Below the pieces are notes generated by a model. It was not told the DNA's origin. It worked only from the letters and a program-made list of their open reading frames with translations, and did no database searches. Both the position numbers and the translations under genes were made by a program. A DNA stretch of 64,000 nt from Jannaschia sp. CCS1 (GTDB taxonomy: Bacteria > Pseudomonadota > Alphaproteobacteria > Rhodobacterales > Rhodobacteraceae), in assembly GCF_000013565.1 (NCBI RefSeq), contig NC_007802.1, positions 3,534,001 through 3,598,000 of the forward strand. The letters run 5' to 3'. This document shows positions 1-64,000 of the stretch, one piece after another (within the stretch, counting starts at the first letter, position 1; each line of letters opens with the position of its first letter).

Positions 1-625
1 GAAGCCCGCCGGTGATGAAGTTGGTATCCTCGATCTTCCGCGCCTCATCCTCGATCCAGAAGGGCTGGATCTTCTGGCCTGCGGCATGTTCCGAATACCG
101 TTCCTCGGAATTGGCAAACCCGGTCCAGGTCTTGCCCTTGATCAGGAGATCGCCGCCCGACAGCTTGGTCTTCAGCAAAACGCAGGTGCCATGGCACACG
201 GCGGCAAGGATCTTGCCCGTCTCGTAAAACGCGGCGAGCGTCTCGTGCAGCGCTGTGTCGTCCACCATCGTGACCATCGGCCCCTGCCCGCCGACGATGA
301 AAATCGCGTCGTAATCCTTCATGTTCAGCGTCCCGAGCGCCGGGGTTTCCGTAAGGAGAGGCGCGGTGAGTGGCGAGGATTTGAAGCCGAGCGAGATGAT
401 ATCATGGGCCGCGTAGCCGCTTTCATGTTCCGGATCGCTCCACATATCCGCGGCCAGATCACCGCCCCCGGGTGAGGCCACGGTAATATCGTATCCCGCG
501 TCGTTGAAGGCGATCCAGGCATGGGACAGCTCGGCCCACCAAAAGCCGATGGGCCAGTGTGTGACCGGCGATGTTGCCGGGTTGGACACCAGCATCAGGA
601 CGTGGGTCTTGGATTGATCGGTCAT
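1..625 (-). CDS. DJ-1/PfpI-type glutamine amidotransferase-like protein (C-terminus cut)
   Basis: Partial gene of about 208 codons that runs off the left edge, so the C-terminus is missing. It starts MTDQSKTHVLMLVSNPATS and contains the nucleophile-elbow motif AVCHGTC with the catalytic-type cysteine, as in the DJ-1/PfpI and Hsp31-like chaperone/glyoxalase group. The segment HWPIGFWWAELSHA near the N-terminus is typical of the subgroup annotated as type 1 glutamine amidotransferase-domain proteins. No signal peptide is visible, so it is probably cytosolic. The substrate cannot be told from sequence; relatives act on glyoxals or as stress chaperones. The next gene starts 29 bases away on the same strand at 654, so the two may be co-transcribed. 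Confidence 0.85.
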   Translation of the reverse strand, partial: MTDQSKTHVLMLVSNPATSPVTHWPIGFWWAELSHAWIAFNDAGYDITVASPGGGDLAADMWSDPEHESGYAAHDIISLGFKSSPLTAPLLTETPALGTLNMKDYDAIFIVGGQGPMVTMVDDTALHETLAAFYETGKILAAVCHGTCVLLKTKLSGGDLLIKGKTWTGFANSEERYSEHAAGQKIQPFWIEDEARKIEDTNFITGGL

Positions 626-653
626 CGGCGTATTCCTTTTGGTTGGGGGAGAT

Positions 654-1208
654 TCAAAACAGCCACGGCGCAAGCCAACGGGTCACGCGGGGCATGATCA
701 GATAGGTCAAAAGCAAGACCTGAGCGGTGACGATCACGATCACGCGCAGGGGGTCGGCCAGGGTCACAGGGAGCGCGCTGACGGCAGCGCCCAACAGCAG
801 GACCAGCGCCGTGACCAGCACAATCAGCACCAGCGCCATACGCCAGCGCACGGGTTGGGGCGCAAGGGTGCCGGGCGGCGGAGCGAACCAGATTTCAAGC
901 CCGGACAACCGCTCCCAGATCGCATCCCCTTCGATATAGGGCGCGACTTTGATCAGATGTCTGCGGCGTAATTCAGAGCGTTCGAACCGCGCGAGGTTTT
1001 CAGGCGTATCGAACCGGAAGATCGACACATAGGTTCTGTCCGGAGCACGGGGCTTCTGAACATCCGTGCCCAGATAGCCCGGAAAGCCCTGCACCTCGGT
1101 CAGGAGGGTTTCCAGCCAGTGTTCATACCCCGCCTCCTGCCCCGGCCTCACCCGGCGCCGGACAACAACGGTTACCGGATCGAACTGCGATGTCGCACCA
1201 TCTGCCAT
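654..1208 (-). CDS. Antibiotic-biosynthesis-monooxygenase (ABM) domain membrane protein
   Basis: 184 residues. The first 100 or so form an ABM (dimeric alpha-beta barrel) domain: an initial VTVVVRRRVRPGQEAGYEHWL strand-helix and the later GFPGYLGTDV and YVSIFRFDTPENL segments fit the family. The C-terminal third carries two hydrophobic segments (about 118-140 and 150-170) that should be membrane helices, an arrangement known for ABM-family proteins of unknown substrate. The start at 1208 has a GGAGG-like site (AAGGAGGC) just upstream. It precedes the DJ-1-like gene on the same strand. A direct oxygenase role is not shown; many ABM proteins act as heme or quinol-type monooxygenases or have no known function. 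Confidence 0.8.
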   Translation of the reverse strand: MADGATSQFDPVTVVVRRRVRPGQEAGYEHWLETLLTEVQGFPGYLGTDVQKPRAPDRTYVSIFRFDTPENLARFERSELRRRHLIKVAPYIEGDAIWERLSGLEIWFAPPPGTLAPQPVRWRMALVLIVLVTALVLLLGAAVSALPVTLADPLRVIVIVTAQVLLLTYLIMPRVTRWLAPWLF

Positions 1209-1300
1209 TGCGTGCCTCCTTTGACCTAGAGGCTACCGCGTCCCGCAGCGGGCGGATTTCAACGGATCAACAGATCCTTGCAGATTTCGATCAAGACGAC

Positions 1301-2200
1301 TTAGGTGATGGCCTTGCGGTAGGCTGATGGCGTGATACCGACCTGGGCCTTGAACACAGTTGAGAAATGCGCAGCACTGGAAAACCCGCAGGCATAGGCG
1401 ATCTGCGTGATGTTCAGCGTGGCGTCCCGCAGCATGTATTTGGCATGCTCAACGCGGCGACCCATGACATAGGCGTGGGGTGACGCGCCGGTTGCCGTCT
1501 TGAAACAGCGTCCGAAATGCACCGTCGACATGGCGGCAATGGCTGCCAGTTCAGATGTAAGAAGCGAGGCATGGTAATAGGTCTCGATATAGTCAATCAC
1601 GCGGGCCAGTTGCGGATTGGCAAGCTGTGGCGGGGGCACAAGATGCTCGGCCAGACCGGCCCCCTCGATCATCGTCAACATCAGCTGGATCAGGGCGGCA
1701 TCAACTGCGAGGTTGTTGGCCGGACCGCCGTTTTTCATCGCGTTCCACATCGTTTTCATCAACAGCAGACCCCGCGGATGATCCGACATATGACCATAAA
1801 GCGCGCAGAACGGATCGGTATCGAACCCCGCCGACAGCAGCAGCTCCTGCGCGTTTGAAATCGGCAGCGACACATTCAGCATGTGATGCGGGCCGGGCAG
1901 CTCAAAACTGCATTCCTGCGCTGCCGGTTGGGGGCCAAACTGCCCCTCCCGCACGATATCATGTTCGACCCACCCGTCGCCAAAATCGACCCGGCAGTTC
2001 TTCATCTCGGACTCGATCACGGCGGTCACCGTAAACACATCGAAAGGCGGGTCCGTGGCTTCAAAATCGCATTGCTCGATGGTGAACATCTTCACATCAA
2101 AACTGCCGCCGGTCCGATGCTCTTGCGGCAGGTGGCGCAGCAACGGATTTTGGTAGTATTCTGTCGGGCATGCGAAGCTGTCGGAATGTTCAAACTTCAT
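1301..2200 (-). CDS. AraC-family transcriptional regulator
   Basis: 299 residues. The C-terminal third holds two helix-turn-helix motifs of the AraC/XylS family: LTSELAAIAAMSTVHFGRCFK followed by the hallmark ITQIAYACGFSSAAHFSTVFK and GITPSAYRK. The N-terminal 190 residues would be an effector-binding or dimerisation domain and do not match a ligand I can name. It is a cytosolic DNA-binding protein. It lies 16 bases from the end of the NAD(P)-dependent oxidoreductase at 2216 on the same strand, so that gene and this regulator may form one unit. Targets are unknown. Confidence 0.92.
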   Translation of the reverse strand: MKFEHSDSFACPTEYYQNPLLRHLPQEHRTGGSFDVKMFTIEQCDFEATDPPFDVFTVTAVIESEMKNCRVDFGDGWVEHDIVREGQFGPQPAAQECSFELPGPHHMLNVSLPISNAQELLLSAGFDTDPFCALYGHMSDHPRGLLLMKTMWNAMKNGGPANNLAVDAALIQLMLTMIEGAGLAEHLVPPPQLANPQLARVIDYIETYYHASLLTSELAAIAAMSTVHFGRCFKTATGASPHAYVMGRRVEHAKYMLRDATLNITQIAYACGFSSAAHFSTVFKAQVGITPSAYRKAIT

Positions 2201-2215
2201 GGCCCGGCCCTGCCA

Positions 2216-2848
2216 CTATGATTTCTGTGCGCGCGCAAAGGCAAAGCCACTGGGATCGCCGCCGCTGAAGGCCTGGCTCATCCACAGGAGCGCCTGCGCC
2301 TCCAACAGCCGGGCATTGGACAACACGCCCGCATCAAAGGGATCAAACCCGAGGTCGCGAACAAGTGCGATGACCGTCTCCTTGGCCGTCGCGACATCAC
2401 CGGCCACCCCCATCAGGGGCGCAGGCGACAATGCCGACGGCGCGCCCAAGATACCCGATCCGACCTGATTGAACGCCTTGACCAAATGCGCGTCCGGCAA
2501 CCACGCCTGGATCATCTCTGCCGCGGAGGTGTTGGCATCAATGGACAAAGCCATGCCCGTTGGTCCGTAGCTCACCGGGTTGGTGCAATCGATCACGGTG
2601 CGGCCCGCCATATCGCCAAGCGCCCTGATGGCCTGTTCGGTGGCATCCCACGGCGTCGCAACAAAAGTCAGCTCAGCGTCTGGCCCCGCCGCATCCACGC
2701 CGATGACCGTCGCCACACCGCGCAACGCATCGTATTCGTCTGCGTCGGGCGTGCGGACCCGGACGGTGACATCATGCCCAGTTTCCGCCAGGCGCGCAGC
2801 AAGCGTTCCCCCCAACCGCCCGCCACCCAAGATGAGATGGTCTGTCAT
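2216..2848 (-). CDS. NADP oxidoreductase, F420-dependent-reductase-like (NAD(P)-binding)
   Basis: 210 residues with an N-terminal Rossmann motif HLILGGGRLGGTLAARLAETGHDV (GGGxxG) and a FNQVGSGIL segment typical of the F420:NADP oxidoreductase-like family (the NAD-binding_F420 fold). Alphaproteobacteria generally lack F420, so it probably works with NADP(H) on another substrate. It is divergently transcribed from an HxlR regulator at 3053. The 204-base gap contains a perfect palindrome at 3009-3028. HxlR proteins often repress a divergent oxidoreductase, so this is its likely target. No membrane or export signals are seen. Confidence 0.8.
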   Translation of the reverse strand: MTDHLILGGGRLGGTLAARLAETGHDVTVRVRTPDADEYDALRGVATVIGVDAAGPDAELTFVATPWDATEQAIRALGDMAGRTVIDCTNPVSYGPTGMALSIDANTSAAEMIQAWLPDAHLVKAFNQVGSGILGAPSALSPAPLMGVAGDVATAKETVIALVRDLGFDPFDAGVLSNARLLEAQALLWMSQAFSGGDPSGFAFARAQKS

Positions 2849-3008
2849 TGCAAAATCTCCCTCACAGCGTGCCGGCGAGCCTACGCCAAGGACATTGGCG
2901 GTTCTTTCATAACCTGATCAAACTGTATCAAATTCAAACCGGCCCGGATCAACGCTGCAAAACACCGATCCAGATGTTAACTTTGGCGCGATTCAGCATT
3001 TGGGCAAG

Positions 3009-3028
3009 TACTGACATTTTTGTCAGTA
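3009..3028. promoter_or_regulatory. Perfect palindrome, candidate HxlR operator
   Basis: The sequence TACTGACA-TTTT-TGTCAGTA is a perfect inverted repeat with 8-base arms and a 4-base centre. It lies 24 bases before the hxlR start and about 160 bases upstream of the divergent oxidoreductase. The symmetry and position fit binding of a dimeric winged-helix repressor. Binding itself is inferred. Confidence 0.7.
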
Positions 3029-3052
3029 GACCAATTGAGAAGGATACCGCCG

Positions 3053-3382
3053 ATGCCAACACCCTCCTGCCCCGTTCATGCCAGCATCCTGGCCATTGGC
3101 GGAAAGTGGAAGCCTTGCATCCTCTACCGCCTGCAAAACGGGACGTTCCGCTTCAGCGAGTTAAGACGGCAAATGCCCTGGATCTCGGAAAAGGTCCTGA
3201 TCCGTCAGCTCAAGGAACTGGAGAAGGACGGAATCGTGGTCCGGACGGATTATGGCGAGGTGCCACCGCGTGTGGATTATGCGTTGAGCGATTACGGCGC
3301 GACTGTCGGACCTCTCATGGAGACGATGGCGGCATGGGGTGAACAGCACCTGAAACAGCCGCGCCGGAGGGACGCGGAGTGA
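3053..3382 (+). CDS. HxlR-family transcriptional regulator
   Basis: 109 residues from the ATG at 3053, which has AGAAGGA ten bases upstream; an in-frame TTG at 3020 lies inside the palindrome and is unlikely. The protein is a single winged helix of the HxlR family: PVHASILAIGGKWKPCILYRL at the start, then FRFSELRRQMPWISEKVLIRQLKELEKDGIV, the recognition helix and wing, and YALSDYGATVGPLM. The cysteines near the N-terminus (CPVHA) and in WKPCIL are common in redox- or aldehyde-responsive members, so electrophile sensing is possible but not shown. The probable target is the divergent oxidoreductase at 2216-2848, plus itself. Confidence 0.88.
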   Translation: MPTPSCPVHASILAIGGKWKPCILYRLQNGTFRFSELRRQMPWISEKVLIRQLKELEKDGIVVRTDYGEVPPRVDYALSDYGATVGPLMETMAAWGEQHLKQPRRRDAE

Positions 3383-3543
3383 TCGCATTTCAGGCTTTGC
3401 AAAGGCCCCTCGCCGCAGGTGGACGTGCCGCACGATCACAGTCTTGCGGGTCGGTCTTCATTAGATCGCAGCGATCATCCGAGCCGTAGCGTGCGATGGC
3501 GGTACAGTCCTGCGCAGCAGACGATCAATCAGCCGGCTGGCGC

Positions 3544-4425
3544 TTAGATGTCACCGTTCATCTTCCGAAACCGCTGGATCAGCGACGAGGTGTCCCAGCG
3601 ACCGCCGCCCATTTGCTGGACCTCACCGTAGAACTGGTCAACGAGCGCCGTGACCGGCAGCGAGAGGCCCATATCCTTACCCTGCGCCAGGGCGATCCCG
3701 AGGTCCTTGCGCATCCAGTCGACGGCAAATCCGTGGTTGAAGTCGTTGTCCACCATGGTGCCCGCCCGGTTGGCCAACTGCCAGCTGCCGCCCGCGCCCT
3801 GGCTGACCAGATCGGCGACTTTCTTGGCGTCGAGGCCCGCCTGCATCGCCATGTAAAGCCCTTCGGACACCGCCTGGATCGCGCCCGCAATGCAGACCTG
3901 ATTGACCATCTTGGTCAATTGCCCGGCGCCCACATCGCCGAAATGGACGGTGCCCTTGGAATAGGCGGCGATGATCGGTTTGGCGGCGGAGAAGTGATCG
4001 TCCTTGCCGCCGCACATGATGGCGAGCTGGCCGTTTTCGGCCCCCGCCTGACCTCCGGAGACGGGCGCATCGACCCAGCCGACGTTCTGTTTCGCGGCGA
4101 TCTCGGCCAATTCGCGGGTGACGAGGGCAGAGACGGTGGTGTGATCGACGAAAATCGCCCCCTCTTTCATGCCCGCCAACGCGCCGTCGTCCCCCAGAAC
4201 GACGCTGCGCAGGTCGTCATCGTTGCCAACACAGGCCATGACGAAATCCGCGCCCTCGGATGCCTCGCGCGGGGTGGGCGCATGGTTGCCACCGATATCC
4301 GCGGCCCACGTCTCGGCCTTCTCCGTGGTGCGGTTGTAGACCGTGACGGAATGGCCTGCGTTCACCAGATAAGCGGCCATCGGGTAGCCCATCACGCCGA
4401 GGCCGAGGAATGCGAGTTTTGCCAT
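3544..4425 (-). CDS. 3-hydroxyisobutyrate dehydrogenase-family oxidoreductase
   Basis: 293 residues from the ATG at 4425; longer upstream reading lacks family similarity. Beta-hydroxyacid dehydrogenase features are all present: NAD(P)-binding GLGVMGYPMAAYL at the N-terminus, the substrate-binding signature DAPVSGGQAGAENG at about 120, and the catalytic-lysine segment GQLTKMVNQ near 170. The family oxidises 3-hydroxyisobutyrate, tartronate semialdehyde or similar short hydroxyacids, and the exact substrate cannot be read here. It is cytosolic. The CoA transferase starting at 5715 lies upstream on the same strand with about 105 bases between the genes, so co-expression in a short acid/CoA pathway is plausible. 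Confidence 0.88.
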   Translation of the reverse strand: MAKLAFLGLGVMGYPMAAYLVNAGHSVTVYNRTTEKAETWAADIGGNHAPTPREASEGADFVMACVGNDDDLRSVVLGDDGALAGMKEGAIFVDHTTVSALVTRELAEIAAKQNVGWVDAPVSGGQAGAENGQLAIMCGGKDDHFSAAKPIIAAYSKGTVHFGDVGAGQLTKMVNQVCIAGAIQAVSEGLYMAMQAGLDAKKVADLVSQGAGGSWQLANRAGTMVDNDFNHGFAVDWMRKDLGIALAQGKDMGLSLPVTALVDQFYGEVQQMGGGRWDTSSLIQRFRKMNGDI

Positions 4426-4530
4426 GGGATGCTCCTGCTGGGTGGTTTTGGGGACCCTAGCAGGGTGCGGCCCGGTGTCTAGGTGGCCGGGCGGCGCGCG
4501 CCTTACCGGGCCTGCCACAGCCCGCTTCGC

Positions 4531-5715
4531 TTATGTCGCCCCCTCCTCGGTCATCCTGCGGATGTCCTCCTCGCAGTAGCCCAGTTCGGTCAGGATATCG
4601 TGGGTGTGCTGGCCAAGCGTGGGCGGTGGCTTTGGTACGCTGGGGCGGGTGCCGTCCAGCTGGAAGCCGGTGGAGATAACGTCAACGGGGATGTCGACGC
4701 CGGGCGTGTCAAAGCGCGAGATCAGGTTGCGGTCGGCGACCTGGGGATGGGCCAGGATCTGCGGGACGGTCAGGACCGGGCCGGCGGGGATGCCGTGGGC
4801 ATTGAGGGTTTCGACCCAATGGGCCGCGGGTTTGGCGGTGAGCATTGTTTCGAGTTCCGCACGCAGCGCGTGGCGGTTGGTCTTGCGATCCTCTCGCGTC
4901 GTGAAGCGGGCGTCTGCGAGGAGGTCGGGACGACCGAGGAGGGGCGCGAGCGCCTGCCATTGCGCATCCTTGTTTGCGGCGATGTTGAGGGGCACATCCT
5001 GCGCCTGAAAGGTGCCAGACGGGGCGGAGGTGGGGTTCTCATTCCCGTGGGCCTGGGGGGTCACGCCGCCGATCAGATGGTTGGAGACAATCCACCCCAT
5101 TGTGGCCAGTGTCGCCTCCAACATGCTGACATCTATGAAGGTTCCCCGAGGGGATGCGTTCAGCGCGGCGGTAATCGCCATGGCAGCCGTCAGGCCGCCA
5201 ACGGTATCCGAAAGCGGGTAGCCGACGCGGGTCGGCGCGCCAGTGCCGGTGATCGACATAACGCCAGACGCGCCCTGGATGATCTGATCATAGGCCGGGT
5301 TCGCGGCCCAAGGGCCGTCCTGCCCGAAGCCGGAAATGGCGCAGTAGATGAGGGCGGGGTTTGTGGCTTTGAGTGCGTCGTAGCCAAGGCCCAGACGGTC
5401 CATCACGCTGGGGCGGAAGTTTTCGACCAGCACGTCGGCGGTGGCGACCAGGCGCCTGAAGGCCACTTGCCCGGCCTCTGCCTTCAGGTTCAGGGTTATG
5501 CTGCGTTTGCCCGCATTCTGCGCAAGGAAGCTGATCCCCATGCCTTTGGCGGACAGCGCGGGCGAGGCCCCGAGACTGCGCGCCAGATCGCCGCCGCGCG
5601 GGTTTTCGATCTTGATGACCTCAGCCCCCAGATGCGCCAGTTGGTGGCAGGCGAACGGCCCTGCGAGGACGTTGGTGAGGTCGAGGACACGGGTGCCTTG
5701 GAGCGGGGTGGTCAT
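4531..5715 (-). CDS. CaiB/BaiF-family (class III) CoA transferase
   Basis: 394 residues from MTTPLQGTRVLDLTNVLAGPF at 5715. Family III CoA-transferase hallmarks are present: GAEVIKIENPRGGDLAR, FLAQNAGKRSITLNLK, VENFRPSVMDRLGLGYD and the catalytic-aspartate region PAYDQIIQGASGVMSITG near residue 165-180. These enzymes move CoA between carboxylic acids, and relatives serve formyl-, carnitinyl-, succinyl- and malate-CoA pathways. The substrate here is unassigned. It lies between the dehydrogenase at 3544 and the TctA gene at 5910, all on the minus strand. A TTT transporter beside a CoA transferase suggests uptake and activation of a di- or tricarboxylate. Confidence 0.9.
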   Translation of the reverse strand: MTTPLQGTRVLDLTNVLAGPFACHQLAHLGAEVIKIENPRGGDLARSLGASPALSAKGMGISFLAQNAGKRSITLNLKAEAGQVAFRRLVATADVLVENFRPSVMDRLGLGYDALKATNPALIYCAISGFGQDGPWAANPAYDQIIQGASGVMSITGTGAPTRVGYPLSDTVGGLTAAMAITAALNASPRGTFIDVSMLEATLATMGWIVSNHLIGGVTPQAHGNENPTSAPSGTFQAQDVPLNIAANKDAQWQALAPLLGRPDLLADARFTTREDRKTNRHALRAELETMLTAKPAAHWVETLNAHGIPAGPVLTVPQILAHPQVADRNLISRFDTPGVDIPVDVISTGFQLDGTRPSVPKPPPTLGQHTHDILTELGYCEEDIRRMTEEGAT

Positions 5716-5909
5716 GGGTGACAGAGGCCCATCGCCGTTCCGCGGGGGGGCGATCTGAACTCCGCGGGTTGGCACTTTATGGCAGCGGCGCATGAACTTG
5801 CTGTCAGTGTTACCCACCCAGCAACCAAATCGCCGCCCCAGGGGGCGGAACGGCGGTGGACCGGCGCGCTACGCGCTTGATTCCGGTCTTGGCACTTCAT
5901 CTCAGCCGA

Positions 5910-7436
5910 TCAATCCCCATCGGCCACGCCCTTGGCCCGGTTCCGCGCCCGCGCCGCACGGAAGGTCGGCAAGACCACGAGGAACGCCGCAAGGGCCAGC
6001 AGTCCCATCGTCATCGGACGCTCCAGGATGAAGCCCAGACCGTTATAGAGCTGCATGGAGCGGGAAAAATTGTCCTCCAGCATCGTGCCCAGAATGAACC
6101 CGATCAAGAGCGGCGCGAGGGGGTAGTCCGCGAAGCGCAGGATCGTGGCGATCACCCCGAAACCGACCAGTATCAGCAGTTCCGTCGCATTGTTCTGGCC
6201 AATATAGGCCCCCATCAGGGTGAAGAACAAAATGAACGGGATCAGGTAGTTGCGCGGGATGGCGAGGATCTTGGCGATATAGGGGATCAGCGGCAGGTTC
6301 AGGACCAGCAACACCAGATTGCCGATGTACATGGAGATGATCACGGCCCAGAACACCTGCGGTTCATCCACCATCAGACGCGGTCCCGGCGTGACGTTCA
6401 GCGCGATCAACGCGCCCAGAAGGATCGCCGTGGTGCCGGAGCCGGGGATGCCCAGCGTCAGCAGCGGCACGAAAGACCCGGTGCAGGCCGCGTTGTTGGC
6501 CGTTTCCGGCGCGGACAGGCCCTTGATGGAGCCTTTGCCGAACTCGGCCTGTTCCTCCTTGGTGGCCAGGTTGCGCTCCACCGCGTAGCCCAGGAACGAG
6601 GCGATCGTGGCCCCGGCCCCGGGCAACACGCCGATGAAGAAGCCCTGAATGGACTGCCGCCCGATGACGGGGGCGATGGCGCGCGCCTCGGCCCGGTTGA
6701 TGCGGAGGTTTTCGATCTTGCCCGATTGGTCGGCCTCTCCCCCCTGACTTGAGCGGGCGGGGTTCATCACGAGGAACATCGCCTCGGGCAGGGCAAACAT
6801 CGCCATGGCCAGGGTGATGAAACTGAACCCTGATTGCAGGTCCAATATGCCAGCCGTGAAGCGCGGGAAGGACGTCAAAGCCCCTTCGCCGACGGTTGCC
6901 ATCATCAGGCCCAGAAGCGTCATCATGACAGCCTTGCCCACCTGCCCCGTGCCCGCGAATGCCGCGATGGCCGACAGCCCCACGACCATCAGCGCGAAGT
7001 ACTCGGCGGAGTGGAACAGGAGTGCCACCGAGGACAGCATTGGCGCGAAGATCATCAGAAGGACTGCGCCAATGGTGCCGCCCATGAAGCTGGAAATCGC
7101 GGCGATGGTCAGGGCCTTGCCCGCCTGCCCTTTGCGCGCCATCGGGTAGCCATCGAAACTGGTCGCGACCGTGCCCGCGACCCCCGGCGCGTTCAGAAGG
7201 ATCGATGACGTCGAGCCCCCGAAGATCGCCCCGTAATAGACACCCGCCAGAAGGATCAGCGCGGCGGTGGGATCGCCCAGAGTGATCGCCACGGGGATCA
7301 TGATGGCGATGATCGACATTGGTCCCAGGCCCGGCAACATGCCGATGAAGGTGCCGATGATGCATCCGAAGACGACCATGCCGAGGTTGAATGGGTTTAT
7401 GGCCGTTTGCAGGCCGATCATGAGACCTTCAAGCAT
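5910..7436 (-). CDS. tctA: Tripartite tricarboxylate transporter, large permease TctA
   Basis: 508 residues and strongly hydrophobic, with about 10-12 membrane helices. The N-terminus holds the TctA signature GCIIGTFIGMLPGLGPMSIIA, and the symmetric second copy GFFIGVLPGAGATIASFLGY appears near residue 265, followed by GIPGSGTTAILLGAL. TctA forms the inner-membrane channel with TctB and receives its substrate from the periplasmic TctC. Gene order tctC-tctB-tctA on the minus strand (9091 to 5910) is standard. The substrate is presumably a carboxylate, but TTT systems vary widely. Confidence 0.95.
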   Translation of the reverse strand: MLEGLMIGLQTAINPFNLGMVVFGCIIGTFIGMLPGLGPMSIIAIMIPVAITLGDPTAALILLAGVYYGAIFGGSTSSILLNAPGVAGTVATSFDGYPMARKGQAGKALTIAAISSFMGGTIGAVLLMIFAPMLSSVALLFHSAEYFALMVVGLSAIAAFAGTGQVGKAVMMTLLGLMMATVGEGALTSFPRFTAGILDLQSGFSFITLAMAMFALPEAMFLVMNPARSSQGGEADQSGKIENLRINRAEARAIAPVIGRQSIQGFFIGVLPGAGATIASFLGYAVERNLATKEEQAEFGKGSIKGLSAPETANNAACTGSFVPLLTLGIPGSGTTAILLGALIALNVTPGPRLMVDEPQVFWAVIISMYIGNLVLLVLNLPLIPYIAKILAIPRNYLIPFILFFTLMGAYIGQNNATELLILVGFGVIATILRFADYPLAPLLIGFILGTMLEDNFSRSMQLYNGLGFILERPMTMGLLALAAFLVVLPTFRAARARNRAKGVADGD

Positions 7437-7476
7437 TGTTCAGTCCCTTCACGGTGGCAAGCATGTCGCGGTCCCC

Positions 7477-7968
7477 TTACGCCAGGAAGAACGGCCAAGG
7501 CCGCAGGAAGATGCCAAGAACCTCTTGCACGAGATACCAGACGATGAAGGTCGCGAAGGCCGAGACCGGGATCATGATGTGGAACTTCCGCTCCCCCAGG
7601 ATGAAGCTGCCGAGGATCAGGAATAGGGTTGTCGCGGCGATGAAGCCCGCGGGGCGCAGAGCCAGCGCGTAGACCACCATCAGGACCAGAAGCCCGATGG
7701 CCTGACCGGTGTTGTAATCCTGCAGGCGGCGGTAGTTGATGTCGGTGGCGGAGGGCTCTTTCGTCTTGTCCTCTTTCTCAAGGCCAAGGACGACGACGAG
7801 CCCGACAATGATACCCGCGATGGCGAGGACCTTGGGGAAGGTAGAGGGCCAGACGGGGTTGCGCTGCATGAAGGGCGGCAGCAACTGGTCCATGGTGAAG
7901 AACGCGGCGTAGCCGTAGGCGCAACAGAGCCCGACGAAAATCAGCGCGATCCAGCGATCCAGCGCCAT
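7477..7968 (-). CDS. tctB: Tripartite tricarboxylate transporter, small permease TctB
   Basis: 163 residues from MALDRWIALIFVGLCC at 7968; a start five codons earlier is less likely. There are four hydrophobic stretches, at about 6-24, 45-65, 85-125 and 130-155, as in the four-helix TctB family, with a short charged loop (LEKEDKTKEPSATD) between helices two and three. It assembles with TctA in the inner membrane. It lies 40 bases before tctA and about 148 bases after tctC. The tctC-tctB gap contains the stem-loops listed separately. Confidence 0.9.
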   Translation of the reverse strand: MALDRWIALIFVGLCCAYGYAAFFTMDQLLPPFMQRNPVWPSTFPKVLAIAGIIVGLVVVLGLEKEDKTKEPSATDINYRRLQDYNTGQAIGLLVLMVVYALALRPAGFIAATTLFLILGSFILGERKFHIMIPVSAFATFIVWYLVQEVLGIFLRPWPFFLA

Positions 7969-8001
7969 GGTGTCCCCTCCCAAGGTATGTTGGCGTGTCG
8001 G

Positions 8002-8026
8002 GCGCGGCGGGGATTTGCCGCCGCGC
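8002..8026 (-). promoter_or_regulatory. GC-rich stem-loop between tctC and tctB
   Basis: A perfect 9-base inverted repeat, GCGCGGCGG with CCGCCGCGC, closes a 7-base loop in the gap between the tctC stop and the tctB start. It lacks a full U-run, so it looks more like an attenuator or mRNA-end stabiliser than a full terminator. The same type of element is found at the two other binding-protein/permease junctions here. Confidence 0.6.
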
Positions 8027-8104
8027 TCTTTGGCTATGCGTCCGGAATGGTGACCGGGGTGCGTCTCGGGACATTGTCCTGAAGGAAACTACCCTGTCCG
8101 CACT

Positions 8105-8135
8105 CACACTTGGTGTTCAGAGAAACCCAAGTGTG
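8105..8135 (-). promoter_or_regulatory. Second stem-loop overlapping the tctC 3' end
   Basis: The arms CACACTTGG and CCAAGTGTG (9 bases each) are separated by 13 bases and span the tctC stop codon. On the transcript it would lie just before the GC-rich hairpin at 8002-8026, giving two consecutive hairpins that could protect the tctC mRNA from 3' decay. The role is inferred. Confidence 0.45.
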
Positions 8136-9091
8136 CGCATCAGGTCGCCAATGACCTGTTCCTGGTTCTCAAGGAACGCCTCGAAGTCATCGCCGGGGTT
8201 GTGGATGTTGACCCAACCGTTGCGGGCGCGGACTTCTTCCCACTCGGGCGTGTCGTACATCGCCGCAATAGCCGCGCGCATGTTGGCGACGGTCTCTTCA
8301 TCCAGACCCGGCGCTGCGAAGAAGCCGCGCCAGTTGACGAATTCCACGTCAACGCCCTGCTCCATCATCGTGGGTGCGTCAGAGCCGTCGATCCGCTCAG
8401 GCGCCGTGACGCCAAGGATGCGCACCTCACCCTGCTCGGCCAGGGCCACGGCCTCGGAGAAGCCGGTGGACAGCGCCTGGATCTCACCGGACAGAAGGCC
8501 CGCCATGGCCGCACCGCCCGCATCATAGGGGATGTAGTTGAAGCCAGTGGGGTCTTCGCCCGCCGCTTCCATCGCCAGCGCCGCCACGAGGTGATCCATA
8601 CCGCCGGGCACGGAGCCGCCGCCAATGGCGAAAGACGTGGCATCGGCGCGGTAGGCGTCGAGCAGGCCGTTCAGATCGGCGATCTCACTGTCAGCGGGCA
8701 CGACCAGCGTCGCGTAATCGCCAATGGTGCCAGCCACAAGCGTCAGGTCCCGGAAGCTTTGCGGGAACACACCCGTCAGCGAGCGGATGACGATGGGGGT
8801 GGAGTTCACCATCATCGTGTTGCCCATGCTGTCGGCGTTCTCGATCATGTGGGCAATTGCCACACCGCCGCCGCCGCCGGACATGTTTTCATAGGATGCC
8901 GTTCCGACAAGGCCCGACTCAGTCAGCGCCTCTCCGGTGCCGCGCGCGGTTCCGTCCCAGCCACCGCCGGCGCCGCCGGGGATCAGAAAGTGAAGCTCGT
9001 CCAGCACCTGGTGGCCATCGGCCTGCGCTGCACCCGAAAACGCCACCATCGCGGCGGCCGCGGTCATCATGACCCGACGCGTAAATGTCAT
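8117..9091 (-). CDS. tctC: Tripartite tricarboxylate transporter substrate-binding protein TctC
   Basis: 324 residues from the ATG at 9091, preceded by an excellent GGAGGA site. The signal peptide is MTFTRRVMMTAAAAMVAFSGAAQA, cut before DGHQ. The mature protein has the Bug/TctC fold cues FLIPGGAGGGWDGTARG near the start, SVPGGMDHLVAALAME and YDAGGAAMAGLLSGEIQALSTG in the middle, and VEFVNWRGFFAAPG later. It should bind a carboxylate in the periplasm and pass it to TctAB. It heads the tctCBA operon and diverges from the secreted protein gene at 9296. The TctD/TctE pair further along is the probable regulator. Confidence 0.93.
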   Translation of the reverse strand: MTFTRRVMMTAAAAMVAFSGAAQADGHQVLDELHFLIPGGAGGGWDGTARGTGEALTESGLVGTASYENMSGGGGGVAIAHMIENADSMGNTMMVNSTPIVIRSLTGVFPQSFRDLTLVAGTIGDYATLVVPADSEIADLNGLLDAYRADATSFAIGGGSVPGGMDHLVAALAMEAAGEDPTGFNYIPYDAGGAAMAGLLSGEIQALSTGFSEAVALAEQGEVRILGVTAPERIDGSDAPTMMEQGVDVEFVNWRGFFAAPGLDEETVANMRAAIAAMYDTPEWEEVRARNGWVNIHNPGDDFEAFLENQEQVIGDLMRTLGFL

Positions 9092-9295
9092 TGGTAGTCC
9101 TCCCATTTGACAGGCGGTCGTCCGCCGCCCATGCACAACCATGGCACGAAAAGCTGACACGGGCCTGACACGGGGATTGGGAGGGGGTCCAACGCGCTGC
9201 ACCCTGCCCCGAGCACGCCACAAACGATCCTCAAAATAGTCAAAGCAGCAGATTTTACTGGCCGCTCATTTGTTTTCCTACCGGAGTTTGCCTCT

Positions 9296-10636
9296 GTGAT
9301 CCGAGCGACACGTGCCCTGACCGTAACCGCAGTTGCTTTGGCGGGTTTGACACTGACGCCCTCATACTCCGGGGCGCAGACCAGCGCAGAGGCGATCTCG
9401 GCAATCACCACGGCAGAGTTTCAGCGCCGCCTGGAGGTGTGCCTTGGCAGTGAGGATTGGTTGCGCGAGGCGTGTCTTGAGGCATTGCAGTCAGTAGACC
9501 TCGACACCCCCAGCACGAACATCCCCAGCACGGACACCGCGGTGGCAGAACCCGCGCTAGATGGCGCTGTGGACGAGTTGCACCTGGTTGGCATCTATGA
9601 GCCGCGCGATGTGCGCGTCGAGGGCCAGCCTGTCCGCCGAGGCGAGGTGGCCGTTGCGGTCGACCGGCCCGGCCAGTCCGTGGCCCTTGTGCTTCAGTCC
9701 TACGATCCGGTGCAATGGGCGATCACGGCCAGCGCCGACACGCATGTCGCGCGCATTATCATCGGCGGGCATGGCTCGGCCCGCTCGGACGTGTCGCTGA
9801 ACGGGCAACAAGCCATGTTCGAGCGCGCAGTCCTACCCGTGGCTTTCGAGATGGAAGGCCCCAGTTTTCAGTCCTTCCACGAGGCGGCCTACACGCTTGT
9901 CGAGATGTCCAATGCCGATAGCTTCCACGGCGCATACACTGCACCCGCGGCGGGCTTCACCATAGCTCGTGCGCCGGGCATCAGCACCCGTGCAGAGGCC
10001 CAAACCGCGCTTTTGCAAAGCGCACGGGACCGCGCAACCCTTAGCCCGGCCTTGCAGAACGTCCTGTCCGGCGTGGCACCCATTGCCGCCGCCGATTGGC
10101 GATTTACCACTGATGGGTTCGTTGGCGTCAACACGGATAGAGTTGCCGTCAGCTATGATATTCCGCTGGAGGTACCGGATATCAGCTGGCCCATGGGGGT
10201 CGCGCACGACCCAGAAGGCCAAATGCTATGGGGCGTAACCTTGGGCGGCGAGGGCTACCTTTATGAATACGACATCGCGCGCGATAGCTGGCTGGTCTGG
10301 AGTATGAATCGCTATGACGCAGGCGGGTTGATCTTCGATGCTGCCAGCAATCGCCTGATTGCAACGCCCGACGCCCATGGCGGGCGCGGATACATGGTGA
10401 TAGACCGGCGCGCCAACGTGGTGGCCTCCGTCAACGTACCGCTGTCGGCCTACCCGGGCCTGCGCAACACGTTCGACGCAGGCAACGGCCCGGCACCCTC
10501 CCTTGTGCCTTTGGCCATCGATGGCACGCAGCTTTTGGTTCGGCCCAGTTTCCGGCGCATAGGCGCCCCATCCGGGGACGCCGCTTTGACGTATCTGGTG
10601 GATTTGTCTGACGGATCGGTTGAGCTGATCCGCTAG
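9296..10636 (+). CDS. Secreted or periplasmic protein of unknown function
   Basis: 446 residues from a GTG start at 9296. The first 28 residues form a clear Sec signal peptide (TRALTVTAVALAGLTLTPSYSGA). I do not recognise the family. The C-terminal half (about 290-440) reads as repeated short strands, for example GVAHDPEGQMLWGVTLGGEGYLYEYD and GGLIFDAASNRLIATPDAHG, which resembles blades of a small beta-propeller. Two cysteines near residues 49 and 60 (CLGSEDWLREACLE) could form a disulfide. It lies between tctC (divergent) and tctD (same strand, 87 bases on), so a role near the periplasmic face of the transport or sensing system is possible. Confidence 0.75.
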   Translation: MIRATRALTVTAVALAGLTLTPSYSGAQTSAEAISAITTAEFQRRLEVCLGSEDWLREACLEALQSVDLDTPSTNIPSTDTAVAEPALDGAVDELHLVGIYEPRDVRVEGQPVRRGEVAVAVDRPGQSVALVLQSYDPVQWAITASADTHVARIIIGGHGSARSDVSLNGQQAMFERAVLPVAFEMEGPSFQSFHEAAYTLVEMSNADSFHGAYTAPAAGFTIARAPGISTRAEAQTALLQSARDRATLSPALQNVLSGVAPIAAADWRFTTDGFVGVNTDRVAVSYDIPLEVPDISWPMGVAHDPEGQMLWGVTLGGEGYLYEYDIARDSWLVWSMNRYDAGGLIFDAASNRLIATPDAHGGRGYMVIDRRANVVASVNVPLSAYPGLRNTFDAGNGPAPSLVPLAIDGTQLLVRPSFRRIGAPSGDAALTYLVDLSDGSVELIR

Positions 10637-10723
10637 GGCCACATCTGCGACGGCATTGCCAAAGCTTGCAACGCCACTTGCGCCCCGGTTTCGACCCCGG
10701 CACGTTACGTGGCGGAGGAGCCC

Positions 10724-11383
10724 ATGCGATTTCTGTTGGTCGAAGATAATGCGGAACTAGCGGATTCAGTCGTGCAGCGGCTGGGGCTGGACGGCCACGC
10801 CGTCGACCACGCAGGCACGCTGGCCGAGGCGGAGGATTGCCTGGCCGTCGCCGAATACGACCTGATCCTGCTGGACGTGATGCTGCCCGACGGCGACGGG
10901 CGCGACAGGCTGGCCACCTGGCGGGGGCGCTTGGAGACGCCGGTGATCGTGCTGACCGCGCGCAGCCAGATCAGTGACCGGGTGGGCGCGCTGGATCAGG
11001 GCGCCGATGACTACCTGACCAAGCCGTTTGATTTCAGCGAGTTGGAGGCGCGGTGCCGCGCGGTCCTGCGCCGTCGCGGCGGCGCTGCGAAGAATGAGGT
11101 TACTCTTGGCGACGCAGTCTTTGACCCCACCGCAGGGACCCTGCGCGCGGGCGAACAGGTCGTGGACCTGCGCAACCGGGAGATCCGGCTGTTGGAGGTC
11201 TTCGCGCGCAACCCCGGCCATATCCTGTCCAAATCCCAGCTGATGGATCGGCTGTTTTCCCATGACGCAGACGTCACCGAGAATGCGATTGAGGTCTATG
11301 TCGGGCGTTTGCGGCGCAAGCTGGACGAGGTCGGCGTGAAGATCGAAACGGTGCGCGGGGCGGGCTACCGGATCAGCCGATGA
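10724..11383 (+). CDS. tctD: OmpR-family response regulator, TctD-like
   Basis: 219 residues from the ATG at 10724, which follows GGCGGAGGAG; the GTG five codons earlier lies inside that site. The receiver domain has the acidic pair in LLVEDNAEL, phospho-acceptor Asp51 in LILLDVMLPDG, and the conserved lysine in DYLTKPFDF. A C-terminal winged helix (about 130-219) includes NREIRLLEVFARNPGHILSKSQL and YVGRLRRKLDE. It overlaps the kinase gene by ATGA, so the two are coupled. Neighbouring tctCBA makes that operon the most likely target, as in classical TctD/TctE systems. Confidence 0.92.
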   Translation: MRFLLVEDNAELADSVVQRLGLDGHAVDHAGTLAEAEDCLAVAEYDLILLDVMLPDGDGRDRLATWRGRLETPVIVLTARSQISDRVGALDQGADDYLTKPFDFSELEARCRAVLRRRGGAAKNEVTLGDAVFDPTAGTLRAGEQVVDLRNREIRLLEVFARNPGHILSKSQLMDRLFSHDADVTENAIEVYVGRLRRKLDEVGVKIETVRGAGYRISR

Positions 11384-12750
11384 GCGTTCAACCGGGCTGG
11401 CCCATCGCGCGGAAACTAACGATGTTTCTGGCAGGGATCGTGGCGCTTCTGGCGTTGGTCAGCTGGGGGATGGTGACGTCGTTCGCACGGGAAGCGGCGG
11501 GGCGGACGCAGGACAACGTTCTTGCGGCCTCGGCCACATCTATCGCCGAAACGCTACGGTCGGAGGGGGGAGAGGTGCGGCTGGAACTGCCCTATGCGGC
11601 CTTCTCCATGCTCGGCGCGATCAGCGAGGACAGGGTGTTCTACCGCGTGGCGACGGGCGATGAGGTGCTGACCGGCTACGCGGATCTGGACGGGCCGGAC
11701 GTGGCCCCGGGAGAGGTCCGGTTTGCGACGCTCAGCTACCGCGACGCCCCGGTACGTGTCGTCTCTGTCATGCGGGTGATCTTGTCCGACGGGGAAGCGG
11801 TGCCCATCACGGTCACGCTGGCGCAAACCCGTGACGGCGTGCAGGGGATCGCGGCGGGGCTGTCGCGGCAGGCGGCGGTTCTGTCAGTCGTCGTGTTCCT
11901 GCTGGCCGTGGGCCTGTCGGCCTATGCGGTCCGGCGGTCCCTGCAACCGCTCAACACCATGGCCCAGAACGTGGCCACGCGCGGGCCATCCGACCTGCGG
12001 CCCTTGCGGCGGCGTGGCCCGCCGGAGCTGATGCCGCTGGTGGGTGCGTTGAACCGGCTGATGGAGCGCCTGGGCGGGTCGATCAAACGGTCCGAAGATT
12101 TCATCGCCGAGGCCGCCCACAGAGTGCGCACACCGCTGGCCATCGTGCGCACGCAGGCCGAGATTGCCCTGCATTCGGTGGAGGAGGAGGCGCAGAAGCA
12201 GACGCTGCGCCGGGTGATCCGGGCGGTGGACGATTCCTCCCGCTCCGCCTCGCAGCTTTTGGACCACGCCATGGTGTCCTTCCGGGCCGATGATCTGACG
12301 CGCGAACGGGTGGATCTGGCGGGGTTGGCCCAAGGGGTGGCCGATGCACTGCGACCCACGGCAGAGATGAAGGACATCGACATCGCGATGGATCTGGACC
12401 GCGCGGCAGTCGAAGGCGACGCGATCCTGCTGCAGAACGCCCTGCGCAACGTGTTGGACAACGCCATCAAATATTCGCCTGCCGAGACGGTCGTGCACGT
12501 CGATGTGGCGGCACAGGACGGCGAGGCGCTGGTACGGGTGAGCGACCAGGGCGCGGGCTTCGGGGACGGCCCGGCCGCACATCTGGCAGAGCGGTTCACG
12601 CGCGGGGACAAGGTGGAGGGGATCGTCGGATCGGGCCTTGGCCTGACCATCGCGGACGAGGCGCTGCGCGCCCATGGCGGGCGGCTCGAACTGGGGTGTT
12701 CAGACGAAGGGAGCGGGGCATGTGTGCGGCTGATATTGCCTGCGGCCTGA
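11380..12750 (+). CDS. tctE: Sensor histidine kinase, TctE-like
   Basis: 456 residues. Two membrane helices, at about 12-34 and 168-186, flank a periplasmic sensor of about 130 residues. After the second helix comes a HAMP-like linker, then the HisKA H-box EDFIAEAAHRVRTPLA with the phospho-accepting histidine near 247, the N-box NALRNVLDNAIKY near 352, and the G-boxes VSDQGAGFGDG and GSGLGLTIADEALRAHGG. It is an inner-membrane kinase that should phosphorylate the regulator encoded just upstream. The downstream binding-protein gene overlaps its 3' end by 31 bases, giving a three-gene translationally coupled operon. Confidence 0.92.
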   Translation: MSVQPGWPIARKLTMFLAGIVALLALVSWGMVTSFAREAAGRTQDNVLAASATSIAETLRSEGGEVRLELPYAAFSMLGAISEDRVFYRVATGDEVLTGYADLDGPDVAPGEVRFATLSYRDAPVRVVSVMRVILSDGEAVPITVTLAQTRDGVQGIAAGLSRQAAVLSVVVFLLAVGLSAYAVRRSLQPLNTMAQNVATRGPSDLRPLRRRGPPELMPLVGALNRLMERLGGSIKRSEDFIAEAAHRVRTPLAIVRTQAEIALHSVEEEAQKQTLRRVIRAVDDSSRSASQLLDHAMVSFRADDLTRERVDLAGLAQGVADALRPTAEMKDIDIAMDLDRAAVEGDAILLQNALRNVLDNAIKYSPAETVVHVDVAAQDGEALVRVSDQGAGFGDGPAAHLAERFTRGDKVEGIVGSGLGLTIADEALRAHGGRLELGCSDEGSGACVRLILPAA

Positions 12751-13796
12751 GGCGCGCCTTCGGCGCTGTTCTGTTAGCCGCCTTCGGCGCGCTCCTCCTC
12801 GCTCCGCTCCTCGCAGCGGCGGTGAACGCGCAGGACTACGAGATTGAGGATCGCCGGGAGTATCCCGGGACGGGCGCGGCTTTGCTGCGGGTGATCTCCA
12901 CCGCTGATCTGGATGTGTTCGAGCCGTTTTTGCTGCGTTTTCAAGAGGGCAACCCGGAGGTAGGCATTGATTACATCGCCGTCTCCTCGGCCGAGCTGAA
13001 CCGTGCGATCCGGGGCGGGGCGGCGTTTGATCTGGCGCTGTCGTCGGCCATGGATCTGCAATTCACGCTGGCCAATGACGGCTACGCCCAAAGCTATGCC
13101 AGCAGCGTCACGGCGGGCCTGCCCGATTGGGCGCGGTGGAACGACCAGCTATTCGCCTTCACCGCAGAACCCGCGGTAATCGTCATCAACGAGGCGCGAT
13201 TTGAGGGCTTGCCCCTGCCCCGCACCCGCGCGGAACTGGTGACGCTTCTGCGCGACAACGCGGACCGGTTCGCGGGCCGGTTGGGGACCTATGATTTGCG
13301 CGCCTCGGGCCTTGGGTATCTGTTCGCAACCCAGGAGGCGCGGTCGTCCGACGCCTATTGGCGGTTGACGGAGGTGATGGGGCGGCTGGATGCGCAGCTT
13401 TACTGCTGCTCCAGCCAGATGATCGACGCGGTGGCCAGCGGGGAGTTGGCGCTGGCCTACAACGTCCTGGGCTCCTATGCGGCGCAGCGGCTGAACACGG
13501 ACGCGGGCCTTGCGGTGCTGCCGTTCGAGGACTTCGCCAATGTCATGCTGCGCACGGCGTTGATCCCAGCGACCGCGACCGAAGTGGACGCAGCCGGGGC
13601 CATGCTGGACGCGTTGCTGCGCGAAGGGATGGGAGAGGGCTCTGCCGCGCCGGTCCTGCCCCCCCTGCAATCGCGCGACGACGCCGAGGGGTCGCCCTTC
13701 GGGCCGATCCGCCTGGGGCCGGCCCTGATGGTCTACCTGGATCGGCTGAACCGGGAGAGCTTTCTCGCCGCCTGGGACGCAGCGATGGAACAGTAA
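12720..13796 (+). CDS. Periplasmic (ABC-type) substrate-binding protein in the tctDE operon
   Basis: 358 residues from the ATG at 12720 (AAGGGAGC upstream). The N-terminus is a long signal sequence, hydrophobic from about residue 9 to 35 and ending in AVNAQ. The mature part is like iron/putrescine/thiamine-type extracellular solute-binding proteins: RVISTADLDVFEPFLLRFQ, then IDYIAVSSAELNRAIRGGAAFDLALS and LALAYNVLGSYAAQ. There are no permease or ATPase genes nearby. Being fused to the tctDE operon by overlap, it more likely serves as a periplasmic ligand detector for the kinase than as a transporter part. That role is inferred from context. Confidence 0.82.
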   Translation: MCAADIACGLRRAFGAVLLAAFGALLLAPLLAAAVNAQDYEIEDRREYPGTGAALLRVISTADLDVFEPFLLRFQEGNPEVGIDYIAVSSAELNRAIRGGAAFDLALSSAMDLQFTLANDGYAQSYASSVTAGLPDWARWNDQLFAFTAEPAVIVINEARFEGLPLPRTRAELVTLLRDNADRFAGRLGTYDLRASGLGYLFATQEARSSDAYWRLTEVMGRLDAQLYCCSSQMIDAVASGELALAYNVLGSYAAQRLNTDAGLAVLPFEDFANVMLRTALIPATATEVDAAGAMLDALLREGMGEGSAAPVLPPLQSRDDAEGSPFGPIRLGPALMVYLDRLNRESFLAAWDAAMEQ

Positions 13797-13906
13797 CGCA
13801 CCTTCGGTGCAACTGCTCAACGCACCTTCGGTGCAACTGCTCAACGCACCTGCGGTGCAACTGCTCAACGCACCTGCGGTGCAACTGCTCAACGCACCTG
13901 CGGTGC
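13795..13906. repeat. 24-bp tandem repeat array; each unit encodes a small hairpin
   Basis: About 4.7 copies of a 24-base unit begin exactly at the stop codon of the preceding gene. Each unit has a palindromic core GCACC-TTC-GGTGC (units 1-2) or GCACC-TGC-GGTGC (units 3-5), at 13798-13810, 13822-13834, 13846-13858, 13870-13882 and 13894-13906, joined by AACTGCTCAAC. In the first two units the loop is C(UUCG)G-like, an exceptionally stable tetraloop. The array lies between convergent genes (binding protein and putA). The words GATGGAACAG flank both ends, suggesting the array arose by duplication. It could act as a bidirectional terminator or 3'-end protector. Confidence 0.85.
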
Positions 13907-13921
13907 GATGGAACAGCGGGC

Positions 13922-16900
13922 CTAAGCCACAGCCGCCAGCAGCGCCGCATTGCCGCCCGCCGCCGTGGTGTCGATGCAGGTATGCCGTTCCAGGATCAGG
14001 CGCGGCTTTGGGTCCGCGTCCATGATCAGGGGCAGGATGGGGCCGTCCCTGTCCGCAAGCACCTTGCGATAGGCCCGTGCCGCCGCATCGTCCCCCCAGT
14101 AGATGACCGCATCGAAGGCACGCAAATCGGTGAGCGCGGCGGCGGGCAGGTCGGGCGCGAGGACCGGGGCACAGCCCGTGGCCGTGGCGGCACTGGCCTG
14201 GTCACGGGCGGCGGCGGATCCGGGCCCAAGGCAGAGCACGCGACCCCGGGGATGCGTGGTAAGGCGGTTGGTTTCCCCCGTCGGGCCGGGCAGATCCTGT
14301 GTTGTCAGCGTGCGATCTGCGGGCAGGGCCACGTGCAGGTCATGGGCCGCACCTTCGATATCCGCAGGCGTGCCGGGCGTGCCCTCCCCAAGGGGCGTGC
14401 GGCAAAAGCGCGGCACATAGGACGGCCCACCCGCTTTGGGACCGGTGCCCGAAAGTCCCTGCCCGCCAAAGGGTTGGCTGCCCACGATCGCCCCGATCTG
14501 GTTGCGGTTCACATAGAGGTTGCCTGCCATGATCCGCCCCGTCACATCCGCGATCCGGTCATCGATGCGCGAGTGGATGCCGAAGGTCAGGCCGTAGCCC
14601 GTGGCGTTGATGTCATCGATCACGCGATCCAGGTCGCTGGACTTGAACGTGGCGACGTGGAGGACCGGGCCGAAGATCTCCTCGGACATATCCGCGATGG
14701 AGGTGACGCGGATCGCGGTGGGCGCAATGAACGTGCCGAGAACGGGCGCAGTGCCCTCATGCAGGATGCGCCCGTCAGCGCGGGCTGTCGCGATATGTGC
14801 GGCGATCCCGGCCTGGGCACGAGCATCGATGACAGGGCCAATGTCGTTGGCCAAGGGCCAGGCATCGCCAAGGGACAACTCGTCCATTGCGCCATAAAGC
14901 GCCTTGAGGAAGGCGGGCGCGATGTCTTTCTGCACGTACAGGCAGCGCAGGGCAGAACAGCGCTGCCCGGCAGAGCGGAAGGCGGACATCACGACATCTT
15001 TCACCGCCTGTTCCGGCAGGGCGGTGCTGTCGACGATCATCGCATTGAGGCCGCCCGTCTCTGCAATCAATGGCGCGGAAGGCGCAAGGTTCGAGGCCAT
15101 CGCCCGGTGGATCACCTGCGCCGTGGCGGTGGATCCGGTGAAGGCCACGCCGTCGATGCGCGGATCGCTGGTGAGCGCCGCACCGACCGTGCCCCCCTCC
15201 CCCGGCAGAAGTTGGAGAGCGGTTTTGGGAACACCGGCCTCATGCAAAAGCGCCACGGCGCGGGCGGCGATCAGAGGCGTGGCCTCCGCCGGTTTGGCAA
15301 GCACGGCGTTGCCCGCGGCCAGGGCGGCGGAGATCTGCCCGGTGAAAATCGCCAGCGGGAAGTTCCAGGGGCTGATGCACGTGACACGCCCCAAAGCGGG
15401 GTCGGTGAGGTCGTCAATGCGGGCCGCGTAGTAGCGCAGAAAATCAACGGCTTCGCGCAATTCGGCTTCACAATCGGGGAGGGTCTTTCCAGCCTCCCTT
15501 GCGAGCAGGGCAAAGAGCTCAGGCGCGTGGGTTTCGTAGAGATCGGCGGCACGGTTAAGAACGTCGGTGCGGTTCGCCGCGTCCCAGGCCTGTGCCGTTT
15601 CGATGGCGGTTTGCGCATCGCCCGCAGTGGAAAGGGTGACGTACCCGACAAGATCAGAGGGGTCGGCGGGATTGCGGACCTCTTGCGTTTCTCCCATGCC
15701 GCAACCCGCCTGCCATGTCGCCTCGCGGAACGGCGCGCGAGCCGCGTCAAGCGCAGCCAGCGAGGCCGGGTCAGTCAGGTCGATGCCGTGGGAATTGGGA
15801 CGCTCGGGCGCGTAGAGATCACCGGGCAGCGTCACGGGGGTGGCGGGATGGGACAGGGTCAGGAACGGGTCCTCGGCCACAGCCTCGGGTGGCGTATCCT
15901 CATCCATGATCTTGTGCACAAACGACGAATTGGCCCCGTTCTCCAACAGGCGGCGCACCAGGTAGGCGAGCAGATCGCGATGCGCGCCGACGGGGGCATA
16001 GATCTGGCAGCGCGTCATATTGGCCGCACGCACCTGTTCGTGCAGCGCTTCCCCCATGCCGTGGAGGCGCTGGAACTCAAACGCCAGCGGGTCCTCGGCC
16101 ATCTCGATGGTCGCGGCGACGGTGTGGGCGTTGTGGGTGGCGAATTGCGGGTAGATGCGGTCGGTGCGGTCCAGAAGCTGGCGGGCGCAGCAGAGGTAGC
16201 TGACATCCGTCGCGGCCTTGGCGGTGTAGACGGGAAAGCCGGGCAGCCCCGCGACCTGCGCGCGCTTGATTTCCGTGTCCCAATACGCGCCCTTCACCAG
16301 ACGCACCATGATGCGGCGGTCATGGATCTCCGCCAGCGCATAGAGCCAGTCAATCACAGGGGCGCAGCGTTTGCCGTAGGCCTGCACGACCACGCCGAAG
16401 CCGTCCCACCCGGCAAGGCTCTCGTCGCGCAGAACGGCCTCGATCACATCCAACGACAGGTCCAGGCGGTCGGCCTCTTCCGCGTCGATGTTAAAGCCCA
16501 TGCGCGCGGCCTTGGCGGCCTGAGCCAGCTCCAGCACGCGGGGCACGAGTTCCGACAGGACCCGGTCGCGCTGCGCTTCCTCATAGCGCGGGTGCAAGGC
16601 CGAGAGTTTGACGGAGATGCCGGGGTTCTGCCGGATATCATCATGGGTAGCCTGCTTCGCCAAATAGGCGATGGAATCGGCGTAGGAGGCGTAGAATATC
16701 CGCGCCTCGTCCGCTGTCACAGCCGCCTCTCCCAACATGTCATAGCTGTAGGTGTAGCCCTGTGCGGCGCGGTCCCGGCCCCGCTTCATGGCCTCCGCGA
16801 TGGTCTGACCCAGAACGAACTGGTTGCCCATCTCCTTCATCGCGCGGCGGGTGGCTTTGCGGATCACCGGCTCTCCCAACCGTTTGACCGCGCCCTTCAA

Positions 16901-17329
16901 CGTGCCCGCGATGCCTGCGCCGTCCTCATCAGACAACACCCGACCCGTCAGCATCAGCGCCAGGGTGGAGGCATTGACCAACCCGGATTTCGACTTGCCC
17001 CGGTGTCCGGACCATTGGGCGGGCACGATCTTGTCTTCGATCAAGGCATCTACGGTGGCGTCGTCGGGCACGCGCAACAGCGCCTCGGCCAGTCGCATCA
17101 GCGCCAGTCCCTCGGCGGTGGACAGGCCGTATTCGGCCAGAAACACCTCCATCAACCCGCCACGATCCTCTGCCCGGATACTGGCCACCAGACGCGCGGC
17201 GCGGGTGGAAGCGGCCTTGCGCACCGGGGGAGCGATATCATGGGCACTGCGCAGACGGTCGAGGGCGAGGGCGTCATCCTCCAGATGGGCGGAGGCGATG
17301 GCTTGGCGAAAATGCGAGAGATCAGACAT
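13922..17329 (-). CDS. putA: Bifunctional proline dehydrogenase / L-glutamate gamma-semialdehyde dehydrogenase
   Basis: 1135 residues from MSDLSHFRQ at 17329. The PRODH barrel (roughly 60-460) includes KLSALHPRYEEAQRDRV, GFNIDAEEADRLDLSLDV and RLVKGAYWDTEIKRAQ. The aldehyde dehydrogenase domain follows, with CISPWNFPLAIFTGQ, the catalytic-glutamate segment LIAETGGLNAM and the cysteine in SAGQRCSALRC near 790. There is no N-terminal ribbon-helix-helix, so unlike the enterobacterial protein it should not repress itself; the divergent Lrp-type gene supplies control. It oxidises proline to glutamate via P5C with FAD and NAD. The C-terminal 150 residues match the extra domain of longer alphaproteobacterial PutA proteins. 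Confidence 0.97.
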   Translation of the reverse strand: MSDLSHFRQAIASAHLEDDALALDRLRSAHDIAPPVRKAASTRAARLVASIRAEDRGGLMEVFLAEYGLSTAEGLALMRLAEALLRVPDDATVDALIEDKIVPAQWSGHRGKSKSGLVNASTLALMLTGRVLSDEDGAGIAGTLKGAVKRLGEPVIRKATRRAMKEMGNQFVLGQTIAEAMKRGRDRAAQGYTYSYDMLGEAAVTADEARIFYASYADSIAYLAKQATHDDIRQNPGISVKLSALHPRYEEAQRDRVLSELVPRVLELAQAAKAARMGFNIDAEEADRLDLSLDVIEAVLRDESLAGWDGFGVVVQAYGKRCAPVIDWLYALAEIHDRRIMVRLVKGAYWDTEIKRAQVAGLPGFPVYTAKAATDVSYLCCARQLLDRTDRIYPQFATHNAHTVAATIEMAEDPLAFEFQRLHGMGEALHEQVRAANMTRCQIYAPVGAHRDLLAYLVRRLLENGANSSFVHKIMDEDTPPEAVAEDPFLTLSHPATPVTLPGDLYAPERPNSHGIDLTDPASLAALDAARAPFREATWQAGCGMGETQEVRNPADPSDLVGYVTLSTAGDAQTAIETAQAWDAANRTDVLNRAADLYETHAPELFALLAREAGKTLPDCEAELREAVDFLRYYAARIDDLTDPALGRVTCISPWNFPLAIFTGQISAALAAGNAVLAKPAEATPLIAARAVALLHEAGVPKTALQLLPGEGGTVGAALTSDPRIDGVAFTGSTATAQVIHRAMASNLAPSAPLIAETGGLNAMIVDSTALPEQAVKDVVMSAFRSAGQRCSALRCLYVQKDIAPAFLKALYGAMDELSLGDAWPLANDIGPVIDARAQAGIAAHIATARADGRILHEGTAPVLGTFIAPTAIRVTSIADMSEEIFGPVLHVATFKSSDLDRVIDDINATGYGLTFGIHSRIDDRIADVTGRIMAGNLYVNRNQIGAIVGSQPFGGQGLSGTGPKAGGPSYVPRFCRTPLGEGTPGTPADIEGAAHDLHVALPADRTLTTQDLPGPTGETNRLTTHPRGRVLCLGPGSAAARDQASAATATGCAPVLAPDLPAAALTDLRAFDAVIYWGDDAAARAYRKVLADRDGPILPLIMDADPKPRLILERHTCIDTTAAGGNAALLAAVA

Positions 17330-17453
17330 GGGGTGCGGGCTCCGGCCAAGAGGGCTGATCACCGACCTATAGCAGATATTCGATAGGCAGATTGCCCGAG
17401 GAATGGCTATGGGTTATGCATCTGGCCTAAATAATATCCTGAAAGCCGTATTC

Positions 17454-17933
17454 ATGACCATCAGCCTGCCAAATGACAGCCCACTCGACCCGGCAGACCT
17501 GCGAATCTTGCGCGTTCTGGCGACCGATGGGCGTATTCCCGTCACAGAACTGGCGGGGCGCGTCGGATTGTCCAAGACGCCCTGCCAGACCCGGATGAAA
17601 CGCCTGCAGGAACAGGGATATATTCAGGGCTTCCGAGCGATCCTTGATCCGATCCGGCTTGGTCTGGCTCATGTGGCTTTCGTTGAGGTGCGCCTGAGCG
17701 ACACGCGCGAAGCGGCCCTGCGCGCGTTCAACGACGCCACGCGCGCGGTGCCGGAGATCGAGCAATGCCACATGATCGCGGGCGCGTTCGATTATCTGCT
17801 GAAGGTCCGCTCCGCAGACATCACGGATTACCGCCGGGTGTTGGGAGAGGTCATCAGCCGCCTGCCCCATGTGGCCGCGACCTCAACCCATGTGTCGATG
17901 GAGGCGGTGAAGGACGAAAACGCCTGGGTCTGA
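17454..17933 (+). CDS. putR: Lrp/AsnC-family regulator, probable PutR
   Basis: About 159 residues from the ATG at 17454; an ATG at 17409 with GAGGA five bases before it is a real alternative and would add 15 residues. An AsnC-type helix-turn-helix (DLRILRVLATDGRIPVTELAGRVGLSKTPCQTRMKRL) is followed by a RAM ligand-binding domain (AFVEVRLSDTREAALRAFNDA and CHMIAGAFDYLLKVR). It is divergent from putA across about 125 bases, the arrangement known for PutR, a proline-responsive activator of putA in Rhodobacter and Agrobacterium. The same role is likely here. Confidence 0.88.
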   Translation: MTISLPNDSPLDPADLRILRVLATDGRIPVTELAGRVGLSKTPCQTRMKRLQEQGYIQGFRAILDPIRLGLAHVAFVEVRLSDTREAALRAFNDATRAVPEIEQCHMIAGAFDYLLKVRSADITDYRRVLGEVISRLPHVAATSTHVSMEAVKDENAWV

Positions 17934-17992
17934 CCACAGAGCTTGCCTTTGCCCCGCGCACGGGTAAGCGTGCGAAAAGCGAAGGGGGCACC

Positions 17993-19210
17993 GTGACAAA
18001 ACTGACATTCGACAGCGCGCCCACACACGACAGCTATGACGTGGTGATCGTCGGCGGCGCGATCATGGGATCGTCGACTGCATGGTTCCTGACGGACAAC
18101 CCGGACTTCGATGGGTCGGTGTTGGTGGTCGAACGGGACCCGTCCTATGAGTTGTGTTCCACCGCCCATACCAATTCCTGCATGCGACAGCAGTTCTCGA
18201 CCGAGCTGAACGTGCGCATCAGCCAGTTTGCCGCTGATTTCGTGAAGAATATTCGCGCACGGATGGGCGATGATGACCGCATCCCGCCCCTGTCGATCCG
18301 GTCCTTCGGGTACATGTATCTGGCCGATACGGAGGCCTTTGCGGATGTGCTGCGCGAGAACATCGAGATCCAGCACGCGGCGGGCGCGGCGACGCAGCTG
18401 ATGAGCCCCGATGAGATCCGCGACGCCTATCCGTTTTATAACGTCGATGACATTGTCCTGGGCTCCATCAACACGGTGGACGAGGGCTACTGGGACGGCG
18501 CGGCGGTGTTTGACTGGTGGAAGCGTCAGGCCCGCGAACGGGGCGTGGAATACATCGCCAACGAGGTGGTGGAGATGACGCGGACCGGCGGGCGTGTGCA
18601 GAGCGTGACGCTTGCCTCGGGTGAGGTCATCGCCTGCGGGCAGGTGGTGAATGCCTCTGGCCCGAGGGCGGCAAAGACGGCGCGGATGGCCGGGATTGAC
18701 GTGCCGGTGGAGCCGCGCAAACGGTATTCCTGGGTGTTCAAGGCCGAAACACCGCTGGACCGCGACCTGCCGCTGACGATTGACCCATCGGGCGTGCATT
18801 GCCGCGAGAACGGCGGTGGCACGTATCAGGCCGGGGGCCACGCGGACATCGACCCGGCGGTGGAGTACGACGATTTCCACATGGATCACAGCTTGTGGGA
18901 GAACCACGTCTGGCCGATCCTGGCTACGCGCATCCCGGCCTTTGAGGCGGTGAAGGTGCAATCGGAATGGGCCGGGCATTACTCCGTCAACACGCTGGAC
19001 CACAATGCGATCCTCGGCCCCCATCCGGAAGTGGAAAATTTCGTCTTCCTCAACGGGTTCTCCGGCCACGGATTGCAGCAATCGCCCGCCATGGGCCGCG
19101 CAACGGCTGAATGGCTGACCTATGGCGAATACCGCGCGCTGGATATGACCCCCTTTTCGTTTGAGCGGATCGTGCGCAATGCGCCGATCCTGGAGACCGC
19201 TATTATCTGA
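17993..19210 (+). CDS. FAD-dependent oxidoreductase (DAO/glycine oxidase-like)
   Basis: 405 residues from a GTG at 17993 with AAGGGGG upstream. The N-terminal FAD-binding motif is SYDVVIVGGAIMGSSTAWFL (GGxxxG), and a further nucleotide-binding segment, VVEMTRTGGRVQSVTLASGEVIACGQVVNASGP, is typical of D-amino-acid-oxidase-fold enzymes such as sarcosine oxidase, dimethylglycine oxidase or D-hydroxyproline oxidase. The C-terminal FSGHGLQQSPAMGRATAEWL closes the FAD site. It starts 60 bases after putR and lies 16 bases before the next gene. An imino- or N-methyl amino acid substrate would fit next to proline catabolism, but this is inference. Confidence 0.87.
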   Translation: MTKLTFDSAPTHDSYDVVIVGGAIMGSSTAWFLTDNPDFDGSVLVVERDPSYELCSTAHTNSCMRQQFSTELNVRISQFAADFVKNIRARMGDDDRIPPLSIRSFGYMYLADTEAFADVLRENIEIQHAAGAATQLMSPDEIRDAYPFYNVDDIVLGSINTVDEGYWDGAAVFDWWKRQARERGVEYIANEVVEMTRTGGRVQSVTLASGEVIACGQVVNASGPRAAKTARMAGIDVPVEPRKRYSWVFKAETPLDRDLPLTIDPSGVHCRENGGGTYQAGGHADIDPAVEYDDFHMDHSLWENHVWPILATRIPAFEAVKVQSEWAGHYSVNTLDHNAILGPHPEVENFVFLNGFSGHGLQQSPAMGRATAEWLTYGEYRALDMTPFSFERIVRNAPILETAII

Positions 19211-19225
19211 GAGGCCCCAAGACCC

Positions 19226-20053
19226 ATGCTGAAGAAAATCGTCCTGACCGGAGCCGCTGGCCGCTGTGGCTCCATCGTCCGCCCCATGTTGGCTGCCATA
19301 TGTGAAGAGCTGATCAGTTCAGACATTGTCGAAAGTATCGACGCACTGGCCGCCAATGAGAGCTACGTGAAGGCCGATCTGGCCGACTACACTGCCATCG
19401 CCGCGATGATGGACGACGTGGAGATGGTCGTGCATTTCGGCGCTATCGTCGATGAGGGGCCGTTTGAAGAGCTTCTGGGCCCGAACTTCATCGGCTCCTA
19501 CAACGTCTGGGACAGCGCCCAGAAGGCCGGCGCGCGGCGCATCGTCTATGCGTCATCGATCCATGCAGTCGGCATGCACCCGCGCCAGTCTTGCATCGGG
19601 ATTGATGCGGAACACCGGCCCGACACCTTCTATGGCCTTGCCAAATGTTTCACGGAGGATCTAGGCCGCATGTATTGGGAGAAGCGCGGGATCGAGAGTG
19701 TTCACCTGCGCATCCTGTCCTGCGCCCCGGTGAAGAATGCGCGCGCGTTGGGAACGTGGTTGAGCGACGATGACCTGGTACGCCTGGTGCAGCGTGCCAT
19801 CGACACGCCGACGACCGGGTTCGCGGTTATCTACGGCGTCTCGGACAATGATCGCAGCCCCGTCGACAATTCCAAGGCGGCGTTCCTGGGCTACAGGCCG
19901 CAGGACAATGCCGAGCAATTCGCGGAAGAGATTCTGGCGACAGAGGGGGCGGGTGATCCCGGCGATCTGGCGCAAATGGTCCACGGCGGCCCCTTTGGCC
20001 CGGTCCCGCTTGGACAGGGCGGCGCAGCGGCGGCCGCCAAAGGTGACGACTGA
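19226..20053 (+). CDS. NAD-dependent epimerase/dehydratase, uronate-dehydrogenase-like
   Basis: 275 residues. An extended short-chain dehydrogenase fold begins LKKIVLTGAAGRCGSIVRPML (GxxGxxG), with the serine/tyrosine/lysine active site seen in YASSIHAVG and YGLAK. The segment VVHFGAIVDEGPFEELLGPNFIGSYNVWD is characteristic of uronate dehydrogenase (Udh) and its close relatives, which oxidise galacturonate or glucuronate to the lactone. The C-terminal GPFGPVPLGQGGAAAAA is low-complexity. It lies 16 bases after the FAD oxidoreductase, so the two probably share a transcript. The true substrate is uncertain. Confidence 0.82.
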   Translation: MLKKIVLTGAAGRCGSIVRPMLAAICEELISSDIVESIDALAANESYVKADLADYTAIAAMMDDVEMVVHFGAIVDEGPFEELLGPNFIGSYNVWDSAQKAGARRIVYASSIHAVGMHPRQSCIGIDAEHRPDTFYGLAKCFTEDLGRMYWEKRGIESVHLRILSCAPVKNARALGTWLSDDDLVRLVQRAIDTPTTGFAVIYGVSDNDRSPVDNSKAAFLGYRPQDNAEQFAEEILATEGAGDPGDLAQMVHGGPFGPVPLGQGGAAAAAKGDD

Positions 20054-20056
20054 GGC

Positions 20057-20533
20057 CTATGGCGCGACGGGCATCTCGGCGACTGCGAAGGCCGGGTCCA
20101 CCTCGCCTTGCAGCATCTTTGACGGAACACTGGCCTTTTCCTCAGCAAACTGGCTAGCGGTTGTGCGCCAGTGGCCGTCAACCAGGCGCAGGGTACACAT
20201 GCCGGAATAGGCTTCTATTACGGTGCCGTCGTCATCCACCAACCGCGTATCATGGACACCGCGGATCGTATCGGGTCCGTCGAACTGCGCCACCGTGCAT
20301 GTGCGCAACATCCGCGCCGCACCAATATCACGCAAAAGCCGTTGGAGTTTGTTGAACGCCACGTGCAGGGCGTCGGGCGTCTCGATCATCCTGCGGCCCT
20401 CAAACGTCTCCAGCAGTTTGGGCAGATGAAAAAACGGGAGGAACCGATCAAAGTCGCGCAGGTTCACAGCATCGCCGCTGCCGTCAAGGATGGCCTGGTA
20501 AATGCGAAGGGCAAGGTCGTCTGTGTCGGTCAA
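20057..20533 (-). CDS. SnoaL-like / NTF2-fold protein of unknown function
   Basis: 158 residues from an apparent TTG start at 20533; no better start is seen. The protein has an NTF2-like cone fold pattern: an initial helix (DLALRIYQAILDGSGDAVNLRDFDRFLPFFHLP), then strands TCTVAQFDGPDTIRGVHDTRLVDDDGTVI and YSGMCTLRLVDGHWRTTAS. It is similar in layout to the small subunit-like or SnoaL-like proteins found near aromatic catabolic genes. No catalytic residues can be assigned. It is convergent with the epimerase gene (3 bases between ends) and about 150 bases from the hpaH end, on the same strand as the hpa operon. Confidence 0.72.
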   Translation of the reverse strand: MTDTDDLALRIYQAILDGSGDAVNLRDFDRFLPFFHLPKLLETFEGRRMIETPDALHVAFNKLQRLLRDIGAARMLRTCTVAQFDGPDTIRGVHDTRLVDDDGTVIEAYSGMCTLRLVDGHWRTTASQFAEEKASVPSKMLQGEVDPAFAVAEMPVAP

Positions 20534-20683
20534 CTTCTTAACCTTAATGGCAAAATTTCCCCTTATCTACGTCTAGTCGGTATTGTGAGCATGTGAACTC
20601 GGATGATGGCACAGGCCTGATTTCGGCATATCTTCGCCTTGCGGCCATGGTGGCGTCGCAGAGATGAGCGTCGCGTCCGAGCG

Positions 20684-21484
20684 TCAGTCAAACGACACAT
20701 CCACCTGCCCGAACGCGCCGAAATCAGCTTGTATCTTAGTGCCGGGCGGGCATTCCACAGAGCGGATGAAACTGCCGGACAGGATAATCTGCCCCGGCGC
20801 GATGCTCTGGCCGTATTGCGCCATACGGCGTGCCAGCCAGACGACACTTTCGACCGGGTCATTCAGCACGCCAGCGCCGAGGCCCGTTTCCTCCACGTCG
20901 CCATCCCGGGCGGTGATCGCACCGACCCAGCGCAGGTCATACGCATCGGGCGCGTGGCGGTGGGGGCCAAGCACCACCCCCGCGTTTGCGGCGTTGTCGC
21001 TGATCGTGTCGTGGACCTTGCGGGTCGCGCCAGTGTCGGGGTCCGCGCGCAGGATGCGGGTATCAAGTATTTCGATGGAGGGGGCGACATACTCGGTGGC
21101 CGCCAGCACGTCGTCACGGGTGACATCTGCTCCGCCGAGGGGCTCTTTCATCACAAAGGCGATTTCCGCCTCGATGCGGGGTTGGATGAACCGGCCCCTG
21201 GGCACCGTCGCGCCATGATCGAACATCATGTCGTCGAACAAAATGCCGCTGTCCGGAACGTCGATGTTGAGCGCGTATTGCATTGCCTTGGAGGTCAGCC
21301 CGATCTTCCAGCCGATGATGCGCCGACCTTGGGCGATCTTGGCCCGTGCGATGGCACTTTGCACGGCATAGGCATCATCCATCCCCATCTCGGGGTGACG
21401 CAGGGTGAGAAGGCCGATCTGCGCGCCCGTCGCTTCGGCTTGCAACAGATCTTCGGCAGCCCGGGCGTGGTCGTCTGGCGTCAT
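20684..21484 (-). CDS. hpaH: 2-oxo-hept-4-ene-1,7-dioate hydratase
   Basis: 266 residues of the fumarylacetoacetase-like hydratase family. Characteristic segments are AYAVQSAIARAKIAQGRRIIGWKIGLTSKAMQ near the start, GRFIQPRIEAEIAFVM with the metal-binding acidic residues, and GQIILSGSFIRSVECPPGT near the C-terminus. It hydrates 2-oxohepta-4-ene-1,7-dioate in the homoprotocatechuate meta-cleavage pathway, before the HpaI aldolase step. It is the last gene of the hpa operon and overlaps hpaG by ATGA. No hpaI is seen in the window. Confidence 0.9.
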   Translation of the reverse strand: MTPDDHARAAEDLLQAEATGAQIGLLTLRHPEMGMDDAYAVQSAIARAKIAQGRRIIGWKIGLTSKAMQYALNIDVPDSGILFDDMMFDHGATVPRGRFIQPRIEAEIAFVMKEPLGGADVTRDDVLAATEYVAPSIEILDTRILRADPDTGATRKVHDTISDNAANAGVVLGPHRHAPDAYDLRWVGAITARDGDVEETGLGAGVLNDPVESVVWLARRMAQYGQSIAPGQIILSGSFIRSVECPPGTKIQADFGAFGQVDVSFD

Positions 21485-22335
21485 GGCGTTTCATCCGCAA
21501 TGCCATTGCGCAAGGTACCGATGGTGCTGACCTCTACTTCTACAAGATCTCCGGGCACCAGGTAACGCGGCGGGTCGAACCGCGCGCCTGCGCCCGTGGG
21601 CGTGCCCGTGACGATCACATCGCCGGGCTGAAGCGTCATGAAGGTCGAGATGTATTCAATTTGCCGCCGGATCGGATGCATCATGCGGCTGAGCGTGTCG
21701 TCTTGGCGAACCTCTCCGTTCACGCGGGTGATGATGCGCGCATCGTCCAGCAGGCTCGCATCTGTAAACGGCACAAGCCATGGACCCATCGCGGCGGATC
21801 GGTCCCAGTTCTTGCCCTGGGTCACGTTGAATTTCGCGTGCCGCACCCAATCGCGGATCGTACCCTCATTGCAGATGGTGAGGGCAGCGATGTGGTTATA
21901 GGCGTCATCCTGGCTGATGCGCCGGCCCGCCTTGCCGATGACGACGACCACCTCTCCCTCATAATCCAGCGTATGATTTTCAGGCGGACGGATCAGAGGT
22001 TGGTCGTGGCCGGTAAAGCCCGACGAGAACCGGGGAAAGAGCGACATGTATTTGGGCGTCTCGCTGCCGTCCTTATACTCGGCGTTGCGGTCCGGGAAGT
22101 TGACGCCAACACATAAGATACGCTGCGCATCCGGCAGAACCATGTCGTAGGTGAACTTGGTATGGGTGACGGATTTACCCTCCGCGACTTTGGCCAGGCG
22201 ATCGAACTGCCCGGCCCGGAGGACGTCAAAAAGGCTCTCCCATTGGGGCAGATCAGGGCTGAGCGCAATCATGCCAGCGTCGGTCACCGCCCCGTAATAG
22301 GGCTGCCCGTGGGCGATGTAGCTGGCGTATTTCAT
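21481..22335 (-). CDS. hpaG: 5-carboxymethyl-2-oxo-hex-3-ene-1,7-dioate decarboxylase/isomerase-type FAH protein
   Basis: 284 residues from MKYASYIAHGQPYYGAV at 22335, overlapping the stop of the decarboxylase gene by ATGA. A fumarylacetoacetate hydrolase fold: ILCVGVNFPDRNAEYK, then the metal-ligand region HTLDYEGEVVVVIGKAGRRIS, and GDVIVTGTPTGAGARFDPPRYLVPGDLVEVEV. In the hpa pathway this family decarboxylates and isomerises the ring-cleavage product. Only a single FAH unit is present, whereas enterobacterial HpaG is a tandem duplication. A fumarylpyruvate-type hydrolase role is the main alternative. Confidence 0.85.
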   Translation of the reverse strand: MKYASYIAHGQPYYGAVTDAGMIALSPDLPQWESLFDVLRAGQFDRLAKVAEGKSVTHTKFTYDMVLPDAQRILCVGVNFPDRNAEYKDGSETPKYMSLFPRFSSGFTGHDQPLIRPPENHTLDYEGEVVVVIGKAGRRISQDDAYNHIAALTICNEGTIRDWVRHAKFNVTQGKNWDRSAAMGPWLVPFTDASLLDDARIITRVNGEVRQDDTLSRMMHPIRRQIEYISTFMTLQPGDVIVTGTPTGAGARFDPPRYLVPGDLVEVEVSTIGTLRNGIADETP

Positions 22336-23726
22336 CGGATCGTCTTCCATATTTCGGTGATCACGTCGCGGGCCACCATGACATCGTCGCGCGTGCAATC
22401 GAATTGGCCCACCTGAAACCGGATCACCTTGCGACCCTGAAAACTGCCCTGAGTCAAATAGATTCGTCCATCATCATTGAGCGCGTCGACAAGGCGTTGC
22501 TGGTCATCGTCGTTACCCGGGCAGCGGAAGGAAAACAGACTGAGGATGGGGTCAGACGTGATCTCGAACCCGTCGTCGCGCAGGGCGGCGCACAGCTCCT
22601 CCGCCCAGGTCACATGATTGCGGATGCGGCTGCGCAACCCGTCCAGGCCGTAGGACCGGATCAGGAACCAGATCTTGAGCGCCCGGAATCGACGCCCCAG
22701 GGGGATGGTCCATTCGGAATAATTTGTGACGGCTTCGCCCGTGGTTTTCAGATACTCCGGCTCGATCTTGAGGGTGTTGAGCTGGGGCTGAGGGTCAGTG
22801 AGAAACTGGACCGAACAATCGAACTGCGCGCCGAGCCATTTGTGGGGGTTGAAGACGATGGAATCGTATCCCGCCACCCCCTGCCAGAAGGTTGCGTGGA
22901 ATTCGGGGCAGATCATCGCCGCCCCGGCCCAGGCTGCGTCGAGGTGGGTATAGAGGTCATGGCGCTTGGCGATGGCGAGGATGGGACCAAGGTCATCGGA
23001 CGCCCCCACCCCCGTGCCACCGGTGATCGCGATGAGACCTGCGGGCGTGTGACCGGCACGGATATCAGTGGCGATTGCGGCGTCCAGGGCTGCCGGGTCC
23101 ATGGCAAACCGCGGCCCCGTAGTGGGCAGTTTCACCAGATTATCCTGGCCGATGCCCGCCACCCAACAGGCGCGATCAATGGAGGAATGCACTTCTTCCG
23201 AGCAGTAGATGCGCAGGCGACCCTTGCTGCTGAGCCCCTCGCGGTTGCCAGTGTATCCGGTGGCCCGTTCGCGCATGGTCAGCACAGCAGAGAGCGTCGC
23301 CGACGACGCGCTGTCCTGGATGACACCGGTATAATTTGACGGCAGATCAAGGGCCTGGCGGAGCCAGTCCACCATGACCCCCTCCACCTCCGTGGCAGCG
23401 GGAGAGGTCTGCCAGAGCATGCATTGGGAGGCGACGGTGTTCACCAATTGCTCTGCCAGCATCGACGGAGGCGCGGCATTTGCGGGGAAATAAGCGAAGA
23501 ACCGCGGGTGCTGCCAGTGGGTCATGCCGGGCAGGACCATGGCCTCAAAATCCGCCATCACGGCGTCCATCGGCTCCGGCCCCTCGGGCGGCGCGGCGGG
23601 CAATTGTGCTGCGATCTCGCCTGGCGCGGTCTGCGCACGCACGGGGCGGTCGCGAAGCGTCTTGTGATACGCCGCCCCCCAATCGGCGATGTGACGGCCC
23701 CAATGGGCGAAATCGTCCCAATTCAT
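22332..23726 (-). CDS. PLP-dependent aromatic-L-amino-acid decarboxylase (group II)
   Basis: 464 residues. A group II decarboxylase: PGMTHWQHPRFFAYFPANA near the N-terminus, TSPAATEVEGVMVDWL, the substrate/cofactor region HLDAAWAGAAMICPEF, and the PLP-lysine motif FNPHKWLGAQFDCS. These cues fit tyrosine/DOPA/tryptophan decarboxylases rather than glutamate decarboxylase. Placed between hpaD and hpaG in the homoprotocatechuate operon, it could turn tyrosine or DOPA into tyramine or dopamine, which after deamination and oxidation would enter 4-hydroxyphenylacetate or homoprotocatechuate breakdown. Substrate and route are inferred from context. Confidence 0.88.
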   Translation of the reverse strand: MNWDDFAHWGRHIADWGAAYHKTLRDRPVRAQTAPGEIAAQLPAAPPEGPEPMDAVMADFEAMVLPGMTHWQHPRFFAYFPANAAPPSMLAEQLVNTVASQCMLWQTSPAATEVEGVMVDWLRQALDLPSNYTGVIQDSASSATLSAVLTMRERATGYTGNREGLSSKGRLRIYCSEEVHSSIDRACWVAGIGQDNLVKLPTTGPRFAMDPAALDAAIATDIRAGHTPAGLIAITGGTGVGASDDLGPILAIAKRHDLYTHLDAAWAGAAMICPEFHATFWQGVAGYDSIVFNPHKWLGAQFDCSVQFLTDPQPQLNTLKIEPEYLKTTGEAVTNYSEWTIPLGRRFRALKIWFLIRSYGLDGLRSRIRNHVTWAEELCAALRDDGFEITSDPILSLFSFRCPGNDDDQQRLVDALNDDGRIYLTQGSFQGRKVIRFQVGQFDCTRDDVMVARDVITEIWKTIR

Positions 23727-23738
23727 TCCACTTGTCCT

Positions 23739-24722
23739 TCAGGGGGCCACGATGGGGCTTGCCTTCATGTCACTGTCGCGCGTGTCCACGCCCACAAATG
23801 CCGAGCCATGCTTGAACCAGCTTTCCGGCGCGGGCGCACCCCAAAGCGTTTGCCGCTGAGGGTCTTTCAGATCCCATTTGATCGGCTCCAGATCCGGGTC
23901 CACCGTCTGATAATCCGAGCAATAGATCTCGATCCGGTGGCCATCGGGATCGAGGATATAGAGGAAGAACGCGTTGGAAATCCCGTGCCGCCCGGGACCA
24001 CGTTCGATGTTCGTGACATAGCCGGTGGTCGCCATCAGATCGAGCAGGTCGATGATGTTCAACGGCGTTGGTACCCAGAACGCCACGTGATGCATGCGCG
24101 GCCCGGTTCCATTGGTGAACGCCATGTCGTGGACGCCCCCCTTGCGGTGCATCCACGCCGCCCAAAGACGGCCAGAATCCTCGTCTTCCGTATATTCGGT
24201 CACCCGAAACCCGAACTGATTGTAGAACGCAACCGAGGCGTCGACGTCATGGGAAAAGCAGTTGAAATGGTCGATGCGCAAGGGTTTCACACCACGATAG
24301 AGCGCATATTGCTGATGGATCGGAGGCAGGCGATCCATCTGACGATAGAATTCCAGCGGGATCCCCATGTTGTCGGACGTCAGCAGCGTGCGGCCTTGAT
24401 AGGGGCGGTCGACCCATGCGGTGGGACGGCCCCGGGCACTGAAGAACACCTCTGCGCGGTCCAGATCATCTTCGTCAAAAGTCTTGAAGCCCATGACCTC
24501 CACCGTGCCGGGGGCGTCGGACTTTTGCAGGATGACGCAATGATGCCCCCGCTCTTCCATGGCGCGCAGGTAGATGTGGGTGTCGGTCTCATCGGTGATC
24601 TGGAGGCCGAGGATATCGGTGTAGAACGTCTTTGACGCGGCCAGATCGGCGACATTCAGGCACACGTGGCTCAAGCGGATGACGTTGAAATCGGGGTATA
24701 GATTGGGGGCCGGAACGGGCAT
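23739..24722 (-). CDS. hpaD: 3,4-dihydroxyphenylacetate (homoprotocatechuate) 2,3-dioxygenase, type I extradiol
   Basis: 327 residues made of two vicinal-oxygen-chelate modules. The N-terminal one begins RLSHVCLNVADLAASKTFYTDILGL, and the catalytic one supplies metal ligands in LRIDHFNCFSHD (His), RMHHVAFWV (His) and DPDGHRIEIYCSDY (Glu), the 2-His-1-carboxylate set. This matches the type I homoprotocatechuate dioxygenases of Brevibacterium and Arthrobacter rather than the unrelated E. coli HpaD. It opens the ring of homoprotocatechuate to 5-carboxymethyl-2-hydroxymuconate semialdehyde, with Fe(II) or Mn(II). It starts directly after the hpaE stop codon. Confidence 0.92.
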   Translation of the reverse strand: MPVPAPNLYPDFNVIRLSHVCLNVADLAASKTFYTDILGLQITDETDTHIYLRAMEERGHHCVILQKSDAPGTVEVMGFKTFDEDDLDRAEVFFSARGRPTAWVDRPYQGRTLLTSDNMGIPLEFYRQMDRLPPIHQQYALYRGVKPLRIDHFNCFSHDVDASVAFYNQFGFRVTEYTEDEDSGRLWAAWMHRKGGVHDMAFTNGTGPRMHHVAFWVPTPLNIIDLLDLMATTGYVTNIERGPGRHGISNAFFLYILDPDGHRIEIYCSDYQTVDPDLEPIKWDLKDPQRQTLWGAPAPESWFKHGSAFVGVDTRDSDMKASPIVAP

Positions 24723-26270
24723 CTAAGAGGCTCCCCTTTCTGGGCTATCGCTTTGCTGCTTGAGCGCACCCAACTTGGTGATTTTGTGCTGCCCTACGGC
24801 GAAGCCCACATGCTTTTGCTCCATGTAGAACTCGAAACTCCAATCCCCGCCATCGCGTCCGATCCCCGACGATTTCACCCCACCGAACGGGGTCGGCAGG
24901 TGGCGGACATTCTCGGAATTCACCCAAATCATCCCCGCCTCCAGCGCATCCGTGAACCGCAGGGCGCGGGTCAGGTCATTGGTCCAGACATATCCGGTGA
25001 GGCCGTAGGGTGTGTCGTTGGCGATCCGAAGCGCCTCCTCCTCGGACGAAAACGGGATGGAGGTGAGGACGGGACCAAAGATCTCTTCCTGCGCAATGCG
25101 CATGTCGTTGGTGGCCTTGGTGAAGAGCGTGGGTTTGACGAAGTAGCCGCTGTCACCGAAGGCCTCGCCCCCTGCCGCAATGGTCGCACCGTCCTGGCGC
25201 GCGATATCGAAGTAGCTGGTAACTTTGGCGAAATGCTCTTCGCTGATCAGCGGGCCCACTTCCGTCGTCGGATCCAGGGGGTGGCCGACTTTGATGGCGT
25301 TGACGCGCGCCACCAGCTTCGCCTCAAAATCTTCTCGGATCGTATCTTGCACAAGAAGCCGGGAGGACGACGTGCAACGCTCCCCATTGATGGAGTAGAT
25401 CATGAAGATCACCGCATCCAAAGCGCGCTCCAGGTCGGCGTCTTCAAAAACGATGACGGGGTTCTTGCCGCCCAATTCCAGATGGTTGCGCTTGAGCGTG
25501 TCCGCCCCTTGCTTAGTGATCAGGGAGCCTGTCTTGGATTCACCCACAAAGGCAATCGCCCGGATTTTCGGATGCTCGCAGAGCGCCTTTCCAGCCCCTT
25601 CCCCGAAGCCGTTGACCGTGTTCAGCACGCCGGGCGGAAGGCCCGCCTCTTCCGCGATTTCCACCAACAGCCGCGCGGTCAGCGGGGAAGCTTCCGCCGG
25701 TTTGTGGACCACCGTGCAGCCCGCCGCCAGCGCCGGTGCGATCTTCCACGTCGACAGCATGAATGGCGTGTTCCAGGGCGTGATGACCCCCACGGGGCCG
25801 ATGGGCACGCGGGAGGTCACGTTCATCAACGTGGGCGATTTCAGGTGCTGACCATCGCGGGCCTGAACCACCTGATCAGCAAAATAACGGAAGTTTTCCG
25901 CCCCGCGCAGGGCCGCCTTGGACATGAATTTGAAAGCCTGGCCCGTGTCCCAGCATTCGCAGAGCGCGATTTCCTCGGCGCGCGCTTCAATGGCGTCGGC
26001 CACGCGAACAAGGATGCGCTTCCGCTCCGTCGCGGGCATGTCACGCCAAGCGGGAAACGCCCCGTGGGCCGCATTGGCGGCGGCGTCGATATCCGCCTCC
26101 GTTCCGTGGGCCACATCACAGATGACGCTTTTATCGACCGGAGACATGGTCTGGAACACACCGCCAGCCCCCGGCACGTCCACGCCCCCGATCCGGTTTG
26201 GAATGCCACCCTCGCGGAACCGCGCCACATAGCCGTCCAGTTTTGCGATGTTTTCGTCCAGCTTGCTCAT
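24723..26270 (-). CDS. hpaE: 5-carboxymethyl-2-hydroxymuconate semialdehyde dehydrogenase
   Basis: 515 residues of the aldehyde dehydrogenase superfamily. Visible landmarks are the cofactor region VITPWNTPFMLSTWK, the catalytic glutamate in LELGGKNPV, the catalytic cysteine in NGERCTSSSRLLVQ, and the bridging EEIFGPVLTS. An N-terminal extension (DENIAKLDGYVARFREGGIPN) is common in HpaE-type members. It oxidises the ring-cleavage semialdehyde to 5-carboxymethyl-2-hydroxymuconate with NAD. Its stop TAG abuts the hpaD start, and its own start overlaps the hpaF stop, so translation is coupled through the operon. Confidence 0.92.
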   Translation of the reverse strand: MSKLDENIAKLDGYVARFREGGIPNRIGGVDVPGAGGVFQTMSPVDKSVICDVAHGTEADIDAAANAAHGAFPAWRDMPATERKRILVRVADAIEARAEEIALCECWDTGQAFKFMSKAALRGAENFRYFADQVVQARDGQHLKSPTLMNVTSRVPIGPVGVITPWNTPFMLSTWKIAPALAAGCTVVHKPAEASPLTARLLVEIAEEAGLPPGVLNTVNGFGEGAGKALCEHPKIRAIAFVGESKTGSLITKQGADTLKRNHLELGGKNPVIVFEDADLERALDAVIFMIYSINGERCTSSSRLLVQDTIREDFEAKLVARVNAIKVGHPLDPTTEVGPLISEEHFAKVTSYFDIARQDGATIAAGGEAFGDSGYFVKPTLFTKATNDMRIAQEEIFGPVLTSIPFSSEEEALRIANDTPYGLTGYVWTNDLTRALRFTDALEAGMIWVNSENVRHLPTPFGGVKSSGIGRDGGDWSFEFYMEQKHVGFAVGQHKITKLGALKQQSDSPERGAS

Positions 26271-26656
26271 GCGGGGTCCTTTAGATGGTCGCGGATGCTG
26301 CCTGTCTTGGGCGAAAGCGCGGCGTTGATGTCCCGCATTTCGGCCGACAGCGCGATGGAGTGTGTGGCCATCGCTGGAGCGAGATGAGCCTTCGCGGCTT
26401 CAAAAATACGCGTGATGGCGTCCTGTTTCACATCGTCCGGACGGCCTTCGCGCAGGCGGACGGAGATATCGACAAAACCGTGTTTCGGATCACCGTCGGC
26501 AATCGCACAATGATCCACCCGGGTGGCGCGCACCCGGATGCCCGGCATCGGAAACGCCGCAATCGAAGCGGCCTCCGCCCGGATCGCCTCACACAGGGCG
26601 GCCATGTCCACGGATTCCTCCAGGTTGGCCGAATAGTCGATCTGGAAATGGGGCAT
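26267..26656 (-). CDS. hpaF: 5-carboxymethyl-2-hydroxymuconate delta-isomerase
   Basis: 129 residues from the ATG at 26656, chosen because it puts a proline at position 2 (MPHFQIDYSANLEESV). This family, related to 4-oxalocrotonate tautomerase, uses the N-terminal Pro as its catalytic base once Met is removed. A GTG two codons earlier would mask that proline. The rest, including RVDHCAIADGDPKHGFVDISVRLREGRPDD, fits HpaF. It converts the enol product of HpaE into the oxo form for decarboxylation. It is the first gene of the operon and diverges from hpaR. Confidence 0.9.
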   Translation of the reverse strand: MPHFQIDYSANLEESVDMAALCEAIRAEAASIAAFPMPGIRVRATRVDHCAIADGDPKHGFVDISVRLREGRPDDVKQDAITRIFEAAKAHLAPAMATHSIALSAEMRDINAALSPKTGSIRDHLKDPA

Positions 26657-26663
26657 GGTCACC

Positions 26664-26713
26664 TTAACGCGATAATAGTTGCGATGTTAAATAAATCGAC
26701 CTTGTATTGTCAA
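26664..26713 (-). promoter_or_regulatory. Candidate hpa operon promoter with overlapping operator half-sites
   Basis: On the minus strand a TTGACA hexamer (26713 to 26708) is followed after 17 bases by TTAACA (26690 to 26685), a plausible sigma-70 -35/-10 pair reading into hpaF. The -10 region overlaps an interrupted inverted repeat, TTAAC at 26664-26668 and GTTAA at 26686-26690, which could be part of an HpaR site. The -10 match is weak and binding is not shown. Confidence 0.4.
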
Positions 26714-26762
26714 GCGCGTCTTGGCAGCACGGGAGCATAAGAAGACCAGTCCGAGGCGCCGC

Positions 26763-27200
26763 ATGTCCCGCAAATTTCCCCCGACCGCGCGCTCGTTGCC
26801 AATGGCGCTGATCCGCGCACGCGAAGGCGTTATGGCACCGATCCGCGACATGCTGTCAGAAACCGGAATTACCGAACAGCAATGGCGCGTTCTGCGGGTG
26901 TTGTCCGAGAACGGGCCGTTGGATGCCACATCCCTTGCCGACCGCGCGAGCCTTCTGTTCCCCAGTCTGACCCGCATCGCCACGAAGATGCGTGACAAAG
27001 GGTTGATCACCCAGACCCGCGACGAGGTGGACCGCCGCCGGCATTTCATTGCGATCACGGAAGACGGGCAAAAGATCATCGACGACCGCGCGGATCAATC
27101 GGCGCAGATCGTGGCGGATATTCGGGCGACACTCGGCGAGGACGATTACGAAACACTGCTGGACTTGCTGGCAAAACTTGACCCCGGGTCACGGGACTAA
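26763..27200 (+). CDS. hpaR: MarR-family regulator of homoprotocatechuate degradation
   Basis: 145 residues from the ATG at 26763; an upstream TTG at 26721 is less convincing. A MarR winged helix is evident: MLSETGITEQQWRVLRVL, then DATSLADRASLLFPSLTRIATKMRDKGLI as the recognition element and the wing TRDEVDRRRHFIAITEDG. The N-terminal SLPMALIRAREGVMAPIRDML is the typical HpaR dimerisation helix. HpaR represses the meta-cleavage operon and is released by aromatic acid inducers. Divergent placement from hpaF supports this. Its 3' end overlaps the UPF0261 gene by 12 bases in the opposite direction. Confidence 0.92.
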   Translation: MSRKFPPTARSLPMALIRAREGVMAPIRDMLSETGITEQQWRVLRVLSENGPLDATSLADRASLLFPSLTRIATKMRDKGLITQTRDEVDRRRHFIAITEDGQKIIDDRADQSAQIVADIRATLGEDDYETLLDLLAKLDPGSRD

Positions 27201-28418
27201 GCCCTCGGCACACCACTGGTCAAAGATCGTAAGGGCGGTGTCGGCAAAGAGCGCGTCGTTGATATGGGCGTCGATTGCATGCGCTTGGACGTTGGCTGGC
27301 AGGGCCCGCGACAATTCGGCCAGGAAGGCGTTGAGGCCCTCTTGGTCATGCAGATCCGCACCCTCGCGGTCCCATTCTCCCAAACCGTGGCGGGGCAGGA
27401 TCACTGCCGTGGCGCCCTTGGCCGTCGCCAGTTGCACGGCATGGGCACGGGCGACCTCACGACGTTCTTCTGTGTTCAACACGATGGAGGTCAGCAGGCG
27501 GTTGTGCGCATGGCTCAGGTGGTCGGTCCATTTCTCTGGGACGGGCTGCCAGCCCACGATGTCCACCAGATCATAGCAGCCCGGCGCGACAATCTGCGGC
27601 GTGCCGGATGCGCCCGCGTTGGTCAGGCGATCCGCCCCGGCGGAAATGTTGGAGCCATGGATATGGTTGCCCAGTTCCTGCGTGCAGAAATCGAACACGC
27701 AGGCAAACGCCCCCTGGGCGGCGAGGCTCTCAAACGCTCGCCCGCCCATGCCCGTGGCGTGGAACACGGCCACCTCATAGCCGCGCTCTTCCAGGGCAGG
27801 CTTCAGGGGGATCACATATTTCAACGCCGAGGTCCCAAGGGACATCATGCCGATCAGCGGCTTATCGGGGTCCGGCTTCTGGACCGCCCGTGCGGCCCCC
27901 AGCACGGCCCCCGCCGCCTGGGACAGGGATGCTTTGCAGACCGAGTTCAAGCCGTAAAGCCCGCCCGCCCAAAGGATCATCTGCGTGTCTGCCGCGAGCC
28001 TTTCCGCCGGGATCAGCGGGGAAAATGACACAGTCGACACGATGTATTTCGGCACGCCGAGCGGCAAGGCTGTGCAGACGTCCAGCGCCAGATCGGTGCC
28101 CATCGTGCCCCCCAGCACGACCATCCCGTCAAAGCGCCCTTCGGCATAGAGGCGGGCCACCAGCAGCGACGCGCCACGCGCCATGATCTGCATCGCAGTG
28201 TTTTCATCGCCCGACGCGATGGCTGCCTCAATGCTGCTGCCCCCCTCTTCGGCCACATCATGCTTGGATAGATCGCACGGCATCGACGGCGCGCCGAGGA
28301 CCGAGACGTCCATGGTCAGCACCCGCCCGCCCTGGTCGCGGATCACATCGGCCAGAAACCCAAGCTCTGCGTCCTTGGTGTCGTAGGTGCCGATCACAAG
28401 GATGGTTTTGTCGGTCAT
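27189..28418 (-). CDS. UPF0261 / Tm-1-like ATP-binding domain protein
   Basis: 409 residues from MTDKTILVIGTYDTKDAELGF at 28418. The protein follows the UPF0261 pattern throughout: GYDVTKD-type opening, VVLGGTMGTDLALDVCTALPLGVPKYIVSTVS in the middle, and GCYDLVDIVGWQPVPEKW and HNRLLTSIVLN toward the C-terminus. The family shares the N-terminal domain of tomato Tm-1 and binds ATP, but no bacterial enzyme activity is firmly established. It overlaps the aldehyde dehydrogenase start region by ATGA and is the terminal gene of the tctCBA-ALDH-UPF0261 operon, so it should act in the same catabolic route. Confidence 0.88.
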   Translation of the reverse strand: MTDKTILVIGTYDTKDAELGFLADVIRDQGGRVLTMDVSVLGAPSMPCDLSKHDVAEEGGSSIEAAIASGDENTAMQIMARGASLLVARLYAEGRFDGMVVLGGTMGTDLALDVCTALPLGVPKYIVSTVSFSPLIPAERLAADTQMILWAGGLYGLNSVCKASLSQAAGAVLGAARAVQKPDPDKPLIGMMSLGTSALKYVIPLKPALEERGYEVAVFHATGMGGRAFESLAAQGAFACVFDFCTQELGNHIHGSNISAGADRLTNAGASGTPQIVAPGCYDLVDIVGWQPVPEKWTDHLSHAHNRLLTSIVLNTEERREVARAHAVQLATAKGATAVILPRHGLGEWDREGADLHDQEGLNAFLAELSRALPANVQAHAIDAHINDALFADTALTIFDQWCAEGLVP

Positions 28419-29899
28419 AGTTTGATCCACGCCGTCTTGAGGTTGATGTATTTGTCCAGCGCATGGAGCGACTTGTCAGACCCGTTGCCCGATTGCCCAA
28501 CACCGCCCAAGGGCACCGTGCCGTCCGCGCCGCCATAGGTGTTCACATGCATCACGCCGGCGCGGATATCGCGAACCATCCGATGGGCGCGGCCAAGGTT
28601 CGATGTCCAGACCGCGCCTGCCAGCCCGTAGACGGTGGAATTGGCGATGCGCACGGCGTCCTCGTCCGTCTCAAACGGGGTCACGGCGAGGATGGGGCCG
28701 AAGACCTCTTTCTGCGATAGGGTCGCGTCCGGGGTGACGCCCGTCACGATCGTGGGGGCCATGAAGCTGCCGCCGGTCTCTTGCAACACACGCGTGCCGC
28801 CCGTCGTGACTGTGCCGCCTTCGGCCTGCGCCGTATCCACAAACGCGAGGTTCTGGGCCAGTTGCGCTTCCGAGTTCACCGCGCCGATCTGCGTGGACAG
28901 GTTGAGCGGGTCGCCCACCTGCATCTGTTCCGTGACCTGCGCGACCATGGCAACGAATTCATCGTGGATAGATGCCTGCACCAGCAACCGGGACCCCGCC
29001 ACGCAGACCTGCCCCGCGTTGCGAAAAATACCACCCGCCGCGACCTTTGCGGCCTCCTCCAGATTTGGGGCGTCGGCGAAGATGACGTTGGGGCTTTTTC
29101 CGCCCAACTCCAGATACACCCGTTTGAGGTTGGACCGGGCGGCATAGTCCAGCAACCGCCGCCCCGTCCCGCCGGAGCCGGTGAACACCAGCACGTCCAC
29201 ATCCATCGAGAGGCCCATGACCTCCCCCACCACTGCGCCTTCCCCGGTCACTGCGTTCAAAACACCCGGCGGCAGGCCGGCCTCCAACGCCAGCTCCGCC
29301 ATGCGCATCAGCGACAAGGACGCCGTTTCCGCGGGCTTCAACACCACCGAATTGCCCATCGCCAGGGCAGGCCCCAGCTTCCACGCGCCGATCATCAGTG
29401 GGAAATTCCACGGGATGATCGCGCCGACAACGCCCACGGGTTCCTTGTGGATTAGGCCCAGGACATCACCCGCCGTGGGGGCGATTTCGCCGTAAACCTT
29501 ATCCAAAGCCTCCGCATAGTAACGGATCGTCGCTGCGGCGGACCCTGGTTCGGCCTTCAGGGCCATGGAAATTTCAGTCCCATTGTCGCGCACGCCCAGA
29601 ACAGCCAGTTCCAGCGCGTGGGCCTCGATCAGATCAGCCCATTTGTGCAGCACTTTCTTGCGGGCGGCGGGAGATTGGCCAGCCCAACGCCTATCCTCAA
29701 ACGCTGTGCGGGCCGACGCAATGGCCGTCTCCATATCCAACGCCGTGCCACGCGCGCTGGTTGTCAGTACCTCCCCATTCAGGGGGGAGGTCACGTCCAT
29801 CACAGCCCCGTCCGAGGCAGGCACAATCTTACCATCAATCAGATGCCCAAACGGGGGAACAGGCTGCCCGCGAAGGGCGTCGATGCGGGCTTGATCCAT
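28415..29899 (-). CDS. NAD(P)-dependent aldehyde dehydrogenase
   Basis: 494 residues. The aldehyde dehydrogenase fold shows IIPWNFPLMIGAWKLGPALA (cofactor site), LELGGKSPNV (catalytic glutamate), FRNAGQVCVAGSRLLV (catalytic cysteine) and EVFGPILAVTPF. It is cytosolic, and closest in style to gamma-glutamyl-gamma-aminobutyraldehyde/betaine aldehyde-type enzymes, though substrate assignment is not possible. It lies 6 bases after tctA of the second TTT system, and its stop overlaps the start of UPF0261. The divergent unit has an omega-aminotransferase, so an amine-derived aldehyde could be the shared intermediate. Confidence 0.9.
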   Translation of the reverse strand: MDQARIDALRGQPVPPFGHLIDGKIVPASDGAVMDVTSPLNGEVLTTSARGTALDMETAIASARTAFEDRRWAGQSPAARKKVLHKWADLIEAHALELAVLGVRDNGTEISMALKAEPGSAAATIRYYAEALDKVYGEIAPTAGDVLGLIHKEPVGVVGAIIPWNFPLMIGAWKLGPALAMGNSVVLKPAETASLSLMRMAELALEAGLPPGVLNAVTGEGAVVGEVMGLSMDVDVLVFTGSGGTGRRLLDYAARSNLKRVYLELGGKSPNVIFADAPNLEEAAKVAAGGIFRNAGQVCVAGSRLLVQASIHDEFVAMVAQVTEQMQVGDPLNLSTQIGAVNSEAQLAQNLAFVDTAQAEGGTVTTGGTRVLQETGGSFMAPTIVTGVTPDATLSQKEVFGPILAVTPFETDEDAVRIANSTVYGLAGAVWTSNLGRAHRMVRDIRAGVMHVNTYGGADGTVPLGGVGQSGNGSDKSLHALDKYINLKTAWIKL

Positions 29900-29905
29900 A
29901 GTATC

Positions 29906-31423
29906 CTACCGTTGCTGCGTGTCGTGAAGGGCGTGGTCATCCCCGGCTTCAGGCGCGCGCAGTTCTTTGACGAGCGTGCGGATGTGGAGCGCGATGACAC
30001 ACAAGATCATCACGAAGATGATCATCGCGATGGGCCGCTCAATCATATCAAACGGCGAGTTGAGGCGCGGCAGGGCGGAGCGGAGTTTGACCTCCATGAT
30101 GCCGCCCAGGACCATACCCAGAATGATCGGCACAATCGGCAGGTTCAGTCGTTTCAGGATCAGGCCGAGCACCCCGAAGCCCGCCGCGATCATGCAATCC
30201 GTGAGCGAGTTGCGCAGGGAATAGACGCCCACAAAGGACAGAAGAAGGATCAGCAGACCCAGAAAACGCGTGGGAATTTTGATGATCTTCGTCAACAGGT
30301 TGGTGGAGAAGAGCAAGAACACCATGACGATGACGTTCAGCGCGATCAGCGCGAAATAGAGGCCGTAGACGAGGTCAATATTGTTCTGGAACAGCTGCGG
30401 ACCGGGGATGACGTTGTGGACGTAGAAGACCGATAGCATCATGGCCGTCAGGGCCTCTCCGGGGATGCCGAGCGCCAGAAGCGGGATCATCGCAGCGGCG
30501 GGAACGGCATTGTTGGCCGCCTCCGACGCGATCAGACCTTCCGGAGAGCCTTTGCCGAATGTCTCCGGCTCTTTCGACGTCTTCTGGGCGTAGGTGTAGG
30601 ACATGAATTGCGCAGTGAATTCTCCGGTGCCGGGGATCATGCCAAGGATCACCCCGAAACCGGAGGCGACGGTCGCCACGCGCTTGTGTTTGAGCAATTC
30701 GCGGAAGCCTGCGGACATGCGGCCCGCGACCGGTTTGGCATTGGGCGACTCGTCGGGGGCCGTGAGAAGGAAGAAGGCCTGAGACAGCGCGAAAAGGCCC
30801 AGCACGACCACGATCAGGTTCACGCCCGATGACAGGAAGGACAGATCAAACGTGTAGCGCGGCGTGTAGGTCACAGCATCCAGCCCCACGGTTTGCAGGA
30901 AGATGCCGAACATCGCCAACAAGCCCGCCGCCATGATCTGGCCGCGATGGGCAAGGATCACGAGGATGATGCCCAGAAGCGCGGCGAGGAAGATCTCTCG
31001 CGAGCCGAACATCGGCGCGATGATGGCGAGGACGGGGGACAAAAGGATAAGGCAAAGGATGCCAAAGATACCGCCCCAGAAGGAGGCGGAGTAGGCCAGC
31101 GACACGGCGCGGTGCGCCTGACCGTTCTGGGTCATCGGGTAGCCGTCGTAAGAGGTCAGCGCATTCACGGCCGTGCCCGGCGTGTTGATCAGGACGGCCG
31201 GGATCGCGCCGCCGTACATGCTGGATCCGTAGATGCCCAGAAGCACGGTCAGGCCCACGATGGGATCAAACGCGAAAGTCGCGGGCAGCAGGATCGCAAT
31301 GGCCACGGCGGGGCCAACGCCCGGAATCGCGCCAATAACCACGCCGCCGATGGAGCCCACGAACAGCGCCAGGACCACGTCCCAGCGGGCCAACATCTGC
31401 GCTCCGGCAAGCAGGTTTTCCAT
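29906..31423 (-). CDS. tctA: Second tripartite tricarboxylate transporter, large permease TctA
   Basis: 505 residues with about ten or more membrane helices. The N-terminal repeat has VGSIGGVVIGAIPGVGPAVAIAIL, and the second has GFGVILGMIPGTGEFTAQFMSY; the central PAAAMIPLLALGIPGEALTAMML matches the conserved TctA loop. Divergence from the 5910-7436 copy is large, so these are two independent systems rather than a recent duplication. It receives substrate from TctC (32035-32979) together with TctB. Substrate unknown; the operon's aldehyde dehydrogenase and the divergent aminotransferase suggest an amino or keto acid. Confidence 0.94.
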   Translation of the reverse strand: MENLLAGAQMLARWDVVLALFVGSIGGVVIGAIPGVGPAVAIAILLPATFAFDPIVGLTVLLGIYGSSMYGGAIPAVLINTPGTAVNALTSYDGYPMTQNGQAHRAVSLAYSASFWGGIFGILCLILLSPVLAIIAPMFGSREIFLAALLGIILVILAHRGQIMAAGLLAMFGIFLQTVGLDAVTYTPRYTFDLSFLSSGVNLIVVVLGLFALSQAFFLLTAPDESPNAKPVAGRMSAGFRELLKHKRVATVASGFGVILGMIPGTGEFTAQFMSYTYAQKTSKEPETFGKGSPEGLIASEAANNAVPAAAMIPLLALGIPGEALTAMMLSVFYVHNVIPGPQLFQNNIDLVYGLYFALIALNVIVMVFLLFSTNLLTKIIKIPTRFLGLLILLLSFVGVYSLRNSLTDCMIAAGFGVLGLILKRLNLPIVPIILGMVLGGIMEVKLRSALPRLNSPFDMIERPIAMIIFVMILCVIALHIRTLVKELRAPEAGDDHALHDTQQR

Positions 31424-31437
31424 GGGCTAAGGTCCGA

Positions 31438-31977
31438 TCAGAGGTAGATGAGGAAGAATTGACGGAGGCCGTCGGGCAGGTACTGGTAGACCGCGCCGGC
31501 GGGCACACGCACTTGCAAGAGCGACCGGAACAGCACGACGATCACAACGGCGGAGGCGGCAGCAGCCAACACCGACTTGCCGGACCGGTATCCAACGCGC
31601 AGAGCCAACGCGACGGCGAAGACGACGGTGGTCGGAAGGTAGCCGGTATAGGGCACGACCAGCGCGTAGATGATAAACCAGCCCGCATATTCCAGCGAGG
31701 ATATCCACAGCCAGACTTCCGACCACCGCCCCTCAATCCGCTCCGACAGGGCCGAGCCCAGAAGGTGGAACGCCGCGAAGATTGCCATGCCCGCCAGCGA
31801 CACGCCGGGCCAGAAGCGTGGTTGTGCAAACAGGGCGTTGCCGCTGCGCCACGTGGTTTGACCCCAAAGCTGTGACAGCAGGAAGACGGAGACAATCAGC
31901 AAGGCCCAGGCGAAGACAATGTCCCCCGGGCGGCGGTAGCGCTTGAACAAGGCCTGCAAAGTTTTGACGCGTGACAT
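31438..31977 (-). CDS. tctB: Second tripartite tricarboxylate transporter, small permease TctB
   Basis: 179 residues with four hydrophobic segments, at about 18-36, 58-76, 88-125 and 130-150, and a basic N-terminus (SRVKTLQALFKRYRRPGD). The layout fits TctB. The last residues form a hydrophobic tail ending LRQFFLIYL. It lies 14 bases before tctA and 57 bases after tctC, in the same operon. The tctC-tctB gap holds a strong stem-loop at 32000-32028. TctB is needed to form the permease with TctA but its precise role is not known. Confidence 0.85.
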   Translation of the reverse strand: MSRVKTLQALFKRYRRPGDIVFAWALLIVSVFLLSQLWGQTTWRSGNALFAQPRFWPGVSLAGMAIFAAFHLLGSALSERIEGRWSEVWLWISSLEYAGWFIIYALVVPYTGYLPTTVVFAVALALRVGYRSGKSVLAAAASAVVIVVLFRSLLQVRVPAGAVYQYLPDGLRQFFLIYL

Positions 31978-31999
31978 GGAGGCTTTCCGATAGTCAGAG

Positions 32000-32028
32000 A
32001 AGGCCGGGCGCAGTGGTCGCCCGGCCTT
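32000..32028 (-). promoter_or_regulatory. Strong stem-loop between tctC and tctB (second TTT system)
   Basis: The 11-base arms AAGGCCGGGCG and CGCCCGGCCTT enclose a 7-base loop right after the tctC stop. No U-run follows, so it is more likely a partial terminator or a 3'-stabilising hairpin giving higher tctC than tctBA levels. It matches the equivalent hairpins at 8002-8026 and 41031-41056 in position, not in sequence. Confidence 0.65.
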
Positions 32029-32034
32029 TCGGTA

Positions 32035-32979
32035 TTACTCGGACAGCATCGCCTCGATGCCAGCGAGCGTCTCGATGTCAGTCTGGATCTGAGCCGCGAC
32101 TTCGTCAGCGGGCTGCCAGTAAACCAGCGCGCCGGTCTCTGCTGCCAAAGCCTGGGCGCGGTCAGACATGACCGTTTCGCGCGCCACGGCGATGATCGCA
32201 TCCTGAATCTCCTGCGGCGTGTCGCGATGGACGAACAGGCCGTTCCACAACGCCACGTCCAGATCAGGCGCAAGCTCGGACACGGTCGGCGCATCGGGCG
32301 TCAGGCTGATCCGCTCGGACCCGATGGAGGCCAGGACCGTGACATCATCAAGACACGGCAAAACCAACTGAAGCGTCGTGTTGATCACGTCCACATCGCC
32401 AGAGGCCAAGGTGTTGCAATCCAGCGCATCGAAGGCAGCATCGGCGGCGTAGGAAAAGCCCATCTGCGAAGCCAGACCCAGTGTCACCTGCGTCGGCACC
32501 AGCGGCGCGCCGAAGTGGCCGAGGACCACGTCATTGTCGGCGGCATGGGCGGCCAACTCTTCCATCGTTTGGTAGGGCGCATTGCCCGACGTGGCGATCA
32601 CGAAAGGATAGGTCAGGAAATTGCCGAGGGGCACGAAGGGATCGGGGTTCAGCTCGGGGATACCGATCTGAGGGCCAACGACCGGCACGGCGATGATGAA
32701 CGAGCCGATGGTGGAGCCGTCAGCAGGCGCATTGGCCACGTCAATCGCACCGGGGAATGGGCCGCCACCGCCACCGGGTCGGTTCACGACCGCAGCAGGC
32801 ACGCCGTAGGTTTCCTGGAAATCCTCGGCGATCATGCGGGTCAGGATATCTTCCAGATCACCGGGGGGCCACGGCACGACGAATTCCACGGGGCCTTCTG
32901 GATATTCGGCCAGCGCGGGGCCCGCCAGCGCAGCCATGGCAACTGCCACGGCGGTCAGCGACTTGGTGAGTTTGATCAT
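32035..32979 (-). CDS. tctC: Second tripartite tricarboxylate transporter substrate-binding protein TctC
   Basis: 314 residues with signal peptide MIKLTKSLTAVAVAMAALAG cut near ALA-EYPEG. The mature sequence begins PVEFVVPWPPGDLEDILTRM, the Bug-family substrate-loop signature, and has VVNRPGGGGGPFPGAIDVANAPADG where the ligand carboxylate is usually held. Two cysteines, about 105 residues apart in DCNTLASG and VLPCLDD, may form a disulfide. It heads the operon tctC-B-A-ALDH-UPF0261 and diverges from iclR across a 116-base region with an inverted repeat at 32998-33014. Confidence 0.92.
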   Translation of the reverse strand: MIKLTKSLTAVAVAMAALAGPALAEYPEGPVEFVVPWPPGDLEDILTRMIAEDFQETYGVPAAVVNRPGGGGGPFPGAIDVANAPADGSTIGSFIIAVPVVGPQIGIPELNPDPFVPLGNFLTYPFVIATSGNAPYQTMEELAAHAADNDVVLGHFGAPLVPTQVTLGLASQMGFSYAADAAFDALDCNTLASGDVDVINTTLQLVLPCLDDVTVLASIGSERISLTPDAPTVSELAPDLDVALWNGLFVHRDTPQEIQDAIIAVARETVMSDRAQALAAETGALVYWQPADEVAAQIQTDIETLAGIEAMLSE

Positions 32980-32997
32980 TCTATATCTCCCTGTTGC

Positions 32998-33014
32998 GGT
33001 TCATATGTTGAACC
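32998..33014. promoter_or_regulatory. Perfect inverted repeat, candidate IclR operator
   Basis: GGTTCA-TATGT-TGAACC is a perfect 6-base inverted repeat with a 5-base centre, 18 bases upstream of tctC and 82 bases before iclR. A second, looser pair (ATTTCA at 33018-33023 and TGAAAT at 33041-33046) lies beside it. IclR-family dimers bind such short palindromes in divergent promoters. Control of both the tctC and iclR directions is inferred. Confidence 0.6.
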
Positions 33015-33095
33015 ATCATTTCATAAAAAAGGTTGCCTTGTGAAATATCCTCTGTCAAACTTTTTCTGAAATTAGGATGGAAAGGGGCGGTCTGG

Positions 33096-33914
33096 ATGTC
33101 CTCCGCGACAAAGACCCTAGAGCTTTTGGCGCATTTCACGACGGCGCGGCCCGAGATCGGGCTATCCGCGATGTGCCGTTTGGCGGGGCGCGACAAGGCG
33201 ACGACCTACAGGCATCTGCAATCGCTGGAAGAGGTTGGTTTTGTGGAGCAAAACCCAACCAACAAGATGTACCGCCTCGGCCCCGCGCTGCTGCAACTGG
33301 CGCAAACGCGCGAGGCGACGGTGCCCCGCAAAGCCGCGGCAGAAGCCGCATTGGCCCGTCTCGCGAACGCCACCGGAGAGACCAGCCACGTCTCGGTCCT
33401 GTCCGGCAGCACCGTTTACGCGCTCGCGTCGTGCGAATCGCACAGCCACTCCACCCGGGTTATCATCGACGTGGATATCTTACCGCTCCATGCGACCGGC
33501 TCCGGCCTCTGCGCGCTGGCGTTTGGGCCGTCGGAGCTGATGGATGTGGTGGGCGATGCACCCGAGGTCTTCACCCCTCGCACGCCCGCTACGGGCGCCC
33601 AGGTGGCGCGTGCCGTCGCGCAGACCCGCGACACCGGCTTCGCCCAATCCGACCGCCACTACGGCGAGGATACGCATTCGATCTCGGCCCCGATCTTTGA
33701 TCAGACAGGACACTACGCGGGCGCTGTGACCGTGGCCAGCGTGGCGACCCGTTTCACGCCAGCGCTTGGAGACTGCATGAAACACCACCTCGTCATGGCG
33801 GCCAGAGATATCACCCGAAATTGGGGCGGCACCCTGCCCCGCAGTGTGGAAGCCGCCTGGGCCCGCACGCTGACTGACACACTGGACCCCTCTTCTATGG
33901 ACATCGCCTCATGA
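33096..33914 (+). CDS. IclR-family transcriptional regulator
   Basis: 272 residues from the ATG at 33096, with AAAGGGGCGG upstream. The N-terminal winged helix reads TLELLAHFTTARPEIGLSAMCRLAGRDKATTYRHLQSLEEVGFV, the standard IclR DNA-binding domain. The C-terminal effector domain has LPLHATGSGLCALAFGP and GFAQSDRHYGEDTHSISAPIFDQTGHYAGAVTV, both family hallmarks of the GAF-like ligand pocket. It overlaps the aminotransferase gene by 4 bases, so it is part of the operon it sits in. Its probable targets are this operon and the divergent tctC operon. Confidence 0.92.
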   Translation: MSSATKTLELLAHFTTARPEIGLSAMCRLAGRDKATTYRHLQSLEEVGFVEQNPTNKMYRLGPALLQLAQTREATVPRKAAAEAALARLANATGETSHVSVLSGSTVYALASCESHSHSTRVIIDVDILPLHATGSGLCALAFGPSELMDVVGDAPEVFTPRTPATGAQVARAVAQTRDTGFAQSDRHYGEDTHSISAPIFDQTGHYAGAVTVASVATRFTPALGDCMKHHLVMAARDITRNWGGTLPRSVEAAWARTLTDTLDPSSMDIAS

Positions 33915-35254
33915 AAGACTCCAACTTCCTGAAGGAAAACAACGGGCGTCTGATGTGGCACCCGATGACCTCCCCCAAAGACAGCATCGACACGCCGCCC
34001 AAGATCGTGACCGAAGGCCATGGTGTGCGGATCAAGGACATCGACGGGCATGAGGTCGTGGATGCTGTGGGCGGCTTGTGGAACGTGAACCTCGGGTACT
34101 CCTGCCAACCGGTGAAAGACGCGATCTCGGCGCAATTGGACCGCTTGCCGTATTACTCGACGTTCCGGGGCACCTCCAACGATGCCGCGATTGAACTGTC
34201 CTATGAGCTGTCACAATTCTTCGCCCCCGATGGGCTGTCGCGCGCGTTTTTCACATCCGGCGGATCCGATAGCGTGGAGACCTCCCTGCGGCTGGCGCGG
34301 CAGTACCACAAACTGCGCGGAGAGCCGGGGCGCGTGAAGTTTCTGTCGCTCAAGAAAGGCTATCACGGAACCCATATGGGCGGCGCGTCGGTCAACGGGA
34401 ACGCCAATTTTCGCACGGCTTATGAACCGCTTTTGCCCGGCTGCTACCACATCCCGGCGCCCTACACCTACCGCAACCCGTTCAATGAGACGGACCCTGA
34501 GCGTCTGGCACAGCTGTGCGCGCAAGCGCTGGAGGACGAGATCGCGTTTCAGGGGGCCAGCACGATTGCCGCCATGATCATGGAGCCGATCCTGGGTGCG
34601 GGCGGCGTGATCCCGCCGCACAAGTCCTTTGCCCCGATGGTGGCCGAGATTTGCGCGCGCAGCGGCATCCTTCTGATCACCGATGAGGTCATCACAGCCT
34701 ACGGGCGCACGGGCGCCTGGACGGGCGCGCGGCTGTGGGGCATCCAGCCCGATATGATGGCGACGGCCAAGGCGATCACCAACGGCTACTTCCCCTTCGG
34801 CGCGGTGATGCTTGGTGACAGGATGGTGGAGACATTTGAAAACAACGCCAGCGCCAAGATTGGCCATGGCTACACCTACTCAGGCCACCCCGTGGGCGCG
34901 GCAGCGGCGCTGGCGTGTTTGGCGGAAACGCAGCGATTGAACGTGACCGAGAACGCCACCGCGCGTGGCACGCAGCTTTATGAAGGCTGTCTTGCCCTGC
35001 AGGAAAAATACGACGTGATCGGTGATGTGCGCGGCGGGCACGGCCTGATGACCGCGATCGAGATGGTGAGTGACCGGGAGACCAAAGCGCCCGATGCAGC
35101 CTCTGGCGGAGCGGTGCAGGAGGTCGCGTACCAGAACGGTGCGATGGTGCGCGTCTCTGGCCCCAACCTGATCCTGTCACCGCCGCTGATCCTGACGGAA
35201 GACGACGCCGCAACCATCCTGAGCGCGCTCGACAAGGGCTTCGCATCCCTGTGA
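33911..35254 (+). CDS. Class III (omega) aminotransferase
   Basis: 447 residues of the PLP fold-type I class III group. The opening NNGRLMWHPMTSPKDS and GHEVVDAVGGLWNVNLGY are typical of beta-alanine/omega-amino acid:pyruvate aminotransferases. FTSGGSDSVETSLRLARQYH is the phosphate-binding segment, GILLITDEVITAYGRTG contains the PLP-contacting Asp, and DMMATAKAITNGYFP contains the Schiff-base lysine. It overlaps iclR (ATGA) and the MBL hydrolase (GTGA). Substrates may be amines or omega-amino acids such as beta-alanine, taurine or putrescine. The aldehyde product would fit the divergent aldehyde dehydrogenase. Confidence 0.92.
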   Translation: MKDSNFLKENNGRLMWHPMTSPKDSIDTPPKIVTEGHGVRIKDIDGHEVVDAVGGLWNVNLGYSCQPVKDAISAQLDRLPYYSTFRGTSNDAAIELSYELSQFFAPDGLSRAFFTSGGSDSVETSLRLARQYHKLRGEPGRVKFLSLKKGYHGTHMGGASVNGNANFRTAYEPLLPGCYHIPAPYTYRNPFNETDPERLAQLCAQALEDEIAFQGASTIAAMIMEPILGAGGVIPPHKSFAPMVAEICARSGILLITDEVITAYGRTGAWTGARLWGIQPDMMATAKAITNGYFPFGAVMLGDRMVETFENNASAKIGHGYTYSGHPVGAAAALACLAETQRLNVTENATARGTQLYEGCLALQEKYDVIGDVRGGHGLMTAIEMVSDRETKAPDAASGGAVQEVAYQNGAMVRVSGPNLILSPPLILTEDDAATILSALDKGFASL

Positions 35255-36117
35255 GCAACGAGCTCCGTGATTACGTCGTGCTTTTGGGCACCAAGGGCGG
35301 GCCTTCACAGCGCCCCGGCTCCTCCAAGCCAACATCCAACCTTTATGTGTTGAACGGCCAACCGATTGTCGTGGATTGCGGGATGGGCGTGACGCACGCG
35401 CTGATCGGCCAAGGCATGCAGCTGCGCGATCTGTCGCTGATCTTCATCACGCATCTGCATGCGGACCACTATCTGGAGCTTGGGCCGCTGATCCACACCG
35501 CCTGGACGTCGGGTCTGAAGGAGCCGGTGGACATCTACGGGCCCGCCGCCCTGTCGTGCTATTGGGCCAATTTTGTCGAGGCCATGCGCGCCGACATCGA
35601 CCTGCGCATTGCCGACGATGGCCGTATGGACATCCGTGATCTGGTCCGCATCCATCCGGTGGACCCGGGCAACGTTATGACGCGCGGTGGCCTGACAGTG
35701 GAGGTCATGCGCTCCCACCATCCGCCAATGACCGACTGCTTCGCGTATTCGTTTCGCACGGCCCGGACCCATGTTGTCTGCTCGGGCGATACCGCGCCCC
35801 TGCCCGCCCTAGCGGACTTCGCACGCGGAGCGGATCTGCTGATCCATGAGGCGATGCTGGTGGAGGCTCTGCCGGACCTGATGCGGAAGATCGGTGACAC
35901 ATCAGGCAAGCTGAAGGCGCGGCTTTTGCGGGTCCATTCGCCTGCTCAAGATGTGGCGGCGATTGCGGCGGAGGCGCATGTGAAGGCGCTGGCCCTCACG
36001 CACCTTATCCCATCCAATGATCCGAACTTCCCTGAGGCCGCGTGGCGCACAGCTGTGGAGGGCATTTATGAGGGGCCGTTGTTTGTGGGCCATGATGGTT
36101 TACGGATCGACCTTTGA
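35251..36117 (+). CDS. MBL-fold metal-dependent hydrolase
   Basis: 288 residues from a GTG overlapping the aminotransferase stop. The metallo-beta-lactamase signature THLHADHYLELGPL (HxHxDH) is at about 70, and further metal ligands appear in RSHHPPM, CSGDTAP and ALTHLIP. The overall form is that of the RNase Z/arylsulfatase-like branch rather than a beta-lactamase, with no signal peptide. Its substrate, perhaps an ester, lactone or cyclic amide, is not evident. It is the third gene of the iclR operon, and its 3' end overlaps the opposite-strand PhnD-like gene by 18 bases. Confidence 0.88.
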   Translation: MSNELRDYVVLLGTKGGPSQRPGSSKPTSNLYVLNGQPIVVDCGMGVTHALIGQGMQLRDLSLIFITHLHADHYLELGPLIHTAWTSGLKEPVDIYGPAALSCYWANFVEAMRADIDLRIADDGRMDIRDLVRIHPVDPGNVMTRGGLTVEVMRSHHPPMTDCFAYSFRTARTHVVCSGDTAPLPALADFARGADLLIHEAMLVEALPDLMRKIGDTSGKLKARLLRVHSPAQDVAAIAAEAHVKALALTHLIPSNDPNFPEAAWRTAVEGIYEGPLFVGHDGLRIDL

Positions 36118-36897
36118 GGCCGCCGGTGAAACGGCGTCGATGAGGGCCGCATCAGGGTTTGGGACGTTCAGGTAAGCCGCTTTGGGGATCCGGATCAGAC
36201 CCTGCAACCCAAGCACCGCCCTGTCTTCAGGACCCATCGCGCCGATAGCACCTTCGACCGCTGCAAAAATCACCTCGGTATCGTTGCCCTTGGCGGTGAT
36301 CAGCGGCAGGCCGGGAGTGGGTGAGGTCCAGTCAAGGACGCGCAGCTCCTTCGCGAACGCTTCAAACCGTTGAAGATTGCGCCACGTGACGGCATCCAGC
36401 GCCGCGATATCCGCTGTCCCATCCGCCACGGCGCGGGCAGACGCCGTATGCGCGCCGGTTTGAATGCGGGTCTCGAAGAAAAACCTAAGCGGCGTCACAT
36501 GCCTGTGGGGTGACGCAAAGCCGGATTGCGAGAAGGTCTGATTATAAGCGAAGCGCGCATCCTTGAACGCGGCAACGGTATCGCGCGTGTCATCCGCGCG
36601 GACAATCATGGCGCTGCGGTAGTAGCCGGGCGGACAACCCTGCACACCATAATCGGGCGTGCCCACCAACGCGACCTGATCATGGAGCCAAAGGCGGTAT
36701 GGCATCCCGCAGGTTTGGCTGAGAATGAGGCCGGGATGACGCCAGACGAAAAACTCCTCCGCGTCTTGCGACAACGCATCTGGCGCGTGGATCCCAGCGC
36801 TCCTCAGCCGCTCATGGATGCCGAGCCAAAGGCGATCATGGGCCTGAGCCAGTTCAGGGCGCTGATACATCATCAGGCTGGCGATCATGGCTGACAT
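36100..36897 (-). CDS. PhnD-like phosphate/phosphonate-binding domain protein without signal peptide
   Basis: About 265 residues from an ATG at 36897; another ATG at 36888 is equally possible and neither has a strong ribosome site. The fold cues are those of PhnD/SsuA-type periplasmic binding proteins: FFVWRHPGLILSQTCGMPYRL, then SAMIVRADDTRDTVAAFKDARFAYNQTFSQSGFASP and ADIAALDAVTWRNLQRF. There is no signal peptide, so it should be cytosolic or be a sensing domain, and no transporter genes are next to it. It is convergent with the MBL hydrolase. Its ligand is unknown; phosphonate, phosphite or sulfonate are typical for relatives. Confidence 0.7.
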   Translation of the reverse strand: MSAMIASLMMYQRPELAQAHDRLWLGIHERLRSAGIHAPDALSQDAEEFFVWRHPGLILSQTCGMPYRLWLHDQVALVGTPDYGVQGCPPGYYRSAMIVRADDTRDTVAAFKDARFAYNQTFSQSGFASPHRHVTPLRFFFETRIQTGAHTASARAVADGTADIAALDAVTWRNLQRFEAFAKELRVLDWTSPTPGLPLITAKGNDTEVIFAAVEGAIGAMGPEDRAVLGLQGLIRIPKAAYLNVPNPDAALIDAVSPAASKVDP

Positions 36898-37262
36898 TCG
36901 CCCGGCGAAGGGCCACAAACGATCGGCAGAGGTGAGCGGGCGGCCCGCAAAGCGTCGGAAGATAAGGTCATTGCAGGCCAAGGCAGCGGGAAGAATGCAG
37001 TGCCTGCATAAGACCCGGTAATGCGGATAAGGACCAGACCAAACGCTGATGTCGGACCGAGAATTCGGGCGGCACGCGGATAGGCAAAAATTGCCATCAC
37101 ACTCAGTTCGTGCCGCCCCATTCCCTTTAATGTCATCTGTATCGAGACGCAGACGCGGAGCTCGTTACTACAAAACGTGCTTTTCCCCAATGATCACAGA
37201 GTATCTCTTCTGACCTGCGGTTGAACATATGTGGATTCACACATGTTGCCCGATTGTCGCGC

Positions 37263-37279
37263 GTGTTTATGGTAAACAC
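37263..37279. promoter_or_regulatory. Perfect inverted repeat upstream of the NarL-type regulator
   Basis: GTGTTTA-TGG-TAAACAC is a perfect inverted repeat with 7-base arms, 22 bases before the GTG start of the response regulator. A further GTGTTT lies just after it. It may be an autoregulatory site for the LuxR-type regulator or an operator for an unknown repressor. The rest of the gap from 36898 shows no gene I can support. Confidence 0.5.
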
Positions 37280-37301
37280 AGTGTTTCCAAGGAATGCCTG
37301 A

Positions 37302-37946
37302 GTGACCGATCATACTGTCCTCATCGTCGAGGATCGCCCCGATATCGCGGACAACCTTTGTGCTGCCGTCAGCGCCACAGACGGAATTGCGGTGGCTGCC
37401 GTGGCCGGGGATCTGGACCGGGGGTTGCAACTTCTGTTCGATCTCAAGCCCCGCGTGTTGCTGGTGGACATTGGCCTGCCAGACGGCAGCGGCGTGGATG
37501 CCGTGCGGGCGGCGGCCCAGGCCGATTGGACTGTAGACGCCTTGGTGATTTCCATCTTCGGGGACGAGGCTCGCGTGATCGAGGCCATTCGGGCCGGCGC
37601 GAAGGGTTACGTGCTGAAGGGCGGCGATCTGAGCCATATTGGCGAAGACATCCAGTCCGTCCTCGCCGGTGGCAGCCCCATCAGCCCCTCTATCGCGCGC
37701 CATCTTCTGGCGGTCCTCAACGATCCGCGCGACGCACCCGCCATGCAGGACGCACCCGCCCTGACCAACCGCGAGACGGAGATCCTTCGCTCCGTCTCCC
37801 GCGGCTACAAACGCCACGAAATTGCTGCCCAGCTGGGGATTTCGGCCGGCACCGTGGGCAATCACATCACCAGCATCTATCGCAAGCTGGAGGTGTCCTC
37901 CAACATCGAGGCGGTGGCCATCGCCTCCCGGAGTGGCATGTTGTGA
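37302..37946 (+). CDS. LuxR/NarL-type response regulator
   Basis: 214 residues from a GTG with AAGGA upstream. The receiver has the acidic residues in VLIVEDRPDIADN, phospho-acceptor Asp56 in RVLLVDIGLPDG, and the conserved lysine in GAKGYVLKGGDL. A C-terminal LuxR helix-turn-helix, LTNRETEILRSVSRGYKRHEIAAQLGISAGTVGNHITSIYRKL, occupies about 150-205. It overlaps the kinase gene by GTGA, forming a two-component pair. The nearest downstream operon is the TRAP transporter at 40004, a plausible target. Confidence 0.92.
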   Translation: MTDHTVLIVEDRPDIADNLCAAVSATDGIAVAAVAGDLDRGLQLLFDLKPRVLLVDIGLPDGSGVDAVRAAAQADWTVDALVISIFGDEARVIEAIRAGAKGYVLKGGDLSHIGEDIQSVLAGGSPISPSIARHLLAVLNDPRDAPAMQDAPALTNRETEILRSVSRGYKRHEIAAQLGISAGTVGNHITSIYRKLEVSSNIEAVAIASRSGML

Positions 37947-39787
37947 ACGGAAAGATCTTGCGGATTTCGGTGGCGATGGCGCTTTGGATCGCATCGCTGA
38001 CCGCGCTTTTGTTTGCCCTGAATATCGGACGCGCCGTCCCTATTGACGGGGCCCGGCTTATCGAGACGGCCACACTTTGCTCCGATCCCGCGCGACCTGC
38101 GACCTGTGCGGATATCTCTTTGCCCTACCATTCCGAACGGCCAACTCAGGATCGCACCCTCACCCGGTATTTTGCCGTGGACATCCCGTTGGACCCTGCG
38201 ACGGAGGGCCTGCAGGCCCTCTACCTGCCCAAACTTGCAGATACGGTCACAGTGACGCTCAACGGCGAAACTCTGTTCGAGCCGCCCATGAACCGCAGCC
38301 TGGATAGTACGCCCGTGCTGATCCCCATTCCGCCTGCTCTGCTAGACGACGATATGGCGCGGTTCGTCCTGACGCTTCGGGGGGCCGCGCCGGAAGGGTT
38401 GGACCTCTGGCCATTCCATATCGGCCCCCACGCGCACCTCGCCCCGGTCCACGACACCCGCATGAGTTTTGGGCCGGGCGTGGCGCGGTTCTCCATGGGC
38501 ATCATGGCCGTACTGGCGATTGCCCTGCTGTTGATCTGGTGGAACCGCCGGGCCGAACGGCACTATCTCTGGCTCGCGGCCTCCTGTCTCAGCGTGCTCT
38601 TCATCCTGACGCACATCGCATTCGGCGCATCAATTGGATCCTACAAGATATGGACGATCCTGTGGTCGTTCTCGGCGGCGGTCTACGTCTTCACCATCCT
38701 GAAGTTTCTACGTCACTTCCTGTCGCTGCCCGTTCTGACGTTGGAAAGGGTACACCTCAGCTCGATCCTGCTATGTGCGCTCGTCGCGCTTGTCTTGCCG
38801 GGGGGGTACACCTTCTCGGTCTCGCTCACCATCAATGCGCTCAGCGCCCCGTCCGCGCTGGCCGTCCTCGTGCTGCTGTGGATGCGCCGGACGGAGCTTG
38901 CAGGGCGCGATTTTGCCGTGTTCTTCACCTGCATGTCTATTGCGGTGACATTGGGTGTCTACACCCTGACCATTACGGCCTTGCCCAACACGCCGCGCAG
39001 CTTGCAACTGTATCAGATCATGCCGTTGGTCATGTCATTTGCCTGCGTCTATCTTATCCTGGCGAAATTCCTGCAAAGCCTGCACGGATATGAGGCGTTG
39101 ACCACGTCCTTGAACCAGACCCTCGACCAACGCACCCGGGAATTGGAAGAGAGTTTCACCCGCCTTGCCCAGACCGAAAAGCGAGAGGTGATTGCCCAGG
39201 AACGCTCTCGCATCATGCTGGATCTGCATGACGGGTTGGGCGGTCAGTTGGTGAATACGCTGGCCTATATTCGCCGCACGGGATCAGGGGATGACACGAT
39301 CCGCCTGGCCTTGGAGGATGCGTTGCGCGACCTTGCCATGATGCTGGACAGTGTCGAAAGCCAGGAAAGCCTGGTGACCCTTCTGGGCATGATGCGCACG
39401 CGGCTGGAGGGTCTTTTGGCCGACAACGGGATCACATTCGACTGGCAAATCGGCGATGAGCCCGTGGCGCCCGTGTCCGGCCCCTCCCCCAACCTGAACT
39501 TGGCGCGGATCGTGCAGGAGGCGATTACCAACGTGATCAAACACGCCGACGCGAGCGTGATCCGCGTGGAAACGGACGCGCGCACCATCTCCATCAGCGA
39601 CAACGGCACGGGGTTCGATGCGGAAGCCGGGCGCGCGGGGTCGCAGGGCCACGGGATCTCCAACATGCGGCGCCGGGCGGAGGCATTGGGCGCCCGGCTG
39701 GAGATCGCATCAGACGCGTCCGGCACGCGGGTGTCACTCGCGTTTCCTGACGCGGCTGCCCCCAAGCCCTGCTCCGATGCCGCGTGA
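37943..39787 (+). CDS. Sensor histidine kinase with seven-helix membrane module (NarL-partner type)
   Basis: 614 residues from a GTG that overlaps the regulator stop. The N-terminal 170 residues hold one membrane helix (about 10-28) and a periplasmic beta-rich domain of the 7TMR-DISM extracellular type (VDIPLDPATEGLQALYLPKLADTVTV). Seven hydrophobic helices follow, at about 180-375, then a short coiled coil and the HisKA_3 box RSRIMLDLHDGLGGQLVNTL with the phospho-histidine near 429. The ATPase domain has IVQEAITNVIKHADAS and GHGISNMRRRAEALGARLE. Carbohydrate-like or small organic signals are usual for such sensors, but none is indicated. Confidence 0.9.
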   Translation: MNGKILRISVAMALWIASLTALLFALNIGRAVPIDGARLIETATLCSDPARPATCADISLPYHSERPTQDRTLTRYFAVDIPLDPATEGLQALYLPKLADTVTVTLNGETLFEPPMNRSLDSTPVLIPIPPALLDDDMARFVLTLRGAAPEGLDLWPFHIGPHAHLAPVHDTRMSFGPGVARFSMGIMAVLAIALLLIWWNRRAERHYLWLAASCLSVLFILTHIAFGASIGSYKIWTILWSFSAAVYVFTILKFLRHFLSLPVLTLERVHLSSILLCALVALVLPGGYTFSVSLTINALSAPSALAVLVLLWMRRTELAGRDFAVFFTCMSIAVTLGVYTLTITALPNTPRSLQLYQIMPLVMSFACVYLILAKFLQSLHGYEALTTSLNQTLDQRTRELEESFTRLAQTEKREVIAQERSRIMLDLHDGLGGQLVNTLAYIRRTGSGDDTIRLALEDALRDLAMMLDSVESQESLVTLLGMMRTRLEGLLADNGITFDWQIGDEPVAPVSGPSPNLNLARIVQEAITNVIKHADASVIRVETDARTISISDNGTGFDAEAGRAGSQGHGISNMRRRAEALGARLEIASDASGTRVSLAFPDAAAPKPCSDAA

Positions 39788-39963
39788 ATAGCACTGCGGA
39801 TGCCCTGGTTATCGGTCATCGCCCGCTCACGGTGAGGATTGTGAAACCTGGCTATGGCAGGGGTAGACCGTTGTAATCATGGTGCCTGCGACCCTCCGCG
39901 TGGCCCGCAATGGTGCCCGCGTGGATTTTCTCATTTAACAAGCGCGCCAAGTCCCGCAATACT

Positions 39964-39980
39964 GGTCCAATACATGGACC
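39964..39980. promoter_or_regulatory. Inverted repeat upstream of dctP, candidate GntR-type operator
   Basis: GGTCCA-ATACA-TGGACC is a perfect 6-base inverted repeat with a 5-base centre, 24 bases before the dctP start codon. The pattern TGGTCCAATACA resembles sites bound by FadR-subfamily GntR regulators, which often control TRAP operons. No GntR gene is in the window. Regulation is inferred. Confidence 0.5.
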
Positions 39981-40003
39981 GCATGCCACTTTGGGAGGAT
40001 ATC

Positions 40004-41014
40004 ATGCAAAAACTTCTAACACGCACCGCGCTTGCAACCCTGGCCCTGACAATCGGGACGGAGGCGATGGCCACCGAATGGAACGTGTCCCTTTGGGGTC
40101 AGCGCCGCGCCTTCACTGAACATGTTGAGCGTCTGGCCGAGTTGGTGTCGGAGCGCACCGACGGAGAGTTCACGCTGAACATCAGCTACGGCGGCCTGTC
40201 GTCAAACCGTGAAAATCTTGATGGCATTTCCATTGGCGCATTCGAGATGGCGCAATTCTGCGCGGGCTACCATGCGGACAAGAACCCCTCCATCACCGTG
40301 CTGGAGCTGCCGTTTCTGGGCGTGACCTCACTGGAGCAGGAAGTTGAGCTGTCCATGGCGCTCTACCAGCATCCCGCCGCGATCGAAGATCTGGCGCGCT
40401 GGAATGCAACGCTGCTGATGCCCTCGCCGCTGCCGCAGTATAACCTTGTCGGCGTGGGCGACGCGCCCTCATCGCTTGCGGATTTTGAAGGTCTGACCGT
40501 ACGCGCCACCGGTGGCATCGGTGCGGCCATGTCCACCGTTGGTGCCGTCCCGACCTCGATGTCCGCCACTGAAGTGCGCCAGGCGATGGACTCGGGCGTT
40601 GTGCGGGCTGTCAGCTTTGCGCCCCACGCGCATATGTCCTTTGGCACGATTGAGAATGCCACCTGGTGGACCACGAACCTCAACCCCGGCACCGTGAATT
40701 GCCCCGTCGTCGTGAACTCCGACGCATTGGCCAGCCTGTCCGATGAAGAGCGGGACGTCCTTCTGGGCGCCGTTGACGAGGCACTGGATCACTACGTCGC
40801 CAACTACAACGGGGCTACGATGGATGCCTGGGGCCCGGCCCTTGAAGAGCGCAACATTGAGCAGGTCACGTTCTCGGAGGAAGAACTGGCTGCGTTCCGC
40901 GAAGCCGCAGCCGACCCGGCAGCCGCGGCCTGGATCGAGGACAACGCCGCCCGCGGTTTGCCCGCCCAGGAGCTTTACGACTTTGTCACCGGCATGATCG
41001 CCGAGGCAAACTAA
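40004..41014 (+). CDS. dctP: TRAP transporter substrate-binding protein, DctP family
   Basis: 336 residues from the ATG at 40004, preceded by GGGAGGAT. Signal peptide QKLLTRTALATLALTIGTEAMA. The DctP fold shows in HVERLAELVSERTDGEFTLNISYGG, then FEGLTVRATGGIGAAMSTVGAVPTSMSATEVRQAMDSG, with the conserved arginine that binds the substrate carboxylate in VRATGG. It binds an organic acid in the periplasm for the DctQM permease encoded directly downstream. A stem-loop (41031-41056) separates it from dctQ. Confidence 0.92.
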   Translation: MQKLLTRTALATLALTIGTEAMATEWNVSLWGQRRAFTEHVERLAELVSERTDGEFTLNISYGGLSSNRENLDGISIGAFEMAQFCAGYHADKNPSITVLELPFLGVTSLEQEVELSMALYQHPAAIEDLARWNATLLMPSPLPQYNLVGVGDAPSSLADFEGLTVRATGGIGAAMSTVGAVPTSMSATEVRQAMDSGVVRAVSFAPHAHMSFGTIENATWWTTNLNPGTVNCPVVVNSDALASLSDEERDVLLGAVDEALDHYVANYNGATMDAWGPALEERNIEQVTFSEEELAAFREAAADPAAAAWIEDNAARGLPAQELYDFVTGMIAEAN

Positions 41015-41030
41015 ACCCACCACAAGACAA

Positions 41031-41056
41031 GGCGCGCCGCTGACCGTCGGCGCGCC
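41031..41056 (+). promoter_or_regulatory. GC-rich stem-loop between dctP and dctQ
   Basis: The 9-base perfect arms GGCGCGCCG and CGGCGCGCC surround an 8-base loop and are followed by CTTCCCCTTTTC. It lies between the dctP stop and the dctQ start. It may terminate part of the transcription or stabilise the dctP message so that binding protein exceeds permease, as known for several TRAP operons. Confidence 0.7.
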
Positions 41057-41091
41057 CTTCCCCTTTTCAAACGCATCTAGGGAGGTTCCCG

Positions 41092-41727
41092 ATGGCCGTG
41101 GGATCCCTTGTCCTGACCGACGACAGTCGCATCAGCCGCCTCGACCAGGCGCTGCACAAGCTGGAACTTGTCACAATCATCATCGGCGGGCTGACCGTCT
41201 TTGCCCTGATGCTGCTCGCTGTCTTCTCCGTCGGCGGGCGGAACTTCTTCAACGCACCTCTGCCCGGCTATGTCGATTGGATCGAGCAGTTGATGCCGGT
41301 GATCGCCATCCTTGGTGTCGCCTATGTTAGCCGCGAGGGGGGGCATATCCGCATGGATATTCTGGTCGGCATGCTCAAGGGTCGCGCGCTTTGGGCGGCA
41401 GAGTTCGTCACGACACTGGCCATCTTCATCTTCGCGCTGTTGCTTCTTTGGGGCAGCTGGACCCACTTCGACCGCAGCTTTGAGTTTGGCCAGCCGATGT
41501 GGTCGCGTGACAGTTCCATGGACATTGGCCTGCCGATCTGGCCCGCGAAACTGGTGGTGCCCTTCGCGCTCTGCATCCTGAACCTGCGCCTCATCCTGCA
41601 ACTCTGGGCCTACGGCACCGCGTTCGCGACCAACGCCGAGCGCCCCGTGGCCGTTCCACTTGTGGCCGATGTCGCCACCCAAGCCGCGATGGAGGCCAGG
41701 CAGGTCTCCGGTCGCGACGACGTTTGA
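41092..41727 (+). CDS. dctQ: TRAP transporter small permease, DctQ family
   Basis: 211 residues with four hydrophobic helices, at about 24-48, 57-74 (weaker), 98-120 and 148-170. Motifs of the family include GGRNFFNAPLPGYVDWIEQLMPVIAILGVAYVSREGGHIRMDILV, typical of the second helix/loop region. It forms the small subunit that associates with DctM in the inner membrane. It starts 77 bases after dctP and 11 bases before dctM. It has an N-terminal cytoplasmic stretch of about 20 residues longer than in the smallest relatives, and C-terminal residues without clear structure. Confidence 0.9.
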   Translation: MAVGSLVLTDDSRISRLDQALHKLELVTIIIGGLTVFALMLLAVFSVGGRNFFNAPLPGYVDWIEQLMPVIAILGVAYVSREGGHIRMDILVGMLKGRALWAAEFVTTLAIFIFALLLLWGSWTHFDRSFEFGQPMWSRDSSMDIGLPIWPAKLVVPFALCILNLRLILQLWAYGTAFATNAERPVAVPLVADVATQAAMEARQVSGRDDV

Positions 41728-41738
41728 GGGCCCGACCG

Positions 41739-43184
41739 ATGGAACCCATTACAATTGGCCTCTACGTCACCGGTGGTTTGCTGCTGTTTGTTATTCTTGG
41801 CATGCGCGTGGCCTTTGCGGCGGGTATGGCAGGCTTGATCGGGCTCATCTGGATCTTCTGGATGCGCCGCGATTATGGCGCGGACGATCTGGGATGGGCC
41901 GTCGGCGTCGCGGTGCAGACGGCAGGGCAAGTCCCCCACGCCAAGGTCGCCAGCCAGGCGTTATCCCTGATCCCAACGTTCATTCTGATAGGTTACATGG
42001 CCTATTATGCAGGGCTGACGAAGGCACTGTTCGAGGCCGCCAAGCGCTGGATCGCCTGGGTGCCCGGCGGCCTGGCCGTCTCCACCGTCTTCGCCACCGC
42101 TGGCTTTGCCGCCGTGTCCGGCGCATCGGTCGCGACCTCCGCCGTCTTTGCCCGCATCGCCATCCCTGAAATGCTCAAGATCGGCTACGACAAACGCTTT
42201 GCCGCAGGCGTTGTGGCGGCGGGCGGCACGTTGGCCTCCCTCATCCCGCCCTCGGCCATCCTGGTGATCTATGCCATCATCGTGGAGCAGGACGTGGGCA
42301 TGTTGCTGCTGGCGGGCTTCATCCCCGGGGCGTTCTCGGCCCTCATCTACGCGCTGATCATCATTGGCCTTGCGCTGACGATCAAGAACTTCGGCCCTCC
42401 GGTCAAAGGCTTCACCTGGGGCCAGCGGTTCAGCGCGTTGTTGCCGGCCCTGCCCATTGTCGCCGTCGTCGTGATTATCCTCTTCTTCGTGTACAACCCG
42501 ATCCCCGCAGAGGCGACGATCGCGGGCCGCACCATCAACATCCCCTTCGGCGGCGACAGCTGGGGCACACCGACCGAGGGCGGGGCCATCGGTGCCTTCA
42601 TCGTTTTCCTCATGGCACTGTTTCGCGGCATGCGCTGGCCCGAGTTTCGCGACGCGTTGATTGAGACCGCGAAGCTCAGCGTGATGATCTTCACCATCAT
42701 CTGGGGCGTCCTGATTTACGTGCGGTTCCTGGGCTTTGCGGAACTTCCCGCCGCCTTCGCGGATTGGATCACCAGCCTGACCGTCTCACCCATGCTGATC
42801 CTGGTCTGCATCCTTCTGGCCTATGCGGTCCTGGGCATGTTCATGGACGCCATCGGGATGCTTCTGCTGACCCTGCCCGTCGTCTTCCCCGCCGTCATGG
42901 CACTGAATGGTGGCATCGACGTCTCGGCAGCCGACAGCGCCTTCGGCATGTCGGGGCCCATGTGTGCAATTTGGTTCGGGATATTGGTGGTAAAAATGGC
43001 AGAGTTCTGTTTGATCACACCGCCCATTGGCCTGAACTGCTTTGTGGTCGCAGGCGTGCGCGACGATCTGACAGTGCAGGACGTGTTCCGGGGCGTCACG
43101 CCCTTCTTCATTGCCGACGCGATCACCATCGCACTTCTGGTGACCTTCCCGTGGATCGTCCTGTGGCTCCCCAGTCAGGTGTAA
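41739..43184 (+). CDS. dctM: TRAP transporter large permease, DctM family
   Basis: 481 residues from the ATG at 41739, eight bases after GAGGG; a TTG five codons earlier would overlap dctQ. There are about 12 hydrophobic helices. Family hallmarks are VATSAVFARIAIPEMLKIGYDKRFAAGVVAAGGTLASLIPPSAILVIYAIIVEQ and, near the C-terminus, SGPMCAIWFGILVVKMAEFCLITPPIGLNCFVV. It is the ion-coupled channel subunit of the TRAP system. A hydrophilic insertion of about 40 residues (IPAEATIAGRTINIPFGGDSW) appears between two central helices, somewhat longer than usual, and might alter gating or contact with DctP. Confidence 0.93.
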   Translation: MEPITIGLYVTGGLLLFVILGMRVAFAAGMAGLIGLIWIFWMRRDYGADDLGWAVGVAVQTAGQVPHAKVASQALSLIPTFILIGYMAYYAGLTKALFEAAKRWIAWVPGGLAVSTVFATAGFAAVSGASVATSAVFARIAIPEMLKIGYDKRFAAGVVAAGGTLASLIPPSAILVIYAIIVEQDVGMLLLAGFIPGAFSALIYALIIIGLALTIKNFGPPVKGFTWGQRFSALLPALPIVAVVVIILFFVYNPIPAEATIAGRTINIPFGGDSWGTPTEGGAIGAFIVFLMALFRGMRWPEFRDALIETAKLSVMIFTIIWGVLIYVRFLGFAELPAAFADWITSLTVSPMLILVCILLAYAVLGMFMDAIGMLLLTLPVVFPAVMALNGGIDVSAADSAFGMSGPMCAIWFGILVVKMAEFCLITPPIGLNCFVVAGVRDDLTVQDVFRGVTPFFIADAITIALLVTFPWIVLWLPSQV

Positions 43185-43240
43185 TCGCTTGCCGCCACGG
43201 TTGGCGCGGCCTAAGCCGTGGGGCACAGTAAGGATCCTCC

Positions 43241-44131
43241 ATGGCACAGCCTCAACACGACGACACACCCGCAGGTTATGCCTATGCGGTCAGCGCCTAT
43301 GTGCTTTGGGGCGGGTTGCCGATCTACCTCAAGGCCTTGTCTCATATCCCGGCCCCTGAAATCGTCGCCCATCGCGTGATCTGGTCGCTGCCGATCATTG
43401 GCTTGCTGATCTGGATCACTGGCCGCACGGCGGACCTGAAGGTTGCGCTGCGCAGCCCACGATTGCTGGCTATGGCAGCGGTCACGGCGCTCTTCATTTC
43501 GGTGAACTGGGGTGTCTACATCTGGGCCATTGCGAACGACCGTGCGTTGGACGGGGCGCTCGGCTATTACATCAACCCGCTTTTCAGCGTCTTCCTTGGC
43601 GCGGTCCTTCTGGGAGAGAGCCTGAGCCGTCTGCAATGGTCTGCCGTCGCGCTTGCGGCGCTGGCGGTCATCGTCCTGACCGTTGAGGAAGGCCGCCTCC
43701 CCTGGGTGGCGCTGGCCCTGATGCTCAGCTGGGGCGGCTACGCGTTCTGCAAACGCAAGCTGCCCATCGGCCCGAACCAAGGCTTCTTTCTTGAGGTCGC
43801 AATACTCTGCGTGCCCGCCCTGGCTTATGTGGCGTGGCTGGGGGCCACTGGCCAGGGCAGCTTCATGGCAGGCGTGCCCTGGGACAGCTGGCTTCTGCTG
43901 GGATGCGGTTTGGTCACCGCCATCCCCCTGATCCTCTACGTCAACGGTGCCAAACTCCTGCGGCTCAGCACCATCGGCATCCTGCAATACATCGCACCGA
44001 CCCTGATATTCCTGGTGGCCGTGTTCCTGTTCAACGAACCCTTCGGCACCGCACGCATGATCGCGTTTCCAATGATCTGGATTGCTCTCATCCTCTATTC
44101 CATCGCTCTGTTTCGCAGGTCCCGCGCCTAA
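43241..44131 (+). CDS. rarD: RarD-type EamA/DMT permease
   Basis: 296 residues with ten predicted helices, the drug/metabolite transporter layout. RarD features include AYVLWGGLPIYLKALSHIPAPEIVAHRVIWSLP at the start, WGVYIWAIANDRALDGALGYYINPLFSVFLGAVLLGE in the first half, and LQYIAPTLIFLVAVFLFNEPFGTARMIAFPMIWIAL at the end. The substrate is unknown; the name comes from a chloramphenicol-sensitivity phenotype in Pseudomonas, and transport of amino acids or related molecules is suspected. It stands alone, 57 bases after dctM and about 300 bases before the tRNA. No functional link to the TRAP system can be shown. Confidence 0.9.
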   Translation: MAQPQHDDTPAGYAYAVSAYVLWGGLPIYLKALSHIPAPEIVAHRVIWSLPIIGLLIWITGRTADLKVALRSPRLLAMAAVTALFISVNWGVYIWAIANDRALDGALGYYINPLFSVFLGAVLLGESLSRLQWSAVALAALAVIVLTVEEGRLPWVALALMLSWGGYAFCKRKLPIGPNQGFFLEVAILCVPALAYVAWLGATGQGSFMAGVPWDSWLLLGCGLVTAIPLILYVNGAKLLRLSTIGILQYIAPTLIFLVAVFLFNEPFGTARMIAFPMIWIALILYSIALFRRSRA

Positions 44132-44446
44132 GATTGTTTTGCGGAGCGCGGGTGGCCGTGGACGACATCATCATCATTCAGAATCGCCCTGGCCACGACG
44201 GAGCACCTGCAGCTTTCTGGCATCCAGTGTGCACCGACGGTTGCGCCAAAGGGTCGTAGCAGTGCCGAGGCCACACGCATCCCGGTCGGTCTACGCAGAC
44301 GCTACCGCCAGATCGCATGAAATCCGTTGAGAGACGCTCCGCGTCTGATCCTGAGACGTCGTCAAAAGATGTCGCCGTGGAACGGCATTGAGGCATCGCA
44401 GGCTTTGGACTTGCCCCTCCCCAAATAGGACACTAAACGGGTCAGC
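44132..44446. other. Gap between rarD and tRNA-Ser
   Basis: No coding potential that I trust is seen in these 315 bases. Open frames are short and lack ribosome sites. The tRNA-Ser promoter should lie in the last part of it. This is the last chromosomal DNA before the integrated element. Confidence 0.5.
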
Positions 44447-44536
44447 GGAGACGTGGCCGAGTGGTCGAAGGCGCTCCCCTGCTAAGGGAGTAGGCGGGAA
44501 ACTGTCTCGAGGGTTCGAATCCCTTCGTCTCCGCCA
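44447..44536 (+). tRNA. tRNA-Ser (GCU anticodon), element attachment site
   Basis: A complete class II tRNA with a 7-base acceptor stem (GGAGACG with CGTCTCC), D-loop segment GAGTGGTCGAAGGC, anticodon loop CTGCTAA giving GCU, a long variable arm (TAGGCGGGAAACTGTCTC), T-loop GTTCGAAT, discriminator G and encoded CCA at 44534-44536. It decodes AGC/AGU serine codons. Its 3' end is the core of the attachment site of the downstream element and remains intact after integration. Confidence 0.97.
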
Positions 44537-44539
44537 TTT
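44523..44539. other. attL, left 17-bp direct repeat at the tRNA 3' end
   Basis: CTTCGTCTCCGCCATTT covers the last T-stem/acceptor bases of tRNA-Ser, the CCA and three bases beyond. An identical copy stands at 59725-59741. Together they define the limits of the integrated element. Confidence 0.88.
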
Positions 44540-44624
44540 ACCCCAAGAATGCCGTTTCGTAACGCGCTGATAGTAGTGCGATTTTCGGTGTTTTCGCGCT
44601 TACGACGTCTCTCGGTCCGCTTGA

Positions 44625-44660
44625 TTTGCTGCACATTTTGCTACACAATTTGCTGCACAA
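44625..44660. repeat. Arm-type repeats at the left end of the element
   Basis: Three adjacent near-identical copies of TTTGCTGCACA (the middle copy has TACACA) occupy 44625-44660, just upstream of the integrase start. The same words occur at 59629-59652 near the right end. They fit arm-type binding sites for the integrase or an excisionase. One copy lies close to where the integrase promoter would be, so binding could also autoregulate it. Confidence 0.65.
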
Positions 44661-44678
44661 GTACGGAGATTTTCCGTC

Positions 44679-45947
44679 ATGAGCATTGCCAAACGAGGTC
44701 GCACATACCACCTCCGTCGCCGGGTTCCGCGTCGGTATCGCAGGGTTGAACCGCGTGGAACGGTCTGGATCAGCCTGCATACGGACTCGGAGACGGTTGC
44801 CCGGAGCAAGGCCGACCGGGCGTGGAGCCAGATGATTGAGGCGTGGGAGGCGCGGCTGGCCGGGAACAGCGCAGACGCGGAGGCGCGACACGAGGCGGCG
44901 CGCGATCTGGCCCGTACGCGGGGCTTTGGATACTTGGATGCAGGCGCTGTAGCAAAGCTGCCAGTCGAGGATGTCGTCGAGCGGGTTGAAGCGATCCCGG
45001 TGCCGGCAAAGCAGCCCGACCCGGTTGAAGCCGCCACACTTCTCGGCACGGTCCCTAAGCCGCGCACCACGGTCACCAAGGCGCTGGAGCTTTACTGGAC
45101 GCTGGCCCGTGAGAAGACCTTCGGCAAAAGCGAGGACCAAATGCGCCGCTGGGAAGCCCCCCGGAACAAAGCCATCAAAAATTTTGTGTCGGTCGTCGGC
45201 GACAAGGAAATCGCCAACATCACCCGCGACGACATGCTGGACTTTCGCCAGCATTGGCTTGATCGGATCGAAGCAGGTGAGGTCACGGCCAATTCCGCTA
45301 ACAAGGATCTGATCCATCTCGGCGATGTGCTGAAGACCGTGAACACGATGAAGCGGCTTGGGCTGGATCTTCCGTTGGGTGAGTTGTCGTTCAAACAGGG
45401 TGAGGCTCGGACCCGTCCACCATTCAGTAATGATTGGATCACGACGCGCCTGCTTACGCCCGGTGCGCTCGACGGGTTGAACAACGAAGCGCGGGGCCTA
45501 CTGCTTGGTATGGTGAACACAGGCTACCGCCCGTCCGAGGGCGCCGCGCTGACAGTGGACACGATCCGGCTCGATTGCGACGTGCCGCATATCTCCATCG
45601 AACCCGACGGGCGGCAACTCAAGTCGCACCATGCTCGCCGAGTCATTCCCCTAACCGGTGTCTCCCTGAAGGCATTTGAGCAATTCCCCGAGGGCTTCCC
45701 TCGCTACCGCAACCGAGCCACGCTCAGCGCGGTTGTTAACAAGTTCCTCCGCACCAACGGCCTGCTCGAGACGCCGCGCCATTCCTTTTACTCGCTGCGT
45801 CATTCTTTTGAGGACCGCATGCTCGCTGCCGGGATCGACGACCGGATAAGGCGTGATCTGTTTGGTCATCGGTTGGATCGGGAACGGTACGGCAAGGGCG
45901 CGTCGCTGGAACATGTGGCCGAGCTCGTCGCTCGCATCGCCTTCTGA
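44679..45947 (+). CDS. int: Tyrosine recombinase (phage-type integrase)
   Basis: 422 residues. The N-terminal portion (SIAKRGRTYHLRRRVPRRYRRVEPRGTVW) matches the arm-binding domain of the integrases of alphaproteobacterial islands. A core-binding region at about 120-215 (DDMLDFRQHWLDRIEAGEV) is followed by the catalytic domain: first Arg in NTGYRPSEGAAL near 282, the HxxR pair in SFYSLRHSFEDR near 373, and His plus the tyrosine nucleophile in GHRLDRERYGKG near 400. It recombines the tRNA-Ser att site. Its 3' end is overlapped by a small opposite-strand gene. A remnant of a related integrase lies beyond attR. Confidence 0.95.
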   Translation: MSIAKRGRTYHLRRRVPRRYRRVEPRGTVWISLHTDSETVARSKADRAWSQMIEAWEARLAGNSADAEARHEAARDLARTRGFGYLDAGAVAKLPVEDVVERVEAIPVPAKQPDPVEAATLLGTVPKPRTTVTKALELYWTLAREKTFGKSEDQMRRWEAPRNKAIKNFVSVVGDKEIANITRDDMLDFRQHWLDRIEAGEVTANSANKDLIHLGDVLKTVNTMKRLGLDLPLGELSFKQGEARTRPPFSNDWITTRLLTPGALDGLNNEARGLLLGMVNTGYRPSEGAALTVDTIRLDCDVPHISIEPDGRQLKSHHARRVIPLTGVSLKAFEQFPEGFPRYRNRATLSAVVNKFLRTNGLLETPRHSFYSLRHSFEDRMLAAGIDDRIRRDLFGHRLDRERYGKGASLEHVAELVARIAF

Positions 45948-46165
45948 GCGAGGAGCGCCCTCGCTCTGCGCTGCGCCTCATTGAGCCGCATCTCATCTTG
46001 GACATAGGCGGTCAGTTCCGCTTCCAAACGCTCAAAGATCGGTGCGAATGCCGGGTCTTCTGCGACCAGAGCCGCGACCTTCATCAATGCTGCCTCGATC
46101 CGAGCAGCATCGAGTGTCTCGGACGGACGGGCCTGCTTCTGAGAATGGCGAGACGACGGGCTCAT
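45866..46165 (-). CDS. Small protein of unknown function overlapping the integrase end
   Basis: 99 residues from an ATG at 46165. The sequence is helix-rich: ETLDAARIEAALMKVAALVAEDPAFAPIFERLEAELTAYVQDEMRLNEAQRRARALLAQ. Its 3' end overlaps the integrase gene by 82 bases on the opposite strand, so only the first part (about 70 residues) is free of that constraint. I do not recognise it, though small helical proteins often sit beside integrases on alphaproteobacterial islands. An accessory recombination or transfer role is possible but not shown. Confidence 0.55.
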   Translation of the reverse strand: MSPSSRHSQKQARPSETLDAARIEAALMKVAALVAEDPAFAPIFERLEAELTAYVQDEMRLNEAQRRARALLAQKAMRATSSATCSSDAPLPYRSRSNR

Positions 46166-46698
46166 GCGAGATAGCTTGGGGCAGCAAGTTTGGCTTGTGC
46201 AGAGCATCAAACCTCTGCTCGCATTACGGCTTGCGACGGCGCGCAAATCGGACGGTGTCATTTCCGGGCGTCGCGGCGTCGCGCAGCAGATTTGACCACC
46301 CACAGCCGCGACGTAACGGGGTGGAGGCCCCCCCGAATCATCCCGGTCCAGCTGGCTGCGATGACGCATTGGCGACATGACGAACTTCCCTCGATAGGCG
46401 AGATGCGAGAGCCGTTGGAGGGCAGGAAGGGGATGGCAAGATAAAGCGAGTTCCTCGCTGGCCGGGCCTGCGGCCCTAAGCTGTTGTCTGCACATTGTTT
46501 TTTGGGGGTCGATTTAGCACGGTGCTCTGTTTCCTGCCGCCAACACTTTCGCATTTCCTCTTGATTTCAATGGCTTGAACCGTGCCAGCGCGCGGCACGT
46601 TTACGCCAATCTACGCTACAGTTTCTCGTTGCAGGCCGGTTCACGAAGACCCGCAGACGGCTCTTGAACGGTCCTTTTGTGGCCCCGATGATCGTCTC
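46166..46698. other. Gap before the relaxase; possible oriT region
   Basis: No gene that I can support occupies this stretch. It lies directly upstream of the relaxase, where a transfer origin is often found, but no convincing nic-type inverted repeat was located by eye. Several short open frames in both strands look like chance. Confidence 0.3.
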
Positions 46699-48783
46699 AT
46701 GACCCGCAATGAGAACGATCTTCACATCCGCCCTGGCAAGGTCCGGGACCGCGCCCCGAGGGCTGAGCGCGTGGTGCGCCCGGCGCGGGGCTTCCTGGCC
46801 GATGTACACAGGGCGATCCGCCGGGCGGGTGGTGATCCGAACAAGTTGGCCGGGAGGGGTAAGGCGTCCGGACGGTACAACGCGCGCGGTCGCGGCGCGA
46901 AGGTCGTGGCAGAGTTGAAGGGCCGGAACCAATGGAGCCGGAGCGCCAATGGGACCCGGACCCGCGCCCGGCGGGTGACGGTGAAGGCGCGGATCGTGAA
47001 GCTGAACCCGCAGCGCGGCGCGGCGCGCGGGAGGTCCTTTGTCAGCGCAAAGGCGGTTGATGCGCATCTGCGGTATCTGCAGCGGGACGGCGTCACGTTG
47101 GACGGCGAGAAGGGTCAGGTTTACGCGAGAGACGATGACATCGCGGACGGCCGCGACTTCCTCGACCGGGGGCGCGGCGATCGCCATCAGTTCCGGTTCA
47201 TCGTTTCCGCCGAGGAAGGCGTGGAGCTTGACAACCTGCGCCAGACGACCCGCGATCTGATGGTCCAGATGGAGGTTGATCTGCAGACGACGCTCGATTG
47301 GATCGCCGTCAATCACTACAATACAGGGCATCCGCATAGCCACATTATCGTCCGCGGGGTGACCGATGACGGGAAGATCCTGAACATCGCGGGCGACTAC
47401 ATTGCGCACGGCATCCGCGAGCGCGCCAGCGAGCTCGTGACCCTGGAACTGGGCCGCCAGACCGACCTTCAAGTGACGGATCAGTTGCGTCGCGAAGTGC
47501 ACGCCGAGCGCTTCACCCGGCTCGACAAGATGCTGATGGCCGAGCAGCGGATTAACAGCGCGTTCGCCGATTTGCGACCGGACAAGGACATGCTGGAGAC
47601 GATGAAGCGCAACCGCGCGTTACTGATCGGGCGGGCGCAGTATCTCGAGAAGCTCGGGCTGGCGCTGAAGATCGATCCGGGCGTCTGGCACTTGCGCGAG
47701 AATGCGGAACCCGCTTTGCGGGCCATGGGCGAACGGGGCGATATCCTCAAATCGATATATCGCGCGCTGGAGGCGAACGATCTGGAGGTGCAACGCGGGG
47801 AGGCGCAACTCTCCATACACAGGGAAACACTGCAGAACCGGGTTGTCGGTCGCGTGCCCGCAAAGGCGCTTTCGACTGACGAGTCCCGCGACCGGATGCA
47901 GTTGGTCATCGACGGAACCGACGGCCAGGTGCATCAGATCGAACTGCGTGCTGACAGATGCGAGGACGTCGGGCGCGGCATGATCGTGTCGGCGGCACCG
48001 CCGTCGACGGAGCCCCGCGTGGCGGACCAAAACATCCTGGCGACGAGGGCGAGCGACGGGACGTATAGCCCGTCTCGGCACATTGAGATCGCTCGGGAGC
48101 GCAAGCTCAGCCCCGAACCGGAGCGCTATGTGGCATCCCATGTTAGGCGGCTCGAAGCCCTGCGGAGGTCGGGAATCGTCGAGCGATGGGACGAGAACCA
48201 TTGGTCGGTGCCGGAAGACCTACCGAAACAGGGACTGGCTTACGACCGCAAACGCCACGGTTCCGGCCCGCGCATGACCGTCCTTTCACCGATCAGTCTG
48301 GAGCGGCAGGTGACCCACGATGGCGCAACCTGGCTCGACCGGGAACTGGCGGAACAGCGGCAAGGATCGCTCCGGATGGCGGGCTTCGGCGCAGAGGCAG
48401 ACCAGGCGATGAACCGCCGCAAGCGGGTGCTGGTGGAGCGTGGTGATGCCATAGACCTCGGCAATGGTCGTATCCGCACGCCGAAGGACCTGATCCGGCG
48501 TCTGGAGGGACGCGAGGTGGAGCGAGTCGGGCGCGCGATGGCGGAAAAACAGGGTCTTCGCTGGCAACCTGTAGAGCCCGGCAGTCAGTTCGATGGTCAA
48601 CTAACCGGGAGCAGGCAACTGTCCAGCGGGCGCTTCGCCATGGTCGATGACGGCTTGGGCTTCAGTCTTGTGCCATGGAACGATGCGCTGGAGCAGCGCA
48701 TCGGGCGGCAGGTGTCCGGTGTCGGGATGCCCGGGGGCGGCATCGATTGGACGTTCGAGAGGCAGCGGGGGTTGGGCCGATAG
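46699..48783 (+). CDS. Relaxase/mobilization nuclease, VirD2-like with DUF3363
   Basis: 694 residues from the ATG at 46699 (TRNENDLHIRPGKVRDRAPR); an upstream ATG at 46582 lacks family similarity. The relaxase domain has the three-histidine metal motif in NHYNTGHPHSHIIVRG near residue 207 and an FRFIVSAEEGVELDNLR segment before it, as in DUF3363-type relaxases of alpha- and betaproteobacterial islands. The catalytic tyrosine is probably among the first 200 residues (for example in DAHLRYLQRDG). The C-terminal region ends with a region reading GIDWTFERQRGLGR, a usual tail. It nicks oriT and leads DNA transfer. No coupling protein follows it. Confidence 0.9.
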   Translation: MTRNENDLHIRPGKVRDRAPRAERVVRPARGFLADVHRAIRRAGGDPNKLAGRGKASGRYNARGRGAKVVAELKGRNQWSRSANGTRTRARRVTVKARIVKLNPQRGAARGRSFVSAKAVDAHLRYLQRDGVTLDGEKGQVYARDDDIADGRDFLDRGRGDRHQFRFIVSAEEGVELDNLRQTTRDLMVQMEVDLQTTLDWIAVNHYNTGHPHSHIIVRGVTDDGKILNIAGDYIAHGIRERASELVTLELGRQTDLQVTDQLRREVHAERFTRLDKMLMAEQRINSAFADLRPDKDMLETMKRNRALLIGRAQYLEKLGLALKIDPGVWHLRENAEPALRAMGERGDILKSIYRALEANDLEVQRGEAQLSIHRETLQNRVVGRVPAKALSTDESRDRMQLVIDGTDGQVHQIELRADRCEDVGRGMIVSAAPPSTEPRVADQNILATRASDGTYSPSRHIEIARERKLSPEPERYVASHVRRLEALRRSGIVERWDENHWSVPEDLPKQGLAYDRKRHGSGPRMTVLSPISLERQVTHDGATWLDRELAEQRQGSLRMAGFGAEADQAMNRRKRVLVERGDAIDLGNGRIRTPKDLIRRLEGREVERVGRAMAEKQGLRWQPVEPGSQFDGQLTGSRQLSSGRFAMVDDGLGFSLVPWNDALEQRIGRQVSGVGMPGGGIDWTFERQRGLGR

Positions 48784-49128
48784 GGGACGATGATGGCGGC
48801 GGGCGTCAGGCAGAGAGCGGCGGGAAGCGGTCGTTTGCTGCAACTCAAAGGAAAGGGACTAGGAGGGCGGTTCCGGCCGTTCATGTCGAACAAAAGATCA
48901 ATGTCTGCGTCCAATTCGATGGTCTAGGAGAGACTCGGAGCGATGGAACGACTGGCTCGATGCTGATCAAAATAGGTCAGGCTCCTTTCTCAAGAATCAC
49001 TAGGAGGTGGAAAGAACCTGTTACGCGCCTGTTCTCACTATCACCTGACAGCAATTGATGATCTATTGACATACATATTTTCGACGCGAAGATGAGCGAA
49101 GCGCCGGATTCAAGCACTTTGCGGGGAC
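48784..49128. other. Composition break after the relaxase
   Basis: These 345 bases shift from high GC to AT-rich at about 48,985 and contain no supported gene. A TTGACA hexamer at 49066-49071 may be part of a promoter for the kinase-like gene, but no good -10 box follows at the right distance. Confidence 0.4.
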
Positions 49129-49581
49129 ATGTTCGAAATGAGTCACGGAATTTCTGATGTCGTAGAGAGTTTTATCAAAGAAATCCGGAGCGATCATTGC
49201 ATGAATGTTGTTATTCGAGAACAACTAACAATGGGGAAATCCGGCGCTTTCGTAGCGATTGTGGATTGTTCGGGTGATCTCGATGGCATTCATATTTTGA
49301 AGGTCGATGCTCTCCCCGACGGATGGGAAAGTGAAGAAAGCCGTCACCGACGTGCGCTTCGCGTCGGAGCCTTTTCAAAGAAACTTCCTGAAATCGCCTT
49401 GAGTGTTAATTCAGAAACCCATTACTGCATGCTAATTAAGCTTGCAGGCCAATCCCGAATTGAATGGAGGCCATTGGTAGCTGACCATGGGCTATTCCGT
49501 TCTGCCTACATTGAATTTTCAAAGGCAGCCTGGACGCCAGACCTTTTTTTCTCGGAGATCAGCGCTCTGCCGTACAAGTAA
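49129..49581 (+). CDS. Kinase-fold protein, N-terminal part (gene broken by frameshift)
   Basis: 150 residues. The N-lobe cues of a protein-kinase/aminoglycoside-phosphotransferase fold are visible: the glycine-rich loop GKSGAFVAIV, and a strand ending HILKVD that would hold the ATP-contacting lysine. The protein then continues to AWTPDLFFSEISALPYK and stops. One base difference at the T7 run (49544-49550) would join it to the downstream frame, reading DLFFLGDQRSAVQVISNILGY and then the catalytic loop of the C-lobe. The 0-frame codons CTT TTT TTC form the slippery heptamer T TTT TTC, so programmed -1 frameshifting is possible; mutation or sequencing error are alternatives. AT-rich composition suggests acquisition. 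Confidence 0.65.
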   Translation: MFEMSHGISDVVESFIKEIRSDHCMNVVIREQLTMGKSGAFVAIVDCSGDLDGIHILKVDALPDGWESEESRHRRALRVGAFSKKLPEIALSVNSETHYCMLIKLAGQSRIEWRPLVADHGLFRSAYIEFSKAAWTPDLFFSEISALPYK

Positions 49582-49604
49582 TTTCCAATATACTGGGATA
49601 CAAA

Positions 49605-50162
49605 TTGATCGAAGAAGAAGGGGGGCGCATCGAAAAAAATGTTTCTGAACTCATTGGGCCTGAATTCGTACAAAAGCCCATATTCATTCTGAATGGACAG
49701 GTTTTTCCTAATCCTGTCTTGTTCTCGAATTCAAGCATCCAGACTCCGGTTCTTCGCCCTCTTCTGGGACCCGTGCATGGTGATTGCCATAGCCAAAACG
49801 TATTTGTAAAGGCCGGCAAAGATTCCTCAGTTCTTGACCTAAGTATTATTGACTTAGCAACATTCCAACCCGACTCACCGATATTTTTCGATCATGCGTA
49901 CTTAGAGCTTGCAACATTGCTCCGAAAGCTGAACCAGTTGGGGGAGCGCCGTTGGTGCAATTTGGTGGAAGGCCTATCCAAAGAGTGTTCAGAGCAAAAA
50001 GTCGAGCCTAGCGAACGCGGATGGCTCGAGGACATTTTGGCTGCTCGCAAAGATGTTTTCCGATTGGCGGATGAGCAATATCCTGACCGACAAGACGATT
50101 TGCGCCTGCAATTTCTGCTTGCTCAAGTCAGCGCTGGTTTAGCTTTCCTGCACAAAATTTGA
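49605..50162 (+). CDS. Kinase-fold protein, C-terminal part (after frameshift; ended by IS)
   Basis: 185 residues from 49605, though the true reading enters this frame earlier, at about 49551. It contains HGDCHSQNVFVK, a catalytic loop of the aminoglycoside-phosphotransferase type (HGDxHxxN), and IIDLATF, in place of the metal-binding DFG. These fit the second lobe of the kinase that begins at 49129. The stop codon TGA consists of the first bases of an IS3-family inverted repeat at 50160, so the gene end is supplied by the insertion. An open frame in the same phase continues on the other side of the IS (51399-51521). Activity is doubtful in the present state. Confidence 0.6.
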   Translation: MIEEEGGRIEKNVSELIGPEFVQKPIFILNGQVFPNPVLFSNSSIQTPVLRPLLGPVHGDCHSQNVFVKAGKDSSVLDLSIIDLATFQPDSPIFFDHAYLELATLLRKLNQLGERRWCNLVEGLSKECSEQKVEPSERGWLEDILAARKDVFRLADEQYPDRQDDLRLQFLLAQVSAGLAFLHKI

Positions 50163-50182
50163 CCTGCTCCCCTTGGAGTCCG

Positions 50183-51043
50183 CTAATTTAGGTTAGCACT
50201 GTTCAGGTTCTGGTCTTCCTTTGACCGGTTAGCATATTCGTGTGGCGTCAGGCCAGCGAGGCTGGAGTGAGGCCGGTTTTGATTGTAGTCGGCGCGCCAT
50301 GCCGCGATCATGGTCGTTCATTTTCCGCCATTGGTCCGAGGACGATGGACGACGGCATGGCGCAGAGACGGGAACAGGTGTTCGTTGAGGCATTCCTCGC
50401 GCATCCTTCCATTGAAGCTTTCGACCAGGCCGTTCTGCATGGGCTTTCCAGGCGCGATGTAGTGCCAACCGACCTTGCGGTCCTCCTGCCATTTCAGCAT
50501 CGCATTGCTGGTCAATTCGGTGCCGTTGTCGCTTACCACCATGCAGGGGTAGCCGCGCAGTTCAGCGATACGATCCAGTTCGCGGGCGACGCGTGCCCCA
50601 CCTATGGATGTGTCCACCACGGCGGCCAGACATTCCCGCCTGAAGTCGTCGATGACATTCAGCACGCGGAACCTGCGGCCATCCTCCAGCGCGTCAGACA
50701 TGAAGTCGAGCGACCATCGCTGGTTCGGCCCCTGCGGGATCGCCATGGGCGTCCTCGTGCCCACAGCACGCTTGCGCCCGCCCCGTTTATGGACGGTTAA
50801 CCCTTCTTCGCGGTAGAGCCGATACAGCTTCTTCCAGTTCACCTCCCAGCCTTCTCGCTTCAGTAGGATATGCAGACGGCGATATCCGAACCGTCGCCGC
50901 TCGGATGCCAGCTCCTTCATCCGGGCCCGCAATTCCGTGTCGGCGGGGCGGTTCGACCTTCGCCGATACACACGCGGATCGATCCCGGCCAAGGAACAGG
51001 CCCGTTTCTGATTGTAACTCTTGGTCTTCATGGCCCAGTTCAC
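50183..51043 (-). pseudogene. IS3-family transposase OrfB, interrupted
   Basis: The frame starts near 51043 with [17 protein letters not shown] and has the DDE integrase core: [17 protein letters not shown] (first Asp), [11 protein letters not shown] (second Asp) and [17 protein letters not shown] (Glu). After LFPSLRHA the usual text should continue MIAAWRADYNQNRPHSSLAGLTPHEYANRS, but here 14 extra codons including a TGA (50318-50320) come in between; the normal tail resumes in the same frame to 50183. The transposase should therefore be truncated and inactive unless the stop is read through. Confidence 0.88.
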
Positions 51044-51066
51044 AGCATTCCTCCTCGAACCGGGCC

Positions 51067-51333
51067 TCAGAAGTTTTTTCCGAGCATCTCTTTCAGCGTC
51101 GCCACATCCATCATCTGCTCGGCCAGCATCTTCTTCAGTTAGGCGTTCTCAGATTCCAGCGTCTTCAGCCGCCGAGCGCCGGACACCTCCATGCCGCCAT
51201 ACTTGGATCGCCACTTGTAGAAGGTCGCGTCACTGATCCCATGCTTGCGGCACAGATCCTTCGCACCCAGGCCAGCCTGGTGCTCTTTCAAAACGCCAAT
51301 GATCTGTTCTTCGCTGAAACGGCTTCTCTTCAT
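51067..51333 (-). pseudogene. IS3-family transposase OrfA, nonsense mutation
   Basis: Begins KRSRFSEEQIIGVLKEHQAGLGAKDLCRKHGISDATFYKWRSKYGG, the orfA helix-turn-helix. The codon after ENA is TAA (51139-51141) where relatives have AAA (lysine); beyond it the frame continues [23 protein letters not shown] to the normal stop at 51067. Near that end the run GGA AAA AAC is the slippery heptamer A AAA AAC used by IS3 elements to make the OrfAB fusion. The premature stop would prevent production of the fusion. Confidence 0.88.
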
Positions 51334-51398
51334 CGTCTGTCTCCTCAGTTGGAGAACAGGCTAACTCTAAATGCCGGACATTTCAGGGGAGCAGGTCA

Positions 51399-51521
51399 GA
51401 AGGAGCGGAGAATTGGTCAAACGGAGGCGAGGGTGAATTCTTCAAGTCACATAACACTCATCCTCTGGATTCTCTGCAGACATCGCTTCTAGTAGGGAGA
51501 TTTAAAGATCAGAAAGCTTAG
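51399..51521 (+). pseudogene. Possible 3' remnant of the kinase-like gene beyond the IS
   Basis: Immediately after the IS right end, an open frame of 40 codons (GAENWSNGGEGEFFKSHN and on to LVGRFKDQKA) runs to a TAG at 51519-51521. Its phase is that of the kinase-like frame that stops at the IS left end, as if the IS had cut one gene. There is no start codon at its head. I cannot match the segment to a family, so it may be another gene's end or chance. Confidence 0.4.
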
Positions 51522-53121
51522 AGATATCTACCAAACCTGCCTTTCGCATCATCGAAACCGGATAGGTTTCATTCATAGCGAAACGTTCTACAGTCAGACC
51601 TTGTTCGATCCTCCTCAAGCGTGCAAGGTTGCTTCTTGCGGCATCAGAGTCACCCAATTCGGCATGGAGACCGATCAGGTATCGAAGGGCTGGACGGTAA
51701 CGAGCGTTGAGGGCCCTTGCCCGCTCCGAATGGGCAACGGCTTTTTCGGGGTTGCCGGTTTCAACCGCCGTCGTGGCAAGCTGGAATTCTGTCCAGTATC
51801 GGAAGGTCGTTTCTCGTGAAAGAGAGTGCGCTGCGCTGGCTGCCTGATAAGCCATCTTGGGTTCGTTTGCGTTCAAGAGGGCGTTGGCGCGCGCGCTCCA
51901 AGCTAGGGGGTTTGAGGGATTGGCCAACACTGCCAATCTCGACAACTCCACGGCGGCCCCAAGGTCGTTGTCGAAGACAAGTCTTGCATGGGACACAGCC
52001 GCGAGGACGTTTGCGTTAGTTCCTTCTGCCGCCATGGCGCGGTAACAGAGTTCGTCGGCTAGATCTGCGAGTTCCTCCCGCCGCTCGCCGCCGGATTCAA
52101 CGTATTCAATCACGGCCAGTTGAGCCTGCCATGCCGAGTATAGGCCCCTAGGTCTGATGTTGTTGGCTTGCTGGAGCAGGTTGGCGGCTTCTCCAATGCT
52201 GCCCGGCAACATCGAAAACATCCGTCGCATTGCCATCCCGGCTAGGGAAATGGCGTCAATCTCGGATCCCGTGGACGGAGTCGCCTGTATCAGACGATCT
52301 ACCAAAGCGTCACAGCCCCGGTGGCAAAGATTTCGAAACGGCCAACCGGGATCCTCTCGGGGACCGGGGGCCTTTCCGGTTGCGCTATCGGACCAAAATT
52401 TTCCCTGACCGAGGCCCTCGAAAATTGACACGCGTATTCCGACCTGCCCCGCCGTTTCTGAATAAGCGTGCAGGTATAGGGCTACGGAGCCGCGACCATC
52501 GAGGTTTTGACCTGGCTCGACGAGGTCGACATCCAGCAATTCGCGCAGGGATCGATGTATCATTTCGGCGACCCGCGTTTCAAAGCGACCGAGCCAGCTG
52601 TCGAGTTCGTTTGCAGACTCGATGGTCAGTTGACGGGGAGACCGGACGGTTTCCTTTCTAATGAGCGGAGTGCTTGGTGATCCGTATCGGGCGGGCAGGG
52701 CCGCTTTGCCCTCTGCTGGCGGATCAGCCTCTGCTCGCTTTTGCGCCAACCAGTTTTCAAATTCCGGATCTCGAACATCAATACCTTCGAGAAACTCGCC
52801 CTCTCCTGCAGCAACAACCTCAACCTGCAGGGGATCGAGGCCGACCAATCCGCGATTGGTCACCAGAACGCCGGCTACTGGTCCGAGCGCCGTGCGTAAT
52901 TGAAAAATCAACTGTCTGAGGTTGTTGGCGCTTTGTGTATGGAGCCGGTCGCTCCACAACTTATCCTGAAGCCACGTTCGGCTTCGCGTCATGTGTTCTT
53001 CGGTTCCCAGAAGCGCAATCATGGCCTGAGCCTTCACGCTAGCCAGTTCGATGGGTGCTCCATTGGCACCAACAAGACGAAACCGTCCGTTCAAGTGGAT
53101 CTGAAGCGTAGACTCGGCCAA
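51502..53121 (-). CDS. SARP/BTAD-like transcriptional regulator with TPR-type C-terminus
   Basis: 539 residues. The first 100 or so form an OmpR-type winged helix as in SARP activators: LQIHLNGRFRLVGANGAPIELASVKAQAMIALL, then RTWLQDKLWSDRLHTQSANNLRQLIFQLRTALG. The middle (150-300) is unassigned. The C-terminal half has repeated helix pairs of tetratricopeptide type, for example NPLAWSARANALLNANEPKMAYQAASAA and NPEKAVAHSERARALNARYRPALRYLIGLHAELGDSDAARSNL. There is no membrane segment. It is divergent from the haloperoxidase-like gene across about 177 bases, so it is the likely controller of the cluster 53299-59016. Confidence 0.85.
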   Translation of the reverse strand: MAESTLQIHLNGRFRLVGANGAPIELASVKAQAMIALLGTEEHMTRSRTWLQDKLWSDRLHTQSANNLRQLIFQLRTALGPVAGVLVTNRGLVGLDPLQVEVVAAGEGEFLEGIDVRDPEFENWLAQKRAEADPPAEGKAALPARYGSPSTPLIRKETVRSPRQLTIESANELDSWLGRFETRVAEMIHRSLRELLDVDLVEPGQNLDGRGSVALYLHAYSETAGQVGIRVSIFEGLGQGKFWSDSATGKAPGPREDPGWPFRNLCHRGCDALVDRLIQATPSTGSEIDAISLAGMAMRRMFSMLPGSIGEAANLLQQANNIRPRGLYSAWQAQLAVIEYVESGGERREELADLADELCYRAMAAEGTNANVLAAVSHARLVFDNDLGAAVELSRLAVLANPSNPLAWSARANALLNANEPKMAYQAASAAHSLSRETTFRYWTEFQLATTAVETGNPEKAVAHSERARALNARYRPALRYLIGLHAELGDSDAARSNLARLRRIEQGLTVERFAMNETYPVSMMRKAGLVDISKLSDL

Positions 53122-53298
53122 ATCTTCTCATTTCCTTTCAGTATCAACATCCAAGAAAGGTCACCCGATACAGAAGCGAATCCTTCGTCGGATCAATCGT
53201 AGCATTATTCTTCCGTTATTTCCTAAGGTCGGACTTGCGATGTCGCTTCTGGCTCGGGCAAGCTTTACCCAACGGAAGCTGTGGGTAAGGAATAGGCT

Positions 53299-54384
53299 AT
53301 GTCTTCGGGATTTTTTTCAGGTGGCGCGCATGGGGGTGCTCACGGTGGCGCGCATGGGGGTGCCCACGGTGGCGCCCACGGCGGCGCACATGGGGGTGCC
53401 CACGGCGGCGCACATGGCATCATGCACGCCGGTGGCCCGCCGTCGTCACTGCTTAGCCATGGGCTGACAGTCAGTCATGACGGCACCATGGGGTATTGGG
53501 AGGGCGACGCTGATATTGCGGATCCTAGTTTAGGCCAAAATCCAGGCTCGCTTCAGTATCTCTCGCCTGATCAACGGCATCAGGTGCTCTTGGCCGAACT
53601 TCTTGGAGTGTTCAAGGCAAGAAGCCGGACGGGTTCGGCCTCCGTCAGGGTCCGCAATGCTGACATTGCGACGTTGGTGCCGCCTCCTACAAACGATTAC
53701 TTCGTAGGACAGCTAAAATTGCTTCGGGGCTATGCCGACCTTCGCAGTGATCGACATGCCGAGATCCTGGCGCAGACCGAGGACATAATGTCCTTCTTTG
53801 GTGCAATCGTGCATCTCAATTCGTCCCGGAGGGAACATACGATCGAGGTTCTCAACCTTGTACAAGCGCTTTGCGTCATGCTGGAAATGCAAATTAAACA
53901 CATGGTGCGTTGCCCGCGCCCCATAGATTTTTCGTCGCGGGTGCAGCCGATGATCCAAACACCGGCGCATTCATCCTTCCCCTCCGGCCATGCGGTTGAG
54001 GCCTATGCCGTTGCGACGGTCCTGTCTGATTTAGTCATGTCCGGAAGCGCACCCGACATCGAAAAAGAAGACGTGACTACAAGACTGCGTCAACTTGCTC
54101 ACCGGATCGCCGCCAATCGTGTTGTCGCAGGCTTGCATTTTCCGGCTGATAGCGCGGCTGGTGCGTTTCTCGGATCACAGATTGGCGCGGCCATCGTCGC
54201 CCTGACGAAGCCGCGGCAATCCTTATCACAAATCACCTATGGCAATAGCGTGAAATTGCCTCGAGACGGCGACTTCACTGTAAGATGGTTTGATGCAAAC
54301 TATGGACCGACCCCCGCAAGAGGGACGGCGACGATGCCTCGGCTGTCATTCAAATTCCGGTTGGCAAGGAGTGAATGGGCATGA
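53299..54384 (+). CDS. Vanadium-haloperoxidase/PAP2-like enzyme with N-terminal GGAH repeats
   Basis: 361 residues with AAGGA upstream of the ATG. Residues 8-39 are eight GGAH repeats. Then comes a helical domain whose active-site motifs match the vanadate/phosphate site of the PAP2-haloperoxidase superfamily: KHMVRCPRP near 200, TPAHSSFPSGHAVEAYAVA near 230, and RVVAGLHFPAD near 275-285. It lacks a signal peptide and the membrane helices of lipid phosphatases, so a soluble vanadium-dependent haloperoxidase-type enzyme or acid phosphatase is likely. The histidine-rich tail may bind a metal. It is the first gene of the cluster, followed by the subtilase after 27 bases. Confidence 0.85.
   Translation: MSSGFFSGGAHGGAHGGAHGGAHGGAHGGAHGGAHGGAHGIMHAGGPPSSLLSHGLTVSHDGTMGYWEGDADIADPSLGQNPGSLQYLSPDQRHQVLLAELLGVFKARSRTGSASVRVRNADIATLVPPPTNDYFVGQLKLLRGYADLRSDRHAEILAQTEDIMSFFGAIVHLNSSRREHTIEVLNLVQALCVMLEMQIKHMVRCPRPIDFSSRVQPMIQTPAHSSFPSGHAVEAYAVATVLSDLVMSGSAPDIEKEDVTTRLRQLAHRIAANRVVAGLHFPADSAAGAFLGSQIGAAIVALTKPRQSLSQITYGNSVKLPRDGDFTVRWFDANYGPTPARGTATMPRLSFKFRLARSEWA
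53320..53415 (+). repeat. Eight 12-bp repeats encoding GGAH
   Basis: Eight in-frame copies of a 12-base unit, roughly GGTGGCGCGCAT with synonymous changes, code for (Gly-Gly-Ala-His)8 right after the start of the haloperoxidase-like gene. A T7 run (53311-53317) precedes them. Units are 12 bases, so copy-number change would keep the frame, whereas slippage at the T7 run would switch the gene off. Confidence 0.9.
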
Positions 54385-54411
54385 CCCGAATAGTTGCCGG
54401 AGGCGGTGATC

Positions 54412-56451
54412 ATGACTAATTGGGAACAATGGGAAGGCACAATTGCCAATGCATACCTTCACTGGTTGGCGCGGCTCGACAGCAACGGTGAGTCAACGAT
54501 CAAAGGCTCCGACGTCTGGTTTTCCCGCTTTGCTGCACAACTTTTCCCTCCTGCTGGAACCAATTCAAACATTGACCGTTTTAACTCGGAAGATGGCATA
54601 TTGCGGGTGCTGCTTCCGCTCGCACCATATGTCGACATAAATGAACTGCCCAATGCGACCGGCCTAAAGGCGATTGTCGGCGTCATCGACACTGATATTC
54701 CCCTTGGTCATCGCGCGTTCCGGGACGAGAATGGGGCGTCGCGGGTGCTGTATCATTGGCAGATGGATTTTGGTGCGACCAACAACGGCAAGAGTTTCGG
54801 CAAAGGCGAAATTGATCGCCTGCTTGCTAAGCACTCAGGCGGACGACTGGACGGGACGCTTGACGCCACCAGTTTCAATTCGGAAATCGGCTCCCTCAGG
54901 ATGGAAGAGCCGCGCGGTCCCCGCGCCCTCCTTAGCCGCCATTCCCATGGTGCCCACGTACTGGACCTTGCGGCCGGGGCAAACGCCAGGGCCGCCTTGA
55001 TGGGGCTGCCAGACGATCCGTTCCCCCGCGATGTTGGAATCGTAACCATCGGCATCCCACCGCGCTGGGATTTCGGGGAAGCGGGCGAATTGTTGGACCT
55101 GATGATGCTTCTCGCCGTCAACCAGGTGTCGGATGTCGTTAGCAAGCTTTGGACAAAGGCGCACGGCGCGCCAAGCAAGCCAAGCGTGGGGATGGTTGGT
55201 TTTCCGACCGTCATCAACCTGGCCTTTGGTCGACAGGCCGGTTCGAAACGAAACGACGGCGGTTGGTTCCCGGTGGTGCTTGCAGAAATCAAGAAGGACG
55301 TCACATCCAACCGGGGAACGCAACCCGCACCATTTGAAGTCATCATGCCGGCCGGCAACGATAACCTCGGAAGGGTTGCAGCACGCTACGAGCTTGACCC
55401 AAATACGGAAGTTCAGATCCCCTGGCAAATTCTTCCTAGTGACCAGACCGACAACTTCGTCGAGGTATGGGCGGAAGGAACCGGAAGACGAAGCGCCACG
55501 CCAAGGTTGGAAATTGAATTGATCGCGCCGGGGGACCGACGTTCGGTGCCGATTGAAGGGCCACTTGGAAAGTATCTGGATGTATTAGACGACGGCAACC
55601 GGTTCGCCGCGCGCATCTACCGGCTGCGAGAGCCTGCGAAGGTGGACGCAGACGCAAGAAAACGACCCGGCTACCTTTTTGCACTTGGCCCCAGTGAGCC
55701 GCGGTCAGAGGCCTTGGGTGCCGTACCATCGGGAGCGTGGACCCTGTATTTACGTAATGCCGGCTCAGAAAAGCTGCTTGTCGAGGTCTCGGTTCAGACT
55801 GACCAGTCGGTGTTGCCATTGGCGGGATCATCTGGTCGATCCTACTTGGATGAACGGACCTATGAGGTCTTTGATGAGGCGGGCCGACTGAATGATGCGG
55901 TCCGGTGGGACGACGTCGCGCAAGAGTGGGTCCGCGACGAAGGATACGCCGGTGTGTTGCGGCACGGCACGATCAACGCGGCGGCAAGTCACGCAGTGGC
56001 CGAAACTGTGGGAGGGTACCGGCAATCGGACGGCATGCCGGCAAGCTACTCAGCCACTGGAAGCGGGCTCGAATCCGGGCACACGCCACCGAACCGCTCT
56101 GCCCCTAATTGCAGCCTAACCACCGACACGTCTGCTGTGTTGCCCGGGACATTAGCCGCCGCTGCGGGCGATGGATGCAGAGTGGCCATGCGCGGTACGA
56201 GTTTCGCGTCCGCCCGCGCAACCCGTATCGTGGCCGAAGCTTGGCGCGCCGCGACTGTCACGCCCCTTGATACGGCGGCCGCGATCCTTGAGCGGGCCGC
56301 GAGTCAACACGAGGCGACAGATCCTTTTCCGCATCGACCCTACTCACACAATACGACGGCCCATGAAGCGGCCTATCCGAAGTTCGGGTATGGACGCACC
56401 CCTCCGCCGGAAACAGATGGTTCCGGTAATCCGCCGCGCAGGGAGAAATGA
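54412..56451 (+). CDS. Subtilisin-like (S8) serine protease without signal peptide
   Basis: 679 residues from the ATG at 54412 (GGAGG eight bases before). The catalytic set of subtilases is present in order: Asp in VGVIDTDIPLGHRAF near 93, His in SRHSHGAHVLDLAAG near 178, the oxyanion Asn in MPAGNDNLG near 314, and Ser in MRGTSFASARATRIVAEAW near 596. The His motif (SHGAHV rather than GHGTHV) and the ending GTSFASAR rather than GTSxAxP are divergent. A beta-rich stretch of about 250 residues sits between Asn and Ser. No export signal is found, so it should act in the cytosol or leave by another route. It follows the haloperoxidase-like gene; a terminator stands at 56479. Confidence 0.87.
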   Translation: MTNWEQWEGTIANAYLHWLARLDSNGESTIKGSDVWFSRFAAQLFPPAGTNSNIDRFNSEDGILRVLLPLAPYVDINELPNATGLKAIVGVIDTDIPLGHRAFRDENGASRVLYHWQMDFGATNNGKSFGKGEIDRLLAKHSGGRLDGTLDATSFNSEIGSLRMEEPRGPRALLSRHSHGAHVLDLAAGANARAALMGLPDDPFPRDVGIVTIGIPPRWDFGEAGELLDLMMLLAVNQVSDVVSKLWTKAHGAPSKPSVGMVGFPTVINLAFGRQAGSKRNDGGWFPVVLAEIKKDVTSNRGTQPAPFEVIMPAGNDNLGRVAARYELDPNTEVQIPWQILPSDQTDNFVEVWAEGTGRRSATPRLEIELIAPGDRRSVPIEGPLGKYLDVLDDGNRFAARIYRLREPAKVDADARKRPGYLFALGPSEPRSEALGAVPSGAWTLYLRNAGSEKLLVEVSVQTDQSVLPLAGSSGRSYLDERTYEVFDEAGRLNDAVRWDDVAQEWVRDEGYAGVLRHGTINAAASHAVAETVGGYRQSDGMPASYSATGSGLESGHTPPNRSAPNCSLTTDTSAVLPGTLAAAAGDGCRVAMRGTSFASARATRIVAEAWRAATVTPLDTAAAILERAASQHEATDPFPHRPYSHNTTAHEAAYPKFGYGRTPPPETDGSGNPPRREK

Positions 56452-56478
56452 TCCGATAATGTTAGGATTGCCAAGATG

Positions 56479-56517
56479 AACCGGCGTCGCAAATGCGATG
56501 CCGGTTTTTTCTTTTTT
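56479..56517 (+). terminator. Rho-independent terminator after the subtilase gene
   Basis: An interrupted stem, AACCGGC-G-TCGCA with TGCGA-T-GCCGGTT, is followed by a run of Ts broken by a single C (to 56517). This is a strong intrinsic terminator and separates the haloperoxidase-subtilase unit from the lipoprotein gene at 56610. Confidence 0.88.
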
Positions 56518-56609
56518 GCAGAGACGGAAAACACAACAGAATCGGAATAACGCAAGACTAACGCCCGTCATGTCATCCTTGTCCGCGAACAATGAAAGGA
56601 TCTTGATCG

Positions 56610-57473
56610 GTGGATATGATAGCGGCTTATAAACGGACTTTCTTGGTTGCCCTCACTGCGATTGCGGCATCGGCGTGTTTTCAGCCGATATCGGACGATG
56701 CTGCTGGGTCCCTGGCTGCGTTGACCGAGCAGGCATCCTCGGCCCTGACCGCACCGATTGCGCTGCAACAAGCCAGCCATGGTGAGGCTTTCAATAACGC
56801 CCGACTGTGTGTCTACCTCGCCGGACGGTCGGATTTCGGCTTGGGCCAGAGCCCGGGGAACGCCGAAATCAGCCAATTGGCGCGGGATCAAGCGATGGTA
56901 GGTCAAGCTCTGCAGGCTTACCTTGCGGCCCTGCTTGAGGCCAGTCGTGGCGGCGGGATTGCAGAACTGCGCGCGGCGCAGGAAGAGTTCGCGACGGCGG
57001 CGGGCGCATTTGCAGGACAACTGGGTGCTCCTCCGGAAACGGCGGGACTTCTGCGACCGGTCCTCGCACTGGCCAACCAAATCGGGGAAGCCCGGCGGCA
57101 GTCGCGCATACGGCAAATCATGGACAGTATGATCGGCCCTCTGGCGGATCTGGAACGTCGAATGGAAGCGGATGTCGCGGTGGCAATTCGCGAGACAGAA
57201 GCCAGTCTGGAGCATTGGGACCGGGCGGCCTACTGCGTCTTGGCTACGCAACGCTCCCACAGTGCCTCCGTGGAGACCTTCAATGCCTACGACACGCGGC
57301 GCCGGGCAATGACGCGCCAGTTGGCTGCTGTTGCGCAAGGCCCTGAGATAATCCGTGAATTGACGAGGGTACATGTGCGGGTCGTGGAAGAGGATTTGCC
57401 GTTCGAAGACACGTTTGATGCCTTTGTAACGGCACTAGAGAACGTCGACGCATTAATTGACGCGCTAAGCTGA
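56610..57473 (+). CDS. Predicted lipoprotein of unknown function, helix-rich
   Basis: 287 residues from a GTG at 56610, chosen because AAGGA lies nine bases upstream; an ATG two codons later is also possible. The N-terminus YKRTFLVALTAIAASAC is a lipoprotein signal with a lipobox ending in Cys about 23. The rest is almost entirely alpha-helical (for example SQLARDQAMVGQALQAYLAALLEASRG and QIMDSMIGPLADLERRMEADVAVAIRETEASLEHWDRAAY), with coiled-coil-like stretches. I do not recognise the family. It is followed after 11 bases by a small helical protein, and the two may interact. Confidence 0.78.
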   Translation: MDMIAAYKRTFLVALTAIAASACFQPISDDAAGSLAALTEQASSALTAPIALQQASHGEAFNNARLCVYLAGRSDFGLGQSPGNAEISQLARDQAMVGQALQAYLAALLEASRGGGIAELRAAQEEFATAAGAFAGQLGAPPETAGLLRPVLALANQIGEARRQSRIRQIMDSMIGPLADLERRMEADVAVAIRETEASLEHWDRAAYCVLATQRSHSASVETFNAYDTRRRAMTRQLAAVAQGPEIIRELTRVHVRVVEEDLPFEDTFDAFVTALENVDALIDALS

Positions 57474-57484
57474 GGAGATTCCAA

Positions 57485-57808
57485 ATGACAATGACAACAG
57501 TTGCGCAAGTTCAAAGGAGCATCTCGAATGCACTTGGTGACCTGTATCGGATCGAACGCCATTCGGTCCAGATGACCCCGGCCCAGAAGAGAGCGGTGCA
57601 GGATACTATTCGGGCGTTGGAGGATGAGTATATCGCATTGCGCGGGTCCCCGGAGATTCAGAGCTACGCGGCCATCACACAACGGATCAACACAGCCAGA
57701 ACCGACCTCATCCGGATCAAGGATGAACGCAAACAACTCGAAAACCTGTTCGCCTCCGCGGCCAAGATTCTCGGGTCGACGACGCGGCTTCTGGCATTGT
57801 TGCCTTAG
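57485..57808 (+). CDS. Small helical protein of unknown function
   Basis: 107 residues with GAGGAG upstream of the ATG. The sequence is two long helices, SISNALGDLYRIERHSVQM followed by TPAQKRAVQDTIRALEDEY and later INTARTDLIRIKDERKQLENLFASAAKIL, with heptad-like leucines. No signal peptide or cysteine pair is present. It sits between the lipoprotein (11 bases) and the secreted glycine-rich protein (about 209 bases) and could be a cytosolic or periplasmic partner of either. No family is recognised. Confidence 0.7.
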   Translation: MTMTTVAQVQRSISNALGDLYRIERHSVQMTPAQKRAVQDTIRALEDEYIALRGSPEIQSYAAITQRINTARTDLIRIKDERKQLENLFASAAKILGSTTRLLALLP

Positions 57809-58017
57809 CAGGGTCGGCGCGATGAGACGGTATTCGCTCACCGATTGCCGAAGGGTCGACGAAGAAGACGCGTCGGGGCGGCACAGGGTCCGCGCCCCGC
57901 CAAAGAGTGAGCTCCGGCGCAATCCAACGACCGGACCTGCTAGGACCCGCTGATCCAAGTGAAAGCTGAAACCCCAGAGGGTCAGAGTCTCTGGTCCCAC
58001 AAAACATGGAGAAAATT

Positions 58018-59016
58018 ATGCGAAAGACACTGGTTATTGCAGCGTTGCTTGCCTCCTGCTGTATGGCGCAGGCCCAAGAACCCACGGAAATGTCGGAAGT
58101 CGAGACAGGAACACAAATCTACAACGTTGAGGAGCTACGTCTACCTCCCACCAATGGCGTGCTCGTCATCAGCGGTGAGCGCGTGTGGAATTCGTTCTTC
58201 GTGTCGGCCGAACGAATCGAATTCGAGCCGGGCGCAAGCCTGGTCTTTTCGGAAGACGCTGTCGCTATGCGCGGCAATTTATACGTAGTGGCAAACGAGA
58301 TCGTATCCCGGTCGCAGGAAGACCCCGGAACGATCACTTGGCGCCCCGGACCGCTTGGTGTGCCACCAGATCGTGGCAGCGCACCAGGGGCTGGCGGTTA
58401 TCCCGGTGACGAGCGACCAGGCAACCCGGGCCAGGCAGGGGCCGCTGGCAATGCAGGGTATTCGGGTGCGTCTGGCCCGAACTTGACATTCGTCGTTGGC
58501 GAGCCTTCGAGCCCCGTTGTGGTTGACCTCAGGGGCCAGGCTGGCGGTGCCGGCGGTCGGGGAGAGCAGGGAGGTCGCGGCGGCGTCGGCGGAAATGGTC
58601 GACAATCGTCACAGTCGGCTTTTGATTGCCGTCGCGGTGCCGGCGACGGCGGCCGTGGCGGCGCCGGCGCAGCCGGAGGATCAGGCGGCATTGGCGGGTC
58701 GGGCGGTCGCGGGGGGACTTTCATCCTGATGACAGAACGCGATGCCCTACCCGTGGCTTCCAGCCTATTCCGTGTCCGGCTTGCCCCAGGTGTCGGCGGC
58801 CCCGGCGGGGCTGGTGGCGACGGTGGTGCGGGTGGCGATGGAGGCCGTGGGGGTTCCCAGAGCTTGCCCTATTGCCGCGGTAACGGCTCCAACGGCCAGC
58901 CTGGGGCGCCTGGATCAACCGGCAGCCCGGGCGGTTCCGGACCACAGGGTGGTGACGGCGACTACATCATCGGCGGTCTGTCAGAGGCGGATCTGGTACG
59001 TGTCTTGCAGGACTGA
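58018..59016 (+). CDS. Secreted collagen-like glycine-rich protein
   Basis: 332 residues from the ATG at 58018 (GGAG six bases before). Signal peptide RKTLVIAALLASCCMAQA. An N-terminal segment of about 90 residues (LRLPPTNGVLVISGERVWNSFFVSAERIEFEPG) reads as beta strands, like a small beta-helix or filament domain. From about 105 on it is dominated by Gly-X-Y-like repeats (GGAGGRGEQGGRGGVGGNG; later GGAGGDGGAGGDGGRGG and GQPGAPGSTGSPGGSGPQGGDG) interrupted by FILMTERDALPVASS. Paired cysteines (FDCRR, PYCRG) could cross-link chains. It is likely exported and could form fibres at the cell surface. A stem-loop follows. Confidence 0.85.
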   Translation: MRKTLVIAALLASCCMAQAQEPTEMSEVETGTQIYNVEELRLPPTNGVLVISGERVWNSFFVSAERIEFEPGASLVFSEDAVAMRGNLYVVANEIVSRSQEDPGTITWRPGPLGVPPDRGSAPGAGGYPGDERPGNPGQAGAAGNAGYSGASGPNLTFVVGEPSSPVVVDLRGQAGGAGGRGEQGGRGGVGGNGRQSSQSAFDCRRGAGDGGRGGAGAAGGSGGIGGSGGRGGTFILMTERDALPVASSLFRVRLAPGVGGPGGAGGDGGAGGDGGRGGSQSLPYCRGNGSNGQPGAPGSTGSPGGSGPQGGDGDYIIGGLSEADLVRVLQD

Positions 59017-59035
59017 ACGTCCGGTTCAGGTGGAA

Positions 59036-59065
59036 GGTTGCAGCACCATTTCTGGTGCTGCAACC
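59036..59065 (+). terminator. Strong stem-loop after the collagen-like gene
   Basis: The 13-base perfect arms GGTTGCAGCACCA and TGGTGCTGCAACC enclose TTTC, 20 bases after the stop codon. No T-run follows, so it is either a factor-dependent terminator or a 3'-end protector. It marks the probable end of the lipoprotein-helical-collagen transcript. Confidence 0.7.
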
Positions 59066-59154
59066 GATCCGCCTTTCCATGCAACACGGTATTCACATGA
59101 ATGATACCTGCCATTCAAGCTGACCCTACACCATAATTCCCGGTAATTCGCAGC

Positions 59155-59445
59155 CTAAGTATCCCACTTCGTTTGCAGAAATCGTGACTTGAAAGCATTG
59201 AGACGAAGTATAGATCTCTGATCTAGGCGCAATTTATCAGAACCTTCGACCCTGCGCGTATTTCTATTGAGCCTGTGAAAGCAGTCAGAAATGAAGTCTT
59301 CAAGAAATTCTGTTGTTTGATTGAGAAATACCGGTCGATTTTTGCCTTCGAATTTGGCATTTGTTCGTAGTTCCACCAGTCGGAGCTTAGCACTTGGTGA
59401 ATTCTTTTTGCCAAGGTCCGTTTTGTACGCGTTGGGACATCTCAT
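59155..59445 (-). CDS. Doubtful small ORF near the right end of the element
   Basis: 96 codons in the AT-richer segment near the element's end, with an ATG at 59445 and a stop at 59155. It reads RCPNAYKTDLGKKNSPSAKL and on to LNAFKSRFLQTKWDT. There is no signal or recognisable domain, and no clear ribosome site, and several other open frames overlap. It may be non-coding. The remaining stretch 59446-59628 shows no supported gene. Confidence 0.25.
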   Translation of the reverse strand: MRCPNAYKTDLGKKNSPSAKLRLVELRTNAKFEGKNRPVFLNQTTEFLEDFISDCFHRLNRNTRRVEGSDKLRLDQRSILRLNAFKSRFLQTKWDT

Positions 59446-59628
59446 TCGGCTAGTCAGCGTCAGCTTTGGGCGGGAAGCGATATTGCAGCGAGGTCGTGAT
59501 CTTAAGCCTCTCCGTTGCCAGCTGTCGTTTGAGGGGACGCATTGGACTAGAAGATGGAGAATAATCGGTGCTCTTCAGAAGCAGGCAAAATTCGATCCGC
59601 CCGTCTTTTGTCAGCTTTTTTGCTGTGA

Positions 59629-59652
59629 TTTGCTGCACATTTTGCTGCACAA
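59629..59652. repeat. Arm-type repeats at the right end of the element
   Basis: Two adjacent copies of TTTGCTGCACA, in the same orientation as the three at 44625-44660, lie 73 bases before attR. Their presence at both ends supports integrase arm sites and confirms the element's limits. Confidence 0.68.
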
Positions 59653-59724
59653 TGCGCAACACCCCGAAACACGGAGCTAAACAAATGCAACGACTTAAGG
59701 CGTTGAAAGTCAAAAGCTTTCGGA

Positions 59725-59741
59725 CTTCGTCTCCGCCATTT
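59725..59741. other. attR, right 17-bp direct repeat
   Basis: CTTCGTCTCCGCCATTT is identical to the end of tRNA-Ser at 44523-44539. Only the 3' end of the tRNA is repeated here, as expected for a tRNA-targeted element. Confidence 0.88.
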
Positions 59742-59764
59742 TTCCCATTTTTGTACTCATATTA

Positions 59765-59861
59765 CCGGCATCTCTTTGGGGGCATTTGAGCAGCTTCCCC
59801 GGGCTTCCCCCGCCACCGCGTGTCTGACGCGATCCGGAACAATGCCCTGTTCTTCCGCTAG
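59765..59861 (+). pseudogene. Remnant of a second, related integrase gene
   Basis: Right of attR, the bases encode TGISLGAFEQLP, then after a 2-base loss GFPRHRV and SDAIRNNALFFR before a TAG. The intact integrase reads TGVSLKAFEQFPEGFPRYRNRA and continues into a similar helix at the matching place (gene positions 45654-45760). At DNA level about 45 bases align closely. This is what is left of an integrase from an earlier or tandem element at the same tRNA site. Confidence 0.75.
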
Positions 59862-61603
59862 ATGAAGACATCCGCGACGCGCCATCCCATTGTGAGCAGA
59901 ATCTTCAGACTTCCTGGGAAGGCGACAAGCACGACAACCGGCAAGACGGCAAGCGCAGCCCAACATCCGTAAAACAAGACACCTCTCATCGATACCAGCA
60001 CCCCTACGGAGACGTCGAAGTCACCGACCCGGCGGGCTTGAATAAGTCGTCTGGCTGCAATCCTCTCGATCAATCTCTGCGTCAGTGCTCCCGACGCCAA
60101 AGGGGCGACCACGAATGCATAATGGAGCCATGTCCAGACAATCGTCGTGAGAGCCATGGTTGTGAGCCAAAGACCCTCCCCCCAAGGATCTGCCGCGCTT
60201 CTTTCCAGAAACTCGCCACTCATTGTCTCAACCCCGACGCTCCACGTGACCCCGTTCAACGCCAAACCTATGACGACCACCGTCAACACCATGAAGATGA
60301 CGGCAAGCGCCATATCCACTGCTATGTAGACCGCAATGGTGCCTGAGCGTGCGCCCGAAAAAACGATATATCGTCCGATCGCATGGCTTATCCCGAGTGA
60401 AATAAAATCCAACGCAGCATTGGCCAAAGGCAGCGCGAGCCATGTGACCGAGAACAATCCAAGTGTTCCATCGGAGATAGCAACAGAATCGTTTGCCAAC
60501 ACAAGCCCCGCGAAGGACACCAGCCCGCCACTCGCGACGCCTCCGCCCGCAGCGGCCAGTTGGCCCGGGCGCAATCTGGACATGCGGGCGGCAATCAGGC
60601 TGCTCACCAATCCGGCGCAGGTGCCGACGATCCCCCCGATGATGAAGCCCTCACTCAACGACGTGACAAGTGCCAGCAATGTGTCATCGGTCAAGCCGGA
60701 GCTGATCGCCGCCATCAGACCGAATATGATACCGCCTGTCGCGCCGTAAAATGCCGCCCGTTTTGGAGGCAGGGTTGAAATCGCCGCGCAACTTGGCACC
60801 GTGAACAACACCGCCGCAGTCAGGGATGCGGTGCCGAAATAGTCGACCACTCCGCACGCCACCCCGGCAATCAACGCCAGACATCCAAGTCTGATCGCGA
60901 TTTGCCGCTCCGTCAGGGAGTTAAGGCCAAACTCACGCACCAGCCGCCAGCACCATGCAAAGGCCAAACCCAAAACGACGAAGCCGATACATTGCAGGAC
61001 GATCCCGAATCCGGCACCGGCCCAGTTCCGCACCCGAAACGGATTGACACTTCCAAGGAAGATATCTCCATGGAAGAAACTCACCAATCCGGCCAAAACC
61101 ACGTAGAGCAGACCGAGTGCGTAACAGGTCAGCAGGCTTTGCAGGCTGAATGGACGCCCTGTCCAGATCGCCAGAAATTCTAACCCGCCGATCAATCGTT
61201 CGCGGTAAATCTCGAACATGGACCGTTGAAGCATCGTGGCCATGTGTCGGTTCAAGAAACGGGCAATGGCACGGTCTTCGATGGCGAATTGGTCTGGCGC
61301 GTGTTTGGCCTCCAGCGCGCGCAGACGTTCTTCGGTCGGCAAAGGGCCATTGGCAGACGGCCAGCGCAGTGAGGTCGGAATGTCTCCCCGGTTCAGACCG
61401 AGAGGTCCGCTCAACTTTCTGGCGGTGTTTGGCGTGATTTTCGTCAGGCGGTTGTTTTCGATCGCGGATATGAAGGACTTGCGATCCGGGTTTCCCAATG
61501 CCGCCTCCGCAAGCGCTTCTTGGCTCAACCCCAGATCAAGCCTGCGTTTGCGAACCAGTCGCCCGAATTCTTCACAGTCGTCCCGTGCAGCATCGGGATC
61601 CAT
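59858..61603 (-). CDS. XRE-type DNA-binding domain fused to a polytopic membrane protein
   Basis: 581 residues from the ATG at 61603, seven bases after GGAGGG. The first 75 residues contain an XRE-family helix-turn-helix, FGRLVRKRRLDLGLSQEALAEAALGNPDRKSFISAIENNRLTKITPNTARKL. From about 155 onward the protein is a series of 11-13 hydrophobic helices, including glycine-rich ones such as GATGGIIFGLMAAISSGL and GGIVGTCAGLVSSLIAARM. A DNA-binding domain on a polytopic membrane protein of this size is uncommon and would place DNA at the membrane. I cannot name the family. It is divergent from the membrane protein at 61838. Confidence 0.78.
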   Translation of the reverse strand: MDPDAARDDCEEFGRLVRKRRLDLGLSQEALAEAALGNPDRKSFISAIENNRLTKITPNTARKLSGPLGLNRGDIPTSLRWPSANGPLPTEERLRALEAKHAPDQFAIEDRAIARFLNRHMATMLQRSMFEIYRERLIGGLEFLAIWTGRPFSLQSLLTCYALGLLYVVLAGLVSFFHGDIFLGSVNPFRVRNWAGAGFGIVLQCIGFVVLGLAFAWCWRLVREFGLNSLTERQIAIRLGCLALIAGVACGVVDYFGTASLTAAVLFTVPSCAAISTLPPKRAAFYGATGGIIFGLMAAISSGLTDDTLLALVTSLSEGFIIGGIVGTCAGLVSSLIAARMSRLRPGQLAAAGGGVASGGLVSFAGLVLANDSVAISDGTLGLFSVTWLALPLANAALDFISLGISHAIGRYIVFSGARSGTIAVYIAVDMALAVIFMVLTVVVIGLALNGVTWSVGVETMSGEFLERSAADPWGEGLWLTTMALTTIVWTWLHYAFVVAPLASGALTQRLIERIAARRLIQARRVGDFDVSVGVLVSMRGVLFYGCWAALAVLPVVVLVAFPGSLKILLTMGWRVADVFI

Positions 61604-61837
61604 ACGACCGCCCTCCAAATCCATGGGTTACAGAGATTTGTAACCTTTTAGTCACCGCCGGTGCACGACCAGACACCTAAGAAAGCTCTCAGCGAACGAG
61701 GTGACGTCGGCGCTGACCAGATCGGCTCGAAGTTGTCTCTCGGTTGCACAGAAAACTATGGGAATTTCGCAATCCCGTCGAGCCTGTCGCTTTGCGAACT
61801 GAGCCTCGATGCGGGTCTGATGCAGGAGGAGGTCGCC

Positions 61838-62512
61838 TTGGAAAGCAGGGCTCAAGACGCAACACCCGCAGTCGACACAATCGGGTTTTCCGAACCCGAC
61901 CCCGTGGCACCCCGATCATGGATCGCGTCACGATTGGCGGGTCCGGGCGGGATTTACAATATCGGAAACGTGCTGGCTCTGAGTGCAGGCATCCTGCTGA
62001 ACCTGCGCGGCGCGGAGGCGCAATCGACCGTCTGGGACGCGCTCTATACCTACTTCGCGGGCAGTCCCGGGGCCACGTCATTGACCGTATCAATGATCCT
62101 TTTTGTCCTGGCCGGTGAAGTCTATCACCGCGCTTATCTGTCAAGCATGCGCCCACATTTGGTGGCGTGGGGGGATTTCAGCTCCGGCCTTGCCGCGATC
62201 GCCCTGACCGTCGCCTTGGTCAACTTCGGCGATACAACAGCGGCCCTGGTGGCGGGCTTCATGCTCATCTTCGGCAAGTTGGGAAGTGCGGCATTTCCCC
62301 TCCTTCGATTGTCCTATGGGACGCCGCTTGACCGGATCCTTCGATTGACCGTCGTGGCCAGTCGCGGACCGGCGATTGTATCGCTGATGTTGTCCGTCGC
62401 ACCTGGATTTCAAGGTCTTTTGCCCCTGGGCGACGTCATGCTGCCGATGATCATGATCGTGTGCTTCTTCTTGTGGCTTTGGGCGGATTTGCTTCTGCTC
62501 AGGTCCCGCTGA
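61838..62512 (+). CDS. Membrane protein of unknown function
   Basis: About 224 residues if it begins at the TTG at 61838, which has AGGAGGAGG six bases upstream; the longer frame from 61661 lacks such a site. After a 40-residue hydrophilic start (SEPDPVAPRSWIASRLAGPGG) there are six or seven hydrophobic segments, for example GNVLALSAGILLNLRG, SLTVSMILFVLAGEVYH, AAIALTVALVNFGDTTAALVAGFMLIFG and VMLPMIMIVCFFLWLWADLLLL. I do not recognise it. It is divergent from the XRE-membrane fusion, with 234 bases between the starts, and the two may be functionally linked. Confidence 0.7.
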   Translation: MESRAQDATPAVDTIGFSEPDPVAPRSWIASRLAGPGGIYNIGNVLALSAGILLNLRGAEAQSTVWDALYTYFAGSPGATSLTVSMILFVLAGEVYHRAYLSSMRPHLVAWGDFSSGLAAIALTVALVNFGDTTAALVAGFMLIFGKLGSAAFPLLRLSYGTPLDRILRLTVVASRGPAIVSLMLSVAPGFQGLLPLGDVMLPMIMIVCFFLWLWADLLLLRSR

Positions 62513-63130
62513 GCCAGCGGAGATGGACTATGACCCAGCCATCACCAGACCGACCCCGACCCTTTCGGTACGTCCTCATTCCATGGCGGTGGAGGTGGGC
62601 GTGATGCCGACCGCAGACAAAGCCAAATGTGTTCCGGACGGCTTTGGTGGATGGCCCTTTGCAGCGATGGGTGTTCCGAAAAGTAGGCTCGCTCATTGGT
62701 TCTGGGGTGAGTGGGTCATGCGGTTTGCGTCCAACCGCGCTCAGCCAAGTTCCGCCGCGAGCCGGCTGCCAACGGTGTTCATATGGCAATTTTCTCCAAA
62801 TTCTGCTAATAATTCTTTCATCCAAATAAATTTCTTTTCTCGCTGCTCGGAATGGGTAGCGGTCGTGCTCTTTAGCGCGATCGACCGCTCTCGCGCCGGT
62901 ATTCTCAATTCTGTGCTCGGTCACATGCCGCATGAACTTGATCGGAACCCAACAGTCTGTGTCGTCGCGCTCGCGCCGATCCGTTCTGCTTGCGCAGCAG
63001 GCGGCGCGGGCGGCCCTGGCCGCGATTGTCTCGGCCCCGTGCCAGGCGGCCCGTCCCACGACGATCGCTTTTCCGGCCTCGGGATAAAAGCGCGGCAAGT
63101 GAACTGCACAACCAGTATAGGAGGCGCGCC
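62513..63130. other. Intergenic stretch with no supported gene
   Basis: Both strands have frames open for about 200 codons, but their sequences look like chance readings (many Arg/His/Pro), no ribosome site is seen, and the frames conflict. An AT-rich patch at about 62785-62850 could hold a promoter for the gene at 63131. Confidence 0.4.
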
Positions 63131-64000
63131 ATGACACCCGAAGAACGCCTGTCCATCCTTGCCATCGCGGTTCGGCGATTGGGCCAAGACCCCACTGCCT
63201 TGCCGCAGGTCATCGAGGCGTTCGCCACGGTGATCGAACCTGAAACGCTGTTGCTGCGCCGCCGGATTGTCCGGCCCGATGATCTCTTTGTCGGCGACTT
63301 CACCTTTCCCAACCTGAGGGTCTCGGGCGAGGGTCTGGCCCAGCGGCTTGTCCGAATTCGCGGCTCGGAACCGGCAGGCATGACCTTGCGGTTGCAGGGT
63401 CAAAGCATTGTGGAAGAAACGGTGCCGTTCGGTGACGCGCCGACACTTGGCCTTCTGTCGACACTTTCCGGGCCGACAAACCTTGTATTCGCGATGCCGG
63501 AAAATGAGCCGAGCCTTGCCTTCTCGCTGGTTGATGTTTTGCGGGCCTGCCATCGCTGGCCGATGGTGTTTGATCCACGCGCAGCGCGGACCAGCATAAC
63601 CGGGCCGGGCAATGTGTTCGGCCTCCTGCTTGACGCTGCCCTGCCTATCGGCGGCACGGCACGGCTGCGGCGCGCCGTCATGGAGACCATCGAAGGGGTC
63701 GGTCACGCGGACCTGCGGGCGGCGGTTAGCGGTGCGGCGGCACGCGTGGCCCGCGGGAGGGACGACCGTAATTCCAGCACGCGCCGGGTCGCGGCGTTTG
63801 ATGCGGCAATCGCCTCGGTGTCAACGCAGACAGATGACGATACACGCGACGTTGCGCGCCTGCTTTTCGACCTGACCGTTCTTGATGATACCCCTACGGA
63901 TCTGTTTGTCCTCAATGGGTCCGGGGCCGAAAACCGCGCCCGGCGCCCGGGTCGTGACGTAACCTTTATCGAAGCTCCTTACCGGCTGTTCCTGTCACCG
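63131..64000 (+). CDS. Unrecognised protein, C-terminus beyond the window
   Basis: 290 codons from an ATG preceded by AGGAGG at six bases, running open to the right edge. It begins TPEERLSILAIAVRRLGQDPTALPQVIEAF. There are no membrane segments, signal peptide or motifs that I recognise. The sequence alternates strands and helices (VRPDDLFVGDFTFPNLRVSGEGLAQRLVRIRG; LACHRWPMVFDPRAARTSITG; DDDTRDVARLLFDLTVLDDTP), suggesting a globular cytosolic protein. It lies 618 bases from the membrane protein upstream. Whether it belongs to an older island remnant or to the core genome cannot be told. Confidence 0.75.
   Translation, partial: MTPEERLSILAIAVRRLGQDPTALPQVIEAFATVIEPETLLLRRRIVRPDDLFVGDFTFPNLRVSGEGLAQRLVRIRGSEPAGMTLRLQGQSIVEETVPFGDAPTLGLLSTLSGPTNLVFAMPENEPSLAFSLVDVLRACHRWPMVFDPRAARTSITGPGNVFGLLLDAALPIGGTARLRRAVMETIEGVGHADLRAAVSGAAARVARGRDDRNSSTRRVAAFDAAIASVSTQTDDDTRDVARLLFDLTVLDDTPTDLFVLNGSGAENRARRPGRDVTFIEAPYRLFLSP

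Follow-up and report, generated by a model that had tools for sequence, protein, structure and literature searches.

Six open reading frames of different kinds adjoin one another in a 64,000-nucleotide stretch of Jannaschia sp. CCS1 DNA (the window), and they raise the question of whether they form one system, as an earlier note on this DNA had proposed, and what such a system would do. All six are present where that note placed them (Table 1). They look like two units split by a terminator-like hairpin between the subtilase and lipoprotein-like genes, which has 13 pairs and T at 9 of the 10 positions of its tail, in agreement with the terminator that the note had put before the lipoprotein gene; terminator-like sites in the region number 6 against a shuffle mean of 8.7, and are therefore not above shuffles.

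Table 1. Features of the locus, in window positions
Feature	Positions	Strand	Remarks
Regulator, SARP-like N-terminal half (presumed), middle domain and C-terminal TPR half	51502-53121	-	539 aa, TTG start
PAP2-superfamily soluble phosphatase-like enzyme	53299-54384	+	361 aa; Pfam PAP2 1.8e-11
N-terminal peptide array in the PAP2 enzyme	53320-53418	+	8 x Gly-Gly-Ala-His, then Gly; residues 8-40
S8 subtilase, cytosolic	54394-56451	+	685 aa; Pfam S8 5e-6
Terminator-like hairpin and T tail, 3' of the subtilase gene	56478-56507	+	
Lipoprotein-like gene, outside the core module	56610-57473	+	no Pfam match of note
Small-protein gene, pairs with the lipoprotein-like gene, outside the core module	57485-57808	+	
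Gly-rich (GGX) secreted-looking protein, outside the core module	58006-59016	+	no Pfam match

The window carries a single copy of a cytosolic module made up of three genes, for the TPR regulator, the PAP2 enzyme and the subtilase. All three were found in each of the 21 contexts examined (the window and 20 others, of 20 kb), a regulator homologue lies near 123 of 125 PAP2 genes, and at 117 of the 125 PAP2 loci both partners are within 3.5 kb of the PAP2 gene. This co-occurrence places the clustering of genes 1-3 above chance; genes 4, 5 and 6 have no relative in the 20 other contexts or in the other loci of a 108-locus set (114 loci after removal of overlaps). The check for co-occurrence that the earlier note had called for is thus borne out for the regulator, PAP2 and subtilase genes and not for the rest. 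Among the matches listed from the open-licence PMC literature (titles and starts of abstracts), there was no account of the module or its array. A defence or phage origin found no support: viral contigs held distant PAP2 fragments at most, and a PADLOC scan of eight proteins returned two weak LmuB matches (E 0.016 and 0.029), both to the small protein, so that the note's guess at a defence-type function lacks any convincing family match.

The PAP2 enzyme had been described as of vanadium-haloperoxidase/PAP2 type; the superfamily stands, and within it the protein resembles acid phosphatases more than haloperoxidases. A fold search with its AlphaFold model (pLDDT 88) gave class A acid phosphatases as the nearest structures (7f17, TM (target) 0.75, E 1.8e-6), and the alternative of a fold closer to haloperoxidases was rejected on this ranking; vanadium haloperoxidases share the superfamily, with structural and profile matches weaker than those to acid phosphatases. 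Class A acid phosphatases carry the signature KX6RP ... PSGH ... SRX5HX3D and are exported via a signal peptide. In the PAP2 family K200, R207, H231, R274, H280 and D284 are invariant in 45 of 45 alignment rows, as is P208, with S229 in 43 and G230 in 40, and an Asn takes the place of the signature's Ser directly before R274. The window enzyme therefore resembles PhoN/PhoC and 7f17 in fold and catalytic pattern, whereas it differs from them in its length (361 residues against 212-217 in 7f17), its N-terminal array, its place beside a subtilase and a regulator gene, and its want of a visible signal peptide. By coarse hydropathy, on which the secreted-looking pair of proteins reach just 1.57 and 1.43, no hydrophobic N-terminus or membrane segment is seen in the regulator, the PAP2 enzyme or the subtilase.

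The subtilase has the S8 triad Asp99/His185/Ser603 and the oxyanion Asn322, with His, Asn and Ser conserved in 26 of 26 rows and Asp in 25. Catalytic residues are thus intact in both enzymes and conserved across the alignments, as the earlier note had said of their motifs, and its reading of the subtilase as free of a signal peptide agrees with the hydropathy. The gene starts with TTG, and an in-frame ATG lies 18 bases downstream. A profile search gave the Csp germination proteases as its nearest solved relatives. Csp proteases activate a hydrolase through removal of its N-terminal propeptide; the partner of the window subtilase is a PAP2 enzyme, and to our knowledge spore genes are not expected in the bacteria that carry the module.

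For the regulator, no Pfam match was found at E <= 0.001, and its TPR matches are weak and below the cut-off. TPR_2 is present in 16 of 25 homologues, and the AlphaFold model (pLDDT 85) has a helical half beginning at about residue 290, with listed structural neighbours that are mainly TPR proteins, one of them titled as having an unusual peptide-binding site. TPR folds often bind peptides. The N-terminal half is a putative SARP-like DNA-binding domain; in the absence of a Pfam match for the protein itself, this label comes from a sequence motif and from a distant homologue annotated as SARP, with a weak AfsR match (E 0.0042). Of the earlier SARP/TPR assignment, the TPR part is accordingly supported by homologues and fold neighbours, and the SARP part stays tentative. 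A likeness to SARP/BTAD regulators of the AfsR type would be confined to that N-terminal half; the TPR half differs, and among the 25 homologues Trans_reg_C occurs in 3 and a guanylate cyclase domain in 2.

What sets the PAP2 enzyme apart is its peptide array, which the earlier note had called a tail and which is in fact a head, within a segment (residues 1-42, pLDDT < 50) predicted to be disordered. Its eight copies are written in five different DNA units, and GGAH repeats occur nowhere else in the host genome. From 137 PAP2 ORFs, three whose heads contained unreadable letters (L064, L097, L134) and eight whose last 150 residues were identical to another's were dropped; 125 of the 126 readable distinct members, some of them still close relatives, have an array at the N-terminus, including all 12 plasmid loci, and the sole member without a repeat is a 293-residue ORF (L114). 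In relatives, 12 of 12 family members carry an array (some also among the 125) against 0 of 13 other PAP2 proteins, 30 of 38 places having loci and five without a match to the family model being left unscored. None of 1254 other predicted proteins of module loci, from ORFs that we predicted, has one.

The arrays are near-perfect, with units of 2-5 residues mostly in about eight copies, and comprise 73 different units. Units are 43% Gly, followed by Ala, Ser, Asn and Gln, and lack Cys and Trp; a metal-binding tag as a general explanation was rejected, His occurring in just 12 of the 73. Codon differences between units are synonymous in 1769 cases and non-synonymous in 62, where random changes would be about 28% synonymous; the 62 are an underestimate, because the search seeds on flawless repeats in the protein and admits further units if they are at least half alike. 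Median copies are 8, 8 and 9 for units of three, four and five residues (the last from just 5 arrays) and 12.5 for the four arrays of period 2, and it is copy number, rather than array length, that stays steady. Sister loci sometimes differ at one unit position in nearly all copies, and in each of four genomes with two module copies the units differ between the copies. The unit is therefore preserved at the protein level though its codons differ, yet it is swapped for another between most of the lineages with the module. We know of no described system with a conserved array architecture, a lineage-variable sequence, and uniformity and constraint within each locus. This raises the testable question of what holds codon-diverse peptide copies identical and what drives their joint change, for which the natural swaps among these units and the two copies in the host genome are ready material.

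Our best guess is that the array serves as a recognition tag for a partner within the module, the reading step being the part that we infer. Such a tag would be multivalent, and its most likely reader would be the subtilase or the regulator's TPR half, if not both. By trimming or removing the tag, the subtilase may alter what the phosphatase does or which partner it has; the regulator may register the tag's state and adjust transcription of the operon and nearby cargo genes; and a tag sequence particular to each locus could keep modules that share a cell separate. Taken whole, from partner reading through trimming and sensing to locus-specific tags, the proposal is tentative and falls somewhat short of probable. 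Module co-occurrence, the near-universal array, constraint at the protein level, steady copy number, differing units in paralogues and conserved catalytic residues in both enzymes argue for it, as do peptide binding by TPR folds and the Csp kinship of the subtilase with its precedent of propeptide removal. Against it, two-residue units such as GQ, NK and GS are short for specific recognition, and the differing units of paralogues may merely reflect differing clades.

Covariation between array and partners was consistent with more than one cause. The array covaries with the TPR half at a partial r of 0.207, a value that none of 400 permutations within unit length reached. When permutations were confined to PAP2 clades, the counts were 0 of 300 at the loosest cut and 55 and 162 of 300 at two tighter cuts, at which the PAP2 core did better (10 and 2 of 300); phylogeny may therefore explain the covariation. 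For the subtilase, a partial correlation of 0.28 over all loci fell to -0.05 among three-residue units and 0.135 (32 of 500) among four-residue units, and was rejected as a signal since it is largely due to unit length. Close pairs that share a unit resembled each other more in each of the five segments compared, and most in the TPR half, so no single reader is singled out.

It is possible, if doubtful, that the array is an exchangeable, locus-specific peptide barcode on a cytosolic phosphatase that insulates each module and has oxidative cargo, vanadium bromoperoxidase for example, under its control. Selection would then keep units uniform, and swaps between lineages would often change a single position across nearly all copies. 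Vanadium bromoperoxidase or haem peroxidase genes recurrently adjoin the module in other genomes, split matches having been merged by hand for the count (26 rows to 22 places, 55 to 51, and subtilase rows likewise), and none lies in this window; the earlier guess at oxidant chemistry thus gains indirect support from other genomes and none from the window itself. At some of those loci the bromoperoxidase is a separate gene adjoining the module, distinct from the PAP2 enzyme. The link makes the module a candidate controller of oxidative chemistry in marine and soil bacteria.

Uniform arrays could instead cause PAP2 chains to stack or condense exclusively with others bearing their own unit, which we think unlikely. 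The uniformity within each array, the Gly-rich composition without Cys or Trp and the predicted disorder of the head all suit such self-association, whereas some units (GGK, GGGR, GGE, GGAD) carry like charge in every copy and should repel in a stack, and no ordered structure is predicted for the head.

Less likely again is that the array stores peptide signals: the subtilase would cut it up, and the TPR regulator would sense the resulting short peptides, in the manner of RRNPP-type quorum sensing. A TPR protein, a protease and a repeated short peptide do share one locus, as in the Rap-Phr systems, for which propeptides with pheromones in tandem are described that extracellular proteases cleave and Rap receptors of the TPR type recognise (PMC11343458). 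The pheromones named there are six residues long. The module's repeats, however, are enzyme-fused units of 2-5 residues in a steady number of about eight copies, with no export signal seen on the PAP2 enzyme or the subtilase, and binding to the regulator would be hypothetical. In RRNPP terms, homologues and fold neighbours point to a TPR receptor half, and hydropathy shows no exported propeptide.

That the array is a RiPP-like substrate of peptide-modifying enzymes, with the PAP2 core as carrier, seems very unlikely. An aKG-HExxH peptide hydroxylase gene lies 3' of one distant locus (L063), a PatG-domain protein is encoded 3' of another (L102), and genes for YcaO and haem peroxidase occur close to relatives of the lipoprotein pair at a locus without an array gene (L178). 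These candidates occur at single loci only, however, and the window genes examined gave no such match.

We regard a neutral slippage by-product, or a plain spacer at a tolerant N-terminus, as highly improbable. A disordered head could act as a spacer, NSF units number 5, 6 or 7 among nine Phaeobacter strains, and identical DNA units two units apart are in excess (76 against 38.5 expected), so slippage does occur. Adjacent identical DNA units, however, number 32, below the 43.5 expected, with 10 of 500 shuffles as low, and near-universal presence, synonymous excess, steady copy number and absence from the other PAP2 proteins examined argue against it. The arrays, sought in protein so that other kinds would escape detection, are in-frame repeats of 2-5 codons and not of the frameshifting contingency type.

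The earlier reading of all six genes as one surface-fibre or defence cluster is hardly tenable: the genes are contiguous, but the module recurs without genes 4-6, a terminator-like site separates the two sets, no defence family matches convincingly, and the six-gene unit was rejected on the absence of genes 4-6 from the other module loci examined. Of the 291 other genomes in the order sample, one (L178) has a relative of the lipoprotein; the 16-kb stretch there contains neither PAP2 nor subtilase, and a relative of the small protein (52% identical) lies next to the lipoprotein relative. The last gene, described earlier as encoding a secreted, collagen-like Gly-X-Y protein, has no Pfam match and encodes a secreted-looking product that is 24% Gly and GGX-rich instead; it is present in a single copy in the host genome.

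When the six genes that an earlier note had joined in one cluster are followed through other genomes, they split into a widespread three-gene module, comprising a TPR regulator, a PAP2 enzyme and a subtilase (S8), and a separate neighbour unit. We draw this division because 117 of 125 distinct PAP2 loci hold both partners within 3.5 kb (subtilase in 119, regulator in 123), while a relative of the lipoprotein-like protein stands without the module. ORF calling recovered all six genes in the window, with the regulator divergent from the co-directional PAP2 and subtilase genes. The terminator claimed after the subtilase corresponds to a terminator-like hairpin, beyond which the lipoprotein-like, small and Gly-rich, secreted-looking genes follow in that order. 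The relaxase-like ORF and the tRNA-Ser gene are consistent with a mobile element.

Features of the window and its module
Feature	Position	Strand	Remark
tRNA-Ser gene	44447-44536		
733-aa ORF	46582-48783		ORF call; relaxase-like by eye
Kinase-like region, first ORF	49129-49581		
Kinase-like region, second ORF	49605-50162		TCAD9/EcKL match in this ORF only, below cut-off
Transposase with integrase core	50318-51043	-	Pfam rve, HTH_21; between kinase-like ORFs and regulator
Regulator	51502-53121	-	
PAP2 enzyme	53299-54384	+	Pfam PAP2, 1.8e-11
Subtilase	54394-56451	+	Pfam S8, 5e-6
Terminator-like hairpin	56478-56507		
Lipoprotein-like	56610-57473	+	Pfam: none above cut-off
Small protein	57485-57808	+	Pfam: none above cut-off
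Gly-rich protein	58006-59016	+	Pfam: none above cut-off
588-aa protein	59858-61624	-	N-terminal HTH (Pfam); multi-pass membrane region by eye

Subtilase matches occur in 57 of the 292 genomes of the order sample (E ≤ 1e-10, own genome counted), and a PAP2 relative adjoins the subtilase in all 29 of the best foreign loci fetched (L003-L031). Regulator, PAP2 enzyme and subtilase are together in 21 of 21 20-kb contexts (20 foreign places and the window), a count that includes two in which the PAP2 ORF, miscalled at first, was recovered by a separate search. PAP2 loci without a detected subtilase are mostly short or distant ones; locus L063 was scored as such by profile, yet has an annotated S8 gene. 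The proposed co-occurrence holds for these three genes and is not supported for the lipoprotein-like, small and Gly-rich genes, which have no relative in the 20 foreign contexts. The lipoprotein, searched in the order sample, has a relative in one of 291 other genomes (locus L178), where a small-protein relative (52% identical) adjoins it and the module is absent; the search for the Gly-rich protein covered the own genome only. The two relatives in L178 (L178:4188-8582) have YcaO and animal haem peroxidase genes as neighbours.

The PAP2 enzyme had been labelled haloperoxidase-like, but acid phosphatases are nearer by fold and profile: those of class A are the best matches in the structure search, with haloperoxidases further down, and an acid phosphatase ranks first in the sequence profile search. 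Its AlphaFold model has a pLDDT of 88, with low confidence in head residues 1-42. In the subtilase, whose nearest solved relatives are the Csp germination proteases, the catalytic triad and oxyanion Asn are conserved across homologues. For the regulator (AlphaFold pLDDT 85), described earlier as SARP/TPR, the TPR part is borne out by Pfam among 25 homologues (TPR_2 in 16, Trans_reg_C in 3, guanylate cyclase in 2), and a sequence motif suggests that the window protein may be a SARP. Hydropathy gave no export signs in any of the three window proteins, in agreement with the claim that the subtilase lacks a signal peptide; across the family, three of the 119 subtilase domains pass the threshold, and the 125 PAP2 cores all stay below it.

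The GGAH repeat, reported as a tail of the PAP2 enzyme, in fact stands at the N-terminus, where MSSGFFS is followed by eight GGAH units. Such short perfect peptide repeats lie near the start of 133 of 137 PAP2 ORFs, three being unreadable there and one having none. They were found in 12/12 family members versus 0/13 other PAP2 proteins among relatives and the own genome, and, at four or more copies, in 95/98 proteins of the PAP2 cluster versus 0/1254 other predicted proteins of 108 loci (107 module loci plus L178). The 125 distinct arrays use 73 different units after rotation, with periods of three (81), four (35), five (5) and two (4) residues and median copy numbers of 8, 8, 9 and 12.5, respectively. 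The median distance to the nearest upstream Met is 4 residues; in eight arrays a Met lies inside the unit or none lies upstream within the ORF. One locus, L114, holds two PAP2 ORFs: one bears a GS array, and the other, of 293 aa, has no array.

Close relatives usually share their unit: it is common to 21 of 23 pairs with PAP2 cores at least 75% identical, and to 45 of 7440 pairs below 45%. Among the 59 pairs at 60% or more, 36 have the same unit, 13 differ at one position and 10 at two, and none differs in unit length. Changes can affect nearly every copy, as in GGAD/GGAN at 72%, NAR/NAQ at 70% and SGD/SSD at 88% core identity; a single GGAD within the GGAN array is possibly an intermediate of such exchange. 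Copy number also varies: Phaeobacter gave 21 matching records, and in nine plasmids among them the NSF array has 5 copies (the one P. piscinae) or 6 or 7 (P. inhibens and P. gallaeciensis alike).

The peptide is uniform while its DNA is not, 80% of the DNA units within arrays being distinct. In arrays extended to imperfect units, codon differences were 1769 synonymous versus 62 non-synonymous, the latter too low because the array finder was seeded on perfect protein runs; 16 of the 62 fall in inner units, and 87 of 125 arrays are free of non-synonymous differences. Random changes would give a synonymous share of about 28%. Adjacent DNA units are identical less often than expected (32 versus 43.5), and units two apart more often (76 versus 38.5), so that slippage may act on pairs of units; most arrays are not fresh single-unit duplications. 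A few arrays, such as those of loci L121 and L089, contain higher-order DNA repeats.

The behaviour of the array is that of a protein-level tag: it is nearly obligatory, predicted to be disordered, uniform, steady in unit number and exchangeable. Most likely, we infer, it would be recognised by a partner protein of the same locus, with the subtilase as its processor and the regulator as its reader. Among equal-length units, unit similarity tracks the TPR half of the regulator (partial r 0.207 when controlled for the PAP2 core, the subtilase and the remaining part of the regulator; 0/400 permutations). With permutation within PAP2 clades, this signal gave 0/300 at the loosest cut and 55/300 and 162/300 at tighter cuts, at which the PAP2 core did better (10/300 and 2/300), and phylogeny may explain it; with all unit lengths pooled, the correlation was carried by the subtilase, absent in three-residue units and weak in four-residue units. 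Less likely, the array could serve as a store of peptide signals, a self-association tag, a spacer or a substrate for peptide-modifying enzymes. In the literature covered, the closest analogue is the set of tandem pheromone propeptides that TPR Rap receptors read; it differs in export, unit size and fusion to an enzyme (PMC11343458). Among the titles and abstract starts listed by our full-text search of open-licence literature, none described the module or array.

Among the matches listed, the named relatives sit on chromosomes as well as plasmids and are mainly Rhodobacterales and Hyphomicrobiales, and some are Burkholderiales; the scan of genome contigs took the best 80 of at least 538 relatives. 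The PAP2 profile matches 20 of 398 genomes of the phylum sample (E ≤ 1e-20), and viral contigs gave 14 distant matches, the longest spanning 110 query residues. A contig named Enemella evansiae (L116), an actinobacterium, carries an NSQ array on a PAP2 core 65-67% identical to Mameliella and relatives, reflecting either transfer or contamination. A second module, with unit QHG, lies in the own genome at about C2:1555984-1560985; a Rieske oxygenase gene comes next (L179, G000:C2:1549000-1567000).

Peroxidase genes recur beside the module. A cluster including vanadium bromoperoxidase (one member matched solved structures at E 1e-98; three members had no Pfam match) occurs at 15 of the 108 loci, never more than two predicted genes away from the subtilase, and a haem-peroxidase cluster (An_peroxidase in two members tested) at nine, within two genes in five. 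In the order sample, bromoperoxidase lies within 4 kb of a subtilase at 7 of 22 places (0.03 expected for 4-Mb genomes) and haem peroxidase at 5 of 51 (0.05 expected), or 6 of 21 and 4 of 50 without the query itself, which came from a module locus. One clade, with units NSQ, GNQ, NHQ and GGQ, accounts for most of the 15 loci; L039, L040, L081 and L143 have other units. The window module has neither neighbour. On the R. leguminosarum plasmid of L063 (L063:4626-12320), a SARP-annotated regulator, a PAP2 enzyme with an NK array and S8 are followed by an aKG-HExxH peptide hydroxylase and a ThiF-like protein.
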